A DNA stretch of 58,719 nt, from assembly GCF_002735305.1 (NCBI RefSeq), contig NZ_PDYG01000056.1, positions 1 to 58,719 on the forward strand, in the 5' to 3' direction. The notes beneath the pieces were generated by a model, which saw nothing but the letters and a program-made list of their open reading frames with translations, made no database searches and had not been told where the DNA came from. This document shows positions 1 through 58,719 of this stretch, one piece after another; position 1 is the first letter of the stretch, and each line of letters begins with the position of its first letter. This DNA comes from Agathobacter ruminis. GTDB lineage: Bacteria; Bacillota; Clostridia; Lachnospirales; Lachnospiraceae. The translations under genes were made by a program, and so were the position numbers.

Positions 1-1245
1 TTTGGTGCCTGAAGTTGCATACGAACCGGCAGATTTTAGATGGGTTCGTATGCTTTGCTGTCGATGGGATGCATACGAAGTGCCTGGGATTCGTAAACTT
101 CGTATGCATTTGGTGCCGGAAGTTGCATACGAACCGGCAGATTTTAGATGGGTTCGTATGCTTTGCTGCCGCCGGAATGCATACGAAGTGCCTGGGATTT
201 ATGGACTTCGTATGCATTTGGTGCCTGAAGTTGCATACGAACCGGCATATTTTAGATGAGTTCGTATGCTTTGCTGCCGCCTGGATGCATACGAAGGGCC
301 TGGGATTCGTGGACTTCGTATGCATTTGATGCCGGAAGTTGCATACGAACCAGCAGCTTTTTGGCGGGTTCGTATGTTTTGCTGTCGTCGGGATGCATAC
401 GAAGTGCCTGAGATTTATGGACTTCGTATGCATTTGGTGCCTGAAGTTGCATACGAACTAGCAGCTTTTTGGTGGGTTCGTATGCTTTGCTGCCGCTGGG
501 ATGCATACGAAGTGCCTGGAATTCGTGGACTTCGTATGCATTTGGTGCCGGAAGTTGCATACGAACTAGCAGCTTTTTGGTGGGTGATGCCGGAAGTTGC
601 ATACGAACCAGCAGATTTTTGGCGGGTTCGTATGTTTTACTGTCGTCGGGATGCATACGAAGTGCCTGAGATTTATGGACTTCGTATGCATTTGGTGCCG
701 GAAGTTGCATACGAACTAGCAGCTTTTGGGTGGGTTCGTATGCTTTGATGACGCCAGGATGCATACGAAGTGCCTTGGATTTATGGACTTCGTATGCATT
801 TGGTGCCTGAAGTTGCATACGAACCGGCAGCTTTTTGGTGGGTTCGTATGTTTTGCTGTCGTCGGGATGCATACGAAGTGCCTGGGATTTATGGACTTCG
901 TATGCATTTGGTGCCTGAAGTTGCATACGAACCGGCAGATTTTAGATGGGTTCGTATGCTTTGCTGCCGCCGGAATGCATACGAAGTGCCTGGGATTCGT
1001 GGACTTCGTATGCATTTAGTGCCGGAAGTTGCATACGAACCAGCAGTTTTTTGATGGGTTCGTATGCTTTGCTGTCATCGGGATGCATACGAAGTGCCTG
1101 GGATTTATGGACTTCGTATGCATTTGGTGTCTGAAGTTGCATACGAACCAGCAGCTTTTTGATGGGTTCGTATGCTTTGCTGCCGCCGGAATGCATACGA
1201 AGTGCCTGGGATTCGTGGACGGACTTCGTATGCATTTGATGCCGG
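1..1245. repeat. Tandem array of 54-bp hairpin units (108-bp higher-order repeat)
   Basis: The region is a near-perfect tandem repeat of 108 bp, itself two 54-bp halves. Each half is an 11-bp stem arm, 15-nt loop, complementary arm and 17-nt spacer. Type A halves have GCATACGAACC/GGTTCGTATGC and start at 17, 125, 233, 341, 449, 557, 599, 707, 815, 923, 1031 and 1139. Type B halves have GCATACGAAGT/ACTTCGTATGC and start at 71, 179, 287, 395, 503, 653, 761, 869, 977, 1085 and 1193. The 557-599 interval is shortened by 66 bp and the last B loop carries a 4-bp GGAC duplication. Because 54 is a multiple of three, long open frames run through on both strands, but they are interrupted only by point changes and have no flanking start context. 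I regard them as by-products. The array continues beyond the left edge. Confidence 0.93.
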
Positions 1246-1247
1246 AA

Positions 1248-1445
1248 ATTGGCGATCCATATGAAGAATTTTATAAATTGGAAAGTTTTGGCGTCGAAGT
1301 CAGCATCCCGTATTGCATCGGACAGATTGATGCCTACTTTGAAGATGCGGTGCCAATAGATTTTGGGACGACGGATGCGGTTTGTGTCGCGCACGATCCG
1401 AGTTGGTATCATTCAAGAAAAATCAGCGATGCTTCTTCATCGTGA
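1248..1445 (+). pseudogene. Possible gene remnant abutting the hairpin array
   Basis: Directly after the last repeat unit, one plus-strand frame reads like ordinary protein with balanced codon use (…EFYKLESFGVEVSIPYCIGQ…, …DFGTTDAVCVAHDPSW…) and ends at a TGA at 1443-1445. It has no start of its own: upstream it merges into the repeat frame. The end overlaps the convergent oxidoreductase gene by 37 bp. It could be the C-terminal stump of a gene truncated by array growth or by a rearrangement. I do not recognise the family. The alternative is chance open reading in non-coding DNA. Confidence 0.3.
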
Positions 1446-2563
1446 TAAAACATCGGGAAGCCGCGATAGCCTTTTGGCAGCGGTGCCGGCTGCTCGCAGG
1501 TCGTGGTCATTTGATAGAATGATCGCGTGCGGCCGCTCGCAAGAATTCCCTGACAAATTTCAAGACAATGGATGCCCAATGATGCCTCTGCACGCGGGGT
1601 GCGTCCCATACGGATGGCCCACGCCATTTCTGCAGCGCCCACACCACGAGAATCGTGATCGAACCCATGAACCGGTTGCAACAATGATGGTTCATGCGAA
1701 TCTTGTCGATGCAATTTCACCTCACCGCTGAATTCAGACGGGCGCGACATCTCAAGCACACCATATTTTCCATAAATCATAAACGGAGCCGGTGCTTCGA
1801 TAATACTGTTCGCATCCAGATGAACGGTCGCAATCACACCACTGTGGAATACCAGAGTCGCGCTGACGAGATCTTCGTTCATTGCCTCATAAGAATGCCC
1901 CAGTTCCGGTCGCGAAATACGACGATGCACATGATGCGGATTGGTCGTTTGCATGGTTCCGCACACTTCTTTTACCGGCCCGAACAATGCCAACATCTGC
2001 GTAATCAGATAAATGCCATAATCAAATCCCGGACCGCCTCCCGGCTCATTGGTGTAACGCAAAAAATCCATCAGTCCATCCTGATTTTGCGAAGCTGTCG
2101 CAATCACAGAGCTTACTTTGCCGACGATTCCGGCATCGATATATTCACGCGCACATTGCCATGCAGCACCCATGAAATGATCCGGCTCGCTACACAGATA
2201 CAATCCTTTTTTGTGTGCCAGATCGCGTAGTTCCTGTGCCTTTTTGAAATCTGTCGTAATGACTTTCTCTGTAAAAACATGTTTTCCTGCATCCAGCGCA
2301 GCCTTGATAATGTCATAATGCTGCGAAGTTGGAGTCGCATTGATGATCAATTCAATTTCCGAATCTGCAAGAATTTCTTCGAGCGTACTATTTTTGATGC
2401 CATATTGCTGCGCTTTTTGCGCTGCGCTTGCGCCGCCTTTCGAGCAGCAATATTTCAAATCAATCATCTCAAATCGTTTTGTAAAATTCTGAAAAAAGAT
2501 ATCGCTGATTGCCCCACAACCCACAATAGCCGTCTTCATCGGCTTCAAATCAATTTGTCCCAT
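1409..2563 (-). CDS. Gfo/Idh/MocA family oxidoreductase
   Basis: A 384-residue protein with an N-terminal Rossmann fold (AIVGCGAISD at about residues 12-21), the hinge region around ATPTSQHYDIIKAALDAGKH, and an EKV motif where the family usually has EKP. The C-terminal half fits the alpha/beta sheet domain of NAD(P)-dependent sugar or inositol dehydrogenases. The length is typical. The start is set by AGGAGG five bases before the ATG at 2563; an internal ATG (MKTAIVG) eight codons later is the alternative. The substrate is not predictable: no sugar operon adjoins it. Its 3' end faces the hairpin array and no intrinsic terminator is visible there. Confidence 0.9.
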   Translation of the reverse strand: MGQIDLKPMKTAIVGCGAISDIFFQNFTKRFEMIDLKYCCSKGGASAAQKAQQYGIKNSTLEEILADSEIELIINATPTSQHYDIIKAALDAGKHVFTEKVITTDFKKAQELRDLAHKKGLYLCSEPDHFMGAAWQCAREYIDAGIVGKVSSVIATASQNQDGLMDFLRYTNEPGGGPGFDYGIYLITQMLALFGPVKEVCGTMQTTNPHHVHRRISRPELGHSYEAMNEDLVSATLVFHSGVIATVHLDANSIIEAPAPFMIYGKYGVLEMSRPSEFSGEVKLHRQDSHEPSLLQPVHGFDHDSRGVGAAEMAWAIRMGRTPRAEASLGIHCLEICQGILASGRTRSFYQMTTTCEQPAPLPKGYRGFPMFYHDEEASLIFLE

Positions 2564-2637
2564 AGTAGCCTCCTAATTTTGACGAAATGCGTTCCCCTTC
2601 TTTGCTCAATAATATTTATTATACCATATATCTCTTT

Positions 2638-2795
2638 TAGCGCGGCGCGTGTTGCTTTAGCAACAATCATCTCGCGCAAGTGTGCATTCTTAGCGGAGCA
2701 CTTTTACTTTATAGAAAATTCAGAAGAATTTTCTCGTAAATTCAAGTCTCGCTCGCGAGACTTGGCGCGAGATTTGCGTCAGCGTAGCTGACATA
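2638..2795. repeat. Structured intergenic element with nested hairpins
   Basis: This stretch is almost entirely dyad-symmetric. It contains GTTGCTTTAGCAAC, an AGAAAATTC/GAATTTTCT hairpin, AAGTCTCG/CGAGACTT and GTCAGCGTAGCTGAC. A long-range pairing of TCTCGCGC with GCGCGAGA encloses most of it. Its core (CGCGCAAGTGTGCAT…TAGCGGAGCACTT) recurs in variant form at 33066-33097. It lies between divergently read flanks: the oxidoreductase start and the ABC exporter end. It could be an interspersed repeat or an RNA element in the 5' region of the oxidoreductase transcript. Confidence 0.6.
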
Positions 2796-2797
2796 TT

Positions 2798-2824
2798 AAA
2801 AGGTGATTCCGAAGAATCACCTTA
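2798..2824 (-). terminator. Intrinsic terminator of the ABC exporter gene
   Basis: On the minus strand AAGGTGATTC, a TTCG-type loop and GAATCACCTT are followed by a T-rich tract. The stem begins inside the stop codon of the upstream exporter gene. Confidence 0.8.
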
Positions 2825-4558
2825 AGCATGCATATGATACAGCTTCTCATAGATGCCTCCTTTTGCGAGCAGCTCGTCATGGCTGCCGGACTCGGCAATG
2901 CCGTTTTCGGTCAGCACGAGAATACGCTCGGCATTCTGGATTGTGGTGAGGCGATGCGCAATGACAAAGGTGGTGCGGTTCTTTGCAAGTTTCTCCAGTG
3001 ATTCCTGCACCACACGCTCGCTCTCGTTGTCGAGTGCGGAAGTTGCCTCATCAAAAATCAAAATCGGCGGATTCTTTAAAAAGACACGCGCAATGGAAAG
3101 ACGCTGTTTCTGTCCGCCGGACAGCTTGATGCCGCGCTGCCCGATATCCGTATCATAACCGTCCGGAAAGGACATGATAAAATCATGCGCATTCGCATTT
3201 TTTGCGGCAGCAATGACTTCCTCTCTGGTCGCACCCGGCTTGCCGTAACTGATATTTTCATAAATCGTACCGGCAAACAGATAGACATCCTGCTGCACGA
3301 TTCCGATGTTATCGCGCAGACTCTTGAGTGTGATTTCTTTGATATTGTGCCCGTCGATATAAATATTTCCACCCGTCGTCTCATAAAAACGCGGGATCAA
3401 AGAACAAAGTGTGGTCTTGCCGGCACCGGAGGAACCGACCAGAGCCATATATGCCCCCGCCGGAACATTCAGTGATACCTCATTCAATACTTCATCCTGA
3501 TTTTCCTGATATGCAAAAGAGACATGATCGAAACAGATGTCGCCCTTCACATCGGTGAGTACCTTTGCATCCTTTGCATCCACGATATCCGGTTTCGTAT
3601 CCATGATTTCACGGAAGCGCTCGAATCCGGTATAGCCGTTCTGGAACTGCTCGGTAAAGTCCACCAGTGTGCGCACCGGTTCGGTAAATACACTGATGTA
3701 AAGCATAAAGGTAATCAGGTCCTGCACCTGCAGCCTGCCGTAAGCAATCAGCACTGCGCCTGTCACGAGCACACAGACCTGAATCAGCGTTGTAAATCCT
3801 GCCATTCCGGCCTGGAACATGCCCATATAGTGATAGCTGTTTTTCTTTGATTCCAGGAATCCGTCGTTTCCTTTTTGGAATTTCTGATTCTCGATTTCCT
3901 CGTTTGCAAACGATTTGACCACGCGAATTCCGGACAGATTGTCCTCAATCTGCGCATTAATCTCCGCGATTTTCTGCCTGTTTCTGCGCGATGCGCGACG
4001 CATCTTGCGATATAATTTCGATGCAAAAAAGAACATAATCGGAACCATCACAAAGGCCGCGATGGCAAGCATCCAGTTGATATTGACCAGAATCACGAGT
4101 GCCCCTGCGATTTTGATGACAGAAAGAATAATATTTTCCGGTCCATGATGCAGCAGCTCCGTGATATCAAACAAATCCGTTGTAATGCGGCTCATCAGCT
4201 GTCCAACTTGTGCATCATCATAAAATGAAAAAGAAAGTTTCTGCATATGTGCAAAAATTTCCGCGCGCATATCATATTCAATTTTTGCCCCCATCACATG
4301 TCCGTAATTGCCGATATAAAAACGGCTGTAGCAGTCGATTGCCACCAAAAGCAGCAGGCCGGCGCCCAGATAAAGCATGGTATGCAAAATCACCGCACGC
4401 TCCTCATAGACCAGATTGTAAGCGATATAGCGCACAATCAACGGAATGGTCAGCGCGACTGCTGCCGATACCGTTGCAAAAAACATATCGGTCCAGAACA
4501 GTCTTTTGTATGGTTTGTAATAAGAGATTAGTTTTTTCAGATTTGATTTCTTTTTCAT
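2822..4558 (-). CDS. ABC exporter, fused permease and ATPase (MsbA/LmrA type)
   Basis: A 578-residue half-transporter. The N-terminal ABC type-1 transmembrane domain has about six membrane segments in residues 15-310. The C-terminal ATPase has Walker A GSSGAGKTT (around residue 375), a signature LSGGQKQRLSIAR, Walker B ILIFDEATSALD and the H-loop VIAHRLTT. Such proteins act as homodimers or heterodimers and export lipids, drugs or peptides. No partner half-transporter adjoins, so a homodimer is the simpler guess. The ribosome site is a TGAGGA six bases before the ATG. A stem-loop terminator overlaps the stop codon. The substrate cannot be read from the sequence. Confidence 0.93.
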   Translation of the reverse strand: MKKKSNLKKLISYYKPYKRLFWTDMFFATVSAAVALTIPLIVRYIAYNLVYEERAVILHTMLYLGAGLLLLVAIDCYSRFYIGNYGHVMGAKIEYDMRAEIFAHMQKLSFSFYDDAQVGQLMSRITTDLFDITELLHHGPENIILSVIKIAGALVILVNINWMLAIAAFVMVPIMFFFASKLYRKMRRASRRNRQKIAEINAQIEDNLSGIRVVKSFANEEIENQKFQKGNDGFLESKKNSYHYMGMFQAGMAGFTTLIQVCVLVTGAVLIAYGRLQVQDLITFMLYISVFTEPVRTLVDFTEQFQNGYTGFERFREIMDTKPDIVDAKDAKVLTDVKGDICFDHVSFAYQENQDEVLNEVSLNVPAGAYMALVGSSGAGKTTLCSLIPRFYETTGGNIYIDGHNIKEITLKSLRDNIGIVQQDVYLFAGTIYENISYGKPGATREEVIAAAKNANAHDFIMSFPDGYDTDIGQRGIKLSGGQKQRLSIARVFLKNPPILIFDEATSALDNESERVVQESLEKLAKNRTTFVIAHRLTTIQNAERILVLTENGIAESGSHDELLAKGGIYEKLYHMHA

Positions 4559-4587
4559 AATTCCTCACTGTTTCAATAGTACTATTT

Positions 4588-4689
4588 TTATCCGGTCTTT
4601 TCGTCCTCCTCGAGCATTTTCTCAAACGGAGTATGGTCCTTGCCGATATCGGATTCAAACCGATTGGCTGGATTCCTCTTTCTATCTAT
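4588..4689 (-). other. Possible small ORF without a standard start codon
   Basis: Between the exporter and the Cys-rich gene, one minus-strand frame encodes a polar, protein-like tail (NPANRFESDIGKDHTPFEKM, then LEEDEKTG) ending in TAA at 4590-4588. No ATG, GTG or TTG lies in frame near its beginning. A GGAG precedes an in-frame ATA at 4689-4687. The frame overlaps the stop codon of the upstream gene. It could be a small protein using a non-canonical start, a frameshifted extension of the upstream gene, or a remnant. Confidence 0.3.
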
Positions 4690-5078
4690 TCTACTCCAAT
4701 GACTTCGCCATAAATGAGCACTGCATTGCGCACGCATTCTTCACATGGGCAAAGTGGTTTTCCATCGGTCATTGCCTTTAGGTCACCGCACTTGATTGCA
4801 CCACACTTCTGATGGAATTTCTCCTGAATCTGTCGTGCAATTGGCAAGGTTCCCTGTCCCTTCGTCTGTGCGCCCGCAATTATGCCCGCACCGATAATTG
4901 CGCCACAGGTCGCTTGCAGATTTCCCATTCCTGCACAGAAACCTGCTGAAATCTGTTTTAATTGTTCTTCGGTCAAATCCGTCTGGTCCGCCAGCGCCGC
5001 AGTCACTGCCTGCGAGCAGTTGTATCCACCGGAAGTTTTAAGTTGTACGGCTTTTTCAGCCCGTTCATTGATTGTCAT
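4686..5078 (-). CDS. C_GCAxxG_C_C family (putative redox-active) protein
   Basis: A 130-residue soluble protein with the spaced cysteines of the C_GCAxxG_C_C family: NCSQAV near residue 20, FCAGMG (a variant of GCAGG) near 47, ATCGAIIGA near 57, then CGAIKCGDL and a C-terminal LCPCEECV. The family is thought to be redox-active or metal-binding and often sits beside transporters or oxidoreductases; its biochemical role is unproven. It lies 18 bp after the ABC-2 permease gene on the same strand, with an AGGAAC-type ribosome site, so it is probably co-transcribed with 5097-7410. Confidence 0.85.
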   Translation of the reverse strand: MTINERAEKAVQLKTSGGYNCSQAVTAALADQTDLTEEQLKQISAGFCAGMGNLQATCGAIIGAGIIAGAQTKGQGTLPIARQIQEKFHQKCGAIKCGDLKAMTDGKPLCPCEECVRNAVLIYGEVIGVE

Positions 5079-5096
5079 AATTTTAGTTCCTTTCTC

Positions 5097-6704
5097 CTAG
5101 GCCATTTTGGGTCTCTGCGTGAGCACGCGTACGCGCAAATAGCACAGCCCCGACAGCAGTGCATACACCCCCATCCAAATCAGGTTCAGCAGAAGATGAT
5201 CCATCTGCATGCCAATGAAGATAGCAAGTGCTGCCACAGCCATGGTTAAAAACATATTCACAAGCAGGTATACTGACACCGCCGCGCCCTGCTTGATGAC
5301 TTCCACTTCATTTTCCCAATCCAGGCGCATATGCTTAACACCGCATACACATCCCCATGTTGCAGAAAATAAACATAATAAACATCCAATCAGCAAATAG
5401 CAAATTGTATCGACGATTCCAATTCGTGCAGAGATGCAGATTCCAAGCGTTCCGATGGCCATCGACGGCACAGACAGACACAGCTGAAATAGCATCTTGC
5501 CCTGATAAAGCGTCTTTTTCTCAATCGGGAGGCTCTGCACAATCCAGTAATTTTTTCCTTCCAATGATGGGGAGCAAGCCGTCGTAGAAACCATTCCAAT
5601 AAAGAAATAGATGATAAACGGAATCGATGGGTAAACAACCTTCGGATCAAACGGAGCCCCATTCGTCAAGAGCGCAATGATTTCATCAAACCTTACAAAA
5701 AGTGCAATCACTCCGAGCAAAATAATCAATACATATCCCAATCCGGCATTGACCAGATAGGTCGTCGAGCCGGTCATCCGCTTTAATTCTTTAAATGCAA
5801 TCGTCCATACGACCTTCTTGCTCTTTTGTCCGGTCATACGGTATTTTCTTGCTGCCGCATGTGACTTTAATGCGGAATTGATATTGCGATAGGAACTTCC
5901 GATGATTGCAAATACAATCGCAAACAGGCACACACTGATGACAAGCAATAAGGTAAGACTCACCAAATCTGTCTGTAGAATTGCCTTTTCAAACCACTTC
6001 GCCGGCAGATAAAGCTCCACCGTCTTTGCTGTCATATAATAAGTATCCTGTAGCGTCGATTCCACTGCATCATTTCGAATCATATTGTCGATAAAGAAAC
6101 GAAGTCCAAAACAAAACAGGACGAGCAACATAATCAATATTGTCTGCACCAGATTTCTTTTGCGGAACCCGGAGCTGATCTTTGCAAATAAAAATCCAAA
6201 GAAAGTTGCCACCAACATCGGAATCAGCGGAAGCACAAGCGCAAGCATGACCCAAATCGGATAAATATAAAATGCCGGCTTGGCAAAATATCCATATCCG
6301 ACCATCATCGAAAGCGCAATACTTGCATACCACGGCAGACTTTTTATATACATGTAGGCAAACTTGCAGGCTGCAATGGTTTTCTCTTTCAGCGGCAATG
6401 CCATCAGCATGTCATATTCCTTAAATTGGAAAAGATATCCATTTACTTTTATGATGGTAAAAACAAACGAAAGCAAACTGATTGTCAGCGCGCAAAGTCC
6501 CGGAACTGCATCAATCATCTGATACATTCCATAGCCTATGCACATGAAAAAGCAATATGCCATCAACATGAAAAAAAGAACAATTATTCCAATATAATTT
6601 CCAATGATACGACTCTTTTTCTTTTTGTCCGTGCAATATTTCAGTTGATTTCGCTGACTTGTGGACAAAAGCAAAGTCCTAAGCAAAATCAGATTATGCA
6701 TCAT
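5097..6704 (-). CDS. ABC-2 type transporter permease
   Basis: A 535-residue polytopic membrane protein with about 10-12 hydrophobic segments and a Lys-rich cytoplasmic stretch near residue 25 (KKKKSR) and another near 295 (GQKSKK). The size and the pairing with the upstream single-domain ATPase fit large ABC-2 permeases. The start overlaps the ATPase stop by 11 bp, so translation is likely coupled. ATG ATG begins the gene and either codon may be used. It probably exports a lipid, a peptide or a drug; the substrate is unknown. Confidence 0.85.
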   Translation of the reverse strand: MMHNLILLRTLLLSTSQRNQLKYCTDKKKKSRIIGNYIGIIVLFFMLMAYCFFMCIGYGMYQMIDAVPGLCALTISLLSFVFTIIKVNGYLFQFKEYDMLMALPLKEKTIAACKFAYMYIKSLPWYASIALSMMVGYGYFAKPAFYIYPIWVMLALVLPLIPMLVATFFGFLFAKISSGFRKRNLVQTILIMLLVLFCFGLRFFIDNMIRNDAVESTLQDTYYMTAKTVELYLPAKWFEKAILQTDLVSLTLLLVISVCLFAIVFAIIGSSYRNINSALKSHAAARKYRMTGQKSKKVVWTIAFKELKRMTGSTTYLVNAGLGYVLIILLGVIALFVRFDEIIALLTNGAPFDPKVVYPSIPFIIYFFIGMVSTTACSPSLEGKNYWIVQSLPIEKKTLYQGKMLFQLCLSVPSMAIGTLGICISARIGIVDTICYLLIGCLLCLFSATWGCVCGVKHMRLDWENEVEVIKQGAAVSVYLLVNMFLTMAVAALAIFIGMQMDHLLLNLIWMGVYALLSGLCYLRVRVLTQRPKMA

Positions 6705-7410
6705 ACACCTCCAGAAAAGCTTCTTCCAAAGATTTTCCGGCCGTCAATTCTTCCATCGTACCGGAGGTAATAATTTTTCCCTGCTTGATAATCGCAACTT
6801 TGTTGCACAATTTTTCTGCGACATCCAGCACATGCGTCGAGAAGAAAACCGCTGCACCTTTCCTACAAAGGTCATGCATGATCTCTTTGAGTGTAAAGGC
6901 CGCTTTCGGATCAAGTCCAACAAACGGTTCATCCAATACCAACAGTTTCGGCTCATGTATCAGCGCCGAAATGATTGCGACTTTCTGCTTCATTCCATGA
7001 GAATAAGAGCTGATTAAATCTCCGAGCGCATCCGTGATTTCAAATGCATTTGCGTAATGCGCAATCCGCTCGCTTCGCTCTGCGTCTCCGATTTGAAATA
7101 CATCCGCCACAAAATTTAAAAACTGAATCCCGGTCAGATTCTCGTACAAATCCGGATTGTCCGGAATATAGGCAGTCACTTTTTTGCATTCCATCGGCTC
7201 TGTTTTTACAGAATGTCCGTCAATCAAAATTTCCCCATCTGTAAAATCAAGCACCCCAACAATCGCGCGGATTGTCGTCGACTTTCCGGCTCCGTTATGT
7301 CCGATAAATCCGTAAATATCGCCACTCTCCACTTTCAGTGAAACAGAGTCCGCCGCCAGTTTATCTCCTCCATACGACTTTGAATAGTTACTAATTTCAA
7401 GCATTGCCAT
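6694..7410 (-). CDS. ABC transporter ATP-binding protein (ABC-2 partner)
   Basis: A 238-residue nucleotide-binding domain with Walker A GHNGAGKST (residues 37-45), a degenerate signature SYSHGMKQKVAI, Walker B LLVLDEPFVGLD and the H-loop STHVLD. The C-terminal tail (EEAFLEVY) is typical of ATPases serving ABC-2 permeases. It is first in an operon with the permease and the C_GCAxxG_C_C protein. AGGAGG lies upstream of the ATG, and a consensus promoter is found at 7455-7483. Confidence 0.92.
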   Translation of the reverse strand: MAMLEISNYSKSYGGDKLAADSVSLKVESGDIYGFIGHNGAGKSTTIRAIVGVLDFTDGEILIDGHSVKTEPMECKKVTAYIPDNPDLYENLTGIQFLNFVADVFQIGDAERSERIAHYANAFEITDALGDLISSYSHGMKQKVAIISALIHEPKLLVLDEPFVGLDPKAAFTLKEIMHDLCRKGAAVFFSTHVLDVAEKLCNKVAIIKQGKIITSGTMEELTAGKSLEEAFLEVYDA

Positions 7411-7454
7411 CTTATCTGTCCTCCTGAGTCATCCAATTCACTCATCTACTTTCA

Positions 7455-7483
7455 ATTATAGGGATTTTGGGAGATAACATCAA
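7455..7483 (-). promoter_or_regulatory. Sigma-70-type promoter of the ABC-2 operon
   Basis: On the minus strand a TTGATG -35 box is separated by 17 bp from a perfect TATAAT -10 box. The ATPase start codon lies about 45 bp downstream. Confidence 0.75.
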
Positions 7484-7551
7484 TATTGAAGAAATACATG
7501 CACTAGATTATTCTTGACATAATATAATTAAATCAAAATATTGATTCAGGT

Positions 7552-7814
7552 TGACCGAAGCGGAGATTGAACCCTGAGACCAATCACACTCCCGCATCTT
7601 CAATAAACCTCAATTTTTATTTGGCGGGATGTGGGCGCTAGTTTAGCGCCGACTAGAGCGGAGATTGAACCTGGGACCAATCACGCTCCCGCATCTTCAA
7701 TAAACCTTAATTTTTATCCAGCGGGATGTGGGGCGCTAGACGTCCGGTGGACGTCTGTTTAGCGCCGACCGTAGCGGAGCGGAGATTGAACCCTGGGTTC
7801 AATCACGCTCCCGC
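7552..7814 (-). repeat. Array of tRNA-Leu 3'-end-bounded mini-elements
   Basis: Three related units follow the tRNA-Leu terminator: 7721-7814, 7624-7692 and a truncated 7552-7596. Read on the minus strand, a full unit has 5' GCGGGAGCGTG and a near-perfect dyad of GATTGAACCC and GGGTTCAATC, which mimics the tRNA T-loop region. A GGCGCTA/TAGCGCC hairpin follows (in the first unit with an inner AGACGTCC/GGACGTCT stem). The unit ends with CCCACATCCCGC, identical to the last 12 paired bases of the tRNA. Spacers of about 28 bp between units are also repeated. GCGGGA/TCCCGC close each full unit like an acceptor stem. Confidence 0.85.
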
Positions 7815-7818
7815 TACT

Positions 7819-7863
7819 AAAAAGGAAATACCCCAGACCACAGGTCTGAGGTATTTCCTTTTT
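7819..7863 (-). terminator. Terminator downstream of tRNA-Leu(UAG)
   Basis: A long stem (AAAAAGGAAATACC…CAGACC against GGTCTG…GGTATTTCCTTTTT) with an ACA loop lies five bases beyond the tRNA 3' end. Confidence 0.9.
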
Positions 7864-7867
7864 ACTA

Positions 7868-7949
7868 TGCGGGATGTGGGACTTGAACCCACACGCCATA
7901 GGACACGAGAACCTAAATCTCGCTCGTCTGCCAATTCCGACAATCCCGC
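7868..7949 (-). tRNA. tRNA-Leu(UAG)
   Basis: It folds as a class II tRNA with acceptor GCGGGAT/ATCCCGC, discriminator A, a long variable arm, T-loop GTTCAAG and anticodon loop TTTAGGT (anticodon TAG). CCA is not encoded. The gene lies 35 bp after the GT8-acyltransferase gene and has its own promoter. Confidence 0.95.
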
Positions 7950-7963
7950 AGGTCACATGCGAT

Positions 7964-7992
7964 AGAATATCACAATTCGACAGTTTATGCAA
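7964..7992 (-). promoter_or_regulatory. Promoter of tRNA-Leu
   Basis: TTGCAT, 17 bp and TATTCT on the minus strand. The -35 box overlaps the last codons and stop of the upstream fusion gene, which leaves the tRNA independently transcribed. Confidence 0.6.
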
Positions 7993-9829
7993 GGTACATA
8001 TCTACATATGAATCATCGCAGGTGTACTCCAATGGAATCCCATATGCGCGCTCATAGATTTCCTTCCATGCACGTGCATTTTTTTCCATCATCTCCTGCG
8101 CATTGGCAGCTTTGTTTTTATTTTTGTCCGGATAAATCGGTGGAGCAATATGGATGCTGTAAGCCTGCACCGGCAGACCACCCTCGCCCGGAACATTGGT
8201 GTCCTCCATCGTGATAAACATCGGGATGATTGGGACATTGTTCTTGGCCGCAAAGGTAAAGCCGCCCTTCTTCAGCGGTTTCGGTTTGCGATAGTTCCAC
8301 CACATGCTCTGCTCCGGATAGATGAGAATCAGATGGCCGCGCTGCAAAATCTTGTCCACCGCTTTCATGAATTTCTTCATGGTGTCCTTGTTGGAACTGA
8401 GCGGAAGCGTGTTGCAGTTGCGCATCAAAAATCCGTAGAATCCCGGGAAGCTAGTGTAATTGCCTTCCTTGATGATGCGGAACAGTTTCTTTCGCAAAGG
8501 CAGTCCGCGCGGAATGGCTTTTTCATAAGCGATTTGCGCTGCAAATGAATCAAATGCATTGAAGTGGTTGCAAGTGATAATCGCACCACCGGTCACACTG
8601 CGGAAATTCTCGACACCGGTGATTTCCTTGATGACCAGCTGTTTTTTCTTAATCATGGTATTCATGAAGAAGCGTGCAATCTTAAATGCATAGCGTGTAC
8701 GAAGACGGTTCGTCATATTCCGGCGCAGGTAATCGACTTCGTTTGGCATCAATACGCGTGATGGCGGATCATCCTCAAGGTCTTCCACAAAGCGGCCTTC
8801 GCGCTCATACTGTTCCCGCTTTGCCACGATTTCCTGACGCGTTGTTGTATGACGGCTTTCATCCACGAAGCGGCGCAGATAGTTATCCTCATTTGCAATT
8901 TCATGAAGCGCGAGATTCTTCAAATTTTCTCCGGCCTGCTCCACTTTTTTGACATCTTCCTCATTGAAGCTCTTTTGCTCTTCTTTCAGGCTTTCATAGA
9001 CCGCCGTATCTTTTGCATATTTCCAGAATTCATCGCCGTAACGGCACTGCGCACTCTGCCATGGTTTGATGGCCAGATTGTAATGCACAAGCGCAATCGA
9101 ATCGGCAGGTCGCTCTGTCGGCTCCGGCATCTGGACATTCCATTTGGAATCAATCCAAAGGATGTGATCCTGACACAGAATATTCAGGTAGTCCTGATCC
9201 TGTGCTACGACAAACGAATAGGTATTCAATAATTCCACAAACTTATCTTTGATATGATTGCGGCGAAAAGCATCGCTGTTGATCAAAACCACACCGGCAT
9301 TGAAATATGCCGCGCGCGATACGCCGAGTACCTTTTCCACATACTCGCCGTAAATGTTGACATGTGCCACGAGATAATCCTGAATACCTCCGATATAATT
9401 GTCGCCCATCTCATAGCTGTAGAGATCCGCAATGTCACGATAGAGAATCGTATCACTGTCGATATAAAGCACTTTGTCAAATTCCGGGAACAATTCCGGA
9501 ATAAACATGCGATAGTAGGTTGTCAGAGAATAATAATCACGGACAGACAGCTGACTTTCCACACGCTTGAGTGCCTCTGACACATCACAAAATGTCACAG
9601 AGACATTGTCCGTCATCATCTGTTCCACCTTCATGATATTCTCCGCCGAAATATTGGTATGCAGCACATAGAGCAAATATTTGTTTTGCGGCGAAGCATG
9701 TGCAATCAGAGACTTCATTGTCACCATCATGTATTTGACATAATTATCATCGCAGGCAAAAAATACCGGAATCACAGGTCTTTTCACCTTTAAACGCTTT
9801 CTACTTTTCAAATTCAATTTCATGTTCAT
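7985..9829 (-). CDS. GT8 glycosyltransferase fused to PlsC-like acyltransferase
   Basis: A 614-residue two-domain protein. Residues 18-270 form a GT8 family domain, with the nucleotide-sugar/Mn-binding DSD at about 124-126, FNAGVVLIN near 178 and QDQDYLN near 211. Residues 390-600 form a PlsC/LPLAT domain with NHFNAFD (His422-x4-Asp427) and a YPEQS block near 510. The two are joined by a charged, probably helical linker. I chose the ATG at 9829 because AGGAAAGG lies before it; a longer frame to 9880 lacks such a site. It overlaps the upstream GT8 gene by 29 bp. The coupling suggests sequential glycosylation and acylation of one surface glycolipid or polymer (inference). Confidence 0.88.
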   Translation of the reverse strand: MNMKLNLKSRKRLKVKRPVIPVFFACDDNYVKYMMVTMKSLIAHASPQNKYLLYVLHTNISAENIMKVEQMMTDNVSVTFCDVSEALKRVESQLSVRDYYSLTTYYRMFIPELFPEFDKVLYIDSDTILYRDIADLYSYEMGDNYIGGIQDYLVAHVNIYGEYVEKVLGVSRAAYFNAGVVLINSDAFRRNHIKDKFVELLNTYSFVVAQDQDYLNILCQDHILWIDSKWNVQMPEPTERPADSIALVHYNLAIKPWQSAQCRYGDEFWKYAKDTAVYESLKEEQKSFNEEDVKKVEQAGENLKNLALHEIANEDNYLRRFVDESRHTTTRQEIVAKREQYEREGRFVEDLEDDPPSRVLMPNEVDYLRRNMTNRLRTRYAFKIARFFMNTMIKKKQLVIKEITGVENFRSVTGGAIITCNHFNAFDSFAAQIAYEKAIPRGLPLRKKLFRIIKEGNYTSFPGFYGFLMRNCNTLPLSSNKDTMKKFMKAVDKILQRGHLILIYPEQSMWWNYRKPKPLKKGGFTFAAKNNVPIIPMFITMEDTNVPGEGGLPVQAYSIHIAPPIYPDKNKNKAANAQEMMEKNARAWKEIYERAYGIPLEYTCDDSYVDMYLA

Positions 9830-10640
9830 ACTTACCTTTCCAATATAAATATTCGTAGAGAATATCATCGAATTGCGCATATCCGAACAATCTGTACATG
9901 CGGCTCAACTGCCATTGTTTCACATTCTCCGTGTGCGGATACGGCAGATAAAACAACCTCTTGGAAAAATGTCGCACAACCGTATGCTTATGCAGGAATT
10001 TCTGATCATTGAAATATTGCGGAAGCATTTTCTTTTTTGTTGTGCTCCGATAAATTGCATCCTGGTCCGCGAACAGCATCTTCTTCGTCTGGATTAGTTT
10101 GCGTGCTTTGACCAGCAAACCGGTCTGTCTGATCAGAGGAACATTAAACAGGATGACACCCGCATTGATATAATTCGGATGAATCAAAAACTTCCCGTAA
10201 TGGTCACGTGCTGCCGCATATTCGTAGCCCGACACATCCTGATTATAGAGCAGTGCAATATCCCGCTGAAACATGATATCCACATCCAGATACAGCATCT
10301 TGTCCGGAATATCCGGAATCATGTCCAGAAACAGACGAAGCAATGTATATGGCGAACAATAACACTGCTCGTTCGGACAGCTTGCGAATTCACGGTTGTA
10401 GATTTCGGTCACATCCAGCCGAATCACACGATTGTCCGGGTTATATTTTTTTGCAATCATATCAAGATAATCAATCCTCTGCTGACTGATTGCCACATAT
10501 TCCGGTTTCAGATGCGAGACATCCATTGTCATCACATAAAAGCAAAACGGTTCCGTCACCGCAGTCCGCTTTAATATGGACAACATGCAGGTCAAAACGC
10601 CATCAAAAACACGATCATTTCCTGAGAATAAAATATTCAT
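9801..10640 (-). CDS. GT8 family glycosyltransferase
   Basis: A 279-residue protein with the GT8 arrangement: an N-terminal NILFSGNDR strand, a DVD metal/nucleotide-sugar motif near residue 127 (KMLYLDVDIMF), INAGVILFN near 160 and ADQDAIY near 195. There is no signal peptide or transmembrane segment, so it is probably cytoplasmic or membrane-peripheral. It is the middle gene of the acyltransferase-GT8-fusion operon. GT8 enzymes are retaining galactosyl- or glucosyltransferases acting on lipopolysaccharide-like or glycolipid acceptors; the acceptor here is unknown. Confidence 0.88.
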   Translation of the reverse strand: MNILFSGNDRVFDGVLTCMLSILKRTAVTEPFCFYVMTMDVSHLKPEYVAISQQRIDYLDMIAKKYNPDNRVIRLDVTEIYNREFASCPNEQCYCSPYTLLRLFLDMIPDIPDKMLYLDVDIMFQRDIALLYNQDVSGYEYAAARDHYGKFLIHPNYINAGVILFNVPLIRQTGLLVKARKLIQTKKMLFADQDAIYRSTTKKKMLPQYFNDQKFLHKHTVVRHFSKRLFYLPYPHTENVKQWQLSRMYRLFGYAQFDDILYEYLYWKGKYEHEIEFEK

Positions 10641-10700
10641 GGTTTTTCATTTCCTTTACACATAGTTTAGAATACTACATCTAATAACATTTGTCACTAC

Positions 10701-11471
10701 CTATGCGTTAATTTTTTCATAATGGATATATTCCACGGTATTGTTTGTGCTCCGTTTCGTCATTGTCTCATAGACTCTGTCGCGCAGTTCCTGCTTTTGT
10801 CTGCCTCTCGGCAACGATTCGTCCGGATAAAACGGACCGTCCACATAGGTAACCATCCGCGGTCTTTTAAAAAACAATCGCTTCTGGTAGGTATTCGTCA
10901 AACAATATACCGGCTTGTGAAACAGAATCGGAAATTGAAAAGAATCTGCCACGAACGGACGAATCTTTGTATAATACGGCCAGATATGTGCCTCCGGATA
11001 AATCATAATGACTTTGTGGCGGTCACAGTGATGCTCCAGCGTCTTTAAAAAATTTTTAAAGGCGCCTTTGGTATCCGGCAATGGCAAAGCGCCAAGCGAC
11101 GGCGTCACTCTGCCCAGCACCGGCATGGAAACATTTGCCGGATGGACAATCACATAGACTGATCCCGTAAAATTTAACATGGTTGGAATAAATGCATCCG
11201 GAACCGGATTGGTATGATTCCCGTATAAGAAATAGCCTTCTTTACGAGCCGACTTCAGGATACTCCCATTGACGATTCGATGTCCGAATCCGATTTTCAT
11301 AATCATCCATGCAATCGGTTTGGCAAGCAGATGATACCACAAGCCTCTTCCGAGCGGGCGCAACCGGCCACCCTCATATCGATACTTTTCATCGATGAAC
11401 TTAGGGCTGATTTTTGCCTCGGAGAATTCTTCATGCAATTCATCTCTGTAGTAAATTACCTTTTTTTTCAT
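10701..11471 (-). CDS. PlsC-like lysophospholipid acyltransferase family protein
   Basis: A 256-residue protein with an LPLAT-type core: GNHTNPVPDAF near residue 84, a glycine/proline-rich GALPLP block near 131, and YPEAHIWPYY near 158. The catalytic box has five residues between His and Asp rather than the usual four, so either the Asp is displaced or another acid serves. It is the first gene of an operon with two GT8-containing proteins, pointing to acylation of a glycosylated lipid or polymer rather than housekeeping phosphatidate synthesis (inference). Confidence 0.78.
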   Translation of the reverse strand: MKKKVIYYRDELHEEFSEAKISPKFIDEKYRYEGGRLRPLGRGLWYHLLAKPIAWMIMKIGFGHRIVNGSILKSARKEGYFLYGNHTNPVPDAFIPTMLNFTGSVYVIVHPANVSMPVLGRVTPSLGALPLPDTKGAFKNFLKTLEHHCDRHKVIMIYPEAHIWPYYTKIRPFVADSFQFPILFHKPVYCLTNTYQKRLFFKRPRMVTYVDGPFYPDESLPRGRQKQELRDRVYETMTKRSTNNTVEYIHYEKINA

Positions 11472-11511
11472 AGCGTCACTATTTTATCATATTTCAAATT
11501 ATTTGGACAAC

Positions 11512-11545
11512 AAAAAAGAGGCCTGCAGAGCACTGCAGAACCCCT
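11512..11545 (-). terminator. Terminator of the chemoreceptor gene
   Basis: On the minus strand an imperfect stem (GGGGTTCTGCAG/CTGCAGGCCTC) is followed by a T6 tract. It separates the chemoreceptor from the acyltransferase operon. Confidence 0.75.
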
Positions 11546-11560
11546 TTCTCACTGTTTGAT

Positions 11561-13309
11561 TTATACAAGTGTTGTAAATGTGGCTGTTTCCTGCTTGAGG
11601 GTTCCCGCGATTTCGCTGTTGGAATCCATCTCGCTTGAAATCTTGCCGATGCCCTGCACCAGATCGTTGGTATTGACCGATGCGGAAGATACACCTGACG
11701 CACATTCTTCCACAACTGTTGCGATGTCCTGGATGGACTGTGTAATCTGACCCATACTGGTATGAATCTCTGCTGCGGAAGTCTTGAAGTTGTCAATAAT
11801 CTCATTGATGTATGCCGCATCATCGCTGTAGCGCTTGCCGGCTTCTTCGAATCCGTCATAATCCGGAAGGACATTGGAATTAATATAATCCACAATTTCA
11901 TTTGAGCTTGCAATCAGCTCATGCACAGCTTCCGTCACCATTCCGTTGATGTTCTGGATGTTGTTGGCTGCCTCACGGCTGGAATCGGCAAGCTGACGAA
12001 TCTCATCTGCTACTACCGCAAATCCCTTGCCGGCTTCTCCCGCACGGGCTGCTTCAATGGATGCATTGAGTGCGAGCAGGTTGGTCTGGCTCGAAATGCT
12101 AAGGATTTCATCGGTCAGGACATTTACCTGTTCCACGCTCTTGCTGTCCGCAATTGCTTTGCGAAGTGATTCAAGAATATGATTGATTGCATCACTTGCA
12201 TTTACCTTGTTCTCTGCTGCATGATTCATAACCTCAACCGCTCTGGAATGCATTTCTCCGGCATAATTCAAAAGTTCACCGGAAGCATCTGCCAGAGCAC
12301 CGACTGACGCATCGACTGCGACCGTCGTCTCATTGACATCCTGTGTGGTTGCGGAAACTTCTTCCATGGATGCCGACAACTCTTCCATAACTGCGGAAAT
12401 ATCTGTAGAGCTGCTGTTTGCAGTCTGTACACTGCCGACTACGATACCTACAATATCCTGCAGGCGTTCGGAGTTATCAGTGATCTTAATCATAATATTC
12501 TGTAAAGTCTCAATAAAGATATTGATTGACTTTCCAAGTCTTGCAATTTCATCTTTGCCGCGAATCGGAACACGCTTGGTTAAGTCACCCTGTCCCTCTT
12601 CGATTTCGCGAATCATTGTAGTCAGTGCCTTCTCCGTCCGCTCAATCGGCTTGATGATTTCGATGATAATACTGATAATTGCCAGAACGACAATCAGAAT
12701 TGTGATTCCCAAAACAGCGAATACAACGATGCGTGCTGTATGAAATGATGTATTCATTGTATTGGATGCAGCTGCAAGTTCATCCTGACTCTGTGCAATG
12801 ATGGTATCAAATGTTTCTGTCAGTGTTGCAGCCAGCGGATTGATCTGACTGGTCATCAAACGTGACGCATTCTTCACATCTCCGGTCGACATAGTTTCAA
12901 AAAACTTTGTCATATAAGTATTCATTGTTGTTGCATTTGCAAGGAATCCACCCATACTCTTTTGAGCTTCGTCTTCTCCGATTTCATCCTTGATGGAACC
13001 GTAAAGCAATTCAATCTGTTCGATAACGGCCTCGGCATCAGCCTTATAGGAATCAATCAGATATTTTACGGTCTCCGGGTTATCCGAATTTACGATTGCG
13101 GAATAACCGATGGTGCGCACATCCTTAAAGTAGACATTTGCCTGCAGTGCATATTGCACACGCTTGGCATAGACATCGATAGAATCGTCACCTGCTTTTT
13201 TGATTGTTTGCATCTGAAACATGCCTAAAAAACCGGTCAAGACACATAGAATTGCCAAAATAAAAACCGGAAGCAGTGTCTTCACACGCATGCTCATGTT
13301 TTTGAACAT
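11561..13309 (-). CDS. Methyl-accepting chemotaxis protein
   Basis: A 582-residue transmembrane chemoreceptor. TM1 is at about residues 10-30, followed by an extracytoplasmic four-helix-bundle-type sensor (about 31-190). TM2 is near 192-215, then come HAMP (about 216-270) and a signalling domain whose hairpin tip reads [20 protein letters not shown]. The flanking helices have the heptad pattern of methylation bundles. The ligand is unknown. It is monocistronic, with its own promoter and terminator. No other chemotaxis gene lies in the window. The ribosome site AGGAGGG lies upstream of the ATG. Confidence 0.95.
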
Positions 13310-13384
13310 TAAATTTTACCCTCCTAGTACTTCAAAAGTGTTACATAAATATAGCATTTCCACTATGTTACATACAGCAAAGTA

Positions 13385-13413
13385 ATTATAGTACTTATTC
13401 TCCACCATGACAA
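13385..13413 (-). promoter_or_regulatory. Promoter of the chemoreceptor gene
   Basis: TTGTCA, 17 bp, TATAAT on the minus strand. The roughly 70-nt leader contains two direct copies of ATGTAACA (around 13340 and 13368), a possible regulator site. Confidence 0.7.
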
Positions 13414-13501
13414 GACAGGTATCTATTATTTATAAAAAAATGCGCAAAAAAAATCAAATTTTCTAACAATGGCTTCTTGTATTTCTCTTCTTATTTTGTT
13501 A

Positions 13502-13530
13502 TTGTTTGATTTGGTAGTAAAAACTATCGT
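13502..13530 (+). promoter_or_regulatory. Putative promoter of the nucleoside importer operon
   Basis: TTGTTT, 17 bp, TATCGT. The BMP lipoprotein ATG lies about 28 bp further on, behind an AAAAGGAG ribosome site. Confidence 0.5.
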
Positions 13531-13558
13531 ATGAAAGAGAAAAAGGAGAAACAACAAA

Positions 13559-14773
13559 ATGAAGAAATTAAAGAGATTTCTTGCACTTGCACTTGCTGCA
13601 ACCATGACATTCTCATTGGCAGCATGTGGTGGAAAGGATTCTGATTCCTCAAAGGGAAACAAGTCCGGCGTTAAGATTGGATTCATCACCTTACATGATG
13701 AGAACTCCACTTACGACAAGAACTTCCTTGATGCAGCAAAGGCTGCTTGCGAGGCAACCGGAGCAGAGGCCGTATTCAAGACCAATATCTCCGAAGGTGA
13801 AGACTGCTACGATGCAGCAGCAGATCTTGCCGATGGCGGATGCGATATCGTATTCGCAGACAGCTTTGGACATGAAGATTACATGATCAAGGCTGCAAAG
13901 GAATTCCCGGATGTTCAGTTCTGCCATGCAACAGGTACCAAGGCACATACCGAAAAGCTTGCAAACTATCACAACGCTTTCGCAACCATCTACGAAGGAC
14001 GCTATCTTGCAGGTGTGGTTGCCGGATTAAAGTTAAATGAAATGATCGACTCCGGAAAGATCACTGCTGACCAGGCAAAGATCGGTTATGTAGGCGCTTA
14101 CACCTATGCAGAAGTAATCTCTGGATATACCGCATTCTTCCTCGGCGCGCGTTCTATCTGTGAGAGCGCAACCATGGAAGTAACCTTCACCGGTTCATGG
14201 TATGATGAAACCGCTGAGAAGACTGCAGCACAGGCTTTGATTGATGACAAATGCGTATTGATTTCACAGCACGCAGACTCCATGGGAGCTCCTACCGCTT
14301 GTGAAAATGCAGGTATCCCGAATGTATCTTACAACGGTTCTACCGCAAGCGCTTGTCCTGAAACCTTCCTCGTATCTTCCAAGATCGACTGGGCACCATA
14401 CTTCGAATATATCATCGGACAGGTTGCCGACAAGAAGGATATCGATACCGACTGGACCGGAAATCTTTCTACCGGATCTGTAAAACTTTCTGAGTTTGGT
14501 AAGTCCGTAGCAGAAGGAACCGACAAGGTTGTTGCTGAGACTCAGGAGAAACTCGAGAGCGGCGATCTTCATGTATTCGAACTCGAACAGTTCACTGTTG
14601 GCGGAGCAAAGCTTGCCGACGATTACAAGGCAGATGTAGATACCGATGCTGATTATACCGCCGATACCGTTGTTGTAAAGGATGGCTATTATTCAGAATC
14701 AGAATTCCGTTCTGCACCATACTTCGATGTACAGATCGACGGAATCAAATTCTTGGGAGATCCTAAGTTCTAA
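13559..14773 (+). CDS. BMP family nucleoside-binding lipoprotein
   Basis: A 404-residue substrate-binding lipoprotein. It has a lipoprotein signal peptide with lipobox LAAC (Cys22), then a mature protein with the BMP/PnrA-type fold: KIGFITLHDENSTYDKN near the start, FADSFGHED, FATIYEGRYLAGVVAG, and a C-terminal YYSESEFRS. The family binds purine or other nucleosides for uptake. It is first of four genes (SBP, duplicated ATPase, two permeases). An intrinsic hairpin after it probably makes it more abundant than the membrane components. Confidence 0.92.
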   Translation: MKKLKRFLALALAATMTFSLAACGGKDSDSSKGNKSGVKIGFITLHDENSTYDKNFLDAAKAACEATGAEAVFKTNISEGEDCYDAAADLADGGCDIVFADSFGHEDYMIKAAKEFPDVQFCHATGTKAHTEKLANYHNAFATIYEGRYLAGVVAGLKLNEMIDSGKITADQAKIGYVGAYTYAEVISGYTAFFLGARSICESATMEVTFTGSWYDETAEKTAAQALIDDKCVLISQHADSMGAPTACENAGIPNVSYNGSTASACPETFLVSSKIDWAPYFEYIIGQVADKKDIDTDWTGNLSTGSVKLSEFGKSVAEGTDKVVAETQEKLESGDLHVFELEQFTVGGAKLADDYKADVDTDADYTADTVVVKDGYYSESEFRSAPYFDVQIDGIKFLGDPKF

Positions 14774-14794
14774 TATCGATTCGCTTGATTTTTC

Positions 14795-14823
14795 ATGGGC
14801 GGCACAAAGTGCCGCCCATTTTT
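14795..14823 (+). terminator. Intercistronic terminator/attenuator after the BMP gene
   Basis: ATGGGCGGCAC, AAA, GTGCCGCCCAT and a T-run. Partial readthrough would supply the downstream ATPase and permeases at lower levels. Confidence 0.8.
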
Positions 14824-14859
14824 CGCTTTTTATGAATCTACGATAAAGAGGTAAAAACA

Positions 14860-16386
14860 TTGAGTGAGAAAACCACTGCGGTGTCACTTCGTGACATCAA
14901 AAAGACATTCGGTCCTGTTGTGGCCAATGAAAATGTAACCCTTGATATTTACAAGGGTGAGATTCTTTCTCTTCTCGGCGAAAACGGAAGTGGAAAGACC
15001 ACATTGATGAACATGCTCTCCGGCATCTATCATCCGGATGAAGGACAGATTTTCATCAACGGAGAAGCGGTATCCATCCGTTCTCCTCATGACGCATTCA
15101 ATCTTGGAATCGGTATGGTTCATCAGCATTTCAAATTGATTGATGTCATGACTGCTGCCGAAAATATCATTCTCGGACTCGAAGGCAAATTAAATCTCAA
15201 AGAAGCAAAAGTGCGCATCAACGAAATCTGTGACAAATATGGCTTCGAGGTGGATCTTGACAAAAAGATTTATGACATGTCCGTCTCCGAAAAGCAGACT
15301 GTCGAGATCGTAAAGGTACTCTACCGCGGCGCACAGATTCTGATTCTCGATGAACCGACTGCCGTACTGACTCCTCAGGAGACGGAAAAATTATTTGCGG
15401 TTATGCGCAATATGAAATCCGACGGCAAGACCATCATTATCATCACGCACAAATTGCATGAGGTGGAAGCGATCTCCGACCGTGTGGCAATTTTGCGCAA
15501 AGGCGCATTCGTCGGTGAACTTGAAACCGCCAAAACCAACGCACAGGAAATGACCGATATGATGGTAGGTCGTTCCGTATCATTGAATATTGACCGTCCG
15601 GAGCCTGTAAACCCGACAGAGCGAATCAAAGTCGAAGGACTCAGCGTGCGGGATCAGGACGGTGTCTATAAATTGAAAGATGTATCCTTTACCGCAAGAA
15701 GCGGTGAAATTCTCGGAATCGCCGGCATCTCCGGATGCGGTCAGAAGGAATTGCTCGAGGCAATCGCCGGATTACAGCGTGTTGAGACAGGAAGTGTCTC
15801 CTATATTGCCCCGGATGGTTCCGTAGAAGAATTGATTGGCAAAAATCCTCGTGACATTGCCGAACTTGGAGTCTCTCTTTCATTCGTCCCGGAAGACCGT
15901 CTCGGAATGGGACTGGTCGGCAATATGGACCTGGCAGATAATATGATGCTTCGCTCCTTCCGCCATGGCAAATCACGCTTCTTTACCGATCGTAAAGCAC
16001 CGCGTAAGCTTGCCAAGACTGTCGTAAAAGAGCTCAAGGTTTCTACCCCAAGTATTGAGACTCCGGTTCGTCGTCTCTCCGGCGGAAATGTCCAAAAAGT
16101 ATTGGTAGGTCGAGAAATTGCATCCTCACCGACCGTATTGATGACAGCTTATGCAGTCCGCGGTCTGGATATCAATTCGTCCTATACCATTTATGATTTG
16201 ATTAATCAGCAAAAGAAAAACGGTGTCGCAGTCATCTTCGTCGGCGAGGATCTCGATGTGCTTTTGGAATTGTCCGATCGCATCCTGGTTCTCTGCGGCG
16301 GTGAAGTCAGCGGAATCATCGACGGACGCACTGCTGACAAGCAGACTGTCGGCATGATGATGACCAAGAAAGGAGGAGAAGCATAA
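14860..16386 (+). CDS. Nucleoside ABC transporter, duplicated ATP-binding protein
   Basis: A 508-residue protein with two ABC domains, as in NupO/YufO and RbsA-like importers. Domain 1 has Walker A GENGSGKTT (about residues 46-54) and Walker B ILILDEPTAVL. Domain 2 has a degenerate P-loop (GISGCGQKE near 291), signature LSGGNVQKVLVGRE and TAYAVRGLD where relatives have QPTRGLD. The start is a TTG preceded by AGAGG. The stop overlaps the next ATG (TAATG), so translation is coupled. It energises nucleoside import with the two following permeases. Confidence 0.93.
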   Translation: MSEKTTAVSLRDIKKTFGPVVANENVTLDIYKGEILSLLGENGSGKTTLMNMLSGIYHPDEGQIFINGEAVSIRSPHDAFNLGIGMVHQHFKLIDVMTAAENIILGLEGKLNLKEAKVRINEICDKYGFEVDLDKKIYDMSVSEKQTVEIVKVLYRGAQILILDEPTAVLTPQETEKLFAVMRNMKSDGKTIIIITHKLHEVEAISDRVAILRKGAFVGELETAKTNAQEMTDMMVGRSVSLNIDRPEPVNPTERIKVEGLSVRDQDGVYKLKDVSFTARSGEILGIAGISGCGQKELLEAIAGLQRVETGSVSYIAPDGSVEELIGKNPRDIAELGVSLSFVPEDRLGMGLVGNMDLADNMMLRSFRHGKSRFFTDRKAPRKLAKTVVKELKVSTPSIETPVRRLSGGNVQKVLVGREIASSPTVLMTAYAVRGLDINSSYTIYDLINQQKKNGVAVIFVGEDLDVLLELSDRILVLCGGEVSGIIDGRTADKQTVGMMMTKKGGEA

Positions 16387-17462
16387 TGAAATTTCATATT
16401 TCGAAACGAGATGCCCTTCCTTGGCAAAAGTCGCTGTTTGTACATGTCGTTGCAATCCTGCTGGCAGTCGGCCTGATTGCAGTCCTTTGCATGACACTGA
16501 CCGGACAGGATCCGCTCTCTGTCTTTGAATCCATTTTTAGCGGTGCATTCGGTACCACCCGCCGCAGCTGGGTTACGCTTCAGGAACTGTCCATTATGCT
16601 GATTATTGCACTTGCACTCACACCTGCATTCAAGATGCAGTTTTGGAACATCGGTGGAGAAGGTCAGGTCCTGATCGGATCGCTCACCGCCGCATCTTGC
16701 ATGATTACGCTCGGCGACAAACTTCCAAATGCAGCCGTAATCATCATTATGATTATCGCATCCATCGCTGCCGGTGCATTCTGGGGCTTTGTTCCTGCTT
16801 TGTTTAAAGCCTTGTGGAATACCAACGAAACACTTTCCACATTGATGATGAACTATATTGCAACACAGCTGGTGGCATTCTTTACGATTGTATGGGAAGT
16901 TCCAAAGGGCTCCGGTAAAATCGGTATCATCAACAGCGATACCATGGCCGGCTGGCTTCCTCAGATTGTCAATCAGCATTTTCTGCCGATTGTGGTTGCA
17001 TTGCTTTGCACCGCCAGTCTGTTTGTCTATTTGAAATATACCAAACACGGATATGAAATCACGGTTGTCGGCGAAAGCCAGAACACCGCGCGCTATGTCG
17101 GAATCAAGGTAGAAAAGGTTGTCATTCGTACGATGCTGCTCTCCGGCGGAATGTGCGGACTTGCCGGACTGCTTTTGACCGGCGGTATCAATCATACCGT
17201 TACCACCACCATTGCCGGCGGCATGGGCTTTACTGCGGTTATGGTTTCGTGGCTCGCCAAATTCAATCCGATCACAATGGTATTTACTTCCCTGCTCATC
17301 GTCTTTATGGACCGCGGTGCCTCGGAAGTGGCAACCAGTTGTGGATTAAATGAATCATTCTCCGATATCATGACCGGAATCATCCTGTTCTTTATCATCG
17401 GATGTGAATTCTTTATTCGATACAAAATCAATCGGACAAAGAAATCAGGAAAGGAGGCCTAA
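16386..17462 (+). CDS. Nucleoside ABC transporter permease 1
   Basis: A 358-residue membrane protein of the BPD_transp_2 family with about nine to ten hydrophobic segments. It has the family motif NIGGEGQVLIGS near residue 92 and FKALWNTNETLSTLMMNY near 140, which lies in the ATPase-contact region. It starts inside the ATPase stop codon and forms a heterodimer with the next gene product. Confidence 0.93.
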   Translation: MKFHISKRDALPWQKSLFVHVVAILLAVGLIAVLCMTLTGQDPLSVFESIFSGAFGTTRRSWVTLQELSIMLIIALALTPAFKMQFWNIGGEGQVLIGSLTAASCMITLGDKLPNAAVIIIMIIASIAAGAFWGFVPALFKALWNTNETLSTLMMNYIATQLVAFFTIVWEVPKGSGKIGIINSDTMAGWLPQIVNQHFLPIVVALLCTASLFVYLKYTKHGYEITVVGESQNTARYVGIKVEKVVIRTMLLSGGMCGLAGLLLTGGINHTVTTTIAGGMGFTAVMVSWLAKFNPITMVFTSLLIVFMDRGASEVATSCGLNESFSDIMTGIILFFIIGCEFFIRYKINRTKKSGKEA

Positions 17463-17465
17463 GCG

Positions 17466-18458
17466 ATGTTTAATTTTGTAGCATTTATCCCTACCGCAGT
17501 GCAGCAGGGAATTCCACTTTTATATGGAAGTACAGGCGAAATCCTGACACAGAAGTCCGGCAACCTGAACCTTGGTATTCCGGGTGTCATGTATGTCGGC
17601 GGTATTTGCGGTGTCATCGGTTCCTTCATTTATGAGAACCATGCCACAGGCGCACTCAATCCGTTCCTGGCCATCATGATTCCTATGGTATGCTCATTGC
17701 TTGGCTCTCTTTTGATGGGACTGCTCTATTGCTTCCTGACGGTAACACTCCGTGCGAACCAAAATGTAACCGGTCTGGCAATGACTACTTTCGGTGTCGG
17801 CTTTGGAAACTTCTTCGGCGGTTCTCTGATCAAGATTTCCAAGCTCGATGTTCCATCCATCACATTGACCAAGACCTCTGCGTTCTTCAGCAAATCATTA
17901 CCATTTGCCGGAAAGCTCGGATGGTTCGGAAAGATTTTTCTTTCCTATGGATTCCTCGCTTATTTGTCAATTGTGATTGCCCTGATTATGGCATTTGTAT
18001 TCAAGCATACCCGCACCGGTCTTCACCTGCGTGCGGTCGGTGAGAACCCTGCGACTGCGGATGCAGCCGGAATCAATGTCACCAAATACAAATATGTGGC
18101 TACCTGCCTCGGCTGTATGATTGCCGGTCTCGGCGGTTTGTATTATGTAATGGATTATGCAAGCGGCGTATGGTCCAATGATGCATTCGGCGATCGCGGA
18201 TGGCTTGCGATTGCACTGGTTATCTTCACTTTGTGGAAACCGGATTTAAGCATCTTTGCTTCCATCCTGTTTGGCGGTTTATATGTACTGTATCTGTATC
18301 TGCCAACCAACATGGCTCATATGGAATATACAGAACTTTACAAAATGATTCCTTATATTATCACACTGCTCGTACTTGTATTTACAAGTGTGAGAAACAA
18401 GCGCGAAAATCAGCCACCTGCCAGTCTTGGCACCAACTATTTCCGCGAAGAACGCTAA
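17466..18458 (+). CDS. Nucleoside ABC transporter permease 2
   Basis: A 330-residue BPD_transp_2 permease with about nine membrane segments. It contains GEILTQKSGNLNLGIPGVMY near residue 25 and the AVGENPATADAAGINV coupling region near 190, as in NupQ/YufQ-type proteins. It lies three bases after the partner permease, behind AGGAGG, and is the last gene of the operon before a strong terminator. Confidence 0.93.
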   Translation: MFNFVAFIPTAVQQGIPLLYGSTGEILTQKSGNLNLGIPGVMYVGGICGVIGSFIYENHATGALNPFLAIMIPMVCSLLGSLLMGLLYCFLTVTLRANQNVTGLAMTTFGVGFGNFFGGSLIKISKLDVPSITLTKTSAFFSKSLPFAGKLGWFGKIFLSYGFLAYLSIVIALIMAFVFKHTRTGLHLRAVGENPATADAAGINVTKYKYVATCLGCMIAGLGGLYYVMDYASGVWSNDAFGDRGWLAIALVIFTLWKPDLSIFASILFGGLYVLYLYLPTNMAHMEYTELYKMIPYIITLLVLVFTSVRNKRENQPPASLGTNYFREER

Positions 18459-18493
18459 AAAAACTCCCATACCAAATGGTATGGGAGTTTTTT
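18457..18493 (+). terminator. Terminator of the nucleoside importer operon
   Basis: AAAAAACTCCCATACC, AAAT, GGTATGGGAGTTTTTT, beginning at the stop codon. Confidence 0.92.
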
Positions 18494-18649
18494 AATAACC
18501 TCGAGGAAAGTATCTGCTCTTTAGTATTCCTCTTAGGAATGGGTAGTATAACTTTTGTCTATTATTTTCCTATTTTTTCTGTTACTTTTGTCATATTCGA
18601 GTATTGAATCTCCTCGCAAAAGGTATTAATATGTCATTTGTGTTTTCTT

Positions 18650-18686
18650 AAACGATTTCGTAAGCCTACTTACTGAATCGTTTTTT
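18650..18686 (+). terminator. Terminator-like hairpin just upstream of the EamA gene
   Basis: AAACGATTTCGTAAG pairs with CTTACTGAATCGTTT and runs into T6. It ends 20 bases before the EamA start codon, with no gene between it and the previous operon's own terminator. It therefore looks like a leader attenuator. The roughly 150 bases before it (18494-18649) hold further short dyads, such as AGTATTCCTC/GAGGAAAGT-type segments. Confidence 0.6.
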
Positions 18687-18706
18687 GCAATAGAAGGATA
18701 CCTAAT

Positions 18707-19618
18707 ATGAAGAAAAATGTCATTTTTCTACTGCTCGCCGATCTCATCTGGGGCGCAGCCTTTGTGGCACAGCGAACCGGCGGAGATGTTGTCGGAGCAT
18801 ACAGTTTCAACAGCATACGCAATATTATGGGATTTCTCGTGCTACTCCCGATATTGCTCATCGGTCGCAGAAGAAAGGCACAGCAGCCTCTCCAAACCGG
18901 GAAAATCATTCTCGGTGGCATCATCTGTGGCACCGCACTTTTCTTTGCAAGCAACTTGCAACAGCTTGGTATCACTATGGGTTCTTCCGTCGGCAAAGCA
19001 GGATTTCTGACAGCCTGCTATATTCTCCTGGTTCCGATTTTTGGATTGGTGCTCGGCAAGAAGACCCATTGGAATGTGCTGATAGGAGTATTCCTTGCCT
19101 TGATCGGCCTCTACTTTTTGTGCATGACAGAGGGTTCGTTCCGGGTACAGACTTCTGACATCTTACTCCTGCTCAGCGCGGTATCCTTTGCGGTACAGAT
19201 TCTGGCCATTGACCATTTTGCACCGCAGGTCGACGCGATTTTTCTTTCCGCACTCGAGTTTCTCGTGTGTGGAATTGAATCGGCGATTCCTATGTTTTTG
19301 TTTGATATCGCACCGGCTCCGCAATCCTGGTTGCATGTTCTAGCCTCATGGGAGGCATGGATTCCGCTTTTGTATGCGGGAATCTGCTCATCGGGAATTG
19401 CATACACGCTGCAGACAGCAGGACAGCGTGGTCTTCATCCGACCGTCGCATCCCTGATTATGAGTCTGGAATCGGTATTTTCGATTCTGTTTGGATGGCT
19501 TTTATTGCACGAACGGTTATCCTCTCGCGAAATCGCCGGATGCATTACCATTTTTGTTGCAGTTACAATTGCGCAACTTGTACCAAGTGAAAAAGACCGG
19601 ATTACAGAACCGGCATAA
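18707..19618 (+). CDS. EamA/DMT superfamily transporter
   Basis: A 303-residue protein with ten predicted membrane segments and the two EamA repeats: LLADLIWGAAFVAQR at the start, SSVGKAGFLTACYILLVPIF in the first half, and GICSSGIAYTLQTAGQRG with ASLIMSLESVFSILFGWLLL in the second. The family exports metabolites or amino acids, or supplies precursors; the substrate is not predictable. A terminator-type hairpin immediately upstream suggests conditional expression. Its 3' end overlaps the convergent gene by 17 bp. Confidence 0.9.
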   Translation: MKKNVIFLLLADLIWGAAFVAQRTGGDVVGAYSFNSIRNIMGFLVLLPILLIGRRRKAQQPLQTGKIILGGIICGTALFFASNLQQLGITMGSSVGKAGFLTACYILLVPIFGLVLGKKTHWNVLIGVFLALIGLYFLCMTEGSFRVQTSDILLLLSAVSFAVQILAIDHFAPQVDAIFLSALEFLVCGIESAIPMFLFDIAPAPQSWLHVLASWEAWIPLLYAGICSSGIAYTLQTAGQRGLHPTVASLIMSLESVFSILFGWLLLHERLSSREIAGCITIFVAVTIAQLVPSEKDRITEPA

Positions 19619-19973
19619 AATCTTCGGAATCAGCGCATACAAAGCCATCGATTCCGTTTGAGATTGCAGATAGAATCTGCATTGCTGCCTCATGACCGGA
19701 TTGTGGGAATGAGACATAAAATAAATGAGTGATATGATGCTCACGCAAAAATGCATTGCTGAAATCATCGCGCAAATCGCATTCGATGGCTTCAATATCC
19801 ATTGAGCATTTTTCACCGATGATTACTTCTAATACGCCGGCTTCAAGCCAGATTTCCACATCGAATTCGTGCGGAATCAGGGATTTGATTTCCGCAACAG
19901 AGAGCTCTGAAGCGGCCATGATGAACCATCCGCTTGTGATGGTGATTGTTTTCTTTTTTGATTTGTTTTTCAT
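19602..19973 (-). CDS. Hypothetical protein
   Basis: A 123-residue acidic protein with a Lys-rich N-terminus (KNKSKKK) and no signal peptide or membrane segment. I do not recognise the family. The body is a plausible alpha/beta fold (FDVEIWLEAGVLEVIIGEK…), ending in FVCADSEDFMPVL. The gene is convergent with the EamA transporter, overlapping it by 17 bp, and divergent from the HD-GYP gene. Codon use matches its neighbours. The ribosome site AAGGGTGG lies nine bases before the ATG. Confidence 0.65.
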   Translation of the reverse strand: MKNKSKKKTITITSGWFIMAASELSVAEIKSLIPHEFDVEIWLEAGVLEVIIGEKCSMDIEAIECDLRDDFSNAFLREHHITHLFYVSFPQSGHEAAMQILSAISNGIDGFVCADSEDFMPVL

Positions 19974-20038
19974 AATTTTGTACCACCCTTTGTAACCCGT
20001 AAATGATATTTTTATTGTAGCATAAAAACTGATTTATC

Positions 20039-20067
20039 GTGCATTATGCACTGACATTTGGTATACT
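20039..20067. promoter_or_regulatory. Dyad and -10 box upstream of the HD-GYP gene
   Basis: A perfect dyad GTGCAT-T-ATGCAC (20039-20051) lies where the -35 box would be for a TATACT -10 element at 20062-20067. This arrangement would suit a repressor operator. It sits in the divergent region shared with the 19973 gene. Confidence 0.4.
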
Positions 20068-20097
20068 TTTTAATGTATTAAGTAATTGGAGTACTAC

Positions 20098-21540
20098 ATG
20101 AGATATTTACGCATTGACCTGGTGTTTCCCGGCATGATGCTGGGCGCCGATGTCCTGGATTCGGAAGGGCGAATCTTAATTTCCGAAAATACAGCATTAA
20201 CAGAACAATATATCGAGCGATTGATATCTCTCGGAATTCCGGCAGTCTATGTTGAAGACAAACTCTCTGCCGGCATCGATTTAAAGCCGCCGATCCCGCC
20301 GGTTCTTCGTTCCGCAGGATTAAGTGCTGTTCGAAACAAAGATATTGACACTTGTCGGCTTATCGCAAAGCAAATTGTAGACGAGATTATTGCAAACGGG
20401 TTCCACAGCCTGGATATGCAGGACCTGCGTACCTTTGATGATTACACATTCGCGCATTCCGTAAATGTAGCAGTTATGGCCTGTGTCATCGGTTTTGGTA
20501 TGGAGATTCACAATGACCAGCTTGTAGATCTGGTATTTGCCGCCCTGTTGCATGATATCGGTAAGCTTGATCTTCCGGCAGAGTTATTAAACAAGCCGGA
20601 TATCCTCACCAAAGAGGAATATGCGCTTGTCAAGACGCATCCAACACTTGCCTATGACATGATTTACGACCGTCTCGACATCTCTTCCAATGTGAAAAAT
20701 GCGGTATTATGCCATCATGAAAATTATGACGGCAGCGGATATCCAAAAGGATTTGCGCAGGATGAAATTCCTTTCCTGGCACGCATTATTCATGTAGCAG
20801 ATGTCTATGATGCCTTAACCAGCGAGCGTCCGTACAAACGCGCCTACTCGCCATATGCGGCCATTGAGATTTTAAAAGGCGGCGCCGGCACAATTTTTGA
20901 CCCGGCAATTGTAGATGCATTTTTGAAATATATCCCAATCTATCCGAAGGGAACCGAAATTCATCTGTCAGACGGCACTGTCGGTATTGTCATCGAGAAT
21001 TCCGAGGAACACAATCATCGTCCGATTATCCGCTGCATGGAAGACTTTGCAGAGATTGATTTGAGTTCTGCAGAATATCAGGATATCATCATCACACAGC
21101 CAAGCGCGCAGGATTATCTGGATTTGATTGAGGAAGAAGAACACCGCAGAGAAATGACCTCACCGCTGACGCGGTATCGCATTATGGTTGTGGATTATAC
21201 CGGAGATTCCTTCCGTGAAATCTCCGAAAAACTTGGTTATCTCTATGAATTCCAGTGGGTCAAGAACGAAAAGCTCGCAGAGGGATATATTCAGCGAGAC
21301 GGAAGACCGGACATGTTGCTGGTCGACATTGACGGACTTGAGATGTCCAAGGAATCCAACCAGCTGTTGGTAAATCTCCACATTCTCGAAGAGATTCCCG
21401 TCATCGTACTCGGCGGATACCGCGACACCACAAGCATTATGCATTTCCGCAGTCTCGGCATTCAGAATTATGTACTCAAGCCGTTTAATATCATTTATTT
21501 ACAATCCGAAATTCGCAATAAATTGCGTATGTTTTCATAA
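20098..21540 (+). CDS. HD-GYP phosphodiesterase with C-terminal receiver-like domain
   Basis: A 480-residue protein. Residues 1-65 resemble the N-terminal DUF3391-like part of HD-GYP proteins. The HD-GYP domain spans about 110-290, with HDIGK at 152-156, HHENYDGSGYP at 206-216 and HVADVYDALTS near 233, all consistent with cyclic-di-GMP hydrolysis. Residues 358-480 look like a receiver domain: MVVDY, an acceptor Asp in LLVDIDG, and LKPF near the end. This order reverses the usual receiver-effector arrangement and one Asp of the acidic pair is missing. I chose the ATG at 20098 because TGGAG precedes it; a TTG four codons upstream is the alternative. Confidence 0.9.
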   Translation: MRYLRIDLVFPGMMLGADVLDSEGRILISENTALTEQYIERLISLGIPAVYVEDKLSAGIDLKPPIPPVLRSAGLSAVRNKDIDTCRLIAKQIVDEIIANGFHSLDMQDLRTFDDYTFAHSVNVAVMACVIGFGMEIHNDQLVDLVFAALLHDIGKLDLPAELLNKPDILTKEEYALVKTHPTLAYDMIYDRLDISSNVKNAVLCHHENYDGSGYPKGFAQDEIPFLARIIHVADVYDALTSERPYKRAYSPYAAIEILKGGAGTIFDPAIVDAFLKYIPIYPKGTEIHLSDGTVGIVIENSEEHNHRPIIRCMEDFAEIDLSSAEYQDIIITQPSAQDYLDLIEEEEHRREMTSPLTRYRIMVVDYTGDSFREISEKLGYLYEFQWVKNEKLAEGYIQRDGRPDMLLVDIDGLEMSKESNQLLVNLHILEEIPVIVLGGYRDTTSIMHFRSLGIQNYVLKPFNIIYLQSEIRNKLRMFS

Positions 21541-21566
21541 AAAAGCCCGGCAGCTGCCGGGCTTTT
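21541..21566. terminator. Bidirectional terminator
   Basis: AAAAAGCCCGGCAG and CTGCCGGGCTTTT form a perfect hairpin between convergent genes, serving both the HD-GYP gene and the lipase operon. Confidence 0.92.
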
Positions 21567-21571
21567 ACTTT

Positions 21572-22621
21572 TTAACCGTTCTTCATTTCTTTTAACAGGG
21601 TCTTCATCAGATTGCGTGTCTGCGGTGAAAGCCTCGGATAGCTGAGCAGAATCTTCAGCGCGTTCCCGAAGCGCAGATTGTTGATGTCATCAATCCTTGT
21701 AATCCCGTTATTTTTCAACACATCAAACATCTCTGTGATGACCATTTCACGCTCCTCAACCGGAACCGATTCGACCAGGGTATTGAATACTTTGGAGGAT
21801 TTTTCGGAGAATTCGCTCGCCGCTTGCCCCCGTGCAATCCCGGTCGCTGTCATTTGCCAATTGTCACATTCATGCTGCGCAAACCCGGTCTCATAACTGC
21901 GAATCATCTGTCTGTCCCCATATGATGCATGATTGAGATTTCCGATCACGCAGTCTTCCGGCACAAAACTTTTCATGCGGCTTTCAAGCTCCCGATATCC
22001 CTCTTCCGTCTCAATTGGATAGGCAAAGCCCGGCGCATCAAACAGATACAATGCTTTGATTTTGCGTCGCAGTTGCGCCGGCAGTCTGCAACTTGCATAT
22101 ACCGCCTGCAAACCACCCTTGGAATGTCCGATGACCGTTACTTTCATAAAAGACCGATTTATGGCAGATTCCAGATAGTCCTTACATTGAAGCAGCCCCG
22201 GCGCATCATAGCGATAGAGATAAATAAAATTCTCTTTCCAGGACAACATCGAGTGATCCGTTCCCGGGAAAGCCACGATACTGTGAAAACGCGACAGCCG
22301 GAATGTAACCGCATAGACGGTTTTCTCCTGTATTTCGTCGATATCGCGCAAATAACGGCCGATTCGCACTTTCCGGTAGCGAATACTGTCTGCCATCTCA
22401 AAGAGGGCTTTTTCGCGCATATGCGCCTGCTGATCCCCCTGTGGATAGTATTTGTCCCTGTATCGCGCAGCGGCCTCCGAAAGCAGCGGCCAGTCTTCAC
22501 AAAGTCCCGTATAATCCAGATACGAAATCATGGAAAAGGCCACATAATCCGCTTCGTTCCAGGCCATCTTTGAAGTTGGAATGTCTTTTCGATACCTCAA
22601 ATAGGTAAGGATATTCTCCAT
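21572..22621 (-). CDS. Mbeg1-like (DUF2974) alpha/beta hydrolase
   Basis: A 349-residue protein with the lipase elbow GHSKGG near residue 164 (nucleophile Ser), an FPGTD oxyanion-type segment near 119, and the Mbeg1-like N-terminus (NEADYVAFSMISYLDY). No signal peptide is evident. It begins directly after the stop of the upstream transglutaminase gene (TAAATG), so it is translationally coupled and part of a three-gene operon. It probably hydrolyses an ester or lipid; the substrate is unknown. Confidence 0.85.
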   Translation of the reverse strand: MENILTYLRYRKDIPTSKMAWNEADYVAFSMISYLDYTGLCEDWPLLSEAAARYRDKYYPQGDQQAHMREKALFEMADSIRYRKVRIGRYLRDIDEIQEKTVYAVTFRLSRFHSIVAFPGTDHSMLSWKENFIYLYRYDAPGLLQCKDYLESAINRSFMKVTVIGHSKGGLQAVYASCRLPAQLRRKIKALYLFDAPGFAYPIETEEGYRELESRMKSFVPEDCVIGNLNHASYGDRQMIRSYETGFAQHECDNWQMTATGIARGQAASEFSEKSSKVFNTLVESVPVEEREMVITEMFDVLKNNGITRIDDINNLRFGNALKILLSYPRLSPQTRNLMKTLLKEMKNG

Positions 22622-24484
22622 TTATTTTTTCACTTTCTTCCAATGCGCATACAATGTAATATTCTTGGTATTGTAGATGCGGCTTGCCTTTGTAATCTTG
22701 CTGCCGCCCTTTTTCTTGGTATACCAGCCGGTAAATTTGTATCCCGTACGCTTCGGTGTCGGAAGCTTGCCATATTTGCCACCGTTTCTATACTTTTTGG
22801 ATTTGGTGGATACTTTTCCCCCGTTTGCATGGAATTTGACTGTATAGACCTTGCCCTTCCATCGTGCATACAGCATCATCGGCTGCTTGGCTGTGATCTT
22901 CGTCTTCGAAGTCACCTTGGTTCCTTTCGACTTCTTGGTATACCAGCCCACAAATGTATAGCCGGTACGCTTCGGAGTTGGAAGCGGACCAAAGGTATAT
23001 CCGGTTGCACCAACCGTGCCCTGCTGTGTCATCTTGCCGCCACAGGCATCAAATCCGATAAAAATGGCAGAGCTGTCTGCCGCCTTTGACTTACTGATTG
23101 TGCTCTCTTCCACAAAGACAATACGGCTGGACTGAATTTCTTTATAAGATGACTCCCACATGCCCTGGAAATATCGATGCCCACCGAACTTTAATGCAAC
23201 AGCGCTACCGTTGTATGTCTTGGTCGGCGTTGCCTTTTTTGCGAAAGCGGTATTGGCAACGGAATAAGTCATTTTCATCTTGGAGAAGTCGACAGGTCCA
23301 TCGTAATTTATCACCGGTTTTTTCATTGCAAAATAATAATTGCCCTTTGAATTCTTTGCGACTTTCACTTGCAATGCCGGCAGACGCAACGCATACTGTT
23401 TCTTTTGCACCGTCTTTGCCAGCGGCACATGGGAAGTATTCAGCCATGACGGATAATTGTCATCCGTATGGCTCTCGTAACTTACAATGTCATCCTGACA
23501 GATTCTTTCGATTTCATCAATGGTCGTATTATAAAACAAGCGCAGAATCAAACCGGAAACATCATCATCCCAGGTTGCATCCACGACATACCATTTGCCG
23601 CCGATATAGACCTCATTCCATACATGATTGCCGCCCTCACTTTCATCAGAAGGCATACAAAACGCATAGCAATTGACAATATCAAAATAGCTGAGCATCG
23701 CCACCATCGCTTTGGTATATCCTGCGCATACCGTCTTGTGTGAAGCGATAATGCTATAAATGCTCTGGTTCATATCCACATAATCGTACGAAACCAGATC
23801 ACACAGATAATCATGGATTTCCATCTCCACAGCAAACTGCTGCTTCACATTGGATGAAGAATAATTCGGAACCGTCTTCTCGATGTCATGCACCCAGCTG
23901 TTCAGGAAATAGCGCAATTTTTCTTTTCCTGCTTTCAGCTTTGCTTTGGTTCCAAAATTATCATAAACCAGCAGCATTGCCACACCGCTGTCTACCGAAA
24001 AAATACTGGTATCCAGGAAAAAATATTGCGGATTTGCATATCCAAACAGGAAAACCACCTGTTCCGCCTGTGCTTCATTGATGGTGTAATAATCAACACG
24101 TTGTGTCATATAATAGACATCACTGCCGTCCTGTGTTTTGATTGGCGCCGTTTTTCCAAGCAGCAGATTCATGCAGACACGGTCAAGTTCCCTCCAGAGC
24201 GCTCTCTGGTTGCTGTTCAAAACCTTTTTGTAATAATAATCTGTTGTAAATTGTTTCCAATAGGCCTGCTCTGTTTTCTGGTCATATCGGGCTTCAAACG
24301 ATTCCTGTTTGTAAGCCTGCGTCACCTTTGGTGCTTTCAGATGCAGGTTGGTTGGAGTTGCCAGACCGGTGTGCAGTTCATGCGCAACCATCGGTTCCCT
24401 CTCTTGTGCCTGCGCCGGAACCACCGGAAATGCAAGCGTTGCGATCAACAGACCACACAATAGTTTTTTCATGATTCTTTTCAT
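22622..24484 (-). CDS. Secreted transglutaminase-like protein with InlB-type repeats
   Basis: A 620-residue protein with a signal peptide (cleavage around residue 26, after AQA) and a transglutaminase-like core. The catalytic triad is visible as Cys253 (TVCAGYTK), His287 (NHVWNEV) and Asp302 (VDATWDD). The C-terminus has two Listeria-Bacteroides (InlB B-type) repeats marked by TGYTFVGWYTKKSKGTKV and YARWK or YAHWK. It has no LPXTG or membrane anchor. It is paralogous to the upstream gene, 16 bp away, and was probably produced by tandem duplication. It likely crosslinks or cleaves proteins at the cell surface (inference). Confidence 0.88.
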   Translation of the reverse strand: MKRIMKKLLCGLLIATLAFPVVPAQAQEREPMVAHELHTGLATPTNLHLKAPKVTQAYKQESFEARYDQKTEQAYWKQFTTDYYYKKVLNSNQRALWRELDRVCMNLLLGKTAPIKTQDGSDVYYMTQRVDYYTINEAQAEQVVFLFGYANPQYFFLDTSIFSVDSGVAMLLVYDNFGTKAKLKAGKEKLRYFLNSWVHDIEKTVPNYSSSNVKQQFAVEMEIHDYLCDLVSYDYVDMNQSIYSIIASHKTVCAGYTKAMVAMLSYFDIVNCYAFCMPSDESEGGNHVWNEVYIGGKWYVVDATWDDDVSGLILRLFYNTTIDEIERICQDDIVSYESHTDDNYPSWLNTSHVPLAKTVQKKQYALRLPALQVKVAKNSKGNYYFAMKKPVINYDGPVDFSKMKMTYSVANTAFAKKATPTKTYNGSAVALKFGGHRYFQGMWESSYKEIQSSRIVFVEESTISKSKAADSSAIFIGFDACGGKMTQQGTVGATGYTFGPLPTPKRTGYTFVGWYTKKSKGTKVTSKTKITAKQPMMLYARWKGKVYTVKFHANGGKVSTKSKKYRNGGKYGKLPTPKRTGYKFTGWYTKKKGGSKITKASRIYNTKNITLYAHWKKVKK

Positions 24485-24500
24485 AATAAACTCCCGTCCT

Positions 24501-26834
24501 TTACTTTTTTATTTTTACGGATTTCTTTGCACTCCATGATCCGTAAATTTTCTTGCCGGTTGAGTCAGTTTTGTATGCGCGCACCTGGAAATAATATGTC
24601 TTTCCTTTTTTCAGACTCTTAAAGGTGCGGCTGAGCGTAGAGGCACTCAATGTCACCGTCTTTGCGCCCTTCATATTGCTGACCGTCGCGTAGCGAATCT
24701 GATATCCTTTTGCCCCGCTCACGGACTTAATGGTCACAACCGCCTTTCTGGTCGCTTTGTTGACAACTTTTGCGATTGTCCCCTTTGCCACGGTCACTTT
24801 CTGCCAATGCGCATACAGCGTCGTCGTTTTTGTAATCTTTACTACAGAGTTTGCTGTAACCTTCGTGCCGCCTGTTTTGGCCGTATACCATCCGAGGAAG
24901 GTGTATCCTGCGCGTGTAGCCTTCGGAAGCGTGCCGTATTTTGCAAGATAGGTAACCGTCTTGGAAGCACTTGACGATTTCCCACCATTGCCATTGAACT
25001 GCAATTTATAAGAATTGACCTTCCAATGTGCATAATAGGTTGCAGCTCCTGTGACAAGTGTGTCGACTGATACCTTGGTTCCTCCGGACTTTGCTGTATA
25101 CCATCCGAGGAAGGTATATCCCGTGCGCGTCGGAGTCGGGAGTTCAGAAAGTGCAGTATCATATTCGCATTGTCTGCTTCGACTTGCTGTTGCAAGTGTA
25201 CCCCCGTTCGGATCAAACGAGATGGTATATTTCACGGTTTTCCACCTTGCGATTAATTCCGTGCAAGGCAGCGATACCGGTGAAGAAGACAAACACTCTG
25301 CAAGGGTTTCATTCAATTCTTCCGGCGTATCATACACATCCTCGGAATTATACATGGAATTTCCCCATGCAACAACTTCATATCCCAGCTCTTGCAGTGT
25401 TGGAATTGTAACCTCCGTGGCAGTCAGCGGAACCTCAATGAATTGATCGCTTTTGCGATGCTCATATCCGCCATTCAAGAAAAATAAGATTGACCCTGTT
25501 CTGTAATAGCGGTCATCGAGACAGACAATTCGACTGTCCCTAGTATTATCCTCACCATCGCACCACATTGCAAAAAGCTTTTGATTTGCAGATAAATCAT
25601 ATGTAAGTTGCGCATTCGAATTCATGATACTCATATCACTTTGCGCAGGCTTTTGTGTCGCGGCACTGTCCTGCCATGCGTAATATGCATCTCCCCTGGT
25701 TTTGATTGTAACCTGAATATGTTCCAGTGTCCCATGCGCCTCAAATTTTGGTGCTGCCAGACGATATTGCACTGCAGTCGACCACTCACCTTCTGCCTCT
25801 GGCACAAGACTTGCCGGCAGGTATTCCGGATATGCATCCTCTGTATGCGTGCTATCGTTAAGCTTTTCATTGGTTGTATTCAAATATGTCCTGTTAATAT
25901 AAGTATCGCCGTTTGAATCGTCCCAGGTAGCATCCAGTACATACCAATTTTCGCCGATTTCCACCTCATTCCAGACATGCCCGCTACTAAAAACCACACA
26001 ATTGGTAATTCCGTAATAACTCAGCAGCGCAGTCATCGATTTCGCATATCCTGCGCATACTCCATAATGGTCAAACAAAACCGAAATCATACTCTGGTTA
26101 TACCACTCATCTGTATAACTATAATCATACGAAATTTCATCACAAACCAGATCATGAATCTCTACTTCTACATCGAATTGTTCCTCAGACGATGCATTTA
26201 ACGCATCATAATCCGGGAAAGTCATTGCGATATCTTCAGTCCACTTTTGGAGCATGGAGGCAAAATGTTCCGTCACCATACTTCTCGTCTGTCCATTGCC
26301 AAATGGTGTATATAAAATAATTGTCATCTGACTCGGAGTATTCGAAAACCAGTTGCTCAGGAAATAATATTGCGGATTGGAATAAGTAAACAACTCAATG
26401 ACCTGCTCTGTTTCCAATTCCGTCAGCTCATTGGCTGTCACCGGTTGCAACAAATAATGCTCATTTCTGCTGTCATATAAAATATAAGCGCTATTTTCGT
26501 TGAGCAGGATATCCATACATTCCACATCAAGCTGATCCCAGGCCTGCTTTTGTGCCTCACTCAGCTGCGTATAATAATAATTGGAAGAGTAGCGCTTCCA
26601 CTGCGTCGCCTGCGCATCCGAGCGGTAGCTGCGCTTCCGATATCCGGACGTCTGCTCGAGATGATCAAAGTCGACATTTACACGCACCGGACCCTGATAG
26701 CCACCTGTTTTTTGTTCTGTTGTATCTTCTGTCTGTTCCTGCTCGCCTGCAAAGAGCTGCATCTGTGGCAGCGCGGTCGCCACCATCGTCATGGCCAGTC
26801 CTAGTGCGAGCAAGCGCTTTTTCAATTTCTTCAT
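24501..26834 (-). CDS. Secreted transglutaminase-like protein with InlB-type repeats and FN3-like tail
   Basis: A 777-residue protein with a signal peptide (about residues 1-30). The transglutaminase-like core carries Cys260 (GVCAGYAK), His286 (GHVWNEV) and Asp301 (LDATWDD). At least two InlB-type repeats follow in residues 545-690 (RTGYTFLGWYTAKSGGTKV and a near copy), then a fibronectin-III-like C-terminal domain (about 690-777, GYQIRYATVSN, YYFQVRAY). It is first in the operon with the 620-residue paralogue and the lipase. A surface or extracellular location is inferred. Confidence 0.88.
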   Translation of the reverse strand: MKKLKKRLLALGLAMTMVATALPQMQLFAGEQEQTEDTTEQKTGGYQGPVRVNVDFDHLEQTSGYRKRSYRSDAQATQWKRYSSNYYYTQLSEAQKQAWDQLDVECMDILLNENSAYILYDSRNEHYLLQPVTANELTELETEQVIELFTYSNPQYYFLSNWFSNTPSQMTIILYTPFGNGQTRSMVTEHFASMLQKWTEDIAMTFPDYDALNASSEEQFDVEVEIHDLVCDEISYDYSYTDEWYNQSMISVLFDHYGVCAGYAKSMTALLSYYGITNCVVFSSGHVWNEVEIGENWYVLDATWDDSNGDTYINRTYLNTTNEKLNDSTHTEDAYPEYLPASLVPEAEGEWSTAVQYRLAAPKFEAHGTLEHIQVTIKTRGDAYYAWQDSAATQKPAQSDMSIMNSNAQLTYDLSANQKLFAMWCDGEDNTRDSRIVCLDDRYYRTGSILFFLNGGYEHRKSDQFIEVPLTATEVTIPTLQELGYEVVAWGNSMYNSEDVYDTPEELNETLAECLSSSPVSLPCTELIARWKTVKYTISFDPNGGTLATASRSRQCEYDTALSELPTPTRTGYTFLGWYTAKSGGTKVSVDTLVTGAATYYAHWKVNSYKLQFNGNGGKSSSASKTVTYLAKYGTLPKATRAGYTFLGWYTAKTGGTKVTANSVVKITKTTTLYAHWQKVTVAKGTIAKVVNKATRKAVVTIKSVSGAKGYQIRYATVSNMKGAKTVTLSASTLSRTFKSLKKGKTYYFQVRAYKTDSTGKKIYGSWSAKKSVKIKK

Positions 26835-26920
26835 CTATTTTCCATCCTATTCTGACGATTCATCAAAGTGTCTCATATCTTATTTTACAATGAGAGCCCT
26901 TCAGATGCAATCACTCATAT

Positions 26921-27563
26921 TTGTCACATACCATCCACACCACCATATACCTGTCAGCCTCTCAGCCTCCCCGCCGCCGCGCTCTGCCTGTCGGCGCACA
27001 CACACGGCTTTCGAAAGCAAGATTCTCAGTAAAGCCGCGCACCGCATCTTTGATTGAGGCTGTTCTTTCAACTATTTGCACTTCTCCCGCACAGTCTTTT
27101 CTACGCAAACACACAACCATTTGTAGAACTTTCCTGGGCCATATAGACCGGTTGAGGAACATCGTTGGAAGTGCGCTTAGTAAAACAGAAGCCGATTTTG
27201 CGAAGCACTCGATACGAGCCGCCATGGACGGCGGCGAGAGTCGAAGGCGTCCCGGACGGACGCTCTGAGACGGTGTCGAGCGCTCAAAACCGGCTTCGTG
27301 GTTTTACTTAGCAAGCGGACAGTGTTCCTCAACCGGTCTATATGGACAGGAAAGCGATACGAAACACAATAAGGTGTTTGCGACGAAAAGACAGTTTGTC
27401 GAAGTGCAAAATCGGTGAAAGGACAGCCTCTTGAAGCGCTGCTTACGGCTTTGGAGAATCTAAGCTTTCTCGCCTACCGTATGTGCGCCGACAGGCAGAG
27501 TGCGGCGGCGGGAAGGCTGAAGGGCTGAGAGGTAATAGGCATAAGGAGGATGGTATGTGACAA
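26921..27563. repeat. Giant palindromic element, copy 1 (core in orientation I)
   Basis: This 643-bp non-coding element is one long nested inverted repeat. The outermost arms are TTGTCACATACCATCC at 26921-26936 and its complement at 27548-27563. Next is a perfect 17-bp stem CTGCCTGTCGGCGCACA with its complement near 27485, then imperfect arms of about 120 bp (AGATTCTC…AAAGCC against GGCTTT…GAGAATCT). A perfect 22-bp inverted repeat beginning CCATATAGACCGG at 27139-27160 has its mate at 27324-27345 and encloses a 163-bp core (27161-27323). A second copy with the core reversed lies at about 55720-56290. Open frames inside are by-products of the symmetry. Confidence 0.9.
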
Positions 27564-27566
27564 AAA

Positions 27567-27598
27567 ACCCACCGCATCGCGAAGTGCGATCGGTGGGT
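27567..27598 (-). terminator. Terminator of pyruvate kinase
   Basis: ACCCACCGATCGCACTTCG and CGATGCGGTGGGT form the stem on the minus strand, followed by TTTTTTG, which is also the tip of the giant palindrome. Confidence 0.85.
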
Positions 27599-27604
27599 AA
27601 AAGA

Positions 27605-29038
27605 TTAAGACTCGTGATAAATTTTGCGAACGGTTTCGACTTTGATGGTGTTGGTGTTTCCGGTCTTGCCACCAACCTGGCCACCGGTCAGGACCACATT
27701 GTCTCCGATCTTTAAATCGAGGATTCGTGTCGCATGCATCATGGCATGGAAGAATAAGACATCGATGGATTCGTATTCCTCGCATAATACAGGGATGACG
27801 CCCCAGGAAAGCGCGAGCTTGCGATATACCTTCGGGGAAGTTGTCGCACCGATGATCTGAATCGGGCTGCGGAAGCGGCTGATCATGCGCGCTGTGATAC
27901 CGCTAACTGAATTTACGACAATGCATTTTGCTTCCACATCAATTGCCATCTGACAGGTTGCATGCGAGATCGCATCGAGAATATTGCGGTTGACGAACTC
28001 CGTATTCTTGAAACGGTTGTCATAATGAATATGCTCTTCTGTATATTCTGCGACCTCGGCCATGGTACGAACTGCTTCCACCGGGTATTTTCCCTGTGCA
28101 GATTCGCCGGAAAGCATAATTGCGGAGGCACCGTCATAAACTGCATTCGCCACATCCGAGATTTCCGCGCGCGTCGGACGCACATTGGTAATCATGGACT
28201 CAAGCATCTCGGTTGCAATGATTACGCGCTTTCCGAGAAGACGACATTTCTGGACGATTTCTTTTTGGATTGCAGGCACTTCCATAAATGGAATTTCTAC
28301 GCCGAGGTCCCCTCTTGCAACCATAATGCCATCAACCACTTCCGAAATCTCTTCGATATTTTCTACGCCGGAGCGATTCTCAATCTTTGCAATAATATCG
28401 ATGCTTTCTCCGCCATGCGCATTCAGGAATTCTCTCAAATCCAAAGCATCCTGCTTGGTAGAAACAAAGGATGCCGCAACATAATCCACATCCTGCTCAA
28501 TTCCAAACAACAGGTCCTTCTTGTCCTGCTCGCTCAAATAAGCATTGCTCAATACTTTTCCCGGGAAATTCATGCTCTTCTTGTCCGAAAGCACGCCACC
28601 TGCTTCCACGGTGGTAAATACTTCATTTCCCTTGATTTTGTTTACCTTGCAGACAACCAGACCGTTGTTTACCAATACGGTATCGCCAACTTTTAGATCT
28701 TTTGCAAAATCCTTATAGCTGACGGATACGCGTGTTTCATCCCCTTCTACCGCGTCGGTAGTGAAAACGAATTCCTGCCCCTCTGCAACGGTTACTTTGT
28801 GCTCTTTGAAGGTTCCGATACGGTATTCCGGTCCCTTGGTATCTAACATAATTGCGATTGGAAGTCCCATTTCCTCCCGCACTTTGCGAATCATCTTAAT
28901 TTTTCCCAACTGTTCTTCATGGTCTCCATGAGAAAAATTTAAACGGGCAACATTCAGCCCCGCCTCACACATCTGACGAAAAATCTTCTCATCCGAACTT
29001 GCCGGTCCAATCGTACAAATAATCTTCGTTTTTCTCAT
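27605..29038 (-). CDS. pyk: Pyruvate kinase
   Basis: A 477-residue glycolytic enzyme converting phosphoenolpyruvate and ADP to pyruvate and ATP. It has the N-terminal TKIICTIGPAS, the substrate-site NFSHGDHE, the B-domain, the signature IIAKIENRSGVENI near residue 218, and MVARGDLGVEIP. The length fits the form without the extra C-terminal PEP-utiliser-like domain found in Bacillus. It is monocistronic, with a TATAAT -10 box around 29086 and its own terminator. The giant palindrome starts directly behind that terminator. Confidence 0.97.
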   Translation of the reverse strand: MRKTKIICTIGPASSDEKIFRQMCEAGLNVARLNFSHGDHEEQLGKIKMIRKVREEMGLPIAIMLDTKGPEYRIGTFKEHKVTVAEGQEFVFTTDAVEGDETRVSVSYKDFAKDLKVGDTVLVNNGLVVCKVNKIKGNEVFTTVEAGGVLSDKKSMNFPGKVLSNAYLSEQDKKDLLFGIEQDVDYVAASFVSTKQDALDLREFLNAHGGESIDIIAKIENRSGVENIEEISEVVDGIMVARGDLGVEIPFMEVPAIQKEIVQKCRLLGKRVIIATEMLESMITNVRPTRAEISDVANAVYDGASAIMLSGESAQGKYPVEAVRTMAEVAEYTEEHIHYDNRFKNTEFVNRNILDAISHATCQMAIDVEAKCIVVNSVSGITARMISRFRSPIQIIGATTSPKVYRKLALSWGVIPVLCEEYESIDVLFFHAMMHATRILDLKIGDNVVLTGGQVGGKTGNTNTIKVETVRKIYHES

Positions 29039-29146
29039 AATATTTTCCTCTTTCTAGTCTCTTTTCATTCCTGTTTTTCCAATTTATTATACATGATTCT
29101 TTTGAATTTCTCTACTTATTCCAAGCAAAACAATCCTTGACTCATT

Positions 29147-29180
29147 CAAAAAAGGATGTGAAATATTCACATCCTTTTTG
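29147..29180 (-). terminator. Terminator of the lipoprotein/MFP/ABC operon
   Basis: CAAAAAGGATGTGAA and TTCACATCCTTTTTTG form a strong hairpin just after the FtsX-type permease stop codon. Confidence 0.9.
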
Positions 29181-29182
29181 CA

Positions 29183-30334
29183 CTACTCTGCTTTGATATA
29201 TTGGATTACTTCCACTTTCGTGGAAAGAATTGAAAACAGACAGCTCAGATAAACCGCCATAAAACTTGCAGATATCGCATAAATGAGCAGACTGTATGCG
29301 GTGATATGTATCACCCATGTATCATGCATGACCCAAACATAAAATATTTTGACACCACCAAGAATTGCCATCGAAATCGCAAATGCCAGCAATATGTCAC
29401 TCAAAAATACAATCAATGACTCCAACAGAAACTGTTTAATGATTTGCATTTTGCTTGCACCCAATGCCCGCTTGACCGCAATCTCATATTTTCTTTTTGC
29501 AAGGGAATTCATATAGCAACCGACCATATTGATCCCAAGAATTAGGATTAACATGATTGTGATGACCATTTTTGAATCGATTGCGCGGATTATTTCTTTT
29601 TTCATTTCCTCCTTTTCGTCGTAAACAGAGGAATACCGAAGTCCAAGATCACGCGTATAGGCCTCGATTTCCTGCTGATGCGGGGAATAGATAATCATTG
29701 TGCGATTGTTTTTCTCCCAGTCACGAAATGTCTTCTCTGACACAAACGCATTTACATAACAATAATCTATGCCATCGTCGTGCATAACAGCAGATGTATC
29801 GCTCCAATCCTTCATCACTCCGGTGACCTTTAATCGCTTTCCTGCCACATCCAGATAGTCTTTTTCGCCCACTTGATCCATGATATCCGAAAGTGTCTTG
29901 CAGATGATGATCTCATTCTCGCCCACAGAAAAGGACTTTTCTCCATCCAGCATCTCTGCGCGCTCTCCCAGACTCCAGTAATACGCCCAAATATGATTTG
30001 GAATAACCTGCACTTCCAGGTTAATTCTGGCATCTTCAAATTGATGATCATAGAGCGAGATGCCCTGTATCTGTTCCGTACAATAATAATGCGTATCCGA
30101 CATTTGCTCTATCTTATTTTTGAGCAAACGCTCTTTGGCTTCATCAGACCGATCAAAACCAGCCGTTGATATATAGTGCGATTCATGCATGATATGTTTG
30201 TACTTATTAAATATTATGGAATCATCCAATATCATATATACGCCAATTGCAGTAAATGTCAGCAAAACCGTAATCGACAAAAGGAGATATGTTTTGCGAT
30301 GATTCCAAATCTGACTCAATGCTTCTTTCAGCAT
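29183..30334 (-). CDS. MacB/FtsX-type ABC transporter permease
   Basis: A 383-residue protein with one N-terminal membrane segment (about residues 17-35), a long extracytoplasmic MacB-like periplasmic-core-type domain, and three C-terminal membrane helices within the FtsX domain (about 255-375). It contains KRKYEIAVKRALGASKMQII, the typical FtsX-permease loop. It is last of a four-gene operon and overlaps the ATPase gene by 7 bp. It probably works as a mechanotransmission transporter with the membrane-fusion-like protein, exporting a peptide, lipid or drug. Confidence 0.88.
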   Translation of the reverse strand: MLKEALSQIWNHRKTYLLLSITVLLTFTAIGVYMILDDSIIFNKYKHIMHESHYISTAGFDRSDEAKERLLKNKIEQMSDTHYYCTEQIQGISLYDHQFEDARINLEVQVIPNHIWAYYWSLGERAEMLDGEKSFSVGENEIIICKTLSDIMDQVGEKDYLDVAGKRLKVTGVMKDWSDTSAVMHDDGIDYCYVNAFVSEKTFRDWEKNNRTMIIYSPHQQEIEAYTRDLGLRYSSVYDEKEEMKKEIIRAIDSKMVITIMLILILGINMVGCYMNSLAKRKYEIAVKRALGASKMQIIKQFLLESLIVFLSDILLAFAISMAILGGVKIFYVWVMHDTWVIHITAYSLLIYAISASFMAVYLSCLFSILSTKVEVIQYIKAE

Positions 30335-30996
30335 ATGCTCAATTTCCCGTCTTTTAAATAAATTTTTTCATCTGCATAATCTGCAACTGCTTCATCATGT
30401 GTAATCAATACAATTCCTCGCCCGTTTCGATGCTCGTGCAAAAGGATTTCCATGACAGCATCTCGGTTATGCGTATCAAGATTTCCGGTCGGCTCATCCG
30501 CTACAATCAGAGAGGGATTCAGAATCAACGACCTTGCAATTGCAACACGCTGCTTCTCCCCACCGCTCAGAGCAAATGTCCCTTTCTCCAACAGATGCGA
30601 AATTTCCAGCCGATCCACAATGGAAGAAATATAGGTATCGATTTCAGCCTGTTTCATTCCTGCATACATTGCGGGTAAAATAATATTTTCATAACAGGTC
30701 TTTTCCGGAATCAGATTATACGATTGATAAATAAATCCAATATAATTACGTCGCAAAAGATAATAATCTTTTCCCGGCTCTATCTTTTGTTGATTAAACA
30801 AATATTCTCCCGCATCATATCCTTCAATCAACCCGAGAATATTCATCAGAGTCGATTTACCGGATCCGGATTTGCCACAGATTGAAATGAAACTGGTATT
30901 GTCAATCCGTAGCGACACGCCGTTTAAGACACTCTGGCTGCCGTATCCTTTTTTGATGTTGCGGAGTTCTATTTCAATATCCTTGATTTTCTTCAT
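30328..30996 (-). CDS. MacB/LolD-type ABC ATP-binding protein
   Basis: A 222-residue ATPase with Walker A GKSGSGKST (about residues 39-47), Q-loop IYQSYNLIP, signature ALSGGEKQRVAIARSL and Walker B LIVADEPTGNLD, all typical of the MacB/LolD class. It overlaps its upstream and downstream neighbours (23 and 7 bp), indicating tight translational coupling. Confidence 0.93.
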   Translation of the reverse strand: MKKIKDIEIELRNIKKGYGSQSVLNGVSLRIDNTSFISICGKSGSGKSTLMNILGLIEGYDAGEYLFNQQKIEPGKDYYLLRRNYIGFIYQSYNLIPEKTCYENIILPAMYAGMKQAEIDTYISSIVDRLEISHLLEKGTFALSGGEKQRVAIARSLILNPSLIVADEPTGNLDTHNRDAVMEILLHEHRNGRGIVLITHDEAVADYADEKIYLKDGKLSIC

Positions 30997-31804
30997 CCTG
31001 GTCTACCACATCCGCATATCCGGAATCACAATACATGCCTTCTTCAATTCCATCGCCGGAAACGCAGACATATTTTTCATCCGCATATCCGAGTTTCACT
31101 TCTTCTTCTGATACAAATTTGCCATTCTCATCAACAATGCGTACATAATAGCTGTTTCCTCTTTGATAAACGCAATTTTTCTCTACCGTTAACGCATCAT
31201 GATAAACAGTTCCGGTATAGAGCGTATAATTCGTAAGTTCCTGTCCATAAATCATATGCATATCTTCCGGCATGGAAAGTATCATATGAAACATCCCATC
31301 GGTAATCATTTTTGATTTTTTGACAATTTCAAATGTGTCGCCCTGTTCATTTTGGAATTTTTTTCCACTAATCACCCCATATTTATCTGCAGGCAAATCC
31401 AGTTCCAAAACCAGCTGGTCAATATCCAGACAGGTAAGTGTAATCTTATCGCCATATTCAATGTCGGTGATTTCGCCATCAAATTCCGCAGTTGTCCCAT
31501 CATCTGCAATGAGCTGTCCGTTACTAATCTCATCTCCGACCTTGCACAAGAGTTTCGCGCGATTGTTCACAGTAATATCACGATATGTAATAGATGACGC
31601 TTTCAGATCTACAACATAATATTCGTACATTTCCTGCCGTTCAATCGTCACCGCCTCTCCATACGAGCTGACTTCAAAGGAAAACTCCGTATCCTCTGCG
31701 TAGCTTTGCTTCTCAATATTAGAGATGACAATCACACCAATCATTGGAATCAGATACAGGAGAACTGCCAAAAATACAAGAATCGCTTTTCCTATTTTAT
31801 TCAT
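30974..31804 (-). CDS. Membrane-fusion-like accessory protein of the ABC operon
   Basis: A 276-residue protein with one N-terminal membrane anchor (about residues 8-28) and an extracytoplasmic part resembling periplasmic adaptors, with short lipoyl/barrel-like stretches (VGDEISNGQLIADDGTTAEF, GTVYHDALTVEKNCVYQRGN). I chose the ATG at 31804 because AAGGAG lies five bases upstream; a longer frame to 31822 has no such site. It overlaps the upstream lipoprotein gene by 8 bp. It presumably links the MacB-like permease to its cargo (inference). Confidence 0.78.
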   Translation of the reverse strand: MNKIGKAILVFLAVLLYLIPMIGVIVISNIEKQSYAEDTEFSFEVSSYGEAVTIERQEMYEYYVVDLKASSITYRDITVNNRAKLLCKVGDEISNGQLIADDGTTAEFDGEITDIEYGDKITLTCLDIDQLVLELDLPADKYGVISGKKFQNEQGDTFEIVKKSKMITDGMFHMILSMPEDMHMIYGQELTNYTLYTGTVYHDALTVEKNCVYQRGNSYYVRIVDENGKFVSEEEVKLGYADEKYVCVSGDGIEEGMYCDSGYADVVDQDEENQGY

Positions 31805-32945
31805 ATTGCTCCTTATATCCAAATTTATTTAAATACATATTCAATATATCGATATGATCCACATCATATGCATATAATTCATATGGTGTTAGTGTATAAG
31901 CTTTTGCAATAATCAGGATATTCAGCTCGCCACTCGTGTCTTTGCAGCGATATCCTACATCCAGCGTAAACGCATAATATCCACCGATTTGTTTCGTTAA
32001 TTCTTCCATTTCGCCAATTGCGTGAATGCTCACGGTTGAATGCGGTGGAATCACAATCGATTCACCCTCTTGATACTTGACATTCATCGAAGTCCCATCG
32101 CTGTCCCAGGACACTTCCGCTTCTTTTAGCTTTACGGAACCCGGTCCGGAAATAGAGATTTTGTCAATGGTCAGCTCCTCCTCATCTGTAACAATGCACT
32201 CTTCCACAGACGAATCAAAATAACCTTCGCGCGTTGGTGTCAAAGGAATATAATCCAATCCACCGATTTTTTGAAATGCACTATGTTCCCCAGCCAGTAG
32301 TCTACCTATGTGACTATGTAAACGCTCGTTAAAGTCAAATCGAATGGAACCAATATCAAAGGAATAATGCTCATTCTTATATTTGACATCCATCGTTGTT
32401 ATTTCATAATTCAAATTGTCCGCATAGGACTCATCTAACATATTAAGATGTACATTGACATCATAATGATAAAAAGCAGGAATATTTCGTGCCTCTAACA
32501 GTTCCTGGAAACCATCAAGTGGGATTTTATCTGAATAATCGCCAAAATGTGATAACCCAATTCCATTATAGGCGCATAAAAGGGCATAACCGAAATTCTT
32601 GCTTTCAGTTGGAGACTGTTCAAAAACAGTCACTTCATACTTAATATCACTATCAAAGGAGACCTCAATTTGATTCACATCAAGTTCTTCCAGCGAATAG
32701 AGCGACACTTCAAAATTTTGTGAAAAATATTCATCGGTAAAAACCAAATCACAATTTCTTAAATCGGTTAAAATTGTTTGATGATATTCCGGTGTAATAA
32801 TCGCGCTTTCTGCTTCAGTTGTTGGAACATCTGATACAGTATTTTTTTCACTTTCATCTATATTTTTTGCACATGCACACAACAAACTTGCTACCGATAC
32901 GATTATAATTCCTTTTTTTATCCTATTTCGCATAATTATGTTCAT
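31797..32945 (-). CDS. Lipoprotein of the MFP/ABC operon, unknown family
   Basis: A 382-residue protein with a lipoprotein signal peptide (lipobox LLCAC near residue 24) and an acidic mature part with no motif I recognise. It is first gene of the operon with the membrane-fusion-like protein, ATPase and permease. Ribosome site AGGAAGG lies close to the first ATG; the second ATG, five codons in, is also possible. The A+T-rich codon use resembles the rest of this operon and differs from the more GC-rich flanking genes, suggesting the operon was acquired as a unit. It could be a cargo-binding or self-protection lipoprotein. Confidence 0.75.
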   Translation of the reverse strand: MNIIMRNRIKKGIIIVSVASLLCACAKNIDESEKNTVSDVPTTEAESAIITPEYHQTILTDLRNCDLVFTDEYFSQNFEVSLYSLEELDVNQIEVSFDSDIKYEVTVFEQSPTESKNFGYALLCAYNGIGLSHFGDYSDKIPLDGFQELLEARNIPAFYHYDVNVHLNMLDESYADNLNYEITTMDVKYKNEHYSFDIGSIRFDFNERLHSHIGRLLAGEHSAFQKIGGLDYIPLTPTREGYFDSSVEECIVTDEEELTIDKISISGPGSVKLKEAEVSWDSDGTSMNVKYQEGESIVIPPHSTVSIHAIGEMEELTKQIGGYYAFTLDVGYRCKDTSGELNILIIAKAYTLTPYELYAYDVDHIDILNMYLNKFGYKEQYE

Positions 32946-33051
32946 ACCTTCCTGAAGTCTGTGGATCTTTTTTTACTTCCAAGGTTAGTTTATCAAATGT
33001 CTTTTTTTATCACAAGGTAACTTTTTTTAGTTAGGTGTCGTTTTTTTATAC

Positions 33052-33145
33052 AACAAGAAAGCTATCGCGCGAGTGCGCATCCATAGCGGAGCGCTTTTTT
33101 TGATATAGGAATTGCGGAGAAATTTCCTATATCAAAAAAAAAGCC
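33052..33145. repeat. Second copy of the interspersed structured element
   Basis: CGCGCGAGTGCGCAT, CCATAGCGGAGCGCTT matches the core at about 2673-2703 apart from paired changes. It is followed by a TATAGGAA/TTCCTATA-type hairpin. It lies between the lipoprotein gene and the tRNA cluster terminator. Confidence 0.55.
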
Positions 33146-33172
33146 GTATGACGCTGAACTTTAGCGTCATAC
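33131..33172 (-). terminator. Terminator of the six-tRNA cluster
   Basis: GTATGACGCTAAAGTTCAGC and GTCATAC form a hairpin on the minus strand, followed by GGC and a T9 run. Confidence 0.88.
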
Positions 33173-33186
33173 GACCTTTGTAGGAA

Positions 33187-33259
33187 TGAGAGTGAGGAGG
33201 CTCGAACTCCCGACAACTTGATTAAAAGTCAAGTGCTCTTCCAACTGAGCTACACTCCC
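33187..33259 (-). tRNA. tRNA-Lys(UUU)
   Basis: Acceptor GGGAGTG/CACTCTC, anticodon loop CTTTTAA (TTT), T-loop GTTCGAG. It is the last gene of a Pro-Gly-Arg-His-Gln-Lys cluster. CCA is not encoded. Confidence 0.95.
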
Positions 33260-33266
33260 ATATGAA

Positions 33267-33339
33267 CAGGGCTAGTTGGATTCGAACCAACGAAATGCAG
33301 GAATCAAAATCCTGTGCCTTACCGCTTGGCGATAGCCCT
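33267..33339 (-). tRNA. tRNA-Gln(UUG)
   Basis: Acceptor AGGGCTA/TAGCCCT with discriminator G, anticodon loop TTTTGAT (TTG), T-loop GTTCGAA. Confidence 0.95.
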
Positions 33340-33390
33340 TTAAAGTACCAACCGGCTATAATCGGCACTTCCATGCTAAAAATAGCAAAG

Positions 33391-33465
33391 GGTGGATACT
33401 GGGATTCGAACCCAGGGCCTCCAGAGCCACAATCTGGCGCGCTAACCAACTGCGCTATACCCACC
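33391..33465 (-). tRNA. tRNA-His(GUG)
   Basis: Acceptor GTGGGTA/TATCCAC, discriminator C facing an encoded G at position -1 as expected for tRNA-His, anticodon loop TTGTGGC (GTG). Confidence 0.95.
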
Positions 33466-33481
33466 ATATTATTCTACTGAA

Positions 33482-33555
<74 letters not shown>

Positions 33556-33619
33556 ATGCGCTTCCAACCGCGTGCTGTTGATGATAAAATACATCAAGTA
33601 TCCGCTTTTGAAAAACGAA

Positions 33620-33690
33620 AGCGGGTGATGGGAATCGAACCCACGTATCCAGCTTGGAAGGCTGGTGTTCTACCATTGAACTACACCCGC
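33620..33690 (-). tRNA. tRNA-Gly(UCC)
   Basis: Acceptor GCGGGTG/CACCCGC, anticodon loop CTTCCAA (TCC), T-loop GTTCGAT. The 64-bp spacer before tRNA-Arg contains a short AGCGG-type dyad and no gene. Confidence 0.95.
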
Positions 33691-33723
33691 ATGTCGAAAG
33701 CTATGAAATTTAAAATTGCTGAA

Positions 33724-33798
33724 TCGGGGTGACAGGATTCGAACCTGCGACCCCCTGGTCCCAAACCAGGTACTCTAGCCAAACTGAGCCACACCCCG
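33724..33798 (-). tRNA. tRNA-Pro(UGG)
   Basis: Acceptor CGGGGTG/CACCCCG, discriminator A, anticodon loop TTTGGGA (TGG). It is the first tRNA of the cluster. Confidence 0.95.
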
Positions 33799-33885
33799 AT
33801 GTACTCCGCATCACTGCTTCCCCGTGACGCAAGTAATATAATACATTCAATCGCTCTGAATGTCAACAACTTTTTTAAAAAAAAA

Positions 33886-34488
33886 TCAATTTTTTTTCAT
33901 GGTTTCTTTCAGCATGTCTCTCATCGCGCGTAAAGCCTTGCCGCGGTGGCTGATTTCGTTCTTTTCCTCAGCCGAAATTGCAGCCGAAGAGCAATCATAT
34001 CCATCCGGGACAAAGATTGGATCATATCCAAATCCATTCTCTCCATCTGCCTGAAATCCAATCGTCCCTTCCATCGTTTGTCGTGTCACAAGCACTTTCT
34101 TATCCGGAAGAACCGCTGCAATCGCGCAGACAAATCGCGCGGTACGCTGCTCCTTTGTGGTTCCCTCCAGGCGATCCAGAATTGCCTGATTCTTGATGGT
34201 ATAGCTGGTATCCTCACCCATGTATCGTGCAGAATAAATTCCCGGTTCCTTGTTCAGATAATCGACTTCCAGCCCGGAATCATCTGCCAAAACAATGGCA
34301 TCCGTATGCTCAGCAATGGTACGCGCCTTGATTGTGGCATTTTCTTCAAACGAAGTGCCATCTTCCACGATATCGACGAGAATGCCCTCTTCCTTCATGG
34401 AAACCACTTCCACATCCATATCTTTCATAATCTCTCGCACTTCACGCAGCTTGTCCTTATTTCCTGTTGCAAATACAATCTTTGTCAT
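33886..34488 (-). CDS. rdgB: RdgB/HAM1 family non-canonical purine NTP pyrophosphatase
   Basis: A 200-residue house-cleaning enzyme hydrolysing (d)ITP and XTP to the monophosphates. It has the substrate motif FATGNKDK (residues 5-12), the catalytic DDSGLEVD near 68, YSARYMGED, and the C-terminal SHRGKALRAM. It lies four bases after the amidase gene on the same strand, so it is co-transcribed with the cell-wall genes upstream. Confidence 0.96.
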   Translation of the reverse strand: MTKIVFATGNKDKLREVREIMKDMDVEVVSMKEEGILVDIVEDGTSFEENATIKARTIAEHTDAIVLADDSGLEVDYLNKEPGIYSARYMGEDTSYTIKNQAILDRLEGTTKEQRTARFVCAIAAVLPDKKVLVTRQTMEGTIGFQADGENGFGYDPIFVPDGYDCSSAAISAEEKNEISHRGKALRAMRDMLKETMKKN

Positions 34489-34491
34489 GTG

Positions 34492-35553
34492 TTAAAATCC
34501 TTCCTCAAATGCCTGCACCATTGCATTGTAAATTGCGCGGGCGGCTTTCTTTTGATATTCCGGTGTAACCAGTTTATTAAATTCATCGCGGTTGGTCATA
34601 TATCCGATTTCAACCAGCGCAACCGGGCATTCGGCCGTTCGGATGATATACTTGCTATCGCCCTCAACCAGTCCGCGTCGATTGCTGCCCAATTCTTTCA
34701 GCAAGTGATTCAAACACAATTCCGCGAATCGTTTGCTGTTATGTTCTGCATTGTCTGATTGACTGTATAATACACTTGTACCATTGATATAGCTCCAATG
34801 GTCCGATTGGTAGGCATTGTTATGCACACTGATAAACAGGTCCGCATGTGCCGCATTGGCCAGACGCGCACGATCCTGCAGGCTCACATCCCACTCGTTT
34901 AAACGGGTATAATATACGCCAATATTCAGGTCGCTGGCATCCAGCAGTTTCTTTAACTGAAGCACAATTGCAAGATTCAGTTCAGCCTCATCCACCCCGG
35001 CCATCGTCGCTCCCCCCTTTGCTCCGGTACCATGTCCGGCATCCACCACAATCACCTTGTCATAGATATCATGCGGATCCACAAAAGTCAGATAGACGCT
35101 TCCCTTTTCAAATTGATGTTCCACTTCGTACAGACGGCTCATCTGAATCGCCATCACACCGACTCCATCCTCGGTATAATAACCGATTGAAGAAATGGTA
35201 TCACTACTGCCCTGCAGACTGTATTCAGAAAAATAGTCTGCGCAGGTTGTCGGAAATTTCACATATACCGTCTGCTCGAGATAATGATTCTCAACTGTCA
35301 CTGCCGGTCCTGCGACGTCGTCCGGCAATTCCATCTTTAATTTTCCCTGTAATTCTTCCCGGTTCTCCACAACCGTTTCCGGCGCTTTGCTGTTTGCGAG
35401 CTGTTTTGTCCCCGGCGAAGATTCATCCTCCAAGTCTTCTACCACCGAATAGCTCATCTGAATCATAGGATAATAGTGCAAAAAGATAAATGTTGCAATC
35501 ATGACACCCAGAATCACTACCGAAGACCATCGTAATATTTTCTTTTCTATCAT
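34492..35553 (-). CDS. N-acetylmuramoyl-L-alanine amidase (Amidase_3)
   Basis: A 353-residue exported amidase. It has an N-terminal membrane anchor (residues 8-28), a linker, a small beta-rich segment (about 60-160), then the zinc amidase domain: DAGHGTGAKGG (His zinc ligand), EAELNLAIVLQLKK (Glu ligand), FISVHNNA (His ligand), and the catalytic Glu in VALVEIGYMTN. It cleaves the amide between muramic acid and L-Ala in peptidoglycan. It overlaps the C1 protease gene by 4 bp (ATGA). Confidence 0.92.
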   Translation of the reverse strand: MIEKKILRWSSVVILGVMIATFIFLHYYPMIQMSYSVVEDLEDESSPGTKQLANSKAPETVVENREELQGKLKMELPDDVAGPAVTVENHYLEQTVYVKFPTTCADYFSEYSLQGSSDTISSIGYYTEDGVGVMAIQMSRLYEVEHQFEKGSVYLTFVDPHDIYDKVIVVDAGHGTGAKGGATMAGVDEAELNLAIVLQLKKLLDASDLNIGVYYTRLNEWDVSLQDRARLANAAHADLFISVHNNAYQSDHWSYINGTSVLYSQSDNAEHNSKRFAELCLNHLLKELGSNRRGLVEGDSKYIIRTAECPVALVEIGYMTNRDEFNKLVTPEYQKKAARAIYNAMVQAFEEGF

Positions 35554-37259
35554 CGATCATTTGTAAAAGCCTTGATGCACAAATTGCAATCCTGCTTTTC
35601 CTTTACATTGATGAAGGTCTTGCCATTATAGCTGATATAACCTTCTCCATCTTTTAAATCTACATCCTGCAATGCCTCATTGCCGGAATCATATTCGATT
35701 GCCAGCGGATGCAGGCTGTCAGGCGTCGAGATATATAATAGCACCGCATACTCGTCTCCCTCATTTACCGGAACAGGATGCTCAAAATCAATGGTATAAT
35801 AACCGGCCTGTTCCAGGGATCCTGCGGCTACTTTTATTGCATTAGAAAAGCTTGCAGTATTCTTAAAATCCGATACCACATACAATTCATATTTGGAATT
35901 GGCACCTGTCGCATAAAATGATGCGGCAGCCACTTCCTCATCATGTTTTGCCGTAAACACATTGGCCCCGTAAATGGATTCCTTTTCATATCCAATCTTG
36001 CCTACCCATCCACACAGATCGCTCTGATAGATATGATCATAGTTGTCTACAGACTCCAAACGACTGTAGACCACATTGTGTGTTCCGATATTGGTATCAT
36101 AATAGGATACATAAAATATGCCTTTATCCCCAAAGTTTTCGCCCCAGCTGTTCTGGCAGATAAATGCGCCATCTCCCTCGAGGTGCGTATTAAAATTTTC
36201 TTTTGGATAATTGTCATCCCATCCGATAATAACGACATCATGATTCGGTTTTCTGGTACCGATATAGCAGTAAGATGCCGTAGCGCGATTGTAGTTATCA
36301 TCGCTTGCATAAGCGCTTTGAATGGTGCTGTAGAGGGAGCTCTGCACACCTCCGTAAAGGAATACCGCCTTTTTGATGGCCTCATAATCCTTTCCGTCAA
36401 TCACGCGCATTTCCTGCACATGTGCAACCGGTTTGAGCTTCGTATCGGTCTTGGCATCTCCGTATGGATCATCCTTTTCATAGACCGGTCCCTGCCATGC
36501 AGCCAGATAAGCCATTCCCATGGTATAATCACCACCATCATACAAATTCACATGATAGGAGTTTGCCAATACCATATGGTCTACAGAAAAAGTACTGTTC
36601 TTTTCCGGCAAAAGCGATGATTCCAGTGCAGAAACGGCCGCAAATCCCCAACATGTTCCGTATTGTAGCTGATTGCGCACAGACGAAATCCGCTCGCGCT
36701 CACGCAAATCATACTTTGCCGGAAACATCGAACTACTGTCGGAAGAATCCGCAGTCACATATTGGTTATCTGCCATATCAAAATTAGATGTATAATCCAG
36801 TAAATCCGACAGGTCATTCAGCGCCAGATAAAACTGCTCATCCTTTTTCACAAGTGGTGTCGAAAGATCCACACGCTTGCCGTTGACATCCGCCTGCTGG
36901 TCGCCCAGCGTAAAGGAAACCACATAATCATGCTTTTCTACCAGAACCGTCTTCTCGCGATACACATGGATGCTGCAGTTCATCGAATCACGCAGAATCC
37001 GGATTGGCACCATAATATTGCGGTGGCTGTCCATATAGATATCCATGGATACATTGCTGAATTCATGATTATCAATCAGGACGCGCAAATTACCCGCATT
37101 GACAGATTCTGCCACCAGCGGATCCCATACTTCCGGTTGCAGATTTCCGCCTCGGAAATCACTCAGTGAAGAGGCATCAATCGTCGTAATATAAAATTTT
37201 CCAAAGAACAGTAATCCAAGGATTACCAGAAAAAATAAATATCTCTTTGCAAATTTCAT
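35550..37259 (-). CDS. Secreted C1 (papain-like) peptidase with copper-amine-oxidase-like N-terminal domain
   Basis: A 569-residue exported protein. It has an N-terminal signal/anchor (residues 5-25), a copper-amine-oxidase-like fold (about 75-165) and a papain-like domain (about 180-400). The papain-like domain has the Cys site YGTCWGFAAVSALE, His in PNHDVVIIGWDD and Asn in CQNSWGENFG. A C-terminal beta domain resembles the lectin-like region found in Lachnospiraceae cell-surface cysteine peptidases. It is probably anchored to the outer face of the membrane or wall, next to the amidase. Confidence 0.88.
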   Translation of the reverse strand: MKFAKRYLFFLVILGLLFFGKFYITTIDASSLSDFRGGNLQPEVWDPLVAESVNAGNLRVLIDNHEFSNVSMDIYMDSHRNIMVPIRILRDSMNCSIHVYREKTVLVEKHDYVVSFTLGDQQADVNGKRVDLSTPLVKKDEQFYLALNDLSDLLDYTSNFDMADNQYVTADSSDSSSMFPAKYDLRERERISSVRNQLQYGTCWGFAAVSALESSLLPEKNSTFSVDHMVLANSYHVNLYDGGDYTMGMAYLAAWQGPVYEKDDPYGDAKTDTKLKPVAHVQEMRVIDGKDYEAIKKAVFLYGGVQSSLYSTIQSAYASDDNYNRATASYCYIGTRKPNHDVVIIGWDDNYPKENFNTHLEGDGAFICQNSWGENFGDKGIFYVSYYDTNIGTHNVVYSRLESVDNYDHIYQSDLCGWVGKIGYEKESIYGANVFTAKHDEEVAAASFYATGANSKYELYVVSDFKNTASFSNAIKVAAGSLEQAGYYTIDFEHPVPVNEGDEYAVLLYISTPDSLHPLAIEYDSGNEALQDVDLKDGEGYISYNGKTFINVKEKQDCNLCIKAFTNDR

Positions 37260-37262
37260 GGT

Positions 37263-38408
37263 CTATTTTCTCTTCGGTGGTTTCGGTCCCATAAACTGAT
37301 AGAAATAAGTCTTAATCATACCATTATAAATCTTACGGTTCTTGTCTGCCTTGCGGCCGACATATTTTTCCGCATCTTCATAACTCGTAATCATATACAT
37401 CGACCAGGAATCCAGTCCTCTGTATACATCTCCAATCTGGGTATACAAATACGGCAGGTCTTCCTTATCTTCCAATCGCTCTCCATATGGAGGATTGGTA
37501 ATGATGAATCCATATTTTTTCGGATGTCGCAAATCTGCAACTGCTCTCTGCTGAAAATGAATCAGATGGTCTACGCCTGCCCGCTGTGCATTTTCGCGTG
37601 CGGCTTTTACCACTTCCCCATCGATATCATATCCCTGAATATCCACATCGACATCCGTATTGATCTGATCACGCGCTTCCTCGACGGTATCATACCACAA
37701 TTGTCGCTCGATCAGATTCGTCCATTGCTCTGCCGTAAAATCACGATTCATTCCCGGTGCGATATTGGCAGCCATCATCGCTGCCTCAATCGGAAACGTA
37801 CCGCTTCCGCAAAACGGATCGACCAGAATGCGATCTGCATGCCAAGGAGTCAGCATAATCAATGCAGCCGCCAGTGTCTCCGTAATCGGTGCACGACTGC
37901 TCAAGGTACGATATCCGCGCTTATGCAGCGAATCTCCGGAAGTATCCAGTGCCACTGTCACTTCATCTTTCATCAAAAAGATGCGTACGGGATATGGCGC
38001 ACCATCTTCCGGAAACCAGTTCACATGATAATGTTGCTTCATGCGCTCAACCATCGCCTTTTTTGCGATAGACTGGATATCGGATGGCGAAAATAATTTG
38101 CTCTTAATCGAGGATGCTTTTGTCACCCAGAATTTGCCGTCCTGTGGGATATATTCCTCCCATGGAAGCGCTTTGATTCCTTCAAATAATTCGTCGAATG
38201 TCTCCGCATGGAATCTGCCCACCTGCAAAAGTACACGTTCTGCAGTCCGCAAAAATACATTTGCGCGGCATATTGCTTCCGCATCCCCTTCAAATGTAAT
38301 GCGCCCGTCTTCAACGCGGGTAATCTCATATCCGAGATCATATATTTCTCTTTTTGTCACTGCCTCAAGTCCAAAATGACAAGGCACAATCAACTGAAAT
38401 GTCTTCAT
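37263..38408 (-). CDS. THUMP-domain class I methyltransferase (RlmL/YpsC-like)
   Basis: A 381-residue RNA methyltransferase. It has an N-terminal ferredoxin-like/THUMP part (residues 1-155) and a Rossmann methyltransferase domain: LVDPFCGSGTFPIEAAMMA (SAM site, near residue 195) and IITNPPYGERL (N6/N2-guanine-type catalytic NPPY, near 307). It most likely makes an m2G in 23S rRNA. The first gene of the downstream wall operon follows three bases later. Confidence 0.9.
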   Translation of the reverse strand: MKTFQLIVPCHFGLEAVTKREIYDLGYEITRVEDGRITFEGDAEAICRANVFLRTAERVLLQVGRFHAETFDELFEGIKALPWEEYIPQDGKFWVTKASSIKSKLFSPSDIQSIAKKAMVERMKQHYHVNWFPEDGAPYPVRIFLMKDEVTVALDTSGDSLHKRGYRTLSSRAPITETLAAALIMLTPWHADRILVDPFCGSGTFPIEAAMMAANIAPGMNRDFTAEQWTNLIERQLWYDTVEEARDQINTDVDVDIQGYDIDGEVVKAARENAQRAGVDHLIHFQQRAVADLRHPKKYGFIITNPPYGERLEDKEDLPYLYTQIGDVYRGLDSWSMYMITSYEDAEKYVGRKADKNRKIYNGMIKTYFYQFMGPKPPKRK

Positions 38409-38423
38409 ATTTTCCTGTCTTTT

Positions 38424-39179
38424 CTATTTGCGCTTTCCTACACCGGACACAAAATATACCACAAATGCCGCCGCAAGCGTTGCAAGAATCATTGCAACAG
38501 ATTCGACAATCCATCCATATGCCTTATAAATTGCATTCAGGATGTACATATGCGGATAATTCGGTCCGAGGAAAAACATATTGCTCGCTCCGCGCGATAT
38601 GTCCTTTGTAACAAAATTGATCACAATCGCGATTACAGCTGCCAGGAGATACCATACTGCTGCCGGGCGGAATGCCTGTACGCTGCGACTCTTTGCACAG
38701 CTCATCATCAGATACAATGACAGCATCAGCAGAATCCCGTGCCATACGAGCGATTGAATCGTCAATAACAAGTAAGGATAAAATGAGCTTTCCGGAACAA
38801 TCAAAGCTGCCGCCCCGCCCAGAAATCCAAATGTCATCAAAAATACATCGGCAGTATCACGCCCCTTTTTCATATGCGGATATGCCAAAGTCACATATAA
38901 TGGAATGCTGCACAATTGCCACGGAAAATCCGACCATCCGTATGAGCCACGGACATGTGTCAGCAGACACTGTTTTAAAATTTCAAACAAAAGCAAAACA
39001 ACCGAAAAAGTTGCAATCACACCGGCTCTGCTCGCGCCTGTCTTTGCAAACAAAAATGCCACCAGAATTGCCGACACTACAACAATGGCTGCAATTTCAA
39101 AATGTTCTATCGAATACGGCCTGATCTGATGCATCGGAATTGCAAGCAAATCCATTGTTTTCTCATAAAATTCCAACAT
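38424..39179 (-). CDS. YwaF-like (TIGR02206) integral membrane protein
   Basis: A 251-residue protein with about seven hydrophobic segments. The conserved CSIPLY segment (WQLCSIPLYVTLAYP, near residue 90) and the overall pattern fit the YwaF/TIGR02206 family. The function is unknown. It lies between the HypB gene (12 bp) and the methyltransferase gene (15 bp) on the same strand. Confidence 0.75.
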   Translation of the reverse strand: MLEFYEKTMDLLAIPMHQIRPYSIEHFEIAAIVVVSAILVAFLFAKTGASRAGVIATFSVVLLLFEILKQCLLTHVRGSYGWSDFPWQLCSIPLYVTLAYPHMKKGRDTADVFLMTFGFLGGAAALIVPESSFYPYLLLTIQSLVWHGILLMLSLYLMMSCAKSRSVQAFRPAAVWYLLAAVIAIVINFVTKDISRGASNMFFLGPNYPHMYILNAIYKAYGWIVESVAMILATLAAAFVVYFVSGVGKRK

Positions 39180-39191
39180 TCTTTTGCTCCT

Positions 39192-39851
39192 TTATGCGTT
39201 CCACGCATCCACCTGGGCTGTCAGCCAAGCAATCCATTCATCAAAGCCTTCCCCGGTCTTCGCAGATACGAAAAAGATTTTTGCATCCGGATTCAGGTCA
39301 TGGATATGTGAAATGACGGCCTCATCATCAAAATCAAAATATTCTCTGGTGTCAATTTTGTTAATCAATACTGCCTGGCACACTTCAAACATCAATGGAT
39401 ATTTCAATGGCTTGTCATCCCCTTCCGGAATAGAAAGGATGGCTACATTGCGTGATGCTCCGGTATCGGTTTCTGCCGGGCAAACCAGATTGCCTACATT
39501 CTCCAAAAAGAGCAGATCATATTGGCTGGTCTGAAATTCTTCGATTGCCTGTGCGGTCATCTCTGCATCCATCGCACATTCTCCACCGGTGTGAACCTGG
39601 ATGGAGGCGACGCCGGCATCTGCCATGGTCTCGGCATCTACAGTCGCATCGATATCCGCTTCCATGACTCCAATCTTATATTTTCCGTTCAATTTTTCGA
39701 TGGTTTTTAACAGGGTGGTCGTCTTTCCGGCTCCCGGTGATGCCATCAGGTTGACCATAAAGGTCTTGTCTTCTTTTAACTTTCTGCGCGTCTCCTCAGC
39801 AATTGCATCATTGATTGCATAAACGCTCTGATGTACTTCGATTACTTTCAT
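39192..39851 (-). CDS. hypB: HypB-like nickel-incorporation GTPase, paralogue 1
   Basis: A 219-residue SIMIBI GTPase with P-loop ASPGAGKTT (residues 37-45), a DIDATVDAETM switch, ENVGNLVCPAE and NKID. HypB loads nickel into [NiFe] hydrogenase and sometimes urease. In this copy the metal-ligand pair is CA (Cys92-Ala93) where HypB and the paralogue next door have CH, so nickel binding at the dimer interface may be lost or altered. No hypA or hydrogenase gene is visible here. An 83-bp gap with a dyad separates it from paralogue 2. Confidence 0.88.
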   Translation of the reverse strand: MKVIEVHQSVYAINDAIAEETRRKLKEDKTFMVNLMASPGAGKTTTLLKTIEKLNGKYKIGVMEADIDATVDAETMADAGVASIQVHTGGECAMDAEMTAQAIEEFQTSQYDLLFLENVGNLVCPAETDTGASRNVAILSIPEGDDKPLKYPLMFEVCQAVLINKIDTREYFDFDDEAVISHIHDLNPDAKIFFVSAKTGEGFDEWIAWLTAQVDAWNA

Positions 39852-39892
39852 ATTCTCATCCGTTTCTTCTATAATTAATAGCTTTCATTATG

Positions 39893-39914
39893 AACAGTTG
39901 TTATATGAACTGTT
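39893..39914. promoter_or_regulatory. Inverted repeat between the two hypB genes
   Basis: AACAGTT, an 8-bp spacer, and AACTGTT, within a GAACAGTT/GAACTGTT pair. It lies 40 bp upstream of hypB paralogue 1, where an operator or weak promoter would be expected. Confidence 0.4.
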
Positions 39915-39934
39915 TCAGCCCTGTCGTTTCAGAT

Positions 39935-40564
39935 TTATGACTGCAGCCTGCGCACTTCCTCCGCAAGATACGCACACCACGCATCCACACCCTCTCCGGT
40001 CTTTGCCGAAATCGGGAATACTTTTGCCTGAGGATTTCTCTCATGCACATATTCTGTCACTTTATCCAGATCAAATGAAAATGCCGGTAAAGCATCCATC
40101 TTGTTGATCAATACCACAGAACATTTCTCGAATACCAATGGGTATTTCAACGGCTTGTCATGTCCTTCCGGCACCGATAAAATCACTACATTCAGCTGTG
40201 CGCCGGTATCAAACTCTGCAGGACATACGAGATTGCCCACATTTTCCAGGAAAACGACATCGAGATTCTCACAGCCGAGCGCACGCATCCCCTGTCGTGA
40301 CATGTCTGCATCCAGGTGGCACATTCCTCCTGTATGAAGCTGCACGGCCGGAATTCCCGCATCCGCAATTTTCTTTGCGTCCACATCAGAATCAATATCT
40401 GCCTCCATCACGCCGACACGAAACTGATTCTTCAGTCCGCGGATGGTTGCCAGCAATGTGGTTGTCTTGCCGGATCCCGGCGATGACATCACATTTATAT
40501 ATACCAATTTCTTTTCCGTCAATTCTTTGCGAAGCACCTCTGCATCCGCATCATTGTCTTCCAA
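39935..40564 (-). CDS. hypB: HypB-like GTPase, paralogue 2
   Basis: A 209-residue GTPase from a TTG start with P-loop SSPGSGKTT, GGMCHLDAD (the usual Cys-His metal pair, Cys82-His83), ENVGNLVCPAE and NKMD. It is similar throughout to paralogue 1. Homology continues upstream of the TTG: codons 40588-40567 read IIDLKKTI, matching VIEVHQSV of paralogue 1. That reading has no ATG, GTG or TTG and is closed by a TAA at about 40597. Either an AUU/AUC start is used, a small indel has broken the start, or the N-terminal strand is dispensable. Both copies lack a His-rich N-terminal nickel tail. Confidence 0.85.
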   Translation of the reverse strand: MEDNDADAEVLRKELTEKKLVYINVMSSPGSGKTTTLLATIRGLKNQFRVGVMEADIDSDVDAKKIADAGIPAVQLHTGGMCHLDADMSRQGMRALGCENLDVVFLENVGNLVCPAEFDTGAQLNVVILSVPEGHDKPLKYPLVFEKCSVVLINKMDALPAFSFDLDKVTEYVHERNPQAKVFPISAKTGEGVDAWCAYLAEEVRRLQS

Positions 40565-40602
40565 AATTGTCTTTTTTAAATCGATAATCCTGAATTATTC
40601 AC

Positions 40603-40634
40603 GAGGGTAGGTCCTGCATAGGATCCCCACCCTC
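40603..40634. promoter_or_regulatory. Hairpin in the leader of hypB paralogue 2
   Basis: GAGGGT and ACCCTC close a stem continued by AGGTCCT/AGGATCC with a bulge. It lies immediately upstream of the predicted translation start of hypB paralogue 2 and 31 bp before the divergent transferase gene. No T-run follows on either strand, so it is more likely a leader structure or operator than a terminator. Confidence 0.5.
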
Positions 40635-40664
40635 AGACATGTAATTTTATTATATCATAAAAAC

Positions 40665-41294
40665 ATGAATATCGTTAATATCTACTTTATAAAACATAAT
40701 GAAATTACACAGGACCTATTAGACGCTGCCGGCAACGCAATCGCACCACACTATACCAATGCCATCTCCGCGGTCAAAAATCAAAAAAGAAAAGTGGAAT
40801 TGTATTGCAGCGGAACCTTGTTAAAAAAATGCCTTCAGATTACTTCCGACGAGCAGTTTTGCATCGATGAAAATGGATGCCTTTCCTATCCGGACGGTTC
40901 AAGGAATTTTTGTCTTTCACACGCAAGGGATTATACGATTTTAGCCGTCTCCGATGATAAAAACATTCTTGGCGCTGACATCGAAGAAATCCCTGATAAT
41001 CTTTCGGAAAAAGCAAGACATCATCGCGAAATCACAGCAAAGCGCGTACTCATACCTTCCTTACTTTCAGAATATTATGCAGCATCATTAGACGAGCCGG
41101 TTGTATTTTCCCGCCTATGGACCACCGTGGAAGCGGTATTAAAAGCTGATGGATCCGGCTTTTATAAAGATCCGCTCAAAAACCCAGAGCTGTTTGATAC
41201 CTGGATTTGCAAACATATTAAGCTAGCGAACCACATGATTGCTGTTGCCATGAAAAATGACGACTTTACTTTGAAACTGAATCATATTGATTAA
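40665..41294 (+). CDS. Sfp-type 4'-phosphopantetheinyl transferase family protein
   Basis: A 209-residue protein with the two PPTase blocks: ILGADIEEIPD (Mg-binding Asp/Glu, near residue 106) and FSRLWTTVEAVLKADGSGF (near 150), where the usual WxxKEA Lys is replaced (Thr-Val-Glu). Such enzymes attach phosphopantetheine to acyl or peptidyl carrier proteins. It is divergent from the hypB pair and has only a weak ribosome site. No carrier protein or synthase lies in the window. Confidence 0.75.
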   Translation: MNIVNIYFIKHNEITQDLLDAAGNAIAPHYTNAISAVKNQKRKVELYCSGTLLKKCLQITSDEQFCIDENGCLSYPDGSRNFCLSHARDYTILAVSDDKNILGADIEEIPDNLSEKARHHREITAKRVLIPSLLSEYYAASLDEPVVFSRLWTTVEAVLKADGSGFYKDPLKNPELFDTWICKHIKLANHMIAVAMKNDDFTLKLNHID

Positions 41295-41313
41295 GAAATC
41301 AAATTTATAAAAC

Positions 41314-41360
41314 AAATGCACACCCCCATCCGTTTATCAACAAATAGGGGTGTGCATTTT
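41314..41360. terminator. Bidirectional terminator
   Basis: AAATGCACACCCCCAT and ATAGGGGTGTGCATTTT form a hairpin between the convergent transferase gene and the sugar permease operon. Confidence 0.85.
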
Positions 41361-41391
41361 ATTTGCAACATACTATTTTATAAAAGGAAAC

Positions 41392-42249
41392 TTAACCCTT
41401 AACGCCTCCTAATGTCATTCCTCCAACAATATGTTTAGAAAGAATCAGGTAAACAATAATTACCGGGAAGATTGAGAACGCGATTGACATATATACGGCA
41501 CCCATATCAAATGTTGCCCAGTCGGTATTACGAAGTTCTGCAATCAGAATTGGTAATGTTTTCTTTGTTTCCGTATCCAATACCAAAGTCGGTACGAAGA
41601 AGTTGTTCCAACTTCCTACGAAACAGAAAATAGCCTGAACGGCGATTGCCGGTTTCATAAGCGGAACGACCATGGTATTAAAAATTTTAAACTCACCGGC
41701 TCCATCAATTCTTGCTGCTTCAATTAAAGAAAGCGGAAGTGTGGAGTCCATATACTGTTTCATATAGAAGAAAGTAACCGGCGCTGCAATAGACGGAAGA
41801 ATCAATGCCCAATGGCTATCTCTAAGTCCGATATTTCCAATCAACTGAATAAAACCAAGCGCAGATACCTGCGTAGGAATGGTCATAATCATAAGAATCA
41901 AGGTAAATACCGCTTTACGAGCCTTAAACTCATAAGCATGAATTGCATAAGCCGTCATGGAAGAGAAATATGTACAGAGAATTGCTGACATAGTTGCAAC
42001 AAATAAACTGTTAAACATTCCTCGTACAATCGGGATTGGTCGATGAATCATGGTTTCCCAATTCTTCAACAAATACGTTCCCGGGACAATGGTAAAACCG
42101 GTTCCCAACTCACTGTTTGCTCTGGTTGCATTAATAAAAAGAATAAAGAACCAGATCAGACAGAAAAATGATAATAATATTAAAATGATATAGGCTATGG
42201 CTCTTCTTGTGTGAATTCCCAAACCTTTGCTTGTCGTATTGTTTTTCAT
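41392..42249 (-). CDS. Carbohydrate ABC transporter permease (MalG-like)
   Basis: A 285-residue inner-membrane permease with six segments and the EAA-loop SLIEAARIDGAGEFKIFNTM near residue 172, contacting the ATPase. It ends in GGMTLGGVKG, typical of MalG-type proteins. It is last in the binding protein-permease-permease operon. As in most Firmicute oligosaccharide importers, no ATPase is encoded nearby; a shared MsmK/UgpC-like ATPase would be needed. Confidence 0.94.
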   Translation of the reverse strand: MKNNTTSKGLGIHTRRAIAYIILILLSFFCLIWFFILFINATRANSELGTGFTIVPGTYLLKNWETMIHRPIPIVRGMFNSLFVATMSAILCTYFSSMTAYAIHAYEFKARKAVFTLILMIMTIPTQVSALGFIQLIGNIGLRDSHWALILPSIAAPVTFFYMKQYMDSTLPLSLIEAARIDGAGEFKIFNTMVVPLMKPAIAVQAIFCFVGSWNNFFVPTLVLDTETKKTLPILIAELRNTDWATFDMGAVYMSIAFSIFPVIIVYLILSKHIVGGMTLGGVKG

Positions 42250-42262
42250 CCTGTACTCCTTT

Positions 42263-43177
42263 CTACTTTACATTTTTCTCATTGCTTACTTTAAATACAA
42301 TGAAACTGAGAATTCCTGTAATTAAGAACAAGAGAACAGAAACCGTTCCTGCAAGTCCAAAGTTCTTGCTATACAAGTGATTATTTAAGTACATAATCAA
42401 TGTCATAGATGTTTCCATTGGATTTCCTTTTCCGTTTGTAAGGACACTAGGAACATCAAACATTTGTAATCCACCGATTAATGAAGTAATTACTACATAT
42501 ACTAAAATCGGCTTCAAAATCGGAAGTGTAATGCGGAAAAATTTCTGCGTGGATGTCGCACCATCTACTTCTGCCGCTTCATACAGGGAAGGATCAATTC
42601 CGAGCATTCCGGCCAACAAAAGCAAGGTTGTATTTCCAAACCACATTACAAAGTTCATTAATCCAACCAATCCTCTGGTTGCTGCGATATCATTCAAAAA
42701 TGCAAATGGTTCTTTTAAAATATGAAGATTTACCAAAATAGAATTGACTGGTCCACCTTCAGAAAACAAAGTAAAGAATAACATTGCGAAAGCAGATGCC
42801 ATGATCAAGTTCGGCAAATAGATAACTGTCTTAAAAAATCCTGATGCCTTAATGCTTAATCGTTTATCTGAAAACCAAGCTCCTAATAAAAGGGAGAAGA
42901 AAATCTGCGGAACGAAACCAAGTACCCACATAATCAGAGTATTTCTCGCATATTTCCAAATCAAACCTGATGTAATAATCGTCTTAAAATTTTCAATTCC
43001 AATAAAGTTTGGGCCAATCTGCTGGCGGCCTGAACGATAATTTTCAAAAAAGCTATTCCAAAATGTACCAAACAAAGGAATCAGCTGAAATACAATAAAT
43101 GTTACAAAAAATGGAATCAAGAAAATGTAGCCCCAGCGATTATATTTAACCACATTGCTGCTTTTCTTCTTCTTCAT
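42263..43177 (-). CDS. Carbohydrate ABC transporter permease (MalF-like)
   Basis: A 304-residue permease with six membrane segments and the EAA-loop SLYEAAEVDGATSTQKFFRI near residue 195. It begins with a Lys-rich cytoplasmic leader (MKKKKSS). It is paired with the MalG-like gene 14 bp downstream. Confidence 0.94.
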   Translation of the reverse strand: MKKKKSSNVVKYNRWGYIFLIPFFVTFIVFQLIPLFGTFWNSFFENYRSGRQQIGPNFIGIENFKTIITSGLIWKYARNTLIMWVLGFVPQIFFSLLLGAWFSDKRLSIKASGFFKTVIYLPNLIMASAFAMLFFTLFSEGGPVNSILVNLHILKEPFAFLNDIAATRGLVGLMNFVMWFGNTTLLLLAGMLGIDPSLYEAAEVDGATSTQKFFRITLPILKPILVYVVITSLIGGLQMFDVPSVLTNGKGNPMETSMTLIMYLNNHLYSKNFGLAGTVSVLLFLITGILSFIVFKVSNEKNVK

Positions 43178-43198
43178 AATTTTGCCTCCTCATTCTCT

Positions 43199-43235
43199 AA
43201 AAATGCGCCTGCCCGGCAACCAGGCAGGCGCTTAA
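43199..43235 (-). terminator. Intercistronic hairpin between binding protein and permeases
   Basis: AAGCGCCTGCCTGG, TTG, CCGGGCAGGCGCATTTTT on the minus strand. It probably limits readthrough or protects the binding-protein mRNA, giving excess binding protein. Confidence 0.82.
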
Positions 43236-43268
43236 AAGTTGCTTTTATTTCAGATAATTAAGACAAAA

Positions 43269-44648
43269 TTATTCAGCCTTGATATCCGGATATTTAGCAG
43301 TAATCTTGTTGTAGAATGTCTGTAATGCTTCTTCGTAAGTTGCTTTTCCTGCGAAGTAGTCAGTCATAGCATTCTGGAATTCTTCGTTGCATCCCTGATC
43401 ATATGCAGACTGGTTTGCAAGGCTTACAGAAGATACGCCTGAAGCGAAGATACCATATGGGTTCTGTCCGCCAAGGTACTTGTTTCCAAACTTCTCATCC
43501 TTTGCATACTTCTCCATGATGGTCTGGTCATTTACGAAGTCAGACTTCTCTTCTACGATCTTAGAAAGAACAGTAGGATCAGTAGTCATAGTCTTGATGA
43601 TATCAGCAACTAAATCCTTGTTGTCGGTTCCGTTTGCTGCGCAGATCCAAGTTCCGCCCCAGAAGAATCCCTGTGGTCCCTGAGTAACAGCCCAGCCACC
43701 TGCTGAACCAACAGATCCATCCTGATCACATGACATTGAGAAATCGATGAACCAAGCCGGTCCAAAGTAGCAGAATACGTTAGCGGTATCTGTAAAGAAT
43801 CCCTTCTTCCAGTCTTCCTGCCATAAGTTGTAAGAAGATGCTGAGTTAATCTGCTTCTTGTCTGCCTGCTCCTTGGTCATATCAACCCACTTCTTGATGT
43901 TAGGGTCGATGTTAATCTTTCCATCAACAACCCACTTAGAACTTACGTTGTTAGAGAATACACGGTAAGAATCAGTAGCACCTGCAGTCATAAAATATCC
44001 AGCTGCCTGCATCTTAGCAGCGGTCTCAGCGTACTTATCCCAGTCAGAAACTGCCTCCTGAACCTTTGCAGGATCATCGGTACCTAATACCTTCTTAGCG
44101 ATTTCTCTGTTGTAAATCAATGCACCTGGGCAGCCCTGCCATGATGCACCCTTTAACTGACCATTTGAATCAGTTACAACATCCTTAGTGTACTGATACT
44201 GGTTAGCAAATACAGAATCGTCAAGTCCGAGTTCAGATAATGGAAGAGCATCTGGAGTATCAACATACTTTAATGCATAGTCAGCCTCGATGAGGAAGAT
44301 ATCTACCTTATCATCATCTTTTGCGGTAGCCTGATTATCAAGTGCCTCGTCCAACTTATTCTGATAAGCGTTGTCCTGGTTTGCTGTGATAACCCAGTTT
44401 ACAGTTACATCTCCGATCTTACCGGTTGTGTCATCAACCTTCTCGTAATTCGGATAGTAAGCAACTACTCTCTCCTGCCACTCGGTGTTCCAAACATAAA
44501 TGTTTAAAACATCTCCGCCGTCTTTTGCTTCGTTGTTGCTGCTAGCGTTGTTTGCCTTGTTTGTGTCGGTTGTCTTTCCACCGCAGCCAGCGAGTAAAGT
44601 TGTTGCCATTGCTGCACACAAAAGTGCGCTAATGAGTTTTCTTTTCAT
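43269..44648 (-). CDS. Sugar-binding lipoprotein of the ABC importer
   Basis: A 459-residue extracellular solute-binding protein (family 1-like). It has a lipoprotein signal with lipobox LLAGC (Cys21), a Thr/Asn/Ser-rich linker, then the two-lobe body (VLNIYVWNTEWQERVVAYYPNY). The conserved Trp-rich segment WAVTQGPQGFFWGG suits sugar stacking. Given the neighbouring cellobiose phosphorylase, cellobiose or a short cello-oligosaccharide is the likely ligand (inference). An operator-like site lies about 55 bp before the start. Confidence 0.92.
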   Translation of the reverse strand: MKRKLISALLCAAMATTLLAGCGGKTTDTNKANNASSNNEAKDGGDVLNIYVWNTEWQERVVAYYPNYEKVDDTTGKIGDVTVNWVITANQDNAYQNKLDEALDNQATAKDDDKVDIFLIEADYALKYVDTPDALPLSELGLDDSVFANQYQYTKDVVTDSNGQLKGASWQGCPGALIYNREIAKKVLGTDDPAKVQEAVSDWDKYAETAAKMQAAGYFMTAGATDSYRVFSNNVSSKWVVDGKINIDPNIKKWVDMTKEQADKKQINSASSYNLWQEDWKKGFFTDTANVFCYFGPAWFIDFSMSCDQDGSVGSAGGWAVTQGPQGFFWGGTWICAANGTDNKDLVADIIKTMTTDPTVLSKIVEEKSDFVNDQTIMEKYAKDEKFGNKYLGGQNPYGIFASGVSSVSLANQSAYDQGCNEEFQNAMTDYFAGKATYEEALQTFYNKITAKYPDIKAE

Positions 44649-44700
44649 GAATGTTTACCTCCCTTGTTGTTTATAAAACTTTCATAAAAGATTTATTATT

Positions 44701-44713
44701 ATCGCATTCGCAA
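44701..44713. promoter_or_regulatory. Operator-like site upstream of the binding-protein gene
   Basis: ATCGCATTCGCAA differs at two positions from the ATCGTTTTCGCAA part of the sites near lacI, and lies in the 78-bp gap between lacI and the binding-protein gene. Confidence 0.5.
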
Positions 44714-44726
44714 TAGTAATCGTAAT

Positions 44727-45743
44727 TTATGATCGAGGTGCTGCTACCGATCCGCCCTCTCTGACTTCGCCAACAATGATATTTGGCTGAATGAGGGTCG
44801 TCTTTGGTTTCTCGATCAAATCAATTAATTGTTCTGCTGCCGTCGCTCCGATTGCGTCCATGTTCTGCGCCAATGTGGTCAGCTGCGGCAACATATGAAG
44901 TCCGATTTCAATTCCGTCATATCCGGCTACGGATATATCTTCCGGAATCCGAAGTCCTTTTTCCCGGATTGCGTTTATGCCTCCGATGCAGGCAAAATCA
45001 TCAGGATAAAGAATACATGTCGGCGGTTCGTCGAGTTCCAGCAGACTGCGTGTTTCCCGATATGTCTCGTCCGTACTGCGGTAGGCCGCTTCACGAACAT
45101 ATTCATCCGGAACTGCAATTCCGTTTTCTTCGAGTGTCTTGTAAAAAGAAGACAATCGCGCCGAGGTTACCGCTGATGGCAAACCGTGAATATAAGCGAT
45201 TTTGCGATGTCCTTTTCCGATCACATATCGGGTCAGCTGCTGCATGCCGCCGACATTGTCGGACATCACGGCAATTCTGTTATTAAATAAGTGGTCAATG
45301 GTGACTACCGGTACATCGCTGTTGACCAGTTCGATGATCTCCGGTTCCGAGAATTCCACACAGGCAATTACCACTCCGTCAAAATTGCGGTAACGCGCAT
45401 GTTCAAGATAAGTCATCTTGCGATTCTGCATCCGTCCATTGTTAATAAATGTAATGTCATATCCGTGTGCTTCTGCCGTTCGTTTGAAACTGTCAAGCAC
45501 ATGATTGAAGAAGTCGTGTGTCAGTCCACTATGATTACCGTCGATAAACAGGACACCGATGTTATATGTTCTGTTTGTCTTCAGCGTCCGTGCCGCTGCA
45601 TTTGGATGGTACCCCATCTCCTGTGCCATTTGCTGCACACGTGCTTTCGTATCAGCTCCAATATCTGTATGGTTGTTTAACGCCTTGCTGACGGTGGCAA
45701 CCGATACCCCGCATGCTGAAGCAATATCCTTCAGTGAAACCAT
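44727..45743 (-). CDS. LacI family transcriptional regulator
   Basis: A 338-residue repressor. Its N-terminal helix-turn-helix is SLKDIASACGVSVATVSKAL with hinge helix NAAARTLKTNRTYNIGVLF (residues 3-66), and its C-terminal periplasmic-binding-like sensor domain (about 60-330) contains YDGIEIG. It is transcribed away from the GH94 gene and towards the importer genes. Operator-like sites lie in front of itself, the GH94 gene and the binding-protein gene, so it probably represses all three in the absence of the sugar. Confidence 0.94.
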   Translation of the reverse strand: MVSLKDIASACGVSVATVSKALNNHTDIGADTKARVQQMAQEMGYHPNAAARTLKTNRTYNIGVLFIDGNHSGLTHDFFNHVLDSFKRTAEAHGYDITFINNGRMQNRKMTYLEHARYRNFDGVVIACVEFSEPEIIELVNSDVPVVTIDHLFNNRIAVMSDNVGGMQQLTRYVIGKGHRKIAYIHGLPSAVTSARLSSFYKTLEENGIAVPDEYVREAAYRSTDETYRETRSLLELDEPPTCILYPDDFACIGGINAIREKGLRIPEDISVAGYDGIEIGLHMLPQLTTLAQNMDAIGATAAEQLIDLIEKPKTTLIQPNIIVGEVREGGSVAAPRS

Positions 45744-45780
45744 TTTTTAAACCTCTTTGTTGTGTCCGAAAAGGACTTCC

Positions 45781-45793
45781 TTAATCGTTTTCG
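45781..45793. promoter_or_regulatory. LacI operator-like site upstream of lacI
   Basis: TTAATCGTTTTCG, identical over 13 bp to the site in front of the GH94 gene and 37 bp before the lacI start, consistent with autoregulation. The rest of 45794-45999 is A+T-rich and shows no gene. Confidence 0.65.
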
Positions 45794-45999
45794 CAATTTC
45801 AATATAATCCAGAACCGCAATTCCCGCAATGTACTTTAGTACTATTTTTCGTCATATTAACCAACTTTGGTGTCTTTATACAAATTTTGATAATCATTTT
45901 TATCAATTTTTCCCGATAACATTTCTGTTTCTTCTATTATAGGCAACTTTTCACTCCCCACTTTGGAAGTATTTCTGCCAAAATATGCGAAAATTACTA

Positions 46000-46057
46000 T
46001 TGCATTCCTTCAAAAACCACGATATAATGCGGATATACGATAACTTAATCGTTTTCG
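46000..46057 (+). promoter_or_regulatory. Promoter and overlapping operator of the GH94 gene
   Basis: TTGCAT (46000-46005), 17 bp, TATAAT (46023-46028), then TTAATCGTTTTCG at 46045-46057, just past the expected start point, where bound LacI would block initiation or elongation. AGGAGG and the ATG follow. Confidence 0.75.
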
Positions 46058-46076
46058 TAAATATAGGAGGATCTCA

Positions 46077-48512
46077 ATGAAGTACGGATATTTTGACGAC
46101 AACAACAAAGAATATGTAATCACATCTCCGAAGACTCCACTGCCTTGGATCAACTATTTAGGATGCAATGAATTCTTTAGTCTGATTTCAAACACCTGTG
46201 GTGGATACTCTTTTTACAAAGATGCCAAGCTTCTTCGTTTGACCAGATATCGTTACAACGATAGTCCGCTGGATACAAACGGAAAGTATTTTTACATTAA
46301 AGACGGGGATACCGTTTGGAATCCAGGTTGGCAGCCAACCAAAACACCGCTCGACGCTTATGAGTGTCGCCATGGAATCGGATATAGCCGCTTCATGGGA
46401 GCAAAAAATGGCGTAACCGCAAAGATTCTGGCTTTTGTGCCAATGAATGACACCTGCGAATTGCAGCAGCTTGTCATCACCAATGACTCTTCCGAGGAAA
46501 AACAGTTATCTGTTTTCTCTTATGTGGAATGGTGTCTGTGGAATGCCGATGACGATATGAAAAACTTCCAGCGTAACTTAAGCATCGGAGAAGTTGAAGT
46601 AATCGGTTCCACCATTTATCACAAAACCGAGTATCGTGAGCGCCGTAATCATTTCGCGGTATATTCTGTAAATACAGATATCGATGGTTTCGATACCAGC
46701 CGTGATGATTTCCTTGGAGCATACAACGGACCGGACAAGCCGGATGTCGTATTAAACGGCCAGGCTACCAATTCTATTGCAAGCGGATGGAGTCCGATTG
46801 CATCACATCAGATTAACATCAAACTCGCACCGGGCGAATCCAGATCATTTGTATTTGTATTGGGCTATTGCGAGAATCCGCAGGATCTCAAATTCGAGTC
46901 ACTGAATGTTGTAAACAAGGCTCCTGCAAAAGCTTTACTTGACAAATATCGCACAGATGCCGATGTAGAAAAGGCATTTGCCGAATTAAACGAATATTGG
47001 GATGGACTTCTTTCCCGTTACCATCTCGAATCCAACAATGATAAGGTCAACCGAATGGTCAACATTTGGAACCAGTATCAGTGTATGGTTACCTTCAATA
47101 TGTCACGCTCGGCTTCATACTACGAATCCGGTATCGGTCGCGGAATGGGATTCCGTGATTCCTGCCAGGATCTGCTGGGCTTTGTACATTTGATTCCGGA
47201 ACGCGCCAGAGAAAGAATCATTGATATTGCTTCAACACAGTTCGAAGACGGAAGTGCCTACCATCAATATCAACCTCTGACCAAAAAAGGCAATTCCGAC
47301 ATCGGAAGCGGTTTCAATGACGACCCGCTCTGGCTCATCGCCGGAACCAGCGCTTATGTGCGCGAGACCGGAGACCTTTCAATCCTGAATGAGTCTGTAC
47401 CGTATGACAATGACGAGTCAAAGGCAACTACCCTGATGGAACACTTAAAGCGTTCATTCGACTACATTGTCAACCACAAGGGACCACACAATCTTCCATT
47501 GATCGGTCGTGCCGACTGGAACGATTGTTTGAACTTAAACTGCTTCTCCGAGCATCCGGGTGAGTCATTCCAGACATTCGGTCCAAGCGAAGGACCTGTT
47601 GCGGAATCTGTATTCATCGCCGGCATGTTTGTAAAATACGGAGAGGAATATGCACAGCTTTGCGAACAGCTCAATATGACCGACGAAGCAGCTTATGCAC
47701 GCGCACAGGTTGAAGACATGGTCAATGCTGTTATGATTTCCGGATGGGATGGTTCATGGTTTGTCCGTGCATATGATGCATATGGCAACAAAATCGGTTC
47801 CCGCGAATGCGAAGAAGGACAGATTTATATCGAGTCCAACGGATTCTGTTCACTTGCCGGAATCGGTATGGCGGAAGGCCTGCCACGCAAGGCACTTGAT
47901 TCTGTAAAAGAGCGTCTCGATACCAAATACGGCGTGATGATTTTGCAGCCGGCTTATACCAAATATCACCTCGAGCTCGGCGAAATTTCATCTTACCCGC
48001 CTGGATACAAAGAGAATGCCGGAATCTTCTGTCACAACAATCCATGGGTTTCCATCGCAGAAACAACCATCGGACGTGGCGATCGCGCATTCGAAGTTTA
48101 CAAGAAGACCTGTCCTGCATATATCGAGGATATCAGCGAGATTCATCGCACTGAGCCATATGTATATTCACAGATGGTTGCCGGTGCAGATGCACCTAGA
48201 CATGGTGAAGCGAAGAACAGCTGGTTGACCGGAACTGCTGCATGGACATTTGTTAACATTTCCCAGTACATTCTCGGACTTTATCCGACACACAGCGGTC
48301 TTTCCATCGATCCTTGTATTCCAAAGGATTTTGGAGACTTTACGCTGACCAGAAAATTCCGTGAAGGTACCTACAACATCAAAGTCACCAATCCTTCCCA
48401 TGTGGAAAAGGGTGTACGCGCTCTGGTTGTTGACGGCGTGACTGTAGACGGAACTGTCATTCCATACGAAGCCGGCAAGAAGACATACAATGTCGAAGTC
48501 GTAATGGGCTAA
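46077..48512 (+). CDS. GH94 cellobiose phosphorylase
   Basis: An 811-residue cytoplasmic phosphorylase. The N-terminal beta-sandwich begins [20 protein letters not shown], the catalytic (alpha/alpha)6 barrel has Asp480 in [12 protein letters not shown] as general acid, and the phosphate-side residues are in the region [11 protein letters not shown] (near 651). The length and the N-terminal sequence match cellobiose rather than cellodextrin or chitobiose phosphorylases. It converts cellobiose and phosphate into glucose-1-phosphate and glucose, saving ATP after uptake by the adjacent importer. It is divergent from lacI. Confidence 0.92.
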
Positions 48513-48561
48513 ACTAGTTACACACTAATTTTCTTTTTTCATATTCCCAATCCTTTTTTAA

Positions 48562-48588
48562 GAGCTGACATTCTATGTCAGCTCTTTT
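48562..48588 (+). terminator. Terminator of the GH94 gene
   Basis: GAGCTGACAT, TC, TATGTCAGCTC and TTTT, about 50 bp after the stop codon. Confidence 0.85.
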
Positions 48589-48630
48589 CATTTGCAATAT
48601 GCTATAATGGAAGCGATAAAGGAGGTTTCT

Positions 48631-49431
48631 ATGAGAGTCGATCTGCATACGCACTCAACCGCATCCGACGGCCAGTACCGCCCTCGTGAGCTGGTAAAAA
48701 TGGCAAAGGAACACAATCTAAGTCTTTACGCACTCACAGATCATGACACAATAGATGGCATTGCGGAGGCGCGCCTGGCTGCCCTGCAATATGATGTCAA
48801 TTTTATTCCTGGCATTGAAATCAGCACTCAGCTCGGAGAAGAGATTCATATCCTCGGACTCCGGATTGACGAAACAACGCCTGCGCTGATACAAGCCTGC
48901 GAAGAATATAAAAAAAGCCGCCTGAGCCGCGGTCAAAGAATCATTGATTATTTGAACAGTCTGGGCATCCCCATCACGCGAAATGATCTGCCGGAAAAGA
49001 ATGACGGTTCGCTTGGGCGCCCGCATTTTGCACAATATCTGCAGCAAAACGGCTTTGTCCGGACACGGCAGGAAGCTTTTGACCGGTATTTGAACACGCC
49101 CGCTTTTCATGCTGCCACAGACCGTAAGAAACCGACTCCTCAGGAGGCCATCTCACTCATTCACAGTGCGGGAGGCAAGGCATTTCTGGCGCATCCCGGG
49201 CTTTTAAAAATGGGAAAACGATGGCAGGAAAGTCTGATTGTCGAGTTGTGTGAAGCGGGGCTTGACGGGTTGGAAGTGTATTATTTTAAACATACAAAAA
49301 ACCAGGTCGCCTTTTACAGACGCCTGGCCATTCAAAATCATTTGTTATGCAGTTGTGGATCCGATTTTCACGGGGAATCCGTCAAACCCGATGTCCCGTT
49401 TGGCATGGAAATCGATGCTGACATCTTATAA
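48631..49431 (+). CDS. PHP-domain phosphoesterase (RNase AM/TrpH-like)
   Basis: A 266-residue PHP-family metal-dependent hydrolase. Metal ligands are visible in DLHTHSTASDGQ (residues 3-14), TDHDTIDG (near 38), PGIEIST with a Glu (near 66), HPG (near 190) and SDFHG (near 247). This is the arrangement of 3',5'-nucleoside bisphosphate phosphatases and 5'-3' RNase AM. I chose the ATG at 48631 because AAGGAGG lies directly before it; a longer frame to 48592 runs through the preceding terminator. The 3' end overlaps the convergent gene by 64 bp. Confidence 0.9.
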   Translation: MRVDLHTHSTASDGQYRPRELVKMAKEHNLSLYALTDHDTIDGIAEARLAALQYDVNFIPGIEISTQLGEEIHILGLRIDETTPALIQACEEYKKSRLSRGQRIIDYLNSLGIPITRNDLPEKNDGSLGRPHFAQYLQQNGFVRTRQEAFDRYLNTPAFHAATDRKKPTPQEAISLIHSAGGKAFLAHPGLLKMGKRWQESLIVELCEAGLDGLEVYYFKHTKNQVAFYRRLAIQNHLLCSCGSDFHGESVKPDVPFGMEIDADIL

Positions 49432-50537
49432 ATCAAATATATCTCGGAATTGACATAGGCGCAGCGCTTTTCCCATGACATGGAGCCTAGTCCAAAGATT
49501 GTATTTCCAATCGAGAATGTGCTTCCCTTCTCCATTCCGTAATCATCGTCCGGTGCCTCCTCTATGGTCGCGCCGGTTCTTTTTATTTTTTCAATCATCC
49601 GCCCCTGTAACGGAGCATTGATCTGCAGGATTGCGCCTTTTCCGTAATTACACAATTGCATCAGACGATTCGTCATATACAAATCCAATTTGATATCCGC
49701 CGTCTGAATTCGGGCCTGTTCCTCTGACTGACGCATCCATTCCGTAACCTGATAGAACAATGCCGGATTGTACAACACTGCTGCCGCCGCGACAGGTTCG
49801 GTAACTTCTGCATAATCCTCCGTTGCAAACCAACTGACATTACGCCGTCCGACATGCTGATACAGACGATCCAGATGCGCTTTGGCATGTTCTGTTTTTG
49901 CACGATTGGCAAGGGTACAGATGTGGTGCTTTGCAGTCTTATGATGCGCCATCAGCGCCTCAAAACAGTCCTCCAGATGTGATACCGTCCCTGTCTCTGC
50001 GGGATTGCCCTGTTCGTCCATCTGAACAAGCAGAGCGTGTTGCTCGAATACCGCAATCTGACCATCCGCGACCAGAAAGTCCATGTGTAGGCAGTCAAAC
50101 AGCCTCCATGGCGCCCATATATGAAATCGTGCATAGTCACAGATTGTTACATTTGACATGGAAAGCAGACATTGAATATACTGTTTCCCGCTTCTACTCA
50201 GACGGATATGCTTCGCATCCAACAGAATGCGCACATGAATCCCCTTGGTTGCTGCAGTATAGAGTGCAGCCAGCATCACATTGCCGACATTGTTGTCCTC
50301 AAATGTACTCGCAACAATATGGATGCTCGTCCGCGCATGATCAATCAGGCGCAGATATTCCGCAAATGATTCCTCTGCGTCCTTTAGGATGCGTATGCGC
50401 AAATTGCATTCCCCATCCAGATCCTTTTTCTTTTGTAATTCCTTTGGAATTGCCTTGCGCCGCAGCAGCGGAGCGACCAGTAGATAGCAATATACCAAAA
50501 CAATAAGCGCTGCCAGAATCCATTTCATCTCTGTCAC
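49368..50537 (-). CDS. Phospholipase D-like protein with a degenerate HKD motif
   Basis: A 389-residue protein with one N-terminal membrane anchor (about residues 6-24) and a PLD-like body: SIHIVASTFEDNNVG and VRILLDAKH recall cardiolipin synthase-type enzymes. The expected HxKx4D motif reads HMDFLVADG at 151-159, so the conserved Lys is Asp. No second HKD motif is visible. The protein is therefore probably not a normal phosphodiesterase. The C-terminus overlaps the PHP gene by 64 bp in the opposite direction, a large overlap that constrains both. The start could also be Met4. Confidence 0.78.
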   Translation of the reverse strand: MTEMKWILAALIVLVYCYLLVAPLLRRKAIPKELQKKKDLDGECNLRIRILKDAEESFAEYLRLIDHARTSIHIVASTFEDNNVGNVMLAALYTAATKGIHVRILLDAKHIRLSRSGKQYIQCLLSMSNVTICDYARFHIWAPWRLFDCLHMDFLVADGQIAVFEQHALLVQMDEQGNPAETGTVSHLEDCFEALMAHHKTAKHHICTLANRAKTEHAKAHLDRLYQHVGRRNVSWFATEDYAEVTEPVAAAAVLYNPALFYQVTEWMRQSEEQARIQTADIKLDLYMTNRLMQLCNYGKGAILQINAPLQGRMIEKIKRTGATIEEAPDDDYGMEKGSTFSIGNTIFGLGSMSWEKRCAYVNSEIYLIYKMSASISMPNGTSGLTDSP

Positions 50538-50549
50538 CGGTATCTTTGT

Positions 50550-51095
50550 CTATTCCAATGTTGTATCGTAATGCGCACGCTCTCCGCCGATGTATTTCGG
50601 GCGGACTCTTGCTGCCACAATATGTGCACTTCCGATCTCATGATGCTCCAGACGAACCGGAACCGCAACTTTTTTCAGATGCATTCCAATCAGGGTATCA
50701 CCGATATCAATGCCCGCATCCGCTTTGATTTCCTCTACTGCAACAGGATGTGCAAATGTCTTGTATGCAGTTGTGCCGAATGATCCACCGGCCTTTGGCT
50801 GTGGTACCACATTGACAATTTCCGCAAACGGAACCGCTTCCTGCTCGATAATAATTGCACGGTTCAGATGTTCACAGCACTGTGCAGCCAAATAAATGCC
50901 CTTTTCGCATGTCACTTCATAAATGCCGCCAAAGACTGCCTGTGCCACTTCCAGATTGGAATTGCTTCCGATTTTATCTCCGCAGACTTCTGATGAGGAA
51001 CATCCCACCACCAGAATCTGTCCTTTTTTTAAATTTGCTTTTTCGCAGATTTCTCTCGTAACAGCTTCTGCCTGTTTCTTGATTTCTTCGTACAT
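50550..51095 (-). CDS. UPF0340/DUF436 (TIGR01440) family protein
   Basis: A 181-residue soluble protein beginning MYEEIKKQAEAVTREI, with the family's LVVGCSSSEVCGDKIGSNSN near residue 30, AAQCCEHLNRA near 62, and the C-terminal RPKYIGGERAHYDTT. The length and pattern match this conserved family of unknown function. I chose the ATG at 51095, preceded by AGGAG; an in-frame ATG nine codons upstream lacks a site. It lies 66 bp after the kinase gene on the same strand. Confidence 0.88.
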   Translation of the reverse strand: MYEEIKKQAEAVTREICEKANLKKGQILVVGCSSSEVCGDKIGSNSNLEVAQAVFGGIYEVTCEKGIYLAAQCCEHLNRAIIIEQEAVPFAEIVNVVPQPKAGGSFGTTAYKTFAHPVAVEEIKADAGIDIGDTLIGMHLKKVAVPVRLEHHEIGSAHIVAARVRPKYIGGERAHYDTTLE

Positions 51096-51161
51096 TGTGC
51101 TACTCCTATCTCTTGTTCTCACAACTTCTAATCATAGCACAATCCCGCATAATTTCAAGAT

Positions 51162-52100
51162 TTATCGGGAAAGTCCGCCGTCTAAAGCGAGTGAAAACTC
51201 CTCCGGAAGGAAACGCGGGCAAACATTTTCTTTGGTTGCGATCACGGATGATGCGAGTCGTGTACCGATGGTGCAAGACTCCGCCAGATCCTTGCCATAG
51301 GTCAGACCGACAGCCACACCTGCAAAGAATGCATCTCCGCATCCGGTCGTATCTACCACAGTTACTTTTTGCGGTGGGCAAATGCCATGATTTCCCTCAC
51401 CGTCAGCCCATACAGCGCCTCTTTCTCCCATTGTCACAATCATCTTCGGAATCTGTGAGAGCAAGAGCTTTCTGGTCAGAATCTCTGCCATTTCTTCCGG
51501 CATTTTCTCGCTGTAATCCTCCGAAAACAAAATGCCCGACTCCTCGAGATTGCACACCACGCAATCTGTCTTTTTCAACAAGTCCCTGCGCTCCACTGCA
51601 ATCGACATATTGGATACGATTGCATATACCTTTTTTTGATATTTCTCTGCCAGCTGAAAAATCGTCTTCAAAATTGATGCTTCCATGTCAATTTCCACGA
51701 CAATGCTATCCGCATCCCGCACAATCTCGTCGCCATGTTCTTCAAATATCCTGCCGATTTCACTCAGATCCGGCCGTTTGGATACCGATGCCACGACATC
51801 TCCGCCATTATCAAAGACCGCCAGCCAGGTGCCAAGTCCATTCTCTGTCCTGCGCACATAGGTTGTATCGATCTTGTGTCTTTTTAATTTGCTGAGTACA
51901 TCATCCGAAATACCCGTGTGATCCACGACACTGACAAAGGTCGGTTTCAGCTCGATATTTGCAATGTCCTCCGCCACATTTCTACATACACCTCCATGCA
52001 CCTGCAGGACACGTCCGACATTGCGTCCTCCCGGAATAAATTTTGTATCCGGATATCCCTTTATGTCTACAAATACTGCTCCAACAACTACAATTCCCAT
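51162..52100 (-). CDS. PfkB family carbohydrate kinase
   Basis: A 312-residue ribokinase-like kinase with GGRNVGRVLQVHGGVCRNVA near residue 27 and the signature DTTGCGDAFFAGVAVGL near 254, including the catalytic Asp. The family phosphorylates sugars or nucleosides. It follows the GH51 gene, but that gene's strong terminator lies between them, so it is probably expressed separately. The substrate is not evident; its unusually Cys- and charge-rich lid region differs from ribokinase. Confidence 0.88.
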   Translation of the reverse strand: MGIVVVGAVFVDIKGYPDTKFIPGGRNVGRVLQVHGGVCRNVAEDIANIELKPTFVSVVDHTGISDDVLSKLKRHKIDTTYVRRTENGLGTWLAVFDNGGDVVASVSKRPDLSEIGRIFEEHGDEIVRDADSIVVEIDMEASILKTIFQLAEKYQKKVYAIVSNMSIAVERRDLLKKTDCVVCNLEESGILFSEDYSEKMPEEMAEILTRKLLLSQIPKMIVTMGERGAVWADGEGNHGICPPQKVTVVDTTGCGDAFFAGVAVGLTYGKDLAESCTIGTRLASSVIATKENVCPRFLPEEFSLALDGGLSR

Positions 52101-52183
52101 TCTTCTTCCTCCTGTTTGAGCCCATATTGTAACACAATTTCCGCATCCCGTAAACTCTGCCGCATCTTACCGAAATCCGCATC

Positions 52184-52216
52184 AAAAAAGGACCGCAGAC
52201 TGTCGGTCCTTTCCGT
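52184..52216 (-). terminator. Terminator of the GH51 gene
   Basis: GGACCGACAGTCTGCGGTCC on the minus strand followed by T6, directly after the stop codon. Confidence 0.88.
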
Positions 52217-52219
52217 TTT

Positions 52220-53725
52220 TTATTTGATTCGAATCTCGACAACAGATGCTGCCGGAAGTGTCACGGTCAGATGATTTCCATTTATCTGCAATGCCGTAAA
52301 TTTTGTCTCTGTGAGGTTTTCCGGCGCCTCAAAAGTATTATGGGTATGAACATCATCTGCGGTTACAATATTGGCTTCCACAAGCTCATATGCGTTCTTT
52401 TCGGTCAAGGTGATTTCCAGTCTGTTCTCCTCTGTCGCAGAAAGATTGTTTAATGTAATCGTAATGATTCCGTCTTTGCGCGAAACAGATTCGTTGACAG
52501 CAGGAACCTTCCATTCATCCACTCCGATCTCTGACACATCGCTCAACTCAGATGCAAGCAGTTGCGCGCCCTGATGATGGCGATACATATGGAACACATG
52601 ATAGGTTGGTGTCTTGATCATTTGCTCGCCTTCTGTCAAAATTACCGACTGCAGCACATTGACAAGCTGTGCGATGCAGGCCAGACGCACACGGTCGGAA
52701 TGTTTGTTGAAAATATTCAGGGTAACACCTGCCACGAGCGCATCGCGCAATGTATTTTGCTGATACAAAAATCCCGGATTGGTTCCCGGCTCCACGGTAT
52801 ACCATGTGCCCCACTCATCCACAGCCAATCCGACTTTTTTGTCCGGATCATACTGGTCGATGATGGCGCTGTGACGGCGAATCAGGGTATCCATAAAGAG
52901 CGCTTTGCTCATGGTCTTGTACCATCCCTCTTCATTGAAATCGGTCGCACTGCCCTTGATATCCCATCCTTCCGGAAATACATAATGGTGCAATGAAATC
53001 AGATCCATAAATCCATGATGTTCTGCCGGTGTATGCTCAAAACAGGTTTTCATGACACGCTCTGTCCAATGATAATCATCGACATTCGGTCCGCAACAAA
53101 TCTTTTTGATTGGCTGGTCTGCGTTATAATTGCGCACATAAGTCTGATATCTGCGATATTCATTCGCATAATAATCCGGTGTCATATTGCCGCCGCAGCC
53201 CCAGTTCTCATTTCCCACGCCGAAATAATCCACTTTCCACGGTGCCTCATGTCCGTTTGCCTTGCGCAGGTCGGCCATCGGAGAAACCCCTTCAAAGGTC
53301 ATATATTCTACCCATTCGCTCATCTCCTGCACCGTTCCGCTGCCCAGATTGCCATTGACATAAGTCTTGCATCCAAGTTGGCGACACAGTTCCATAAATT
53401 CATGGGTTCCAAAGCTGTTGTCTTCCACTACCCCGCCCCAGTGGGTATTGATCATCTTCTTGCGGGTTGCCTTGTCGCCGATACCGTCTCTCCAATGATA
53501 TTCATCCGCGAAGCATCCTCCCGGCCAGCGCAATACCGGAATGTTGATTGCCTTCAAAGCCTCAACCACATCCGTACGCATTCCGTTTGTATTCGGAATA
53601 TCCGAATGCTCCCCCACATATAAACCTTCATAAATACAGCGGCCCAGATGCTCCGAAAAATGTCCGTAAATTTCCGGTGCAATTGTGCTCAGTTCTTTCG
53701 CATCATTGATAACTAATTTTGCCAT
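52220..53725 (-). CDS. GH51 alpha-L-arabinofuranosidase
   Basis: A 501-residue intracellular glycosidase of the usual length. The general acid/base Glu173 lies in [11 protein letters not shown] and the nucleophile Glu304 in [10 protein letters not shown]. Further conserved parts are [13 protein letters not shown] near 66 and [15 protein letters not shown] near 240. There is no signal peptide, so it acts on imported arabino-oligosaccharides. It is monocistronic by its terminator, and no arabinose isomerase or transporter adjoins. Confidence 0.95.
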
Positions 53726-53830
53726 AATAAAAAATTAGATCCCCCTTCTGTTTTTCTAATTCATTTTTACCAACAAGCTCATTGAAAAGATATATATTTC
53801 TTGCTCTATCCTTTTGAATAATTGCGAAAC

Positions 53831-54085
53831 CTACCAATGTTTATCCGGACATTTGCTCACCGGACTGAGGGCGCGCAATTCCACATAGCATCCACATGCC
53901 ATGCAGGTTCCCGCATTGAGTTTTTCACAATTCTTGCACTCTGCCAGACGCCTTTCGTAAACCGGCGTGTCTACGCGGTCTTCCATCCGAATCGCTTCTT
54001 TGTATTTTTCTATCATCGCCGCATCTGCCTCTGCCATTTCTCGCATCAGGCATTTTTTGCAAAAGCGTTTCTTTTCCTGCTCCAT
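53831..54085 (-). CDS. DUF6171-like Cys-rich small protein
   Basis: An 84-residue protein with two zinc-knuckle-like clusters: CKKCLMREM at residues 9-17 and CKNCEKLNAGTCMACGCYVE near 50-69, then SKCPDKHW at the end. The pattern resembles DUF6171 proteins of Lachnospiraceae. Metal binding is likely but the function is unknown. It lies 21 bp after the YdcF-like gene and is probably co-transcribed. Confidence 0.8.
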   Translation of the reverse strand: MEQEKKRFCKKCLMREMAEADAAMIEKYKEAIRMEDRVDTPVYERRLAECKNCEKLNAGTCMACGCYVELRALSPVSKCPDKHW

Positions 54086-54106
54086 CCCTTTTTCGCAATC
54101 CTGTTC

Positions 54107-54865
54107 CTAGAATAATAAGAATTTGATTTCTCCGAAGAATTCGCGCAACAGATTGTTAGGCAAATAGGTTGCCGGAGAATATGCTGCGATTCCGGTCACA
54201 TTGGTCAGTCCTTTTTTCTTTGCCGTCTGCAGCGCACGGAACACGTGAAAATCATTGGTCACCAGTCCAACGGAACTGTTCGGTCTGATCATTCTCATGC
54301 TGTTAGAGACATTCTGCTCCGTGGTCTTCGAATCCGGTTCCTCCAGAATCCGCGCATCCGAGATCCCGCGCTCCCGCAGATAATCTCCCATCACATAAGC
54401 CTCCGGCATCGGCTCATTCTTTCCCTGTCCGCCGGAGACAATGCATACCGTATCCGGATTGTCCTCCAAATATTTGATTGCCGCATCCAGGCGGTATCGC
54501 AGAATCGGGCTTGGTCCACTGTCCGAAACCTGTGCCCCAAGCACAATGATATAATCCAGCCCTTCCTGCCCCTTATCGTTCAGATGGGAAATCACAAAGC
54601 CTTCCACCACCACCATAATACAGACAAAGACTGCAACCATCGCAAGAAAGATCCCCTTGACGGCCGCCGGCAATTTCTGCCACAGACAAATGCGGACCGC
54701 AATTGCAAAAAATGCAAAAACAATTCCGATTCCTATCCATACAATAAAAAATCCTGTTCCGCTGCCCAAGGCCCGTACCATAAGTCCGTAAGCAACGCAG
54801 ACCACTGCCAGAACCGCATACAGCGCCAACAGGATTCCTCTTTTTTTCGACTGATTATGTTCCAT
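54107..54865 (-). CDS. YdcF/SanA family (DUF218) membrane protein
   Basis: A 252-residue protein with three N-terminal membrane segments (about residues 9-100) and a DUF218 domain: YIIVLGAQVSDSGPSPILRYRLDAA near 137 and VSGGQGKNEPMPEA near 173, with the C-terminal NDFHVFRA. The family is linked to envelope integrity and cell-wall antibiotic tolerance. I chose the ATG at 54865 because GGGAG precedes it; a longer frame to 54988 has a Lys/Gly/His-rich leader and no ribosome site. Confidence 0.85.
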   Translation of the reverse strand: MEHNQSKKRGILLALYAVLAVVCVAYGLMVRALGSGTGFFIVWIGIGIVFAFFAIAVRICLWQKLPAAVKGIFLAMVAVFVCIMVVVEGFVISHLNDKGQEGLDYIIVLGAQVSDSGPSPILRYRLDAAIKYLEDNPDTVCIVSGGQGKNEPMPEAYVMGDYLRERGISDARILEEPDSKTTEQNVSNSMRMIRPNSSVGLVTNDFHVFRALQTAKKKGLTNVTGIAAYSPATYLPNNLLREFFGEIKFLLF

Positions 54866-54941
54866 TTTATTTCTTCTCCCTTCTACTATCCTCTTCTGAT
54901 TTTTTCCATGTCCGTTTTTATGCCCATTCCCGGTCTTTTTG

Positions 54942-55634
54942 CTATGTCCGCTTCTTGTATCGTGTGCGTGCAAGCCACGCCTGATCAATCAGTTTGCTTT
55001 CATCTTTGAACCGGATGTTCAAATGAACACCGCGATCATACGGTTTGATTTCCTCAATGATTCCTTTGCCGTATTTCGGGTGTTCGATTTCTTCCCCGAC
55101 TGCATATTGTATCACACGCCTGCGCTTGTCCTCATACATCTGCTCCTGTGAGCGTCTGTCCTTGAGCACATAATTTTTGTCCGCATGCGGATTGTAGAGT
55201 GCCTTCTCATAATCATGCTTCTTCAGCCCCTCTCCAATCCGGTAAAACTCAGTCGGCGCCGCACCCACCAGCGAACAGCAATATTTCCATGCACTGCCGT
55301 GCTTGCCCGGCTGCCACAGGTGTTTCTGCGGAATCTCATAATGGTATTGCATATAATGCGCATACTCATGTGCATACAAATCAATTTTGTCCAAATGATG
55401 CATCGGATCCTTATTCATGAAACTGATAAAATACAAAGAAAATGTAAAATGCTCCTGCGTCATTTCGCTTTTCGGAGAATAAGATCCAAGTACATTTTCT
55501 TCAAACGAAAACTTAATCGGAACCTCCGCTCCATGCAAGCCGAATTCCCGGTCAAATTTGCGATACAAATTCTTAATCTCGCGCTGAAAATGCGGGATTT
55601 CTTTTTCCAAAAACTGTCTCTCTCTGATATCCAT
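54942..55634 (-). CDS. SprT-like metallopeptidase domain with CarD-like C-terminus
   Basis: A 230-residue protein. The N-terminal half carries a zinc-protease HEYAH (residues 89-93) followed by GSAWKYCCSLVGAAPTEFY, as in SprT/Wss1-like peptidases. The C-terminal part has VGEEIEHPKYGKGIIEEIK near 175, a small beta-barrel segment of the CarD/UvrD-tudor type that binds nucleic acid or RNA polymerase. The combination suggests a DNA-associated protease. It is the first gene upstream of the YdcF-like gene on the same strand. Confidence 0.75.
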   Translation of the reverse strand: MDIRERQFLEKEIPHFQREIKNLYRKFDREFGLHGAEVPIKFSFEENVLGSYSPKSEMTQEHFTFSLYFISFMNKDPMHHLDKIDLYAHEYAHYMQYHYEIPQKHLWQPGKHGSAWKYCCSLVGAAPTEFYRIGEGLKKHDYEKALYNPHADKNYVLKDRRSQEQMYEDKRRRVIQYAVGEEIEHPKYGKGIIEEIKPYDRGVHLNIRFKDESKLIDQAWLARTRYKKRT

Positions 55635-55719
55635 ATATCTTCCGTCTCTTTGCTTCCAATTCTCTAACGCCCTCTATTATACCAAACTTTCGCCCCCATT
55701 CACAGTCCTCACTCACTCC

Positions 55720-56290
55720 GCATCCTCTTCTCTCTCTCCGCCCGTATGCTGCCTCCCCCTGCCTTCTCACAGGGCATTTGGAGGCAAGATTCTCAGCAAA
55801 GCCACACGCTGCTTCTTTGAATGAAGCTGTTCTTTCAACTTTTTGCACTTCTCCGGCACAGTCTTTTCCACGCAAACATCCAATCATTTGTAGTCCTTTC
55901 CTGGGCCATATAGACCGGTTCGGAACACAGTCCGCTTGCTAAGTAAAACGACGAAGCCGGTTTTGAGCGCTCGACACCGTCTCAGAGCGTCCATCCGGGA
56001 CGCCATCGACTCTCACCGCCATCCGTGGCGGTTCGTATCGAGCGCGTCGCAAAATCGGCTTCTGTTTTACTAAGCGCACTTCCAACGATGTTCCTCTACC
56101 GGTCTATATGGCCCAGGAAAGAGATACAATCGTATCCAATATGTTTGCGTGGAAAAGACAGTTTGTCGAAGTGCAAAATCGGTGAAAGGACAGCCTCTTG
56201 AAGCAGCGCGTACGGCTTTGGAGAATCTAAGCCTCCTCGCCTATCGTGTGAAGGCAGGGGAGGCAGCGCATGGACGGAGGGAGACTAAAT
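55720..56290. repeat. Giant palindromic element, copy 2 (core in orientation II)
   Basis: This is a second copy of the element at 26921-27563. The middle arms match copy 1 in the same direction, including the inner repeat beginning CCATATAGACCGG at 55906 and its mate at 56090-56111. The enclosed 163-bp core (55927-56089) matches the reverse complement of the copy 1 core with about 11 differences. The outermost stems (GCTGCCTCCCC… against …GGGGAGGCAGCGC) are unrelated in sequence to those of copy 1 yet pair just as well. No gene is apparent in 55635-56416. Confidence 0.9.
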
Positions 56291-56416
56291 AGGATTGGGA
56301 GCAGAGACGAGTGATAGGAGAGAAACAGTGAAAGGGATGCGTAAAGAGCGAAAGTTTTGCTTTACTTTCTCGAACATCCGTTCTATAATACTTGTACACA
56401 GAAAGGAGGACATGTC

Positions 56417-56695
56417 ATGCAGCCAATCGCTGTCGATGTCATCTGCCAGCACACCCGAGACGGGGAACTGATCCCGCTACGAATCCGCCTGCTGGACGAA
56501 GACGGCATCTATCAAATCCATAAAATCCACGAATACCAGCTGCTCACACATCAAGGCACACATACCACTGCAGACGGCGTTTATATCACCGATTGCACCC
56601 TTATTTTTGTATGCAAAATTATCCTCCTCGGCCAGCTCAAACTCATTCGACTCTATTATGAGCCTGACAAAAAGATATGGAGGATGACCGCGTAA
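56417..56695 (+). CDS. Small hypothetical protein
   Basis: A 92-residue protein beginning MQPIAVDVICQHTRDGELIP, with a beta-rich composition and the ending IRLYYEPDKKIWRMTA. AGGAGGA lies eight bases before this ATG; a longer frame to 56357 has no site. I do not recognise a named domain. Similar short proteins with the VICxHxxDGxxxPLxIR pattern exist in Lachnospiraceae, sometimes after a Y-family polymerase, but no such gene is next to it here (family statement from memory, not checked). Confidence 0.7.
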   Translation: MQPIAVDVICQHTRDGELIPLRIRLLDEDGIYQIHKIHEYQLLTHQGTHTTADGVYITDCTLIFVCKIILLGQLKLIRLYYEPDKKIWRMTA

Positions 56696-56747
56696 TGCTC
56701 ATGCGACATTTTATCAGATTGAAGACACCAGTAAATCCAACTAAACA

Positions 56748-56775
56748 TTGCCAATTTCCACTATCTTGTTATAAT
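56748..56775 (+). promoter_or_regulatory. Promoter of the orphan small RNA candidate
   Basis: TTGCCA, 16 bp, TATAAT, with no start codon or coding frame following before the terminator at 56882-56914. Confidence 0.75.
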
Positions 56776-56781
56776 TAGCCT

Positions 56782-56914
56782 AGAAAAGATGCGATTACAC
56801 ATCTATTGGAGTCTCACTTCCATTAAAGGTGAACGATGTTATTAGGATTTCGCCCCTATAAGCGCGAAAATTTGTAATCACAATGGAGCAGGCTTATGCT
56901 TGCTCCATTTTTTT
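56782..56914 (+). ncRNA. Orphan structured small RNA candidate, about 133 nt
   Basis: It is bounded by a consensus promoter and a strong terminator (AATGGAGCAGGC, TTAT, GCTTGCTCCATT, T7). Inside, GATTACA (56793-56799) pairs with TGTAATC (56873-56879) to enclose hairpins TCAC/GTGA and TTTCGC/GCGAAA. It contains no credible open frame. I cannot match it to 6S RNA, SRP RNA, tmRNA or a riboswitch that I know. The next gene starts 287 bp on, so it is not an obvious leader. Confidence 0.65.
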
Positions 56915-56976
56915 ATGGAGACCAACTATATCTATGAAAAATAGATAATTCGTGGAATTTCATCCATAAATAAGAA

Positions 56977-57153
56977 TAACCAATCAATATTGATTGGTTA
57001 TCCTTTGCCTTATTTTTTTATTAACTTATGTCTTTGATAAGTTGCAACCACATTTGCAAAATCCTGATGTCTTTTTGCCTCTTCTGCAATCTCATTTCAT
57101 CTGCGATCGATCTAACAGAATAGGATTGCTATTTTAACAATAGCAATCCTATT
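56977..57153 (+). other. Palindrome and terminator-type hairpin in a gene-free stretch
   Basis: A perfect 24-bp palindrome (TAACCAATCAAT and its complement, 56977-57000) is followed by a T-rich tract. A second hairpin, AATAGGATTGCTATT with its complement, is at 57119-57153. They lie in the 505-bp gap before the 57201 gene, which otherwise shows no coding potential. Confidence 0.6.
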
Positions 57154-57200
57154 GCTTTTCTGTTATCATTTTAAGAAAGATTACGATCGGAGGAGAGCGC

Positions 57201-57725
57201 ATGGTTTATGGTGTAATTGACAAGGAGAGCTGCCGCTATTATACCTATCTCAAATCTGTTCTCGACGCTATTGAAAACAGGCAGGTTGAGTACAATTGGC
57301 TGATTACAGATACCGAAATCGTTGCCCATAACAGCAGATTAGATGCACTCAATACGAGTGTGCATTGGAAGCACGAAGACGGAAAGCCGATAGCGATTTC
57401 TGCACCAGATTACTACTTTCTATCCGGAGAAGAACTTACAAAAATTATTTCGGAAGACGATTCTCAATGGATTTGGGGTGTCCTTTCCGGATTTGAAAAA
57501 AGTATTCCGCTTGATGAGATTCTGAAATATCCGCTTCCGGAGTCAAATGGATATGAAGGCTTTTGGAAAAATCCTCCCTCCATTCAGCATCCTCTTGCAA
57601 CGATGGAAATCGTGCCATGGGACAGTTCATGCGTCCTTCTTCTCAGCACAAATAAAGAAGTCGTTGAGAAATTCAAAAAAGTGTTCCAAAAGTGCCAAGA
57701 TTTAAGTGCGTATAATTCACAATAA
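57201..57725 (+). CDS. Hypothetical protein, possible immunity-type fold
   Basis: A 174-residue acidic soluble protein with many Trp and Tyr residues (SQWIWGVLSGFEKSIP, NGYEGFWKNPPS), no signal peptide or membrane segment. I do not recognise its family. The aromatic-rich, acidic make-up and isolated position between mobile-looking repeats resemble contact-toxin immunity proteins (for example SMI1/KNR4- or DUF2691-like), but no toxin gene is visible. GGAGG lies eleven bases upstream of the ATG. Codon use is more A+T-rich than the neighbours. Confidence 0.65.
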   Translation: MVYGVIDKESCRYYTYLKSVLDAIENRQVEYNWLITDTEIVAHNSRLDALNTSVHWKHEDGKPIAISAPDYYFLSGEELTKIISEDDSQWIWGVLSGFEKSIPLDEILKYPLPESNGYEGFWKNPPSIQHPLATMEIVPWDSSCVLLLSTNKEVVEKFKKVFQKCQDLSAYNSQ

Positions 57726-57782
57726 ACTGACGTTACGAAATTTAACGATACCCTTTTTTATTGAAATAGCAATCTTTTATCA

Positions 57783-57816
57783 TGAAAAAGCATCCACTTT
57801 GTGGATGCTTTTTCAT
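57783..57816. terminator. Bidirectional terminator at the end of the tRNA-Arg array
   Basis: CATGAAAAAGCATCCAC and GTGGATGCTTTTTCATG form a perfect hairpin between the 57201 gene and the repeat array. Confidence 0.85.
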
Positions 57817-57824
57817 GTAATAAC

Positions 57825-58231
57825 GTGCGTGAGAGGGTAAAGCGGAAGTAGAAAAAGGTCCGGTGGACCTTTTTCCCGCTGAACCGACCGAAGGGCTTGC
57901 TTTCAATGTCCTGAGATCGAACCCGTTCGAATCATCCGCGGTCGCTAGTGCGTGAGAGGTTGCGGTCGTCCTGTGGACGACGCTGCGAAGCAGCAGCAAC
58001 GACCGTGCCAAAACCGACATCCGGCGGATGTCGGTTTTGGCACGACCGGAGTGGAACGTAGACCGGCAGGCGAGATCGAACCTATTCGAATCCGAACCGA
58101 TACCCGTGCGTGAGAGGGTGAAGCGGAAGTAGAAAAAGGTCCGGTGGACCTTTTTCCCGCTGAACCGACCGAAGGGCTTGCTTGCAACGCCCTGAGATCG
58201 AACCCGTTCGAATCCGAACCGGAGGTTCGTT
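57825..58231 (-). repeat. Array of tRNA-Arg 3'-end-bounded mini-elements
   Basis: Three units begin (plus-strand sense) with GTGCGTGAGAGG at 57825, 57948 and 58106, the same 12 bases as the tRNA-Arg(ACG) 3' end at 58281. Each continues with perfect hairpins: AAAAAGGTCC-GGT-GGACCTTTTT in units one and three; GTCGTCC/GGACGAC, GCTGC/GCAGC and an 18-bp stem ending CATCC-GGC-GGATG in unit two. A GACCG segment follows, then GAGATCGAACCC with a GTTCGAATCC T-loop-like tail. Units one and three are almost identical. The order of parts matches the tRNA-Leu array at 7552-7814. Confidence 0.88.
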
Positions 58232-58275
58232 GCAAGAAAAAAGCAGGACATTTACTGTCCTGCTTTTTCTTGCAA
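58230..58275 (-). terminator. Terminator of the Asp-Val-Leu-Arg tRNA cluster
   Basis: TTGCAAGAAAAAGCAGGACA and TGTCCTGCTTTTTTCTTGCAA form a long perfect-type hairpin four bases beyond the tRNA-Arg 3' end. Confidence 0.88.
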
Positions 58276-58279
58276 TTAA

Positions 58280-58353
58280 CGTGCGTGAGAGGATTCGAAC
58301 CCCCGACACCTTGGTCCGTAGCCAAGTGCTCTATCCAGCTGAGCTACACACAC
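58280..58353 (-). tRNA. tRNA-Arg(ACG)
   Basis: Acceptor GTGTGTG/CACGCAC with one G-U pair, discriminator G, anticodon loop CTACGGA (ACG), T-loop GTTCGAA. It is last of the Asp-Val-Leu-Arg cluster. Its final 12 paired bases are repeated three times downstream. Confidence 0.95.
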
Positions 58354-58381
58354 ATATTTATTTTAACCTGTCTTGCGACAA

Positions 58382-58465
58382 TGCCGGCGACCGGGGTCGA
58401 ACCGGTACGATATCGCTACCACAGGATTTTAAGTCCTGCGCGTCTGCCAATTCCGCCACGCCGGC
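58382..58465 (-). tRNA. tRNA-Leu(UAA)
   Basis: A class II tRNA with acceptor GCCGGCG/CGCCGGC, discriminator A, a long variable arm and anticodon loop CTTAAAA (TAA). Unlike the UAG isoacceptor it has no repeat array behind it. Confidence 0.95.
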
Positions 58466-58484
58466 ATACACTAAATTGTGTAAA

Positions 58485-58557
58485 TGGGACCTACAGGGCT
58501 CGAACCTGTGACCCTCTGCTTGTAAGGCAGATGCTCTCCCAGCTGAGCTAAGATCCC
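58485..58557 (-). tRNA. tRNA-Val(UAC)
   Basis: Acceptor GGGATCT/AGGTCCC, discriminator A, anticodon loop CTTACAA (TAC), T-loop TTCGAGC. Confidence 0.95.
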
Positions 58558-58575
58558 AGAACATTTTCATTCAAA

Positions 58576-58649
58576 CGACCCAGACGGGACTCGAACCCGT
58601 GACCTCCGCCGTGACAGGGCGGCGCTCTAACCAACTGAGCCACTAGGCC
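58576..58649 (-). tRNA. tRNA-Asp(GUC)
   Basis: Acceptor GGCCTAG/CTGGGTC with G-U pairs, discriminator G, anticodon loop CTGTCAC (GTC). It is the first gene of the cluster. The 70 bases beyond it hold a TATAAT-like box near 58662 and no gene. Confidence 0.93.
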
Positions 58650-58719
58650 AACTTAAAGGATTATACCTTCAAAACTTCATACATTCACATCTCTTACAAA
58701 CTTTAATGCCTAACCATTG

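Follow-up and report, generated by a model that had tools for sequence, protein, structure and literature searches.

A dispersed DNA palindrome with TwoAYGGAY RNA at its tip and a centre that inverts in place, probably by arm exchange

Two large palindromes on one contig of Agathobacter ruminis carry a core that runs in opposite directions, which raises the questions of whether this core can turn round in place, by what means, and what it encodes. The window analysed here is the whole of contig NZ_PDYG01000056.1 (contig 56; 58,719 nt), part of a 2.86-Mb genome assembled in 134 contigs (hereafter G000). The first palindrome (copy 1) is a 645-bp near-palindrome at 26920–27564, between a gene for a transglutaminase-type protein and the pyruvate kinase gene. 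Its arms pair over stretches of 17 nt at 100%, 56 nt at 89% and 22 nt at 86%, and as RNA the full 645 nt have a folding energy of −382 kcal/mol (z = −28.5 relative to 20 shuffles). The left outer arm (26920–27003), the sequence of which is unique to copy 1, and the right outer arm (27479–27564), both with approximate inner limits, enclose a left middle arm of a type common to sister copies (type X, 27004–27138) and a right middle arm of type Y (27346–27478). Next come the inner inverted repeats (27139–27161 and 27323–27345), which are present as predicted from the sequence alone but form a fully complementary pair of 23 bp rather than 22 bp, and between them the core, a plus-strand match to the RNA family RF01731 at 27164–27323 (51.9 bits). 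Copy 2 lies at 55688–56325 with its core reversed relative to copy 1 (55927–56086, minus strand, 51.1 bits); read by eye, it contains CCATTCACAG at 55696–55705 on the plus strand, which is like the end motif of subfamily B described below.

The 163-bp core of copy 1 (27161–27323) matches copy 2 only as its reverse complement, without gaps and with 10 mismatches, within one of the roughly 11 differences that the original prediction had counted. This alignment scores 286 reversed and 70 on the same strand, and none of 200 shuffles exceeds 20. Both elements have their arms in the same direction, again as had been noted: copy 1 matches copy 2 at 75% over query positions 102–584 on the plus strand, and at 82% over positions 157–562 on the minus strand. 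A comparison limited to the two window copies cannot tell turnover of the core from turnover of the middle arms, since each copy has outermost arms of its own.

Around copy 1, a terminator-like hairpin with a T tract, read by eye on the minus strand at 27564–27601, lies 3′ of pyruvate kinase and adjoins the palindrome; it is excluded under a stricter terminator rule. The T tract of a terminator abuts the palindrome in 4 of 19 copies, neither window copy among them, against 0.7% in the control. The view that no promoter lies near the element held up, since the single promoter-like match there compares with an expected 0.7. No empty site for copy 1 was found, synteny around pyruvate kinase being absent at the 11 loci inspected of 23 same-genus loci returned, and an exact 19-mer search among named genomes, a set that may leave out this genome's own records, returned two unrelated records, about the chance estimate. 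On the other side, two adjacent genes at 22622–26834 encode transglutaminase-type proteins with List-Bact repeats.

In a covariance-model search the core proved to be the TwoAYGGAY RNA (Rfam RF01731; Weinberg et al. 2010, PMC2864571), encoded on the plus strand in one window copy and on the minus strand in the other. G000 contains 25 matches, 24 of which reach the gathering score of 43 bits. In the window copies, the first loop is AUGGAC or ACGGAU and the second is CCGGAC or CCGGAU; GGA is kept in both, and the second loop reads CCGGAY, with the first A of AYGGAY replaced by C. Of 392 genomes sampled across the order, 33 contain the RNA, and 29 of these 33 belong to the same bacterial family. 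A single-contig genome of the same genus (G016) has 49 copies, most of which show both AYGGAY loops by eye, and a close relative of G016 (G014, a draft in 50 contigs) has 33, of which 30 are covered by the comparisons below. The Rfam model spans 168 positions, whereas here the 168-position motif forms the tip of a palindromic DNA element of about 240–780 bp that occurs in up to 49 copies per genome and has an invertible centre. TwoAYGGAY is thereby recast as the tip of a large, repeated and partly mobile palindrome. Titles, abstracts and passages of the open-licence literature yielded no account of TwoAYGGAY as part of a palindrome or of an invertible element, and no established role for the RNA.

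All but one of the G000 copies fall in two palindromic subfamilies, A (the window type, 13 copies) and B (11 copies); the remaining copy, L053, is an RF01731 match without a palindrome and was left out. Of these 24, three (L041, L043 and L055) are truncated at contig ends, and two (L046 and L051) show a rearrangement on one side. Several contigs stop inside an element (for example, C7, C9, C14, C20, C26, C70, C81, C89 and C133), so that 25 may understate the true copy number. At L032 and L034, the flanks directly outside the element appear by eye to be mutually complementary, as if the element sat in the loop of another hairpin.

Subfamily B bears marks of movement. Its copies end in TTACCATTCACAG, which has 52 matches with at most one mismatch, against one for a reversed control. 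Among the 12 of 15 copies that have both ends (three lacking one end were dropped), five carry direct repeats at the target that score at least 6, the best being AATAAAAGA and TTTCTAACG, of 9 bp; among cross pairs, 0.8% score as high (permutation p = 2e-4). These direct repeats indicate that the B elements moved by transposition, so that the suggestion of a mobile element finds backing in the target duplications of this one subfamily. Six further TTACCATTCACAG end pairs in G000 (L166–L171) enclose palindromes of 271–461 bp that have no RF01731 match and fold to between −140 and −253 kcal/mol; they are probably centre-deleted derivatives of B elements. MITEs and REP elements are short, non-coding, palindromic and repeated. 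The element resembles both in these traits, and subfamily B further resembles MITEs in having terminal inverted repeats and target-site duplications (5 of 12 copies); unlike them, the element carries a structured RNA family.

The idea that the outer arms are target-site copies was rejected for G016, in which, by eye, the conserved ends lie outside the variable arms. A candidate empty site at L259 of G014 is not clean: in G016 the two flanks are separated by 6 kb that hold an IS110-type gene and other genes. Separately, a group II intron reverse transcriptase (464 aa, 98.5–100% identical, with PF00078 and a maturase domain) lies near the core at L283, L284, L285 and L286, four of the five G016 loci with a shortened RF01731 match, and at two of these the other half of the element is found some 1.9 kb off; the element seems to act as a landing site.

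Orientation was compared among sister copies within genomes. In alignments of the 13 subfamily A copies, ten read X-arm, core, Y-arm and three read Y-arm, core, X-arm (L045, L048 and L054, the last being the 55.8-kb copy of the window), with L046 and L051 scored on one arm only. A leave-one-out score available for nine of the 13 gave a better match in reverse for the same three and not for the other six. Reading the orientation from C-rich 5′ arms was rejected, as the palindrome is C-rich on both 5′ sides. Against the 12 cores compared, the nearest to the three reversed copies are those of L047, L050 and L046, respectively, all non-reversed and separated by 3, 1 and 7 differences. Since the three reversed cores are thus nearest to three different non-reversed copies, the flips were probably independent events. 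By eye, the changeover in L054 lies within CTTTCCTGGGCC-ATATAGACCGGT, and in L045 and L048 within GTCTTTTC-NN-CGCAAACAC, about 25–40 bp further out than the inner repeat. The 22-bp repeats are therefore not supported as a general site of switching: the changeover falls there in the 55.8-kb copy alone, and the flips between relatives described below map to copy-specific outer arms. All nine complete B copies share one arrangement. Relative to the middle arms, the core likewise runs one way in 48 of 49 copies of G016 and 29 of 30 of G014, with one undecided in each; flips in these two genomes are visible only against the flanks, not against the middle arms.

We therefore compared orthologous loci of G014 and G016, of which 23 pairs were recognized by their flanks. 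Two (L251 and L255) were dropped, as only one flank matched and the core of neither is that of the ortholog (ranks 17 and 40 among 49), whereas L258, also with one matched flank, was kept because its core ranks first. Among the 21 usable pairs, 16 have the same orientation and five (L250, L253, L262, L264 and L266) are opposite at the same locus, with flank identity near the element of 91–100%. In blastn alignments of the five, 262–286 bp are turned round inside loci that are otherwise collinear over about 3 kb; with matched arms, the inverted segment can be no longer than this. Where the arms differ outside the palindromic block, they follow the flanks (60:0, 49:0, 52:0, 57:0 and 12:0), and differences inside the block, core included, are all reversed (55, 50, 50, 43 and 54, with none unreversed). 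At the other 16 loci the inside differences are unreversed (32–56 each), apart from one reversed site in L272. These data show that the segment inverts in place between two close relatives. The scoring of orientation across related genomes that the original prediction had called for thus gave the opposite of one fixed orientation per locus, and its central claim, an invertible centre, is borne out. The 21 comparable loci also make inversion of at most 262–286 bp between short matched arms measurable in two close genomes.

The copies are numerous and similar, so a reversed copy could in principle reflect replacement by another copy in the opposite orientation, by gene conversion or re-insertion. 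Each of the five flipped cores, however, ranks first of 49 for its ortholog by a wide margin (189–205, with no other copy above 146), which contradicts replacement at these five loci. The comparison covers the five G014/G016 loci, no orthologous locus having been found for the three reversed G000 copies, and we consider replacement extremely unlikely as an account of the reversed copies. Assembly errors at palindromes could likewise give orientation differences; several G000 contigs end inside the element and G014 is a draft. Yet G016 is one contig, the five loci are collinear on both sides, and the three reversed G000 copies keep their paired unique outer arms. Arms of 40–49 columns, the length in which the five breakpoints lie, are also shorter than usual reads. 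Misassembly is accordingly very improbable to our minds.

Among other genera, flanks gave six further ortholog candidates, five of them in the same orientation; a seventh (157 bp at 75%) was ignored. The arms concur at 113:0 for L335/L339, 73:0 for L308/L319 and 73:1 for L321/L322, and give an ambiguous 14:5 for L312/L320; the orientation of L312/L320 and L315/L317 rests on one flank only.

How, then, would the centre be turned? The arms of the element are inverted repeats of each other and enclose the core. Exchange between them, through template switching by DNA polymerase at the hairpin or through recombination, would now and then turn the enclosed segment round in place, and could also copy one arm onto the other. 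We consider it likely that the element is a dispersed palindrome, mobile in at least one subfamily, with TwoAYGGAY at its tip and a centre turned by such exchange, and from the breakpoints we infer arm-to-arm exchange rather than a site-specific invertase. All five breakpoints lie inside matched, copy-specific outer arms of 40–49 alignment columns, as expected of spacer inversion by template switching, and no word of more than four bases is common to the five arms.

The relatedness of the arms bears on the same process. In G016, a 5′ outer arm finds its best partner in the 3′ arm of its own copy in 21 of 21 usable cases (30 tried, nine without the landmark), and in subfamily A in 7 of 7 (11 tried, four without the landmark); mean scores within and between copies are 68.6 and 14.4 in G016, and 61.0 and 16.6 in A. 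This pairing within copies is the pattern that arm-to-arm copying would give. In the middle arms, the same copy provides the best partner in 0 of 10, and these arms are not homogenised, because the X/Y difference is conserved. Nor is arm homogenisation fast: over 835 arm columns in 20 G014/G016 pairs, six changes are concerted and 77 one-sided. Since one-sided changes so outnumber concerted ones, arm pairing may also be held by selection. Arms of 40–49 columns are short for RecA recombination.

Matching of arms and inversion of spacers are both described as outcomes of template switching at inverted repeats (PMC8604942, PMC8794818), and the element resembles these cases in having arms matched within each copy and a spacer turned round. 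The scale differs. Spacer inversions in the yeast examples given there comprise 2–5 substitutions, and the inverted rRNA loops are typically 4 nt and up to 7–8 nt, a few bases in all, whereas here up to 262–286 bp are turned, with a structured RNA inside and at several loci.

The main competing mechanism is a site-specific invertase that recognises the arm sequence and flips the core, as in a classical inverton. The event itself looks the part: a short intergenic stretch flanked by inverted repeats is cleanly turned round, with both orientations represented at one locus (5 of 21), and recombinase-linked invertons are known in Clostridia (PMC11892184). A further point in favour is that tyrosine recombinases, the class covered by our genome-wide search, have matches in all three genomes (7 in G000, 13 in G014 and 20 in G016). 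A dedicated enzyme would, however, be expected to need a common site, and none is found: the five flip arms share only words of four bases or fewer, and two different tracts are used in G000. The earlier observation that no invertase lies near the element also stands, with no recombinase among 46 window proteins in a Pfam scan. Unlike the invertons of PMC11892184, the element lacks a recombination site common to its copies and has no recombinase linked to it in the window, and its centre is an RNA motif. We regard an invertase as quite unlikely, and arm-to-arm exchange is the simplest account of the flips.

Whether the inversion serves a function is a separate matter. If the switch were selected, turning the core would change the strand from which RNA is made, and hence the RNA or antisense RNA at a neighbouring gene. 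Five of 21 loci do differ in orientation, and in G016 mismatches between outer arms favour G–U-tolerant pairs on the Rfam strand by 44 to 10 (35 of 49 copies), or 21 to 4 when counted by copy. But the G016 ratio falls to 73 to 49 with a wider window (p = 0.037), the bias is unrepeated in G014 (23 to 15), in G000 (18 to 30; 56 to 57) and in seven other sets, and no single gene context surrounds the G016 copies. Selection on the arms at the RNA level, seen in G016 only and weaker with the wider window, was accordingly dropped as a main argument, and we view a selected switch as unlikely. By a simple ORF rule, the upstream and downstream neighbours of 30 G016 copies lie on strands (+,+) in 11, (+,−) in 8, (−,−) in 6 and (−,+) in 4, with one undetermined, and those of 21 G000 copies are (−,−) in 12 and three each of the other arrangements; such neighbours are not what a 5′ leader would have. 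Of the proposed RNA switch, the RNA part stands, the core being a known RNA family, and the switching role is hypothetical.

As to the role of the RNA, its motif had led to the proposal that TwoAYGGAY binds CsrA (PMC4333381). The csrA gene (PF02599, matched by hand) is present in 33 of 33 RF01731 genomes and in 225 of 392 overall, a genome-wide association of TwoAYGGAY with CsrA that these results add. The hypergeometric values are 4e-9 by genome and 9e-5 by genus, uncorrected for relatedness; within the family the value is 5e-4, likewise uncorrected and based on 81 positives counted by hand and only 20 listed negatives. The csrA gene often sits with flagellar genes. For this reason, and because relatedness is uncorrected, the co-occurrence is support for a CsrA-related role and not proof. 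We infer that the RNA is transcribed and acts in a CsrA-related role. It resembles the CsrB/CsrC/Rsm sponge RNAs in presenting GGA in hairpin loops and in the presence of csrA in every genome with the motif; it differs in existing as dozens of dispersed palindromic copies, which are candidate CsrA binders. A broader possibility, which we hold to be doubtful, is that these dozens of dispersed RNA hairpins would each sit on a DNA flip-switch of their own, with arm exchange at every palindrome continually turning the RNA-coding centre and no invertase taking part, such that the combination of strands giving CsrA-binding or antisense RNA would differ among cells.

Other arrangements of the motif were also seen. 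The sixth ortholog candidate, from another genus, pairs L330 (G265) with L337 (G408), and the inversion there takes in about 593 bp, including an RF01731 core; with flanks only 77% alike and a larger unit, it was not counted as a flip. Divergent RF01731 pairs, about 130–1105 bp apart, occur at L086–L093 and in G016 at 613736/614033 and 2296099/2296552, and at L090 and L093 the arms, inverted and about 300 bp long, are 97–99% identical.
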